A stretch of DNA of 30,123 nt from a virus. The stretch's first letter is position 1. Each line of letters opens with the position of its first letter. Positions 1-30,123 of the stretch are shown piece after piece. Below the pieces are notes generated by a model. The model did no database searches, was not told the DNA's origin, and was given only the letters and a program-made list of their open reading frames with translations. Made by a program: the position numbers and the translations under genes. Location of the stretch: IMG/VR virus record IMGVR_UViG_3300047994_000027, positions 1 to 30,123 of that record; one strand, written 5' to 3'.

Positions 1-81
1 CATGAATGAGAGGATCCTTCCGCGCCTGAGGGTCTAAACTCCCGGGGGGACGTTGTCTCACTGTCATTGGCACGGAGGGGT
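1..81. other. Unassigned left-edge sequence before the vRNAP homology
   Basis: All three forward frames are closed by stops here: TGA at 7-9, TAA at 35-37, and TGA at 3-5 and 27-29. No upstream reading frame can therefore run into the polymerase gene. The frame that continues into vRNAP is open from base 10, but its translation up to about base 81 does not resemble the N4 protein as I remember it. The stretch could be a real 5' leader, the end of another insertion, or the result of a frameshift. Confidence 0.4.
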
Positions 82-2232
82 ATGCCTCGTGAGATCTCTC
101 AGGCATACGCCAGCTATCTTACCAAGGGCGACAAGCTCCTCAGTATCCTGCAGGACCGCCTTACTAACCTGACCGAGGGCAAGAAGCTACAGGCATTGCT
201 GGCTAAGGGTACTGACACGCTGCGGTATCCCAACGGCAAAGTTCTGAATATCACGGAACAGGGTGAGAAGGGTCTTCAGTATAACCGGCAACTCATCGAG
301 ACTGCGGTACTAGCCGGGTTGCAATGGCTCCAGACCGCTCCCCAGTTTCAGGGTCAGATGGATGAAGACACGGTTGCATCCCTGACAGGTCTCGATCGAG
401 ACGCTGTAACCGACCCAATGGTCAATGCTCTGACAGTGAGCGGGCTTTTCGCTGTACCAGCCAAGCTCACTATGGCTCAGAAGATCTCGGAGTTCTGGGG
501 TCTATCGACTGGACCTGACTCTCTTGATGGCTACACCCAAGGCATCCCGGAAGCGGTTGCAGCAGAACTACTGGAAGCCATGATCACTAGCCAGGATCTC
601 TCCAAAAACCTTCTCGACTTCAAGGACAGGAACGGAAAGATAATCGCCGGCATGGAGGGTGTTAAGCCGATCAACTTCTACACACCTGCCAAACTGAGTG
701 ATGAGCATCAAGCTATTGCGTCATCGCCATCACTTATCGAACGGGCAGTTCTAGTTACACCTCAGGATGTGACGTACTTCGATAACGAAGATCCACCGGT
801 TGCGGACACACAGCTGCGTAATCCAGCGGTGAGAAACACACCCGAGCAGAAGGAGATGATCAAGAACGAGCAGGCGACACGCTTCTATCTGAACATGCCG
901 ATGGTCAATCTGCTCAGCGATCTGGGCCTGGATAATGTTCTACGGCTCTTCGGAGCTGGTAAGCTCGATCCAGAGACCATGAACGAGTCTCACTTCCTAT
1001 CGCTCGATGGCAAGAACCGCACGATCGAAGGTGCATTCGATGCGCTCAGCGATATGGTAGCAGAGACCAAGGCGCGTGCTGATGCTGCTGGTGTTGAACC
1101 AGACCAGATGGGCATTCGTCCTGCTTACAACATCACCCGTGTTGGGCGTCTCCAGATGCTGGGCCGCTATAACATGCAGTCCACCAAGCTCATTCGCGAG
1201 GCTGTACTCTCGACGCGATCGACTATGGACCTGAGCAACCAGAACAGCCTTGAGTACGGCAAGTTCATGTTGGGATTGGCTCAAGCCTTGGGCCTGAAGG
1301 TTCATAAGCAGAGTTTGGCAGCCTCAATCGCTGGGGTGAACAAGCTACTGGCTGGTCCATTGGCTCCATCTGTAGAAGACCTTCGCGAGTTTCATGCCAC
1401 ACAGAAGGCACCGGCATCTCTGACAGATAATCTGGTCAGCAACTTCGGTGCCATGAACGATGGACGGGGTGAGCCTCTGACCACCGTGGCTCTGCATGCA
1501 CTGACTGAGTATGCCCGGCTGCAAGAAGTAGATGACAAAGCAAGGAAGGCTTTCACCACCTCGATCTATGTCGAAGCTGATGGTGTCACTAATGGCCCAA
1601 TGATGGGGATGAAACTGCTAACGGCGGGCAAGTTCACTGCCGATTGGGTAGCGAAGATGGCCAAGGGTGGGCTGTTCTTCCAAGCTGGAACCAATGGGCC
1701 CAAGACTATGGGCGAACAACACGAGTGGGGTGTCGAAAACGGCGGTGACAGCAAAGACCTCTATCAGACCATGACGGACACGCTGCAGCAGACCTTTGCG
1801 CAGCACGAAGGACTCCTGACTGACTCGAAGGTCAAGGCACAGCTGGGTCATCTAAAAAACCTAATGGATCAGTTCCTGCCTGACTTCGAGATCCAGGACA
1901 AAAAACTCGTTATGAGCCGGGGCATTGCCAAGAACCCACTGACCATCACCATCTATGGATCAGGTGAGGCGGGCATTGCTGGTAAACTTGTCGGAGCGAT
2001 CATGGATCAGCTCTACGAACGGATGACAGCTGTTGCTCAACGTCAGGCTGCTAATCCGAAGATGACTACAGCAGAGGCAATGTTTGGCAAGCAAGCGACT
2101 GACCTAAAGTCAGCTCAAGATATGTACGCGAAGTTTTTGCAGAGCTTCAATGCACTCAAGTCCAATGAGTTTATCAAGAATGCACGGGCCGGGTGTAACC
2201 GCCACTTGAGGCCGGTCGTAATCGCCACCTGA
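82..2232 (+). CDS. Virion RNA polymerase (N4 gp50-like), catalytic part, truncated by IS21
   Basis: This is the single-subunit T7-like RNA polymerase that N4-type phages package in the capsid and inject to transcribe early genes from hairpin promoters. Several blocks match N4 vRNAP: TQLRNPAVRNTPEQK; TRVGRLQMLG (the TxxGR motif, Arg codon at 1147); VEADGVTNGP (motif A, Asp codon at 1579); and RGIAKNPLTITIYGSG (motif B, Lys codon at 1930, Tyr codon at 1954). Spacings between these residues are close to those in N4. Genuine phage sequence ends at 2180; the last 17 codons to the TGA at 2230-2232 are read from the IS end. ATG 82 follows GGAGG at only 3 nt; TTG 67 is an in-frame alternative. Homology starts at about residue 1 of this ORF, roughly 65 residues into the N4 mini-vRNAP domain, so the whole N4 N-terminal domain is missing. 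Motif C lies beyond the IS. Family call is very firm; the start is uncertain. Confidence 0.93.
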   Translation: MPREISQAYASYLTKGDKLLSILQDRLTNLTEGKKLQALLAKGTDTLRYPNGKVLNITEQGEKGLQYNRQLIETAVLAGLQWLQTAPQFQGQMDEDTVASLTGLDRDAVTDPMVNALTVSGLFAVPAKLTMAQKISEFWGLSTGPDSLDGYTQGIPEAVAAELLEAMITSQDLSKNLLDFKDRNGKIIAGMEGVKPINFYTPAKLSDEHQAIASSPSLIERAVLVTPQDVTYFDNEDPPVADTQLRNPAVRNTPEQKEMIKNEQATRFYLNMPMVNLLSDLGLDNVLRLFGAGKLDPETMNESHFLSLDGKNRTIEGAFDALSDMVAETKARADAAGVEPDQMGIRPAYNITRVGRLQMLGRYNMQSTKLIREAVLSTRSTMDLSNQNSLEYGKFMLGLAQALGLKVHKQSLAASIAGVNKLLAGPLAPSVEDLREFHATQKAPASLTDNLVSNFGAMNDGRGEPLTTVALHALTEYARLQEVDDKARKAFTTSIYVEADGVTNGPMMGMKLLTAGKFTADWVAKMAKGGLFFQAGTNGPKTMGEQHEWGVENGGDSKDLYQTMTDTLQQTFAQHEGLLTDSKVKAQLGHLKNLMDQFLPDFEIQDKKLVMSRGIAKNPLTITIYGSGEAGIAGKLVGAIMDQLYERMTAVAQRQAANPKMTTAEAMFGKQATDLKSAQDMYAKFLQSFNALKSNEFIKNARAGCNRHLRPVVIAT
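2173..2180. repeat. Target-site duplication, left copy
   Basis: ATCAAGAA precedes the IS left end and is repeated exactly after the right end at 4935-4942. Eight base pairs fits the 4-8 bp duplications usual for the IS21 family. Both copies lie in the vRNAP coding sequence, and collapsing them to one restores the reading frame. Confidence 0.93.
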
Positions 2233-2288
2233 GGCCGGGGAAACCGCCACCCCCAGTCCGGTGAATTCGCCGGTCCGACAGCGCCAGG
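2181..2288. repeat. IS21 left end with tandem binding-site repeats
   Basis: After the terminal TGCACGGGCCGG, three related units occur with a 22-23 bp period: CGCCACTTGAGGCCGG at 2200-2215, CGCCACCTGAGGCCGG at 2223-2238, and CGCCACCCCCAGTCCGG at 2245-2261. A partial unit (GAATTCGCCGG) follows. IS21 elements characteristically have several such repeats per end, bound by the transposase. No gene lies here before istA. Confidence 0.8.
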
Positions 2289-2351
2289 GTGTGCCGCCGA
2301 CGTCGAAGTAATCGCGACTACTGTCCGGCCTTTTTGGGCGGGGTAGCAGTA

Positions 2352-3887
2352 GTGCCGAGACCGAGGGCGGAGATGCGACGGATCAGGGAAGTTTTACGAT
2401 TGCGTGCGGAGTTGGGTCCAAACGTGACCGCCATATCGGCGGGCGCGAAGCTGGCTCGATCGACGGTGCGGGCTTATCTGGAGCGGGCGGCATCAGCCGG
2501 GCTGGACGCCGCCTCGGCCGATGGGCTGTCGGAGACGGCGCTGGAGGCAGCGCTTTTCCCTCCGCCGTGCGCAGCGCTTGTGCGTCCATTGCCCGATTGG
2601 GCCGCAGTCGATCAGGAACTGCGGCGCTACAAGCACGTGACGCGCAGGCTATTGTGGATGGAGTACCGGGCTGCACAGCCGGATGGTCTGGGGTACAGCC
2701 AGTTCAAACTGCGGCTGAGCGAATGGCAGAAGGCCTCTGGGCGAGGCCTGTCGATGCGCCAAGTGCATCATGCTGGCGAGACGGTGCAGGTGGACTATGC
2801 CGGCGACACGGTAGCGGTGGTGGACGATGGGACGGTGCGTGCCGCGCAGATCTTCGTGGCCTGTCTGCCGTGTTCGGGGCTGATCTACGCGGAGGCGACG
2901 TGGAGCCAGGCGGCGGAAGACTGGCTTGGCACACATGTCCGCTTGTTTGCCTTCCTTGGTGGCGTACCGGCCAAGGTGGTTCCCGATAACCTGAAGGTCG
3001 GCGTCACCCACGCTTCCTATTACGACCCGGTCGTCAACGCCAGCTATGCCGGGCTGATCAAGCATTACGGCACGGCCGTGGTTCCGGCGCGGGTGCGGCG
3101 CCCGCGTGACAAACCCGGCGTCGAAAATGCGGTATTACAGGCTTGCCGCTGGCTTCTGTCGCCGCTGCGGCATCGCCAATTCTTCTCTCTGGGCGAGTTG
3201 AACCAGGCGATCGCGCTGCTGCTCAGCGAACTGAACGACAAGCCGATGATGCCGCCACGCGAGGGCAGCCGGCGCGGCTTGTTTGAAGCGGTAGAACGCG
3301 CAGCGCTCAAGCCCTTGCCGATCGAGCCCTATGTCGTCGGCCGCTGGGCGATCGGGGCGACGGTCAACCTGGACTATCATGTCGCGATCGAGCGGAACTT
3401 CTACTCCGTGCCGTTCGTGCTGGTCCGCAAACGCGTCGATGTCTTCATCACGGGCAGCGGCGTGCAGATTTTCCATCGCGGCGAGCGGGCGGCCAGCCAT
3501 GTGCGCCAGAGCGGACAAAATCACTGGACCACGCTGGGCGAGCACATGCCGCCGGCCCATAGCGCCGTGGCCAACCGCACGCCGGACTGGGTTCGAGGCC
3601 AAGCGGCCAAGTTCGGCGCGGCCACCGCTGCCTATGTCGAGCGGCTTCTGACGGGGCGCGATCATATCGAGCAAGGCGTGCGGTCCTGTCTTGGCATTCT
3701 GAGACTGGGGACCCGCTATCCAGGCGAGCAATTGGAGGCGGCCTGTGTGCAGGCGATGGCGGCCGGCGCCTGTTCGTCAGGCTTCGTCGAGCATCTGCTC
3801 AAAAGCGGGCAACCACTCACCGAGGCCGTCGCCGACGACGGCCTCGGCGACCACCGCAACGTTCGCGGGGCCGGCTACTATCATTGA
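2352..3887 (+). CDS. istA: IS21 transposase IstA
   Basis: IstA is the DDE transposase of IS21 elements; it binds the end repeats and, helped by IstB, cuts and joins DNA. From GTG 2352 it is 511 residues, the normal size. A helix-turn-helix lies near residues 24-44. The DDE triad is visible as D148 (VQVDYAGD), D212 (KVVPDNLK) and E258 (KPGVENAV), followed by the usual IS21 C-terminal region. GTG 2352 was chosen because it has a G-rich Shine-Dalgarno-like stretch about 8 nt upstream and precedes the family-like RRIREVLRL start. ATG 2373 and an upstream GTG at 2289 are also in frame. istB follows after 36 nt. The gene looks intact. Confidence 0.94.
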   Translation: MPRPRAEMRRIREVLRLRAELGPNVTAISAGAKLARSTVRAYLERAASAGLDAASADGLSETALEAALFPPPCAALVRPLPDWAAVDQELRRYKHVTRRLLWMEYRAAQPDGLGYSQFKLRLSEWQKASGRGLSMRQVHHAGETVQVDYAGDTVAVVDDGTVRAAQIFVACLPCSGLIYAEATWSQAAEDWLGTHVRLFAFLGGVPAKVVPDNLKVGVTHASYYDPVVNASYAGLIKHYGTAVVPARVRRPRDKPGVENAVLQACRWLLSPLRHRQFFSLGELNQAIALLLSELNDKPMMPPREGSRRGLFEAVERAALKPLPIEPYVVGRWAIGATVNLDYHVAIERNFYSVPFVLVRKRVDVFITGSGVQIFHRGERAASHVRQSGQNHWTTLGEHMPPAHSAVANRTPDWVRGQAAKFGAATAAYVERLLTGRDHIEQGVRSCLGILRLGTRYPGEQLEAACVQAMAAGACSSGFVEHLLKSGQPLTEAVADDGLGDHRNVRGAGYYH

Positions 3888-3923
3888 TGGCCGTTCCACC
3901 CGATCCAGCAATAAGGAAAATTT

Positions 3924-4691
3924 ATGCACCAGCCCACCATCGAGAAGCTGCACGCCCTGCGCCTTGGGGCGATGGCCAATGCGCTGACCGCGCAACTCCA
4001 GCAGCCTGATATTGACGCCATGCCGTTCGCCGAGCGGCTCGGGTTACTGGTCGATATCCAGCACAGCACGATGCTCACCGCCGCCTTGCAGCAACGTTTG
4101 ACCCGGGCCGGCATGCGCCAGACCGCGTGCATGGAAAACCTTGACCTGCGCACGCCGCGTGGGCTGGATCGGTCGACCATGCAGACGCTAGCTGGCGGGT
4201 TATGGATCCGCCAGCACCGCAACATTTTGATCAGCGGGGCAGCCGGCATCGGCAAAAGTTGGATTGCTTGCGCGTTGGGCAATCAGACAGCCCGTGATGG
4301 CGTCTCTGTGCTCTACAAGCGGCTATCGCGCCTGCTCGACGAATTGGCAGTGGCGCGGCTGAACGGCAGGCAAGCGCGACTCCTCAAGACGTTGGCCCGC
4401 ACGCGCCTCCTGATCTTGGACGATTGGGCGATGGCCAAGCTGACCGCCGATCAGCGCCGCGACCTGATGGAGGTCATCGACGATCGGCACGGCCGCGGCT
4501 CAACGATCGTAGCCACTCAGATCCCCCAGGAACGGTGGCACGAGCAGATCGGCGACCCCACGTATGCCGACGCGATCCTGGACCGCCTGGTTCACAACGC
4601 CTACCGCCTCGAACTCAAGGGCAAGTCAATGCGCGATACCCAATCCCGTCAGGCTGCCGCGGACAAGGCTGCTGATGAAATAAGCGAGTGA
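3924..4691 (+). CDS. istB: IS21 transposition ATPase IstB
   Basis: IstB is the AAA+ helper ATPase of IS21 transposition; it loads on target DNA and recruits and stimulates IstA. The 255-residue protein has a Walker A motif GAAGIGKS (residues 105-112) and a Walker B motif LLILDDW (about 162-168), with the N-terminal helical region typical of the family. The ATG is preceded by AAGGAAA. It lies 36 nt after istA on the same strand and is presumably cotranscribed. No frameshift or missing motif is visible, so the element is probably competent for transposition. Confidence 0.95.
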   Translation: MHQPTIEKLHALRLGAMANALTAQLQQPDIDAMPFAERLGLLVDIQHSTMLTAALQQRLTRAGMRQTACMENLDLRTPRGLDRSTMQTLAGGLWIRQHRNILISGAAGIGKSWIACALGNQTARDGVSVLYKRLSRLLDELAVARLNGRQARLLKTLARTRLLILDDWAMAKLTADQRRDLMEVIDDRHGRGSTIVATQIPQERWHEQIGDPTYADAILDRLVHNAYRLELKGKSMRDTQSRQAAADKAADEISE

Positions 4692-4934
4692 AGTAAAGGA
4701 CTTACAATAGTTATCCCCGTTACTCACACAATTCACAGCCAACCGCTGCATAAACATCGAAGACTATAGAAACATTCTAGTTGATTGAGGCTTGCGGGGC
4801 AATATACAGTAAAACTGTCAGCGGCACACCTACCTCGCCCAAGGGCTCGGAGCCTGCAGCCAGGGGTGGCGAATTCACCGGCCTCAGGTGGCGGTTACGA
4901 CCGGCCTCCGGTGGCGAAAACTCCGGCCTGCGCA
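4692..4934. repeat. IS21 right end: AT-rich spacer and inverted binding-site repeats
   Basis: After istB comes about 170 bp of AT-richer DNA in which I recognise no gene. The right-end repeats follow, in inverse orientation to the left end: a partial unit at 4864-4882, CCGGCCTCAGGTGGCG at 4878-4893, CCGGCCTCCGGTGGCG at 4901-4916, and the terminal CCGGCCTGCGCA ending at 4934. The downstream vRNAP frame reads back through this end without a stop to TTG 4785, with an in-frame GTG at 4866. A fusion translation of the 3' polymerase part is thus formally possible. Confidence 0.75.
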
Positions 4935-4942
4935 ATCAAGAA
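4935..4942. repeat. Target-site duplication, right copy
   Basis: ATCAAGAA is identical to 2173-2180 and directly abuts the IS right end; vRNAP coding sequence resumes here. Confidence 0.93.
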
Positions 4943-7900
4943 AAAGGATGGCACTGTTTTCGTAAAGCGGGGAGATGACCGGGCACGAGACAGCGAAGAC
5001 GTTACCAAGGTGGATCCAATACAGTTTGCCTTGACGAAGGAGAGCTACGCCAATCTCCAGTCGAACATGCAGCATTTGTTTGTGGCTCCAATGACCACGG
5101 CCATCAAGCAGACCGTTGGCGAACCGCTTATGCAATCTGCCTCACTGATCCAGAAGGCGACACAGATCCAGTCGCTGTTTCAGCAGGCAATGTTCTCTCG
5201 GCTGGTGAAAGAAACCCTGGACGCCAAGAGCCAGGGCGAAGGCAACGAGAAGGCTCGCTTCGATGGTCTCTCCCGCAAGGAGAAGGACGACATCATGGAG
5301 CAGGTCATGAATGCTTACCCGCTGATCAACACAGAGGGTAATCGCCAGTCCTTCTTCGTAGCTGGTTCCCAGTCCACTGATGTGAATGCAACGGCCTTCG
5401 GTGAGTCGCTCGACGGCAAGTTCCGTTCGCCGGGCTTCGTGTACGGCCCGATGGACTCTGGCGTTGCTGGCATCCCGTTCATGGTCATCGGAACCGGAGA
5501 CGGTCAGATGATGCAGACGCTCTCCACCATGAAAGGAGCGCCAAAGGACAGCACCAAGATCTTCGATGGTGTCAACTTCTCCCTACACTCCCTGGAGTCA
5601 GACAGTGCCAAAGCGAACCAGGCAGTCTATGACGCTTGGCAGGGTAATCCCATGCAGGCGGTGTCGACCATGTTCGACAAGTCCATGACTGGCTTCCAGG
5701 CGGACTTTGAGAGCATGCCAGATGCCCTGAAGGCTAAGGTGCTTCGGGCATTGATCGGCCCAAAAGAGGTGGACGAGCAGGACATCGATACCCGTGGTCT
5801 GTTTATTGCCATGCAGAATGACCTGCAGCGTTCGGCTATGGAGATCCAGGCTCGGCAGAATGTCGTGGCTACGGTAGCCCATAACATCGATCAGATGGCT
5901 GCTGCAGGATCGCCGTATGTACACAAGGGAACCCAGCTTCAGGGCACGAACCACGAGGAGATCGCTGCCGAACTTGAGGCTTTACGTCAAGTAGAATTAG
6001 TTAAGCTTCAAGCGAAACGGACCAGTGCCAGCGATACAAGGGTAACAGCCCCAAAAAAATCCGCTAGCAATAGTCAGGATACTGTGGCACCAGCATCCAA
6101 ACTACCCACTGGACCGTTTAGTGATATCTTATCAAAAGGTGGGCAGTCTAATATCCCGAGTGGGCTTTTAACCTTGGGAAAGCTTCATACGAAGAGCAAC
6201 GTACGTATTTTATCGCCTACATCTGTTGCTCAGTATGCAAAGCAACTGGGTTTGAATTCTGCTCAAGCTGCTATCTTTACTCAGATACGCCTATCCAAAG
6301 TAGCTAGTAACTACAAAGTTATTTATGGTTCGCCTGAGGAACTGAATGCTTACGCTGATAGTACAGGACTTCCTCGGCCTAGCCTGGCATCTTCCGATGG
6401 GGTAACTCACGGGCTGACAGACCCTACGACACAGACCATTTGGCTCGTAAACCCTACGAATGCTGAAACGCTAGTGCATGAACTGATCCATGCAAGCACG
6501 TTTTCTGTCTTGCAAGCAGTGATGGAAGGCCGAGAAACCACACCTGAGGTTGTGGATGCTGTGAAACGTATCAGTGCTCTTATGGAAGAATTTAAGGTCC
6601 TAGGGGCTGAACTACAACGACCAGATGTTCATCTTGGAGCCAATACCCTCAAGGCAGTACAGGACTCACTTGCTGCCATTAAAGAATGGCAGGAGGCTGA
6701 TCCTACCATTTACGATCAATCCGACCTTGATGCAGCTGCTCTGGGTGAGTTCATGGCGTGGGGTTTGGCCAACCAACACCTAGCAGCTATTCAGCAAAGA
6801 GTTACAAGTCCTTTAGCTAAGCTTGCAAAGAGTATTGTTGCCTCGATTAAAGCAATCTTATTCCCGAAGTCGCGTATCCCTAAACAGGCTGATGACATGC
6901 TGAGCCACCTAGTGTTCAACACTAGCATCTTGATACGGGCGCAGAGTACGCTGCAGCAACAGGCAGCGACGGTTTCTTTGGCTCACAACGAGAAGTACGG
7001 TGAAGACCAGCGACTTGCCGGGATCAGTGATACGTATATGCGGACAATGGTGGACTATGCTAACACCAGTCCTGTGGATTATGACAACAGTGGGCATGTA
7101 GACCCGAAGGCACAGGCTGCCGGTGATAGGGTCAACCGCAAGAGCGAGGTCACAGAAGCTTTAGAGCGAGCCCAAATCATGGGTGAACGAGTCGCGAGTG
7201 TATTCTCCATGAACCCGCAGCAGTTCACTACCTTCCAGCTGCTCACGGCTGCCCTGGGGACAGCAGCTCACGTCGACTCGAATGCTCTCTCTACGGGCCA
7301 GACGTTGTTTACTCATGTGAACAACCTCCTCTCGCCTATGAGTTTCATGGCCGAGGGTATGAGTGAAGATCACCCGAACTACCAACGGGACCTGAGCTAC
7401 GCCGAGGAAAAGCACGCCGTCATCACTGGGCAGGTGCAGGGTTACAGAGACAGCTACGGTCGCAGCTCTCTCCTGCCAGTGTTCCTGGCCCTGGCCACAG
7501 TGCATGACGAGTTCCGTGCGGTCCTCGCCAAGATGCCTGTGCCAAAGACCATGCTGGAAAAGGGAAACACCCTAGACGGTATCCTTACCAACGCAGGCAC
7601 CATCGCCATGGATAGCTTGTCTGCCGTTATGAGTGGGGCAAGCAGGAGCCGAAATGTAGTCGATGCAGTAGATGCTTTGAGCCAACGCATCCGCGAAGTC
7701 ACCGCCGACCGGCAGACTTTGCTCGACCAGGTGGCATCACCTATTGGACGTATGGCCGACCGAGGCAACCAAATGCTCGTCGACCTGATGGGGTATCTGG
7801 CTGGCAAGGCGAACCAAGGAGCCGATGCTCTCGTGGCTCGGGCCAACAACAAAGCGACCCGGCTCGTGCAAGCTGCGGCCAAGGCGACCAACCTCCTCGT

Positions 7901-10418
7901 GAGTGAGGAGAAGGCCGACCTCGTAGCTCAGGACCTGATGTCGCACATCAATAAGATGGAGCGGTTCCGTTTCGTCCACGACCAGATCAACAACATCGTC
8001 GGGCGAACTGAGAACAACAAAGGTGTCTATGACCTACTGAAGCAGATCCTCTCTGGTGTGCAAGCTGATGCTCAACAGTTTCGTGAGGTTCTACCCAGCA
8101 CGATCGACAAGATGTTCACCCAGCGGCTATCGAACGAGCAGTATTCCACACTGTTCCGCGGACTGGGCAAGACTGACCTTGCAGCCCTAGCCGGACACTT
8201 CAGTGTTGAGCAGGTAATGGATATGCTCCAGGATCCTGTGAAAGGTTTCAAGGCGTCTGCTGCCCTAGAGAAATCCCTTGAGGCCCAAGACCCACAGCAC
8301 TGGAAGCTCGTGCAGGCAAAGGCAAAGCAGCTCGCTAAAGCTATGAATGGTGGACCCCGTGGTTCCAATTTCCTACGCAACGCTGAGGCTGTAGCAGACC
8401 TATTGGGAGAGAAGACTGCACCAAAGCGGAAAACCCCGGACGCAAAGTATGTCTCTGAGGTCGATCAGCTCACCAGTCTCTATGCCTTCCAGGGTCTGGG
8501 TAAGGCTGACATGGCCACCCTAAAGGATCTCGCCATCAATGAACCAAAGGGGATGCAGTTCATTCATTCCTATATGATAGGTAACCGAGCAGAGGAGACA
8601 CGCAAGGCGGGCCTGAATGGTATGGCGAAGTACAACAACCTCAAGGGTTACGTACCGTCTCTCCAACAGGACGGTCTGAGCATGCTCATTGCCGATGATA
8701 CCCGTAGTTCGGAGCTACTAGAACGCAGCTACCAGCGAGTGGGTGACTATCAGGGTTCGTCTGCCGACGTTCCTCACGTGTCGCAGGGCTACTACTTTGC
8801 TCCTGTGTCACGACGCTCTCCCTTCTCCCAGGGGATTATGCAGAACGTCCAGCAGACGGTGAATGGTGTCGACGCCAACACCGGCCTGAGCCTGGGCCTT
8901 ACCGGTGGGCGTGTCGTAAACCCGGACGAGGTGAAGCGTGTCACCCGTGCCTTGGCAAACGAGAAGGCACCAGCAGGTGAAACCCTCAACCCGATCTACG
9001 CACCCAATGGAAGAGTCGTTGCCTACGAACGGTCAGCAGATCCAACTCAGCTCCTGAAGTTGAACCAGGACCAACATCTGGGGAAGATGATTGGTGTCTG
9101 GCGTGGACGTCAGGCTGAAGAGATCAATGCTCACCAAGCAAACATGACGTTGATCGATGCACTGAAGGCGATGTATGACGCCGACAAGAAGAAGACGAAC
9201 TTCAACCCGAAGCAGTACGTCAACTTGTACGACGAAGCCGAACTTTTGAAGGACCCTGTTCTTGGAGACGCTGTGAAGTTGTTCTCTGACGAGGCACGTC
9301 AATACATCCAAGAGGTATTCGGGAGCCAGTTCATGGTTCGCCGGGACATGCTCAACGACGCTGTGGGATATCGGAATGCATCGGTCACCGACTCTTGGAC
9401 TGGTGTCACCCGCTACTCTGAGGCGACACAGAAGGTGATCAAGAATTTGGGTCTGAGCATCTGGGGCAATGATGCCTACCGGAAGCTCTACAGTACCGAG
9501 AAGACGGTACAGAATGTGGTCAAGGATGCGAAAACCTTGATCGTTGTGAAGTCTCTGGTCGTGCCAGCATCCAACTTCGTGTCCAACGTGTACCAGATGA
9601 TGACCCGTGGTATCTCACCACTGACCATTGCCAGGGCACTGCCGAAGAAGCTCGCTGAAGTCCACAGCTACACGACGTCCAGGCTGCGGCAGAATGAGGC
9701 CGAAGCCGAACTCCGCGTGGCCCAGGCGACCAAGGATGTGACGGGAACTCGGAGGCTTACCGCCGAGATCCAGTCGATCCAGGATGCCCACTCGCGTCTG
9801 AGCATCTGGCCGCTGATCCAGGCTGGCGAATTCAGCGGTGTGTCCGACGCAGGGATCTCGCGTGACGATGTTCTGCTGACCAGTGGACGGCTCAACGCCT
9901 ACATGGAGCAGCTGGCGGATAGGTTGCCTGGTCCCTTCAGGACACTTGGGCGGTATGCCTTGGTGACCAAGGACACGGCGCTGTTCCAAGGGATGCAGAA
10001 GGCTGTGGAGTATGGGGATTTCCTGGCCAAGGCGATCACGTATGACCACCTGACGATCAAGAAGGGAATGACCAAGGACATTGCTCTGGGCAGAGTGTCC
10101 GAGGAGTACATCAACTATGACCGACTACCGGGCCGGGCTCGTGGTGCTCTGGAGGGACTAGGGCTGCTGTGGTTCTACAACTACAAGCTTCGGGCCCTAA
10201 AGATCGCTGCAAGCATGGTCAGGGAGAACCCACTGCATGCACTGCTCACCGGGTTGTTGCCCACTCCATCGTTCCTGCCGGGCGTCGGTACACCCCTCGG
10301 GGATAACTTCCTGAGCAAAGGCATAGAGCATGGGCTCGCTGGATCAGTCGGTCCCGGAATGCTCTTCCGGGCTGCGAAGATGAACCCAGTGGCCCATGTC
10401 CTAGGTATAGTGCTATAA
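4943..10418 (+). CDS. Virion RNA polymerase, 3' part (motif C and C-terminal domain), cut off by IS21
   Basis: This is the continuation of vRNAP after the IS, about 1,825 residues. The block AGIPFMVIGTGDGQMMQTL and then KIFDGVN match N4 vRNAP; the Asp codon at 5565 is motif C, one of the two catalytic metal-binding aspartates. N4-like polymerase sequence continues to the IDQMAA region (codons near 5887-5904) and ends around 6000. An AT-richer segment with HELIH follows (separate entry), then a long C-terminal region with N4-like size. In N4 the C-terminal domain is needed for packaging into the capsid. After the IS there is no obvious ribosome-binding site. The open frame begins inside the IS end (TTG 4785 or GTG 4866), so expression is uncertain. 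With the upstream part, the joined protein would be about 2,530 residues, versus about 3,500 in N4; the deficit is all N-terminal. Confidence 0.9.
6000..6950 (+). other. Putative zincin metallopeptidase-like domain inside vRNAP
   Basis: The encoded segment has VHELIHAS (His codons at 6477 and 6489, Glu codon at 6480), an HExxH zinc-protease signature. A later acidic motif, LGEFMAW (near 6750), could supply a third ligand. The stretch is visibly AT-richer than the vRNAP sequence on both sides; for example 6121-6180 is 43% GC. It starts right at the end of the N4 mini-polymerase homology. HExxH domains are known in large phage polyvalent proteins. I do not recall one in N4 vRNAP itself, so this is an inference. 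Confidence 0.5.
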
Positions 10419-10446
10419 ATGTATTATCGAACTCAGGGTGTAGTGT

Positions 10447-11067
10447 GTGGGCAAAATTATAAAAAGCATTACTCTGCTGACCTCACTCGTGGTTCTAATC
10501 TCTTGTAGGACAGAGCGGCCTAGTCTTCCTGAAGTTCAACTTGAAATGATTGCAAATACCTATGTAATGTCGCAAGTATGCGTCCGGCATGAAGGGATTA
10601 GTGCTGTTGATGGTAAAGACTTGCAACGTATGGTTTTTAATGTTCTCAACAAGTATGACTTTGACAGGCAGCGAATGAATGCATTCATAGAAGGACAAGT
10701 CAATAAATATCAAGCTGCATTGCGCGGTACAGGTGATCCTCGGTGGCGCGGACCAGGTGGAACGTCCCTGGTTGATTACATTAAAGGAGTTTGCCACAAG
10801 CTGCCTGCAGAAATCGCAGAAAGTAGGTCTAAAGAACTTCACGATGCGCAGATGGCAGCTCTTACTGCTCAAGCTGCCGCAGCTAGGGCACAGACCGAAG
10901 CAGCTTATGCTTCACAGTTACAACTTCAAAGCCCAATCTTCGTGCCACCGCCCCTAGCTCAGCCGCAGTATAACCCTAACTCCTTCTATGTAGCTCCGAT
11001 ACAGCAGCCTGTTAGCAATCAGATCCGCTGTATTAACGCAGGAATTTATACAAATTGTCGTTATTAA
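10447..11067 (+). CDS. Putative lipoprotein of unknown function
   Basis: The 206-residue product starts at GTG 10447 with a lipoprotein signal: Lys-rich start, hydrophobic core, and lipobox LISC with the acceptor Cys at residue 20. It would be membrane-anchored in a Gram-negative host. The middle is charged and helical. An Ala/Gln-rich stretch (about residues 137-157) and a Pro/Gln-rich tail follow, with cysteines near the C terminus. I do not recognise the family. It lies 28 bp after vRNAP and ends convergently with the membrane-protein gene; the two stop codons share TTAA at 11064-11067. It is AT-richer than its neighbours, consistent with a recently acquired accessory gene. A role in envelope modification or superinfection exclusion is possible but not shown. 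The Shine-Dalgarno (AGGGTG) is weak. Confidence 0.7.
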   Translation: MGKIIKSITLLTSLVVLISCRTERPSLPEVQLEMIANTYVMSQVCVRHEGISAVDGKDLQRMVFNVLNKYDFDRQRMNAFIEGQVNKYQAALRGTGDPRWRGPGGTSLVDYIKGVCHKLPAEIAESRSKELHDAQMAALTAQAAAARAQTEAAYASQLQLQSPIFVPPPLAQPQYNPNSFYVAPIQQPVSNQIRCINAGIYTNCRY

Positions 11068-11396
11068 GGTGACGAGACATCCGGTCGACGTAGGGACTCA
11101 TTCCATTCTTCCATGGTTCCAGTCCGCTCTACATACTTATAGATGGGAACAAAACCAATCGACCCTTTTGGCGGTCCCTTCCACCTATAGATCTTTTCAG
11201 CCTCTGGAACATTGAAGTACTGAACGTCTCTCTTACCTTTGGCAAGGTTAAAGAGAACATTGAACCCCAGTACAATGAGACCAATGACTACAAGCGTTAT
11301 TATGATGAGAGGAAGGAGAGACAGGATGACGCTTCCCAGCGCCATCGTGCCTGCGAAAAATAAGATCCCAGCAATGAGACCCATCAGTTCCTTCAT
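11064..11396 (-). CDS. Small membrane protein, two transmembrane helices
   Basis: The 110-residue product begins with about 50 hydrophobic residues that form two likely membrane helices (about 5-27 and 30-50). A soluble tail of about 60 residues follows, basic at first (AKGKRD) and rich in aromatic and proline residues. The ATG immediately follows the stop of the preceding gene with no spacer and no clear Shine-Dalgarno, so translation is probably coupled. It is the last gene of the leftward operon and overlaps the convergent lipoprotein stop. The family is not recognised. Confidence 0.75.
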   Translation of the reverse strand: MKELMGLIAGILFFAGTMALGSVILSLLPLIIITLVVIGLIVLGFNVLFNLAKGKRDVQYFNVPEAEKIYRWKGPPKGSIGFVPIYKYVERTGTMEEWNESLRRPDVSSP

Positions 11397-11951
11397 TTAG
11401 GCGGGACGCTTCATGTCCTTGAACAAGGAGCGCTTGGGAGCTGTGCGGACCTCGGGCACCACCTCAGGAGTAGCAGCTTCCGAGACAGCTTCGACCGTCA
11501 CGGGTTCGTCGATAGTCTCGGTCACAGGGCTGGTCTCTTCCGTGGCGGTTGTTTCGGCCTCCACGATAGCCTCATCTGCAACGTCAACGCCAGTACTCTC
11601 GGCCTCGACGACTTCCGGCGTTGCCACTTCAGTGACCGGCGAAGGAGTGACTGTGGGCACCAGTGTGGGTTTCGGACGCCCAAACTGAAGACCTCGTGGC
11701 GTCTTTGCGGGTGTCGCAGCATCGATAGGAGACGGCGTCTGTGAAACGACAGGAGCCACAGCGATCTCGGAGACTGGGGCAAGACGAGCTGTTCCCTTGT
11801 CATTGATGGTGATGGTCGCCTTGACGCCCTCACCGCCACGAGTAGCCACCAGGTCGATGACAATCTGCTGGTGTTCGGCTACTGCGACCTGGCTGTTGAT
11901 GAAGTCGGTGATCGCTTGCTCGATCTCGACCTGGTTTAGAATAATCTGCAT
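11397..11951 (-). CDS. Conserved phage protein with acidic linker and SSB-like KRSLF tail
   Basis: The product is 184 residues from ATG 11951, chosen because GGAG stands 6 nt upstream. ATG 11963 overlaps the previous stop as TAATG and is the alternative. Residues 1-50 form a small domain of a kind seen in many phages (start MQIILNQVEIEQAI, later an ATRGGEG turn and KATITI strand). A long, low-complexity Thr/Val/Glu/Pro linker, probably disordered, follows. The protein ends with PKRSLF plus basic residues. The same PKRSLF occurs near the end of the SSB encoded three genes upstream. I infer a replication accessory role through a shared partner; no function is known to me. Confidence 0.75.
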   Translation of the reverse strand: MQIILNQVEIEQAITDFINSQVAVAEHQQIVIDLVATRGGEGVKATITINDKGTARLAPVSEIAVAPVVSQTPSPIDAATPAKTPRGLQFGRPKPTLVPTVTPSPVTEVATPEVVEAESTGVDVADEAIVEAETTATEETSPVTETIDEPVTVEAVSEAATPEVVPEVRTAPKRSLFKDMKRPA

Positions 11952-11962
11952 TAACAACTCCA

Positions 11963-12511
11963 TTATTTATACAACTTCAGTAAGCTTTGGAACACTGGGG
12001 TCATTACTCCAGCGTGGATGGCTCCAATGGCGTCAGCGACATGCTCTGCGAGCAGCGTGACTTTCCCGTTGTGACTAGGAAACTTGGCCTCGGGATAGGT
12101 CGACACAGCAGCAGCGATCATCTGCTTCTTGGTCGCCTTCCCATTTCCGGCCAATGCCATCTTCACCTCAGAGGCCGTCACCTCAACTAGCTGCACGCCT
12201 TCAGCACGCAGTGAACCAAGGATGCCGACACACATCCCATACGCCTTCATTCCTGAGGCGGATTGGGACCCTACTGGCACCTCGACGAAGACCACCTTGG
12301 CAGTTCTGGCATGGACTAGAGCAGTTCTTGCTAGCTGCTCAGCCACACCGAGATCGACCGAGTTAACGCGGATCTGCTTACTAGAGATCTTCGTTGGTTC
12401 GAGAACCAGTAGGGTAGGGGTATCGAGTTCCCCCGTCGTCAGGTCTAGCCAAGAGCTGGCTATGCCCCAGCTATTCATGGATGGATCCATTCCGACGACG
12501 GATATCCTCAT
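11963..12511 (-). CDS. RuvC-like Holliday junction resolvase family protein
   Basis: The 182-residue protein has an RNase H/RuvC fold signature: GMDPSMNSWGIA (D9), VVFVEVP (E77), a basic ATKKQM segment (K128-K129), and AEHVADAIGA (E156/H157 and D160). These are the four acidic/His positions used for metal-dependent cleavage. Phage RuvC-like enzymes resolve branched replication or recombination intermediates before packaging. The ATG overlaps the stop of the 44-codon ORF upstream (ATGA) and its own stop overlaps the next possible start (TAATG), so it belongs to a tight operon after SSB. Resolvase activity itself is inferred from motifs. Confidence 0.82.
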   Translation of the reverse strand: MRISVVGMDPSMNSWGIASSWLDLTTGELDTPTLLVLEPTKISSKQIRVNSVDLGVAEQLARTALVHARTAKVVFVEVPVGSQSASGMKAYGMCVGILGSLRAEGVQLVEVTASEVKMALAGNGKATKKQMIAAAVSTYPEAKFPSHNGKVTLLAEHVADAIGAIHAGVMTPVFQSLLKLYK

Positions 12512-12642
12512 GTACGTTGGGGCTTGAATTCGAGGACAGGTTGAGGTGCTAGCTCTTCTGGCTTTTGGTTCTCAGCAGCCCTTTTTATGAGGTCCTCAAT
12601 GTAATCCTTGATTGATTTCAAGCCCATGTCTGGGGTCTTCAT
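12508..12642 (-). CDS. Small 44-residue ORF with SIKDYI motif
   Basis: The ORF encodes 44 residues and starts 14 nt after the SSB stop, with AGGA about 9 nt upstream. It ends in an ATGA overlap with the RuvC-like gene, and this tight fit supports a real gene. The sequence GLKSIKDYIEDLIKRAAEN (residues 7-25) is an amphipathic helix. It resembles GPKSIKDYIMGLVDESVKKA in the HTH protein encoded at 23813-24307. The rest is Pro/Glu-rich. No family is recognised; it may be a short interaction peptide or leader of the RuvC-like gene. Confidence 0.65.
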   Translation of the reverse strand: MKTPDMGLKSIKDYIEDLIKRAAENQKPEELAPQPVLEFKPQRT

Positions 12643-12656
12643 GGTTCAGTCCTAGC

Positions 12657-13436
12657 TCAGGCCGCTTCTGACTTCTTGGCACCAAACAGCGAGCGCTTCG
12701 GTGGAGCACTCGCACCGGCCATCGGAGCTGTACCTGCCGGACGACCTGACTGTGTAGCCCCTGGAGCACCGCCGGTTTGGCCATCCTTGATGTTCCGCTT
12801 GTCTCGCTGAATGCCCTTGTTCTGCTTGATCCAAGCATCCCAGAACTCGGCAGGCCGGTCGTGGCGGGCCTCGGCAACGGTCATCTTGCTCTCGACGTCG
12901 AACACCTTGTCGATTGAATTCGACGTCCGGGTCTCGGCAGTGTCGACGTACTTGTCATCGGCACCCTTGACCTGCTTGTTCTCCAACACTTCGAAAATGG
13001 CCAAGGCCACTTCACCGCCAATGAGAGCAGTCAGAACCGGCTTCGACTTCGGAATGCGACCCTTCGCGTCCTTGTCGTAGACGCTGACCATCTTCTCTTC
13101 GATAGTATCATCCTGCTCCGATAGAGGCTTGCCGGTGACCACGAGGCAGATGTCGTCGATGAGCGTGAAGCCCATCAGCGGGTGCTTCTTGGTCTTGTTG
13201 GTCTTGTCACGATAGAAGTTCTCGCCCGCTGCATTGGTGACGTAGATCGTCTCTTCGTACTCACGACCGCCTAGCTCGGAGACGATAGTCACGCTCTGCG
13301 CGCCACTGGCAGCCTTGTCGGCATAGGCCATCTTGATTTTAGCGACGTAGATGTCGGATGAGACGGGACTGAACCCGCCTAGGCGATCGCCGGACTCTTC
13401 GAGCCCTTCCGTCTTCAAATTACCAAACGTACCCAT
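12657..13436 (-). CDS. Single-stranded DNA-binding protein, N4 gp45-like
   Basis: The 259-residue protein starts MGTFGNLKTEGLEES and contains DRLGGFS, EETIYVTNAAGENF and GFTLIDDICL, all close to N4 SSB (gp45, 265 residues) as I remember it. In N4 this protein is required for DNA replication and recombination and activates late transcription by the host polymerase through its C-terminal region. Here the C-terminal 50 residues are Gly/Ala/Pro-rich and disordered-looking, ending PPKRSLFGAKKSEAA. It is preceded by a 70-bp spacer after the RecA-like ATPase gene and followed by the 44-codon ORF. Confidence 0.92.
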   Translation of the reverse strand: MGTFGNLKTEGLEESGDRLGGFSPVSSDIYVAKIKMAYADKAASGAQSVTIVSELGGREYEETIYVTNAAGENFYRDKTNKTKKHPLMGFTLIDDICLVVTGKPLSEQDDTIEEKMVSVYDKDAKGRIPKSKPVLTALIGGEVALAIFEVLENKQVKGADDKYVDTAETRTSNSIDKVFDVESKMTVAEARHDRPAEFWDAWIKQNKGIQRDKRNIKDGQTGGAPGATQSGRPAGTAPMAGASAPPKRSLFGAKKSEAA

Positions 13437-13506
13437 GGTAGTGTTTCTCTCTTGTGCTGTGGCTGATAGGCGTGGTGGAAGCTGACTGTACAGGGGGACC
13501 TAAAGG

Positions 13507-14277
13507 TCAGCCCTCATAGAAAGCTTTGAGGTGAGCTAGGAGAAGTGTGACGTCATTATCCATGAACGTCTGGCTCTTATCGAAGAGACCCATGGGTGAA
13601 CGAATACGCTCACCGATTGTAGCTTTAGTAGGCCGGGTCTGGAACACATGCTTGTATCCCAGGTCTTTTTCTTCATCAGTGATTGTCAGTAGACTGGAAC
13701 TGTAGTCCTTTAGTTCCTTCAACTGCATCCGTTTAGTTGAAACAACGGTAGAAAAGTACGCTTCTAAGCCGTTGTTCTTCAGTGAACCTTTGACCGGCAC
13801 TGACCAACGCATCATGCCAGCAGCTTCGTCGAATGTCTCCTTGGTGTGACCCAAGATGATAACCGGCTTGTTGAAGCTGGCCACCTTCTGTTGCATCAGG
13901 CCCTTGAAGAACTGGGCATAAGATCCCCAAGCCTTCTGGGTGTCAGCCGACCCGATGATGTAGACGCTCTCGAACATTTCCATCAGGAATGTGGCCGTAT
14001 CGATGATGATGCCGTCGATGTCGGTGTTGTTGGTTCCGAAATTGAATGCCTCATAGACGTCATAAGGGTCTGTAATCACAGTCCCTCGGGCCTCATCACC
14101 GTACCATTTAGCTCGGAATGGCGGACGCTTACCGGCTTCACAGTTAAGATAGATCCAGCGATCCTTCTTTGGGATATGTTGAAGTGAAGCTGACTTGCCG
14201 GTACCGCTCTCACCGCTGATCAGGACAAGCTGATCGTTTTGCTTGACCTCGGTTTCTGGGTCTGCTGTTGCACTCAT
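13507..14277 (-). CDS. RecA-fold ATPase, Sak4-like (N4 gp44 type)
   Basis: The 256-residue protein has a Walker A motif GESGTGKS (22-29) and a Walker B motif DGIIIDT (about 88-94). A later LGHTKE and a basic, aromatic C-terminal part fit Sak4-like phage recombinases and SSB-partner ATPases. Such proteins are usually encoded next to SSB and promote strand annealing or exchange, and the SSB gene is directly downstream here. The start has a good Shine-Dalgarno (GGAG, 8 nt before ATG). The N4 counterpart lies between primase/nuclease genes and SSB, as here. Family is confident, exact role inferred. Confidence 0.87.
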   Translation of the reverse strand: MSATADPETEVKQNDQLVLISGESGTGKSASLQHIPKKDRWIYLNCEAGKRPPFRAKWYGDEARGTVITDPYDVYEAFNFGTNNTDIDGIIIDTATFLMEMFESVYIIGSADTQKAWGSYAQFFKGLMQQKVASFNKPVIILGHTKETFDEAAGMMRWSVPVKGSLKNNGLEAYFSTVVSTKRMQLKELKDYSSSLLTITDEEKDLGYKHVFQTRPTKATIGERIRSPMGLFDKSQTFMDNDVTLLLAHLKAFYEG

Positions 14278-14340
14278 GTATTGTACTCCAAGGTGGGCAA
14301 GAAACCCCGAACAAACAAAGTTCAGAGTTCCTTGTAGCCT

Positions 14341-14454
14341 TCAGCGATTGAGTAGCGCGATTGCCAATAGTGCTAGGCCACCTCTAACCCACCATTGACG
14401 AGATCCTTTGTAGTTGTAGTCGACACAACCCAATAGGATCAGCATTGTGATCAT
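14341..14454 (-). CDS. Small 37-residue ORF, possible membrane peptide
   Basis: The 37-residue ORF has an ATG that overlaps the primase stop as ATGA (14454-14451), a typical coupled start in this operon. It is hydrophobic at the start (ITMLILLGC), polar and aromatic in the middle (YNYKGSRQWW), and ends in a second short hydrophobic stretch (LALLAIALL). A 63-bp non-coding spacer with an imperfect hairpin (14301-14330) follows, before the ATPase start. No family is recognised. The overlap and membrane-like composition are the only support. Confidence 0.5.
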   Translation of the reverse strand: MITMLILLGCVDYNYKGSRQWWVRGGLALLAIALLNR

Positions 14455-16661
14455 GCTGCCCTCTTGGTAATCCGTTTAGCCACCGTTACCATCACAGTCT
14501 GGTCGATCTCGTCATCAGCCAGAGGAGCTGACAGCTTCTTGTTGAAGGCGTGAACCGTACGTTGCACGCTGATCAGATCCATGCCGTCGTCGACAAGGGC
14601 TAAAGCGAACTTGATCATCGTGCTGTTGCGATTGCCCTGAGCCATTCGTTGGGCGAACCAACGCTCAAGGTTATCCATGCTCTCTAGAGACTTGTAGTTC
14701 TGGCGATAGTCTTCGTTCTTCTTCGTCTTTGGGATGAAGGGAAGAATGTCGAGCATGGCACCCTCGTCGTTGTATTTGACGATGGCACTCGGATTGGTCA
14801 GCCACTTTTTTGACCGCTGTCCCGACGAGCTGTCGATGTCGGCCTCGGTTGCCTTGAACGGCAGCCAGTTCACGACATCACGGACGAGTTCGCTGTACTC
14901 CTCCTTGTCCAGCTCCAGGTGGTAGTTGATCGGGATCAGCAACCGGAAACGATGCTTCTCCGGGGTGTGACGCTTGGTGGTGTAGGTCATGAACTTGATC
15001 TCAGCGAGGAGTTCATGGGCCAGCTCCAGCGTGATCCCACCATCGACATCGAGCACGAGCATGTTGAACCCGTGCAGGACATGGTCCTCGGAACGGTGCT
15101 TGCCCTTGAAGTGATGGTTGGCCCAATGCATGGGCATGCCATTGGGCTGATCCTGATCGTCCACATCTTCGGCAATGACCAGGTCCATACCCAGAGAAAG
15201 CCAGGGAGCCATCACTGGTTCATACTCATAGGCAAAGTTGTTGCTGTAGGAGAGTAGCATCTCCTCCAGATTGGTTTCCTTCAGGGTTGCACCTTGGAAG
15301 AACTCCAGACCGTCACGAAACGTCTTCTTTATGATGACATTGTTCCGGTAACCCCAGGCCATGGCCAGATTGATCATGTCATTCCGGCTACTGGCCGACT
15401 TCGGCAGGAATGGCAGCGCATCATTGAGGTCGTGGAGTGTGACCTCTGTTCCCACCTCGGCGATGTAGCGACCGAGACGAACATGCACCTTCTCGCGAGC
15501 CAGGATCTTCTGGAACGCAACGCCAGACTCTTCGACCAGCAAAATGGCCGACATCAGATGGTCCATCTCGATCTCATTGGATCCATCCACGAATGCATAA
15601 GCTCCTGCCAACTTGAGCACCTTGAAGTACCGGTGATCCAACTCGGCCTTGCTCGTGGTCTGGAACTCCTTCAGCGCTTCTCCACGCCTTTCGCAGTCCA
15701 TCTGATATTCAGTCAGCATGATGCCGACGTCTTCGTTGATGACGATCCGCCACCCAAACCGACCCGGATCAGCCAAGCTCGTAAAGTGGTTGGCCCACTT
15801 CGTCACAGCGATGTTGTTTGCGGGATTGATCTTGTCGAGGTAGATATCTCGCGCACTCTTGCTGTGCCGCGACTTATTCTCTGGGGTTCCGAACCCAAAG
15901 ATGCATCGTCGAGCGTAACCGGTCTCTAGTAGCTGGTAGAACGCCGTTTCTGTCGACGAACCATCGAGCAACTTGGATGGTGTGCCGAATAATAGCATGT
16001 TGGTGGGTGTCTTACCCTCCATCTCTTCGGACCGCAGATTGTCCGGTGAGTTCTTGGTCAGCTTGCGCTTGACCAGACCCTGGTCGAACAGCTCCAGGAA
16101 TACGGTCAGAACCTCACTGGATTTCTCCAGATTGGAACCAATCTCGTCCACCTGACAGCTCAGCGCCCCGGCTGCACCGAGCAGGAGCTTCTGACGCATC
16201 TCCTTGATGCCTTCAGGACTGCCGCTGTCGAACGTGAACAGGAATGGTCCGTACTTACGGGACTCCTTCTCGATGGCGTCGAACTCTGCCTGCGGATCGG
16301 AGTTCTTCATCACTGCCCGCTCGTTGGCGAGGTGCCACCAATTCTCCTCGGACTTCAGTAGGAATGTCTCCGTCAGGAAACGCCGCATGAAACCCTTCAG
16401 AAACTCCTGCTCCATGATCGCTACGGAGTGACCCTTGCCATAGCCGGACGTGGCCAAGGCCATCAGATACATATTGATCGGGATCTCCTTGAGATCACCG
16501 GTCACCACAACGGCCCGCATATTGCTGGCCATTTTGCAGAGAAAGAACGCAGCCTCCGTACGATAGAACCCTCGATCACGGTTCTCCGTACGCTTGCACA
16601 GCACGTCGACGATCTCTTCGATCGCGGGGTGGTGCTGCACCCCTGTCAGGTCAATACTCAC
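14451..16661 (-). CDS. ATPase-primase fusion (N4 gp42-like primase)
   Basis: The protein is 736 residues from GTG 16661, which overlaps the preceding stop as GTGA and has AAAAGG 8 nt upstream; a TTG at 16706 is a poorer start. The N-terminal half is a DUF3987-like P-loop ATPase with ATSGYGKGHS (Walker A, about 70-79) and CQVDEIGS (Walker B-like, D172/E173). The C-terminal part looks like an archaeo-eukaryotic-type primase: LVLDVDGG (DxD, about 538-540), a TKRHTPEKHRFRLLI block (about 562-576) and a later SSSGQRSKKW segment. A primase with helicase-like ATPase would make primers for the family A polymerase encoded nearby. Motif assignment in the primase half is by eye. Confidence 0.8.
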   Translation of the reverse strand: MSIDLTGVQHHPAIEEIVDVLCKRTENRDRGFYRTEAAFFLCKMASNMRAVVVTGDLKEIPINMYLMALATSGYGKGHSVAIMEQEFLKGFMRRFLTETFLLKSEENWWHLANERAVMKNSDPQAEFDAIEKESRKYGPFLFTFDSGSPEGIKEMRQKLLLGAAGALSCQVDEIGSNLEKSSEVLTVFLELFDQGLVKRKLTKNSPDNLRSEEMEGKTPTNMLLFGTPSKLLDGSSTETAFYQLLETGYARRCIFGFGTPENKSRHSKSARDIYLDKINPANNIAVTKWANHFTSLADPGRFGWRIVINEDVGIMLTEYQMDCERRGEALKEFQTTSKAELDHRYFKVLKLAGAYAFVDGSNEIEMDHLMSAILLVEESGVAFQKILAREKVHVRLGRYIAEVGTEVTLHDLNDALPFLPKSASSRNDMINLAMAWGYRNNVIIKKTFRDGLEFFQGATLKETNLEEMLLSYSNNFAYEYEPVMAPWLSLGMDLVIAEDVDDQDQPNGMPMHWANHHFKGKHRSEDHVLHGFNMLVLDVDGGITLELAHELLAEIKFMTYTTKRHTPEKHRFRLLIPINYHLELDKEEYSELVRDVVNWLPFKATEADIDSSSGQRSKKWLTNPSAIVKYNDEGAMLDILPFIPKTKKNEDYRQNYKSLESMDNLERWFAQRMAQGNRNSTMIKFALALVDDGMDLISVQRTVHAFNKKLSAPLADDEIDQTVMVTVAKRITKRAA

Positions 16662-17644
16662 AAAAAATACCTTTTCTGTTGGGAACAAACCGAGAACGCC
16701 TGGCAATAACCACAGCGCTTCGGCTCTCCGAGCTTTGTGATGACGATGCCCTTCGCCTTCTCAGCACGATGAGCATTGGCCTCGGCCAGGCTTGAGAAGT
16801 TCTTCGACGACTTGCCATCGGTCTTGGTGGGATCGGTGTAGTATTTGAATTGCGGTTCGCTCCTCCACAGCTCTGCGTCGGTACACTCCGGTACTGTTGA
16901 CTCCTTAGCGTTGGAGTATTTCTGGATCAGACCGAGTTTTTGCCGGATCCAGGCTTCAGTATCCTTCAGTGACAGCAGATCAAAGTCTTTGTGGCGAACC
17001 CGGCTTTGCGGATAACTCGGATCCTGTTTGGCAGCGAACTTCTGCCAGTCAGTGAAAATGAAATTGATCCGACCATAGTCCTCCGTGATCTTCGGCATCG
17101 GCTGTCCGGCATCGAGCCAGCGATAGATGCTCTTCTGGAGGATGTAATCATCATCCTTGCCACCCTTGGTCCAGGCGAACACGGTCGTGCTTTTGGCATC
17201 TTGGAGGATGCCGTCCGTGATCAGGTCGAACTTGCCGCCGATGGTGTAGGTCACTCCATTGACGACAACTTCACGGAACAAACGCTGCTCCAGATAGATC
17301 GGGATGATCGAGTTGGAACCACGGACCTCATCATCGGACGGGTTGATGCGGATGCGCTCGATGGCATCTTCTGGGTAGCCAAGGAGCTTCAGGGATCGAG
17401 CGTATCCCTTGATCCATGACTTCTCGATCGAGTCATGAATGGACTTGCCAAGAGCACTGGCAATCAGGCTCTCAATGTCCAGGTCTTGAGATCCCTTGGG
17501 AACTCGGGGTGTCAGTACAATCTGACGTAGTGGCTTCATCATCGCGGTAGCCGAGATGTAATTCGGCGTGTCGATGTAGTCATACTCGTCATGTACTAGC
17601 CAGACAGCTAGTGCCAGCGAGATATCCGAATGATTGGTGAGCAC
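16658..17644 (-). CDS. PD-(D/E)XK exonuclease, Cas4/RecB-like (N4 gp43 type)
   Basis: The 328-residue protein carries RecB-family nuclease motifs: H70 (GKSIH), E119, GGKFD (D140), QDAKS (D149, K151) and QKSIY (Q170, Y174). Four cysteines, C254, C311, C314 and C320, the last three in CGYCQAFSVC, could hold an iron-sulphur cluster or zinc as in Cas4/AddB-type enzymes. It is expected to resect DNA ends during replication and recombination. GTG 17644 has AGGAG 7 nt upstream. An intrinsic terminator separates it from the upstream gene, and its stop overlaps the primase start, so it heads the next transcription unit. Confidence 0.86.
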   Translation of the reverse strand: MLTNHSDISLALAVWLVHDEYDYIDTPNYISATAMMKPLRQIVLTPRVPKGSQDLDIESLIASALGKSIHDSIEKSWIKGYARSLKLLGYPEDAIERIRINPSDDEVRGSNSIIPIYLEQRLFREVVVNGVTYTIGGKFDLITDGILQDAKSTTVFAWTKGGKDDDYILQKSIYRWLDAGQPMPKITEDYGRINFIFTDWQKFAAKQDPSYPQSRVRHKDFDLLSLKDTEAWIRQKLGLIQKYSNAKESTVPECTDAELWRSEPQFKYYTDPTKTDGKSSKNFSSLAEANAHRAEKAKGIVITKLGEPKRCGYCQAFSVCSQQKRYFL

Positions 17645-17682
17645 TAAGTGTCTCCTGCGATTTAGTGGGAAGGCAGCCCCAG

Positions 17683-17721
17683 AAAAAGAGCTGCGGTCCT
17701 TTCAATCGAGAGACCGCAGCT
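17683..17721 (-). terminator. Intrinsic terminator before the exonuclease gene
   Basis: A perfect 10-bp stem, AGCTGCGGTC / GACCGCAGCT (17689-17698 with 17712-17721), has a 13-nt loop and is followed on the - strand by CTTTTTC. It lies just after the 120-residue protein gene and is the strongest hairpin terminator in the window. Confidence 0.88.
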
Positions 17722-17726
17722 ACATT

Positions 17727-18089
17727 TCAGGCATTGCCGAGGGGAATTTCCTTCACCAGACTGGGCTCTTGGACCATTTCCTTGAGCATCATCTGGTTCG
17801 GCCGAGCGTTGAACTCTTCGTTCGTGAAGACACCCAAAGGCATGATGTTCAAAATCACCACCTTCGTTACCTTGTAATCTGGGCTGCCGACTTCCTTGAA
17901 GAATTGCATCTGGATCTGCTGCTGACAGCGACCGATAGCGATCATGGGCAGACGGCCATCCCGTGATGAAACCACGGTGTTGACGTGAGCCATGAAGGGA
18001 GGAACATCGGGCTCTGACCCAGTGAAGACGACTTCGCCCGCGACTAGAAACCAGTGCTGATGTTGTTTGGCTGGGTTAGCTTGTCTCAT
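17727..18089 (-). CDS. Conserved hypothetical protein downstream of DNA polymerase
   Basis: The 120-residue protein has no membrane segment or recognisable motif. Strand-rich stretches (FLVAGEVVF, VTKVVILNIMPLG) and an Asn/Gln-rich helical end suggest a small globular protein. It starts 6 nt after the polymerase C-terminal ORF, with GGAG and AAGG upstream, and ends just before a strong terminator, so it closes the helicase-polymerase unit. A small gene occupies this place in N4-like genomes; I cannot assign the exact N4 counterpart. Function unknown. Confidence 0.72.
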   Translation of the reverse strand: MRQANPAKQHQHWFLVAGEVVFTGSEPDVPPFMAHVNTVVSSRDGRLPMIAIGRCQQQIQMQFFKEVGSPDYKVTKVVILNIMPLGVFTNEEFNARPNQMMLKEMVQEPSLVKEIPLGNA

Positions 18090-18094
18090 GTGGT

Positions 18095-18949
18095 TTATGC
18101 CTTCTCCGGTTTGCGTTTGGCCAGCGCCGCTTCGATGGCACTGGGTATCTCATCCTCACCGAGACCATTGGCGATGCCGATCTCATCCCGCCAAGTAGGC
18201 CAGAACACAGACAGCTCGCCACCTAACTTAACCTGAGGGTGCGAGATATCTGGATGCTCCTGCCAGAACACGGCATCCACGAGGTGTTTGTTCGTAAACG
18301 CCAGGGCGGCGGCATCCTCTCGAATGAGGTAATACTGGGCATCATGGATCTGAGCACAGGGTCTGATATCGAGCTTGAACTCGCTCTCTCGCACCTTGCC
18401 CATGAACTCGGACCCAGCTCTGGTATTCAGCAGACACCAGCTCTGCCCTAAGGCATTACCAGCTGATCTACCCTCGGCAGCAGCTTCGTGTGGCGTACGC
18501 TTGTTGCCTCGGATCACCTGCTGGAGCAGCGGCGTCCGAACTCGAAGACCGAATGCTCCAGTGATGTAACCGTCGACGCTGGCTTGTTGGAGCTTAGCCT
18601 CTACCCAGGCATCACTGACCTTGTAAAGTTCGTGATACCGAGCCTCGACTGTCTTAGCTAAGGCAGGTGTAAAGGCATACTTGTTAACCAGTGTTTGCCA
18701 GGTACCCTGATAAGTCAGCGTAAAGGTAGGGTTCTTCGATTTTCCACGCAGAGCCTTGTACTTTTCCTGGATAGAGTTGATCGACTCCACGCTGTTGGGA
18801 TCGATATCAGGCATCTGCTCACTGTAGTAAGCCTGTGCTCTCAGAGAATGACCATCGTAGCCGTCCGTACGGCCAATCGGCTCCATTGAAACGTGTGCAT
18901 CTTTAGGGATTACGACGGGCGATCCTCGCAAGGTTGTCAATAGCTGCAC
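18095..18949 (-). CDS. DNA polymerase (family A), C-terminal part, split gene
   Basis: The 284-residue protein contains the second half of the polymerase palm and fingers. Motif B is R68xxxK72x7Y80 in LRGKSKNPTFTLTYQG; motif C is QIHDAQYY (H202, D203). Typical N4-like stretches such as ELYKVSDAWV and GYITGAFGLRVRTP are present. Homology starts at DGYDGHSLRA (residue 29). The first 28 residues are not recognisable polymerase. GTG 18949 has AAGGAG 10 nt upstream and lies 47 bp inside the end of the HNH gene, so it may be translated as a separate subunit. Motif A is on the other fragment, so neither half can work alone; they must associate or be joined by splicing. The split is real in the sequence; the mechanism is unknown. 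Confidence 0.9.
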   Translation of the reverse strand: MQLLTTLRGSPVVIPKDAHVSMEPIGRTDGYDGHSLRAQAYYSEQMPDIDPNSVESINSIQEKYKALRGKSKNPTFTLTYQGTWQTLVNKYAFTPALAKTVEARYHELYKVSDAWVEAKLQQASVDGYITGAFGLRVRTPLLQQVIRGNKRTPHEAAAEGRSAGNALGQSWCLLNTRAGSEFMGKVRESEFKLDIRPCAQIHDAQYYLIREDAAALAFTNKHLVDAVFWQEHPDISHPQVKLGGELSVFWPTWRDEIGIANGLGEDEIPSAIEAALAKRKPEKA

Positions 18950-19460
18950 GGCGTCTGTTCTCCTTCATTACAGTGACCCAGGTGTCATGAATACCTAGGC
19001 GCTTTGCAGTGTCGCGAAGCATCTTGTGGAGCGTCTCAGGTGTTCGCTGGATTGCAGCTGCTAGGTCGTTGACTTGGCGACCAGCTAGGATCTCACGCAG
19101 GTAAGTTTCTTTATCATCAGCAGACATATAGCCGGGACGTAAGCCGGTTCTGAAAGCGTGCTCATGATTACCTGCAGAGCTACACCACTCCAGATTATTC
19201 ATTTCACAGTGTGCCTTGACACCATCCTTATGGTTCACCTCTGGGTACTCATATGGATTTGGTATGAAGTGAAGGGCTACCAGACGGTGTAGCAGTAGTT
19301 GCTTATGATTACCCTTTCCATCTGCCAAGCCAACTTTGCGATAGCCGTTGGAGTTCTCTATGGACGCTAGCGGTATGTTATTCGCCAGATTGATTACCTC
19401 ACCAGCAGAGCTAATGAGGTAACGGTTTTCAAACCTGGCAATGGGTAACAAAATAGGCAT
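18903..19460 (-). CDS. HNH homing endonuclease inserted in the DNA polymerase gene
   Basis: The 185-residue protein has a NUMOD4-like start (YLISSAGEVIN, about 14-24). The HNH core is LLLHRLVALHF then PEVNHKDG (N76, H77) and NLEWCS (N89-W92). A DNA-binding C-terminal part with a helix-turn-helix-like segment (NDLAAAIQRTPETL) follows. Such enzymes cut a cognate allele lacking the insertion, often in phage DNA polymerase genes at conserved sites. The ATG (AAGGAG 10 nt upstream) lies 32 bp inside the end of the N-terminal polymerase ORF, and its stop lies inside the C-terminal ORF. Only about 130 bp of the insert lies outside this ORF, little for a full group I intron. It may be free-standing or intron-borne. 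Confidence 0.9.
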   Translation of the reverse strand: MPILLPIARFENRYLISSAGEVINLANNIPLASIENSNGYRKVGLADGKGNHKQLLLHRLVALHFIPNPYEYPEVNHKDGVKAHCEMNNLEWCSSAGNHEHAFRTGLRPGYMSADDKETYLREILAGRQVNDLAAAIQRTPETLHKMLRDTAKRLGIHDTWVTVMKENRRRAAIDNLARIARRNP

Positions 19461-21411
19461 CGGCTCTCATCTCCTTACCATCATAAATAATGGTAGTATC
19501 ATCGCGGACATGATGGTCAATTCCATTTATGCTGAGCTTGTAAACAATATGCCCCGTGTAGACGGCGATCTTGTTCGGGTCTTTGGACGTCAAGGCACTG
19601 ATCTTGTCTTCGAGCGATGCGAAATCGAGCCCGCAGAAGATCCATCCAGCGATGGCTTCGACACACCATTTGATCCACTTCGCATACTTCGAGCTGGCGG
19701 GTAAGTTCTGCAGGTTCGGGTTCGAGCTGGACAGCCTGCCTGATATGGTTCCTCCAAGATTGAAGTACCCAAACAGGTAGTGCCAACCATCTGGACCTTT
19801 AGCAGCCCCAAGAAAGCTTGGTATGAAGTCTCCTAGGATCTTCACCACCTTGCTGTACTCGATCAGTGCGGTGATAAAGTCCCGTACTAGATCACACTTG
19901 GCATGGTGAACCAGCTTTTCCAGTGTTTTGCCTCCAGTAGCCGGCTCCTTTGTCGGGGTAAAGTCCAACACTGGTAACGCCAGCATGTCGAACAGCAGCT
20001 CTTGTAGCTGCGGACCAGACCGAGGATTGAAAACGATCTTTGCTGGTACGTCATCGAGCGTGCCACGTTTCTTCTTCCATTCCTGGTTCATCTTGTCGAT
20101 CCAGGCTTGGCGAAGGATCATGGTGTACTGCTGAGCAATTGGTGATGCTCTAAGTTTGGCTAGAGCCTCACGCTCATCCCGCTCCAGCAGATACTTGACG
20201 ATCTTTACCTTCCGCATGTTCACCGGCAGGCCGGTAAGCTGCATCTGGACGACGTCTTTTACCGCAGGCTTGAAGATATTCTCGTAGAACTCCAGCTGCT
20301 GATCGGCCACCATGGTTCTATAGTGCTTTTCATGGACATGCCAGGTACTCATGCAGTCGATAAGATTGTAACGGAGCAGCTTATCCATCGGGATGAGTGT
20401 GATGTCCTTGATGTCCTCACCCATGGAGTAGTTGCCAGCAAATTCCTGAGCTTGAGCTTTCAAGCCAAGCTCATTTCCAGCACAGGTATTTGTCGCCAGG
20501 AAACTGATGAGCTTCGTGCAATCCCAGTTTCTGAGCATGATCTCCATGCCTCGCAAGAGACCCTCAGTGTCGAGAATGTCTTTCATAAAGAGCTGGTAGA
20601 TCAGGACGTAAACGTCAAAGCTGATGTTGTGGTAGATCGCCTTCTGTAGAAGCTGCTCAAAGAACGCTACGAGCATAGCCCGGAGATGGGTGTTACGGAT
20701 TTGGCGTCCGTAATGGATACCACCAGCGTCGTCAGTCCACTCTTCAGATACATAATCGACTGCGAAAGCTATTCCCTCGTGTTTAGACCAGGCAAAAGCA
20801 ATTGAACCAATGCCAGCCTTATGGTGCTTGAGGTCGAAGCCCTCGATGTCGATCGTCAGCGGACAGTTCATATCGAGGAGCTTGCACAGCCACTCTTCGA
20901 TCTGTTCACTGGTGTGAGGATACTCCTCGAACTTGATGATCTCGTGCCCTGGTGCTTGGTATGCACCAGAAGCATGATCCACTAGAGCCGTCATCCCCTG
21001 GCTGATCTTCGCTCTAACCTTGTCTGGGTCATAGAAGATCGTCTTGAAGCTAGGCACATAGACGACTTTGTAAGGTCCATAGGGCGTGTTCAGCACGTAT
21101 CCTAGGTTAGCATCGACCTTAGGCACCGTAGTGAGCGCTTTGAAATACTCACTGTCGGTCACTACGAGATACTGTGCTCCTGCTGCCTCAACAGCAGGGA
21201 TCAACTCCTCCGTGATGAACTCGCGGATCTCAGTAATAGGAGTCTTCTTTTTCTCCCGAGAGTGATGGAGGGATAGAACCATGACTTCTTCAGGGTCGAT
21301 CCCGAACGGATCCAGATAGGCGTCCCGTATTGCTGCCGGTTGTATCTCTGGAACCAAAATGACAAGTGGATAGGTACTATTGGCACCCACCGAATATCTG
21401 TGATGACGCAT
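19429..21411 (-). CDS. DNA polymerase (family A), N-terminal part, split gene
   Basis: The 660-residue protein has the 3'-5' exonuclease domain and first half of the polymerase domain. Exo I is TIDIEG (D188, E190), Exo II is HNISFD (N262, D266), and Exo III is Y348xxxD352. Polymerase motif SGRLSSSNPNLQNLP lies near 557-571 and motif A is CGLDFASLED (D596). About 180 N-terminal residues precede the exonuclease domain, as in N4-like polymerases. Homology stops after DPNKIAVYT (T619). The last 41 residues are read from the insert; the matching continuation DGYDGHS is at the start of the C-terminal ORF. Residues for metal binding are thus divided between two ORFs (D596 here, D203 there). It is the replicative polymerase of the phage. 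Confidence 0.92.
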   Translation of the reverse strand: MRHHRYSVGANSTYPLVILVPEIQPAAIRDAYLDPFGIDPEEVMVLSLHHSREKKKTPITEIREFITEELIPAVEAAGAQYLVVTDSEYFKALTTVPKVDANLGYVLNTPYGPYKVVYVPSFKTIFYDPDKVRAKISQGMTALVDHASGAYQAPGHEIIKFEEYPHTSEQIEEWLCKLLDMNCPLTIDIEGFDLKHHKAGIGSIAFAWSKHEGIAFAVDYVSEEWTDDAGGIHYGRQIRNTHLRAMLVAFFEQLLQKAIYHNISFDVYVLIYQLFMKDILDTEGLLRGMEIMLRNWDCTKLISFLATNTCAGNELGLKAQAQEFAGNYSMGEDIKDITLIPMDKLLRYNLIDCMSTWHVHEKHYRTMVADQQLEFYENIFKPAVKDVVQMQLTGLPVNMRKVKIVKYLLERDEREALAKLRASPIAQQYTMILRQAWIDKMNQEWKKKRGTLDDVPAKIVFNPRSGPQLQELLFDMLALPVLDFTPTKEPATGGKTLEKLVHHAKCDLVRDFITALIEYSKVVKILGDFIPSFLGAAKGPDGWHYLFGYFNLGGTISGRLSSSNPNLQNLPASSKYAKWIKWCVEAIAGWIFCGLDFASLEDKISALTSKDPNKIAVYTGHIVYKLSINGIDHHVRDDTTIIYDGKEMRADAYFVTHCQV

Positions 21412-21429
21412 AACTGCATGCCTTCTGGC

Positions 21430-21948
21430 CTAATAGATCAGCCGGGCAGCCGAGTAGACTTCCATCCGAGGAAGGATCTTCTCGTACTGACGCATGGCTC
21501 TGGGGTTGTCCTTGATCGTCCAAGCTGCCTCTCGCAACCGAGACATGCCGGTCAGTGGTTCACAGGCACCGGCTGGCGTGCAATCGACGACACACTCTGG
21601 AAGAGCATCTCGAACATCCTGCAACGTGTGACAGGGATTGATTAGCTGAAAGAAGGTCTGCCGGATCAGAACTTGATCGAGAGCGACCTGCCGGTTATCC
21701 CGAATGTAGCCTTCGATCTCTTCATGTAGGTCTGCATGCAGCTGGATCTTCGCGGCATGACCACCGCTAACCGTTCTTGTGCCGGTCTTAGGTAGATAGT
21801 AATCGCCATCATAGACGAAACCATCCACCTGAGCCTTTTGGAGCAACTTATTAGCTTTGTTCAACCGAAAGATTACACCGTTAAGACGACGCTTTTCGGC
21901 TAAAAACAGCTCATCCGTCATTACTCCAATGATACCGTTGGTGTACAT
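21430..21948 (-). CDS. Conserved hypothetical protein between helicase and polymerase
   Basis: The 172-residue protein lies 12 nt after the helicase stop, with AAAGGA upstream of the ATG, and 18 nt before the polymerase N-terminal ORF, so it is part of the same unit. The N-terminal half is helical and charged (TDELFLAEKRRLNGVIFRL). The middle has YDGDYYLPKTGTRT and HADLHEEIEGYI. Three cysteines near residues 128-138 are not in a clear metal motif. A gene of unknown function occupies this slot in N4-like phages. I do not recognise a family; involvement in replication is inferred only from position. Confidence 0.75.
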   Translation of the reverse strand: MYTNGIIGVMTDELFLAEKRRLNGVIFRLNKANKLLQKAQVDGFVYDGDYYLPKTGTRTVSGGHAAKIQLHADLHEEIEGYIRDNRQVALDQVLIRQTFFQLINPCHTLQDVRDALPECVVDCTPAGACEPLTGMSRLREAAWTIKDNPRAMRQYEKILPRMEVYSAARLIY

Positions 21949-21960
21949 AGCCCATATCCT

Positions 21961-23289
21961 TTAACGGGCCCTGCCACCGTATCGGTCAGCCAACTGCCCA
22001 TATAGGAACACTCGGCTACGAGCACGGCTCAGGGCAACATAGAGGGCCCGAGCGACTTCAGGTGCCTTGTTGCAGGTGCTGAGGTTCTCCAGGTCGATGA
22101 ACACAGAGTCGTAGGTTGACCCTTGGACTTTGTAGACAGTCGCAGCATCCCGAGGACGCAGGTCTGGTACGGTGTTCTTGATATAGAAGAGCCGGTTCCA
22201 GTTCTTGGCACGAGCATAGTACTTCATCAGCTGTGAATGATGATCTCGATCGACCGCTAAAGGCACATCATCGATGAGCAGGCCGTTGCTCTTTCTGAGC
22301 TTGCAGCGCCGGACTTCCAGCTTAACGTCGGCACCTTTGTCTTCGATCACGAGCATTTCAGTCTTTTTGCGAGCTTCGATGATCTCCACCTCGGCTTCAA
22401 CTGAAAGGCTGCCACGCTTACCGAATTGGATTGCCTGAGCATTCACCAGAATTTCACCCACACCATATTCGGAACCAAGGCCCCGAATGCCACGAATGAA
22501 CTCGTTGTATTCGATCACCCGAGCATTGGTGTAAGCGACGATCCGAGACTCACGGGTCTGCTGCTTGAAGACATATTCGAGGGCATATTTCATATCCTCT
22601 TCGTCCAGCAGATCGATGACGTCCTCGGTGAGTTTGATCGGTTTGAAGACACCAGTCTCGACGGTCTCACGCATCCGCTGACATGCTTCCATGAGAGCTG
22701 GTTGCCCAGCATTCCTCATTGGTTCCGTCAGCTCGAAGAATGGCAGGTCCAGATCATAGATCGGCGACATCTCGTAGCCGACTGGAGCCAACTGGCAATG
22801 ATCACCCACATAGATGATTTTGCATTTCAGTGTTCCTTCTAGGATCGCTTGTCGTAGAGGTGGATCAATCATCGAGCACTCGTCACAGAATAGGATCTTC
22901 TTGTGGAAGACCTTCCAGTTCTGCGTCTTGATAAGCATCGATCGACCGGTATCGTGATCATCCTTGACCTTCAGGCTCAGGAAGCTGGCGACCGTCTTGG
23001 CATCTCGCCGGGTCGATGCAGATAGAACCTCGGCGGCTTTGTTGGTGGTAGCCGTCATTTCGACTTCATCATACTCAGGGGTAATCCCCATGAGTTTGCA
23101 GGTGTCAAAATATTGAGGCATCACCTTGTCGATGAGATATCCCATCAGGAATGTCTTACCGACACCTCCTCCACCGGAGAGGATTAGTTCCTTATTAGGC
23201 GAGAACAGGAACTCGAAGAAACCATCGGCTGCAGCACGCTGCCCGTCATTCAGGGTCATCCGTGCGGTTGTATCTGGTGAAATGTACAC
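21961..23289 (-). CDS. SF1B DNA helicase, Dda/RecD-like (N4 gp37 type)
   Basis: The 442-residue protein has the SF1 helicase motifs in order: GGGGVGKT (Walker A, 39-46), FCDECSMID (motif II, D136-E137), VGDHCQLAPVG (motif III, about 161-171), VYKVQGSTYDSVFIDL (motif V) and YVALSRARSRV (motif VI). It is a 5'-3' helicase of the T4 Dda/RecD type, expected to unwind DNA at the replication fork or at recombination intermediates. GTG 23289 has AAAGGA about 9 nt upstream and directly follows an intrinsic terminator, so it needs its own promoter or read-through. An ATG ten codons downstream is possible but has a poorer ribosome-binding site. Confidence 0.93.
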   Translation of the reverse strand: MYISPDTTARMTLNDGQRAAADGFFEFLFSPNKELILSGGGGVGKTFLMGYLIDKVMPQYFDTCKLMGITPEYDEVEMTATTNKAAEVLSASTRRDAKTVASFLSLKVKDDHDTGRSMLIKTQNWKVFHKKILFCDECSMIDPPLRQAILEGTLKCKIIYVGDHCQLAPVGYEMSPIYDLDLPFFELTEPMRNAGQPALMEACQRMRETVETGVFKPIKLTEDVIDLLDEEDMKYALEYVFKQQTRESRIVAYTNARVIEYNEFIRGIRGLGSEYGVGEILVNAQAIQFGKRGSLSVEAEVEIIEARKKTEMLVIEDKGADVKLEVRRCKLRKSNGLLIDDVPLAVDRDHHSQLMKYYARAKNWNRLFYIKNTVPDLRPRDAATVYKVQGSTYDSVFIDLENLSTCNKAPEVARALYVALSRARSRVFLYGQLADRYGGRAR

Positions 23290-23302
23290 TGGTGGGTCCT
23301 TT

Positions 23303-23332
23303 TAACAAAAAACCCGCCATCACAGCGGGTTT
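23303..23332 (-). terminator. Intrinsic terminator between MazG-like and helicase genes
   Basis: The stem AAACCCGC / GCGGGTTT (23310-23317 with 23325-23332) has a 7-nt loop and is followed on the - strand by a T-run (TTTTTTG in total). The + strand also has a short T-run, so it may act both ways. A 10-bp direct repeat CATCACAGCG lies at 23319-23328 and 23339-23348. Confidence 0.85.
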
Positions 23333-23358
23333 CTTGTCATCACAGCGTTGATGGGGGC

Positions 23359-23820
23359 TTAGTCCCCAGCAGCTGCCAGGTACTGAGCCAGATTAGGTGG
23401 GAAGTAGAATGGTCCCTTCTTCACTTTCAATGTCACTGGATCGTAGATGGGAACACCATCTACGAATTTACTGAAGTTGCTCTTGTTGACCTCTTCGAGC
23501 CCGGAGACGATCGGTAGTTGTTCATTGCGAGCGACACCGACGATGGTCACGATCTGATCGAGAAGAGAGTCGAAGAACTCGACCTGGTTCACGATCTGGA
23601 TCACGTTGTCACGGTCTTTTAGCCATTCGGCCAGACTGTGCAAAGCACTTCTGGCGACATCGATCTTGGCTTGGGTTGCACGGTCGTGGCTGGTGAGACA
23701 CACCAACATCTCAGTGATTTCCTCGAAATGCACACCCAACTGGGTGTGCTTATTCTTTGACGTAGGTGTAGGGAACGCTGTCTGAAACCAGTCAGCGGTG
23801 CGCGTAAGCGGATCAGGCAT
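23359..23820 (-). CDS. MazG-like NTP pyrophosphohydrolase
   Basis: The 153-residue protein has the all-alpha NTP pyrophosphohydrolase signature: HFEEITEM (E33, E34, E37) and EFFDSLLDQIV (D84, D88), the magnesium-binding helices of the MazG/dUTPase/HisE superfamily. A conserved tail NKSNFSKFVDGVPIYDP and KKGPFYFPPNL is typical of phage members. It probably cleaves nucleoside triphosphates to monophosphates, for example non-canonical nucleotides, or lowers alarmone signalling. The ATG overlaps the end of the HTH gene by 8 bp. A 9-bp-arm hairpin lies within its coding region (23730-23749). Confidence 0.85.
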   Translation of the reverse strand: MPDPLTRTADWFQTAFPTPTSKNKHTQLGVHFEEITEMLVCLTSHDRATQAKIDVARSALHSLAEWLKDRDNVIQIVNQVEFFDSLLDQIVTIVGVARNEQLPIVSGLEEVNKSNFSKFVDGVPIYDPVTLKVKKGPFYFPPNLAQYLAAAGD

Positions 23821-24307
23821 AAATGGGTATCCCGTTTGTCCCGACTGTGAAGGGCAGTGCGGGCATTGCTACTTCATCATCATCTTCAACCATGGCCATG
23901 GTTCCGGCCTTCATGGAGGGACAAATGGCGACATCGGGGGGAAATGGGTAGAAGGTTAGGGCACAAAGGAATGCGATGCAGACCTTTGTGCCAGCCTTTT
24001 TCACGGACTCGTCCACGAGACCCATGATGTAGTCTTTGATGGACTTCGGTCCCTCGGGATTGGTGGTGTCCATCAGGATGTTAGCGACATGGTCTTGATG
24101 GCCATCAGGCAACCCACGAAAAACGTCGTCCATGAAGTTGCGCCGAGTGTCGGCTGGACGAATTTTCAGAGACTTGAGGCGAAGCGTAATCGACGTTGGG
24201 TGGCAGTTTACTTTTTCAGCAATCGTCGAGAGCGACATGCCTACTGCGTTGCAGCGAATAATCTCTTCGTTTGAGCCTTTACGGTTCCGCCGAAGTACGA
24301 TGGACAT
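23813..24307 (-). CDS. Helix-turn-helix protein, putative regulator
   Basis: The 164-residue protein has an N-terminal helix-turn-helix of the resolvase/HTH-7 type: NEEIIRCNAVGMSLSTIAE then HPTSITLRL (about 13-44). The middle has a charged region (NFMDDVFRGLPDGHQ) and the helix PKSIKDYIMGLVDESVKKA (about 87-105), which resembles the 44-residue ORF at 12508-12642. The C-terminal third is hydrophobic (CIAFLCALTFYPF). It is the first gene after the AT-rich gap and so may control the middle/replication operon it heads; this is inference. Confidence 0.75.
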   Translation of the reverse strand: MSIVLRRNRKGSNEEIIRCNAVGMSLSTIAEKVNCHPTSITLRLKSLKIRPADTRRNFMDDVFRGLPDGHQDHVANILMDTTNPEGPKSIKDYIMGLVDESVKKAGTKVCIAFLCALTFYPFPPDVAICPSMKAGTMAMVEDDDEVAMPALPFTVGTNGIPIYA

Positions 24308-24406
24308 ACTTTTTTACCTCGTGGACAAATATTTGCCTCTATAAGTTATAATAGGGGGGGGGCAATAGCATATCCCCGTATTTTTCCCAACTCATCATAA
24401 ATATAT
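24308..24406 (-). promoter_or_regulatory. AT-rich intergenic region, candidate middle promoter
   Basis: This is the largest gap in the leftward operon between genes, and it is strongly AT-rich compared with the phage average. It contains a run of eight G on the + strand at the end of line 24301-24360 (continuing to 24362), an AT stretch TATTATAACTTATAG on the - strand, and a perfect 12-bp palindrome TAAATATATTTA (24398-24409) spanning the rIIB stop. It directly precedes the HTH gene start (AGGTAAAAAAGT before ATG). N4 middle promoters used by the phage RNA polymerase II are AT-rich, so this is a sensible candidate; no exact consensus was matched. Confidence 0.45.
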
Positions 24407-25987
24407 TTAGGATGAAATCGCTTTTTTCAATATGTTAGCAATTTCATTATCTAAACCAAGGCTATCCCACCCCAATTTAACAGTCTTTTTGTAATCAATT
24501 AGGGCTTGAGCTGCCTCAATCTTGCTCTTCTTGGATTTTGTACCTTGAAAAGCTTCGTAAAGACGCTTTGCCTTTTGAGACCGTGACTCTGCTTGGTCCT
24601 TCGCAGTTGCAACACGTTTAGCGATTGCCTTGGGATCGACCGCAGGAGCCAAAATCGCTTCCCCGGCTTCGACTAGCACCTTCGACTTCCGCTTCGGCAC
24701 CACCGGCAATGTCGCTTCCTTGGTCAATTGCTTGACCAGAGAAGGTCCATGTGCCTGAGGACGAGCCGTGATCACCACACCTGCACCATGAGACCCAGTG
24801 ATGCGAACCTCTTCGAGGATCGGGTCATGATCACCAGCCAGTGCTCGGCCCAACAAAAGTTGTGCTTCGTCAGTGTCGGTGAATGGCCGGTTCGATCGCA
24901 GCTGGGACTGAGCAGCTGCATTTAGCTCGAACAGGATGTGATAGCCGGACACGCGCATCTTCGTGTTGTCGTGGTTCGGCACGGCGATGACATCCTCTGG
25001 TGCTACCTTCCCCAGCGTGATCACTGTGCCATTGAAGCCGCCAATGTAGCGTCGAGTCGCAACATGCAGCCCATTCGAGCAAGCCTGCCGACGATCTGGG
25101 TTCACCATGTCTTCGTTCATGCAGACGAACGAACCAACACGCTGGAGAACCTTTCCGGTGTGAACGTCTGTATAATAACCAGGACTGCCTACCTTATGGT
25201 TCAGCACCTTATAGATGATGATTGAACCATCGTCCGCAATCGGCAGATCACCCACCTTGAGGAACTTCAACAGATCCTCGACGGAGTGACGGCGCTTGTC
25301 GATCACCGTGGCGATGCGAGTCATGAAGGCGTCCATACCCTTGGTGGAACCAAGGGAGACGGAATGGGCCAATTGCGGCTTCAGCATCTCCATACCGGCA
25401 ACAACCTTGTCACCGACCACAGCTACCATAGTGTGGTCGGCATCGTCGCCTATGTCGCTCTCAGTGAACTCCGGGTGGCTAACGTGCTTGGTCTGTGCAT
25501 GCTCCATGATCTCGGCCACCGCTGACTTGCGTGTGCTGAGCGGCAGTGCGGTATCCTTGGCAATGCCAACTAGCGTCTCCATTGGCGACGGCGGGATCGT
25601 CAGGTTGTCGATTTCCTCCTTGGTGATGAATGATCCTGGGACTGGTGGCTGCTCCCCGTAGGTCTTCGTCACAGCAACGGACAATTCTGGGATCAAGATC
25701 TTCGCCAGTGCAGACTTCGCCACCTTAAAGAACCGCACAAAGCCTGAGGACTTTTTCTCGTACTCCAAGTAGGTGCTGTCATCAGGACGAGCCAGTGAGA
25801 TCTGGACCTTGTCGCCGGGGTTGTTCAGCCCGGCCTCGGCTTTGGCAACGATGTCGGCCAGCCGTGGATCACCTTGCAGTAGGGCGATGGTGTCACCATT
25901 CTCCTTGTAGAGAATGGCCTGCTCTTTATCGACGACGACACACACGATGAAGAATGTGCCGGTGTCATTCGAGGCTTGTGATGGCAT
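24407..25987 (-). CDS. rIIB-like protein
   Basis: The 526-residue protein contains the rIIB family core at about residues 230-356: LPIADDGSIIIYKVL, TGKVLQRVGSFVC, CSNGLHVATRRYI, TLGKVAPEDVIAVP and MRVSGYHILFEL. It is longer than T4 rIIB (312 residues), with about 180 extra N-terminal residues and a Lys/Ala-rich, helical C-terminal tail. In T4, rIIA and rIIB act together at the membrane in lysis inhibition control and in exclusion by lambda rex. N4-like phages encode both, but their role there is unknown. The gene follows rIIA after 13 bp, as in T4. The final 200 bp are AT-richer than the rest. Confidence 0.9.
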   Translation of the reverse strand: MPSQASNDTGTFFIVCVVVDKEQAILYKENGDTIALLQGDPRLADIVAKAEAGLNNPGDKVQISLARPDDSTYLEYEKKSSGFVRFFKVAKSALAKILIPELSVAVTKTYGEQPPVPGSFITKEEIDNLTIPPSPMETLVGIAKDTALPLSTRKSAVAEIMEHAQTKHVSHPEFTESDIGDDADHTMVAVVGDKVVAGMEMLKPQLAHSVSLGSTKGMDAFMTRIATVIDKRRHSVEDLLKFLKVGDLPIADDGSIIIYKVLNHKVGSPGYYTDVHTGKVLQRVGSFVCMNEDMVNPDRRQACSNGLHVATRRYIGGFNGTVITLGKVAPEDVIAVPNHDNTKMRVSGYHILFELNAAAQSQLRSNRPFTDTDEAQLLLGRALAGDHDPILEEVRITGSHGAGVVITARPQAHGPSLVKQLTKEATLPVVPKRKSKVLVEAGEAILAPAVDPKAIAKRVATAKDQAESRSQKAKRLYEAFQGTKSKKSKIEAAQALIDYKKTVKLGWDSLGLDNEIANILKKAISS

Positions 25988-26000
25988 AGGATTGGTTCTT

Positions 26001-28529
26001 TCAGCCCAACAGGGCGATCTTCACCATCTCAGCGAGCTTCATGGCATAGCCATTCTGCTTGGACTGGGAATGGTGAAGTGTTGTGTGGAACATCCGAAGG
26101 TCTAAGACCCCCAAAAGAGGATTTCCTTTGACTTTAGCTGCAAGATCCTTCGCAGTCTGACCCACTGGGATCTTCATGATCAGATCCCGTGCAGCTTTAC
26201 GGGATACTTGGTTATGCTTTTCGTCGTAGTCGTGCTGGTAATTCGCACTAATGTCGCGCCACAGCATCAGTACGACGATGTCAGCATCGCTGAGATTATT
26301 GTTCAGCCCCATCACCGTACGCACTTCAGGAATGTCGAACGCGGTCACAATGCCCAGCATGTTGGCGGGAATGTCACCAGCAGCACCGCCTAGCGCGTTC
26401 TCCATGCTCTCAGTCCAGTAAGCCTTGAACTGAGGAGCATTGGTCACCTGGTCGATGACATACGGCACGACGTATTGATTGAATGATGGCACGTTGGCCT
26501 CCTTCATTTTCTCCTCTTGAGGATCTGTGCTGATGCAGGCGCAGACAGAACCCCACAACTTGACGATTGCGTCGGCTGACTGGTTTGTGAACCGACCAAC
26601 AGCCCATTCACGGACATCAGCCCGAGACTGGTTGAACCGGTAGTAGAAGAGAGGCTTCTGCACGCGAGGCGCATCAGCACTCATCACGTTGTCCATGCGC
26701 CGGCTAAAGTGTGTATGCTCAGTTGCACTTCTCACTGCACCCGAGAGAGCTGGATATCCTGTCCTTCGAGGCGTGCGTTCACTCGGAGCCAGCCGCTCTA
26801 CAGTCGGTCTGGCAGGCACCCATTCCTGCGTATCATCCGTCAGGTCGATGAGATTGAACCCACGCGACGTGAAAAACTCACGCAGTTTGGGTAGTATCTT
26901 CTTACTGTTGAACGGTGTGACGTAAAGGAAGACCTCTGAACTTGAACCAAGGGTCTTGAGTAATGGAGAAGCCTTGATCTGTGGACCAATCTCCATCTTG
27001 GCATGGGTCAGCACCACGATGTTGCGTAAGATCGGTAGGTACTCAGCGAAGGTATTCCGTTGGTACTTGGAAAAGTCCACCAGCCAGTGTCCGGCCTGAG
27101 TCCCAACTGCATCGCTGCGAATGAAGAACCGGCTGAGCAGCATCTTCTCAGCCACCATGTCACGAGCGAGTTTGCGAACGATCCGGCGCTGATACCAACG
27201 AAAGGCTTGCTGCTTCTCGTAGAAATTGACCCAGTCCGCACTTATACGTTTGGTCTTGGACTGTCGACGCATCTTATTGGTCGGACCCTTGAGGAGCTGA
27301 CGTATCTCCTGCAGATGGCCCTTGTGACCGAAGCCCAGCTCCAGAGTCGCACTAACACGCTTATCCAAGTCAGTTTGGCGGAACCCAGCGAGATCCGGGT
27401 AGCCTTTTTTCAGCTTCTGCTGGGCAATCAGAGCCAGCGAGTTGATGAAGCGGATCGGAGCAAGTTCTCCGTAGCTCCGGTTCTCCGCTGTGCCGGGTAT
27501 TACATGCTGTGAGTTCAATAGATGACCCACTTCCCCTTTGGCCTTCACGCTTGTGATCCGCTGATCCAGGACCTTGAAGCACTCTTCCACCAGTGGTGTA
27601 TGAGTCTGAGGCAGGAAACCAGCCAACAGGCCCTTGATGGTGTTGACTGTATGCTCCTGCATCGACAGTGACTCCCGGCTGGGTGTTACTGAGATGCTGT
27701 GGCCAGGGGCCTGGAAGATGATCGTGTATCGCTCACGGTCACTGAGTGCCTTCATGAAGACGGTCACCGCATCATACACATAGCCGATCTCGGCAACCCG
27801 CTCGACCGGGTAGATGACATTGCCATATCGCAGAGCGATGGGCGTGTAGGTATCGAGCACCTCCTGGGTGGTGATCAGGTAGTTGGAAGTGGGAATGAAC
27901 GGCAGGACCTCGACCGCAGGTGCTCCATTGATCTTGGCATACATGGATCCATTCCTGATGATCCGTGCAGTCAGGTCCTCGAACCGGCGACGGTCGTTGG
28001 CCTTGATGGGAATGGACACCTGGACGCCACTCTCGTCCGTGGGGAACGAGGCGATCGGCGTGATGGAGGGCTTGCCGTTCCGCTCTGCCGATGACTTCGA
28101 CAGGTTGTAGATCGTCTTCATGCCCTTGTGGAAAGACTGGACCTCGAAGTGATCGGTGTAGGCAAAGGGAGCCTTGCAGCCCAAGCCAAACCCACCGGTC
28201 TGGTTGGCATCGAGCAGCTTGTTGGTTCCGCCATAGGTCCCATAGAGCGGACCCATCATGTCGGGATGTATGCCGTTGCCGAAGTCCCGGATGATCAGCT
28301 TCTCATGGGTCAGTGTGATCGTGATGTAGATGGCAGTCCGGCCACTCTCTACGTGAGAGTCCCAAGCATTGCAGACTACTTCACGCACAACGGCGAGGAT
28401 CTGATCTCGGTAGAGTGTGGTAGACAGCACATGCATCAGTGCAGAGGTATTGGCGAACCCCATCTCGATAGCCTTGTGGCCACCAATTACTGCATGAGTA
28501 ATCGAGTCTTGAACCTGCGATACCTGCAA
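26001..28529 (-). CDS. rIIA-like protein with GHKL ATPase domain
   Basis: The 842-residue protein has a GHKL (Hsp90/MutL/histidine kinase-type) ATP-binding domain: N-box VREVVCNAWDSH (E50, N54, D57), RDFGNGI (D82-G86) and GGFGLGCKAPFAY (112-124). This is as in T4 rIIA, and the protein is of the length seen in N4-like phages. The start is TTG 28529 with AGGAG 8 nt upstream; that ribosome-binding site overlaps the stop of the AP2/HNH gene (TTTTAGGAG). The region beyond residue 330 has no motif I recognise. It is encoded just before rIIB, with which it presumably acts. Function in lysis timing or exclusion is inferred from T4. Confidence 0.9.
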   Translation of the reverse strand: MQVSQVQDSITHAVIGGHKAIEMGFANTSALMHVLSTTLYRDQILAVVREVVCNAWDSHVESGRTAIYITITLTHEKLIIRDFGNGIHPDMMGPLYGTYGGTNKLLDANQTGGFGLGCKAPFAYTDHFEVQSFHKGMKTIYNLSKSSAERNGKPSITPIASFPTDESGVQVSIPIKANDRRRFEDLTARIIRNGSMYAKINGAPAVEVLPFIPTSNYLITTQEVLDTYTPIALRYGNVIYPVERVAEIGYVYDAVTVFMKALSDRERYTIIFQAPGHSISVTPSRESLSMQEHTVNTIKGLLAGFLPQTHTPLVEECFKVLDQRITSVKAKGEVGHLLNSQHVIPGTAENRSYGELAPIRFINSLALIAQQKLKKGYPDLAGFRQTDLDKRVSATLELGFGHKGHLQEIRQLLKGPTNKMRRQSKTKRISADWVNFYEKQQAFRWYQRRIVRKLARDMVAEKMLLSRFFIRSDAVGTQAGHWLVDFSKYQRNTFAEYLPILRNIVVLTHAKMEIGPQIKASPLLKTLGSSSEVFLYVTPFNSKKILPKLREFFTSRGFNLIDLTDDTQEWVPARPTVERLAPSERTPRRTGYPALSGAVRSATEHTHFSRRMDNVMSADAPRVQKPLFYYRFNQSRADVREWAVGRFTNQSADAIVKLWGSVCACISTDPQEEKMKEANVPSFNQYVVPYVIDQVTNAPQFKAYWTESMENALGGAAGDIPANMLGIVTAFDIPEVRTVMGLNNNLSDADIVVLMLWRDISANYQHDYDEKHNQVSRKAARDLIMKIPVGQTAKDLAAKVKGNPLLGVLDLRMFHTTLHHSQSKQNGYAMKLAEMVKIALLG

Positions 28530-28538
28530 GTTGGTCTC

Positions 28539-29021
28539 CTAAAAGTTGAGTTTGTGGGGAAGCTCATGGTCAATGATGAACTTGTCTCGTGCCTTAGCGG
28601 CATCCCACTGCAGTTCAAATGTGCCGATGTAATGCTTCTTGCCCATATGGTTCACATAGGCTTGCCAACTGGGGCCATTGGGAGCGACACCGATGTACTT
28701 ACTGGCACGGCCAGGTTGTTTTCTCTGGTTCGCTGACTGTGTATTGGCGTCTGCCCAGGTACAGTTGTCTGGTTCGTATCTCTCGTTGGCCTCGATCCGT
28801 TCGATCGACAGATTGTCGGCGTAGCCACTCTTCATGGCCCAGGCTTTGAATGTTTCGTACGATACATCCCACTCGGGACAGACCGTGATCCCTCGCCCGC
28901 CATAGTTCTCGTAGCCGGTAGCCTTGGGGTTCTGGCAGCGCTGACGCATGCCTCGCCAAATTCGGTACAGCCGGGTTACCTGCCCAGCTTGGGCATCCCC
29001 GTGTGTCTTCGGCCTGGGCAT
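28539..29021 (-). CDS. AP2-domain HNH-type homing endonuclease-like protein
   Basis: The protein is 160 residues from ATG 29021. The N-terminal half is the phage HNH-like module (RLYRIWRGMRQRCQNP, YGGRGITVCPEW, then IERIEANERYEPDNCTWA). The C-terminal 50 residues are an AP2 DNA-binding domain (SKYIGVAPNG, WQAYVNHMGKKHYIGTF, AAKARDKFI). This pairing is common in free-standing phage homing endonucleases. A GTG at 29048 is in frame but lies inside the terminator hairpin after thyX, so ATG 29021 is preferred. The classical HNH histidine pair is not evident in the N-terminal module, so activity is uncertain. It is wedged between thyX and rIIA, a usual intergenic site for such genes. Confidence 0.83.
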   Translation of the reverse strand: MPRPKTHGDAQAGQVTRLYRIWRGMRQRCQNPKATGYENYGGRGITVCPEWDVSYETFKAWAMKSGYADNLSIERIEANERYEPDNCTWADANTQSANQRKQPGRASKYIGVAPNGPSWQAYVNHMGKKHYIGTFELQWDAAKARDKFIIDHELPHKLNF

Positions 29022-29030
29022 GGATGGGTT

Positions 29031-29065
29031 CCAAAAAGAACAGGCCACCCCAGTAGGGCAGCCTG
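29031..29065 (-). terminator. Intrinsic terminator after thyX
   Basis: On the - strand, CAGGCTGCCC pairs with GGGTGGCCTG (two G-U pairs, 10 bp, short loop) and is followed by TTCTTTTTGG. It lies 30 bp after the thyX stop and just before the AP2/HNH start, separating thyX from the endonuclease and rII genes. Confidence 0.75.
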
Positions 29066-29094
29066 CTTCTAGGCGACATCAAAGTCGTGATGAG

Positions 29095-29787
29095 TTAGGG
29101 GGATGTCTTTCCGACAAGCCGGTCCCAAGAGACTGGGGCGATTGGCTGGACTGCCTCAGCTACAAGCAGCATCAGGTCTCGGATCTCCTTTTGAGCATGG
29201 CCATCTAGTCGAAGCCCAGCTGCCCTGGCGTAGAACGAAAGCGAAGCCGTCTCGTAGAACTCGGTCATGTGACCCATGGGCAGGATGATCCGGGCCTGCT
29301 CAGGAGCTACGCCGTCAGCGATCATGCGTTCATAGAGATAGTCTACGTCCTGCCACTGGAGCTTGATGGCATCGAGCCAGAACTTGCTGTTGGGATGCTC
29401 ATCTCCGGAGCCTTGCTTGATCGAGCCATCGGGACGAGCCCTCAAGATCTCGGGGAGGAAGTACTCGGGCTGATCGTCGACATAGCGTCGGGACACCTCA
29501 TTCCTGGTGCCACCCACTGTATGCTTGAACCACTGGCGAGCGATGAAGATCGGCATGGCCAGCCGAAGTGTGACCACCACATGGGCGAAGGGTGTCCAGT
29601 GGTTATGCTCAGCCAGATAGCGAACCAGCCCGACATCTGACTGCTTCAGACTACCGTCATAGTTCCAGTTACTGGTCTTATTCATAGAGACACGGGCAGC
29701 GTCCACGACCCTCAGGTCATGGCCCATTGAGTCTATCAACTGAACTCGGCAGGCATTGGTAATACGTGAAGTCATACTGGTGGTCAT
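29095..29787 (-). CDS. thyX: Flavin-dependent thymidylate synthase ThyX
   Basis: The 230-residue protein converts dUMP to dTMP with methylenetetrahydrofolate and FAD. Family features are NHWTPFAH (62-69), ARQWFKHTVGGTRNEVSRRYV (83-103) and the C-terminal block ILPMGHMTEFYETASLSF with AQKEIRDL. The canonical RHRX7S signature is altered: KHT replaces RHR and one residue is added before the Ser (S99). I believe this variant occurs in other phage ThyX proteins. It supplies thymidylate for phage replication, in keeping with the MazG-like gene in the same programme. The ATG overlaps the preceding small gene by 4 bp (ATGA) and is followed after the stop by a terminator. Confidence 0.92.
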   Translation of the reverse strand: MTTSMTSRITNACRVQLIDSMGHDLRVVDAARVSMNKTSNWNYDGSLKQSDVGLVRYLAEHNHWTPFAHVVVTLRLAMPIFIARQWFKHTVGGTRNEVSRRYVDDQPEYFLPEILRARPDGSIKQGSGDEHPNSKFWLDAIKLQWQDVDYLYERMIADGVAPEQARIILPMGHMTEFYETASLSFYARAAGLRLDGHAQKEIRDLMLLVAEAVQPIAPVSWDRLVGKTSP

Positions 29788-29975
29788 ACCGGTTCCTTGG
29801 GTAGGTGAATTTGGGTGAGGACGTACCGGGTGTCACACCGGTCGCACTTGGCGCTTACCTCAGCGTGACGGATGCCAAGACCATCTCTTGTTCCTTCACA
29901 GACCCTCCCATAATGCTGAGGGTTATGGGTGTGACCGAAGATTTTGCAGGTTACCTCTGCGAGTGTGGGCATCAT
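29784..29975 (-). CDS. Small zinc-ribbon-like protein
   Basis: The 63-residue protein has C10, a HTH cluster (H15, H17), C26 and a CDRC pair (C44, C47), which suggests one zinc site (CKIFGHTHN ... KCDRCDTRYVL). Its stop overlaps the thyX start (ATGA), so the two are cotranscribed and probably translationally coupled. It starts at two consecutive Met codons after a GAGGAACC stretch. Small zinc proteins of this look are frequent in phage early/middle regions. Function unknown. Confidence 0.72.
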   Translation of the reverse strand: MMPTLAEVTCKIFGHTHNPQHYGRVCEGTRDGLGIRHAEVSAKCDRCDTRYVLTQIHLPKEPV

Positions 29976-30098
29976 GGTTCCTCAGGATGTTGAGCCAAAA
30001 AAACCCACTGAATGCTCAACTTACCGGTGGTGTGACCGTGTGAAACTCGTGCTACAAGATACCCTGTAGCACCCGTAACCCACTAGGAGACCACCGGT
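29976..30098. promoter_or_regulatory. Divergent intergenic region with nested inverted repeats
   Basis: This is the only head-to-head gene junction in the window, so promoters for both directions are expected here. Nested symmetry is visible: ACCGGTGGT (30023-30031) pairs with ACCACCGGT (30090-30098), and between them GTGCTACA (30049-30056) pairs with TGTAGCAC (30065-30072) around an 8-nt loop. A further pair, GTTGAGC (29989-29995) and GCTCAAC (30014-30020), encloses a run of seven A. The outer arm of the first pair abuts the ATG of the rightward gene. The inner hairpin lacks the 3-nt loop of N4 vRNAP promoters and has no T-run, so it is neither a standard early promoter nor a terminator. Confidence 0.6.
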
Positions 30099-30123
30099 AT
30101 GACCGTTGCAAAACCATTGTCTG
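30099..30123 (+). CDS. Start of a rightward gene, cut by the window edge
   Basis: ATG 30099 has a good ribosome-binding site (TAGGAG, about 9 nt upstream) and an open frame to the end of the window (MTVAKPLS). It would be the only + strand gene on the right side. The start context ACCGGTATGACC is the same as at the thyX start. Too little sequence remains to say what it encodes. Confidence 0.5.

Follow-up and report, generated by a model that had tools for sequence, protein, structure and literature searches.

We find that the gene for the virion RNA polymerase (vRNAP) of an N4-like phage is cut by a complete IS21-family element between catalytic motifs B and C and, very probably, a second time upstream by an element of the IS3 family. 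The window is the whole stretch of DNA analysed, a single 30,123-base IMG/VR record (IMGVR_UViG_3300047994_000027); it is a metagenome-type contig, and all positions refer to it. We favor, at about an even chance, the reading that this is a defective schitovirus genome sheltered in its host as a carrier or provirus, not a lytic one.

A schitovirus fragment and its injected polymerase

In N4, the vRNAP is packaged in the virion, injected, and synthesizes the early transcripts; it is essential. The contig represents part of a schitovirus (N4-like) genome: it encodes the N4-type giant vRNAP of Schitoviridae, matched by PHROG 2206 and by four Pfam vRNAP domains (PF21867, PF21624, PF21894 and PF21769). 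The right two thirds encode, on the minus strand, RuvC-like, SSB, Sak4-like, primase, exonuclease, DNA polymerase, helicase, rIIB and rIIA proteins, and past rIIA lies a gene for a ThyX-type thymidylate synthase (29095-29787, minus strand). This order is that of the N4 replication block adjoining the vRNAP gene, which in the N4 record likewise lies on the strand opposite the block. Genes other than that for vRNAP look intact, without stops. The phage collection, searched at the DNA level, gave almost no matches, and the contig is therefore a distant member of the schitovirus family; the closest relative found is a 75.9 kb IMG/VR contig (L005/L020) with approximately 55% identity in the polymerase domain.

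An insert with an HNH endonuclease ORF (18903-19460) splits the DNA polymerase gene (18122-21411, minus strand) at the conserved VYT/DGYDGHSLRA, corresponding to N4 residues 610/611. Rfam gave no support for a group I intron in this gene, which is uninterrupted in the closest relative (L172).

The vRNAP gene lies on the plus strand in two pieces. PDB and PHROG alignments to N4 vRNAP place the left piece (80-2180) at approximately N4 residues 1075-1750; the right piece (4943-10418) runs to the stop codon and includes a large C-terminal domain. PHROG 2206 matches both, the right piece covering positions 1648-3405 of 3406. Aligned to N4 vRNAP sequences in the PDB, the left piece holds the TRVGR motif (1135-1149), motif A (EADGVTNG, 1573-1596) and the motif B Lys codon (1930, N4 K1666), and the right piece the motif C Asp codon (5565, N4 D1948). 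A reading from sequence only had named the gene an N4-like vRNAP and distributed these motifs in just this way; we take the same residues to be catalytic, as in N4. The active domain of the N4 enzyme (998-2103) contains motifs A, B and C together with TX2GR, and mutation indicates that their function is conserved (PMC4496689). The gene shares its domains, motif order and genome neighborhood with N4 gp50, from which it differs in encoding an enzyme approximately 44% identical and in being interrupted, very probably at least twice. The C-terminal domain also contains a metalloprotease-like HExxH motif, HELIHAS (6477-6497), whose N4 counterpart at the same place is HELVHAS.

The IS21 element and the left-end IS3 terminus

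The complete IS21-family element spans 2754 bp on the plus strand (2181-4934) between exact 8-bp target duplications (ATCAAGAA, at 2173-2180 and 4935-4942); the chance of an exact 8-mer at one given pair of ends is approximately 1.5e-5. Two bacterial homologs (L060 and L061) align at 80-81% nucleotide identity over exactly 2181-4934 with similar ends, an independent confirmation of the boundaries, and have no target duplication of their own. The element's ends (TGCACGGGCC / GGCCTGCGCA) are accompanied by terminal repeats, inverted and multiple, at 2200-2253 / 4863-4916. Both of its plus-strand frames are open: the istA transposase gene (2352-3887, GTG start, 511 aa) scores 260.6 bits against the curated NCBIfam model NF033546 (cut-off 160) and aligns with the DDE triad present (D148, D212, E258), and the istB helper ATPase gene (3924-4691, 255 aa) scores 228.6 against the curated NF038214 (cut-off 200) and matches PF01695. 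Two-gene organization, DDE transposase, helper ATPase, terminal repeats and target duplication are all common to the IS21 family, from which the element is no different in kind, its nearest copies being 80-81% identical in DNA. A near DNA search of plasmids found no IS21 copy, and IstA alone as query gave no confirmed match among viral and genome contigs; the alignment as query worked. The exact duplication and open genes suggest that the insertion is recent.

The insertion falls in a vRNAP loop of variable length among relatives, and splits the helical domain PF21894. The left vRNAP frame stops 17 codons inside the element (TGA, 2230-2232), and an open frame for the right piece extends from a TTG (4785) that is also inside it; both pieces are stop-free outside the inserts. 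When IS21 and one duplication are removed, the two flanks join into a length divisible by 3 and a single frame reads through, bearing out earlier claims of an intact element with an exact duplication whose removal restores the frame.

A very probable second insertion in the same gene had been missed. Alignments to N4 and relatives show that vRNAP homology begins only at about base 81, and the left frame upstream of base 80 is not phage. Blast matches to copies in plasmids and in Acetobacteraceae identify bases 1-79, with the last base at 79 or 80, as very probably the upstream end of a minus-strand element of the IS3 family, whose transposase genes would extend to the left beyond the contig. 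Against plasmids, bases 1-130 matched four records (Azospirillum, Novosphingobium, Rhodovastum), every match ending at 79-80, and three copies in an Acetobacteraceae MAG (G002) match bases 1-79/82 at 87-89%. Aligned outward, the copies have ...GGCACGGAGGG in common bar single mismatches and diverge beyond it, at the point where the contig turns to phage. The terminus resembles other members of the IS3 family in matching copies with orfA and orfB just inside it (L017, L140, L141, L147, L164 and L165), and differs in that only the 79 terminal bp are present in the contig. It occurs in 19 of 300 genomes of the Acetobacteraceae, sometimes in several copies, and many host contigs also end near it, as expected for a multi-copy repeat; an exact 22-mer from it was found nowhere in IMG/VR. 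The contig's left end thus lies in the IS3 repeat approximately 2.1 kb upstream of IS21, and with this terminus the gene would have no fewer than two interruptions in a span of 2.1 kb.

Host and rarity among schitoviruses

The two elements point to a host. The nearest IS21 relatives are in G001, G002 and G031, all from the family search around G002, and both elements have close relatives in this one MAG: an IstA relative at 86%, and the closest IS3 termini. Both G002 and G004 are labeled as Acetobacteraceae. We take the host to be alphaproteobacterial, probably Acetobacteraceae or near, with only moderate confidence as mobile elements travel. Phage DNA was found neither in plasmids nor in six candidate host genomes. 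Among 398 genomes from the candidate host family, only 1 has a vRNAP-like match; this 63-aa stretch (G113:C172:11667-11855, in L158 and L171), 43% identical to the contig protein, is possibly a schitovirus remnant, and we rejected it as a host schitovirus polymerase gene because it is only a fragment. As for signs of a provirus, the left end of the contig has IS sequence only, the right end has no plasmid match, and there is no host flank in the 30 kb.

Insertion sequences appear to be rare in the schitovirus family, as none of 40 related IMG/VR schitovirus records carries a transposase of the rve type, the type searched for (the control was positive in 6 of 14 named genomes). No relative has an insertion sequence at the IS21 site, and nearly all those retrieved have a single open polymerase frame across it, the exceptions being contigs that stop earlier, L026 with a frame break, and L196 with intervening genes. 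In L026 (IMGVR_UViG_2700988792_000001) the vRNAP is in two overlapping frames near contig-protein residue 1253, reflecting either a frameshift or a sequencing error. In the N4-like L196 (9341-18314 of IMGVR_UViG_3300047477_000034) one ORF encodes the vRNAP N-terminal domain (1102 aa) and another the catalytic part, with three ORFs of possibly structural function in the approximately 3.8 kb between them. L027 (IMGVR_UViG_3300018472_000003) seemed to stop at the same codon; we discounted it because its tail reads like sequencing-adapter read-through, the last 14 codons giving RSEERRVGKECRSR, which looks like an Illumina adapter left in the assembly.

Searches of IMG/VR found no exact empty-site 24-mer and no IS-free copy of the gene among the records searched. 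No sister contig bearing the rest of the vRNAP gene was recognizable. Phage genes are known to be inactivated by insertion sequences; for an N4-like injected polymerase to be hit twice is unusual, and we found no report in the literature of an insertion sequence in a schitovirus vRNAP.

Consequences for the phage

Because of the stop codons and truncation, full-length polymerase cannot be made from this copy of the gene. The phage copy in the contig is probably unable to propagate alone and to complete an independent lytic cycle, as virions without vRNAP would, judging by N4, inject DNA that is not transcribed early. The sequence-only reading had offered a recent mutant, a subpopulation, a decaying prophage or an assembly mixture, a sensible list made without knowledge of the IS3 terminus; one recent hit does not account for everything, as the contig starts inside IS3.

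In the sheltered-genome reading that we favor, host insertion sequences of two families would have jumped into the vRNAP gene, IS21 between motifs B and C and IS3 approximately 2.1 kb upstream. Unaided, a genome cut twice in this way would yield virions that cannot start infection; most likely it would instead persist inside host cells that shelter it, either as a carrier-state genome or as a provirus on the way to being grounded, and there losing the first lytic step would be neutral or favored. Arguing for this are the exact duplication and homolog-confirmed ends of IS21, the second terminus in the same gene, the presence of both IS families in one Acetobacteraceae MAG, the lack of rve transposases in the 40 relatives, and the N4-like proviruses reported in Moraxella (PMC10654107). 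That the contig crosses IS21 and ends in IS3, and does not run through an intact vRNAP gene, also suggests, as an argument about assemblers, that the insertion-bearing molecules were the main ones assembled. As in grounded or IS-inactivated prophages and N4-like proviruses (PMC10654107), a phage gene is inactivated by host elements; unlike those proviruses, the contig shows no integration junction. Counting against it, these 30 kb contain neither a host junction nor an integrase; the 398 candidate-family genomes gave the single 63-aa match; any decay is young, since no stops occur in the other genes or in either vRNAP piece; and the two insertions may be carried by separate molecules.

Somewhat short of an even chance is that the insertions mark mutants hitchhiking in a lytic population, in which insertion sequences jump into replicating DNA and co-infecting intact phage supply the polymerase, carrying the mutants as passengers for a few rounds. 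As N4 biology indicates, vRNAP is a packaged protein and so can be supplied by another genome; the intact look of all other genes and the apparently recent IS21 insertion are also consistent with hitchhiking. A minority genome, however, would not ordinarily prevail at both junctions of an assembly, and no IS-free copy was found among the IMG/VR records searched. A bolder idea, which we consider unlikely, is an N4-like lineage that does without the injected polymerase, host-resident or helper-dependent, its lytic-start gene repeatedly silenced by host insertion sequences.

A mistaken join of phage and host sequences is very improbable. The contig is of the metagenome type and ends in a repeat, as such an artifact might, but a false join would not create an exact 8-bp duplication, nor would it coincide precisely with where two unrelated elements end; on these grounds we reject chimeric assembly. 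We give least credence of all to a working split polymerase made as two pieces that reassemble: a two-piece relative exists in nature, N4 RNAPII (PMC4496689), IS21 sits in a length-variable loop and the right piece is open from the TTG within it, but the cut falls between motifs B and C, IS3 also severs the left piece from the N-terminal domain, and no relative is split at the same site.

We suggest, from the hits by two IS families in the gene on which the start of infection depends, that the population does not select for vRNAP. If most molecules carry the insertions, the contig would serve as a lead, at the sequence level, both to a non-lytic phase in N4-like phages and to poorly known Acetobacteraceae-type hosts.
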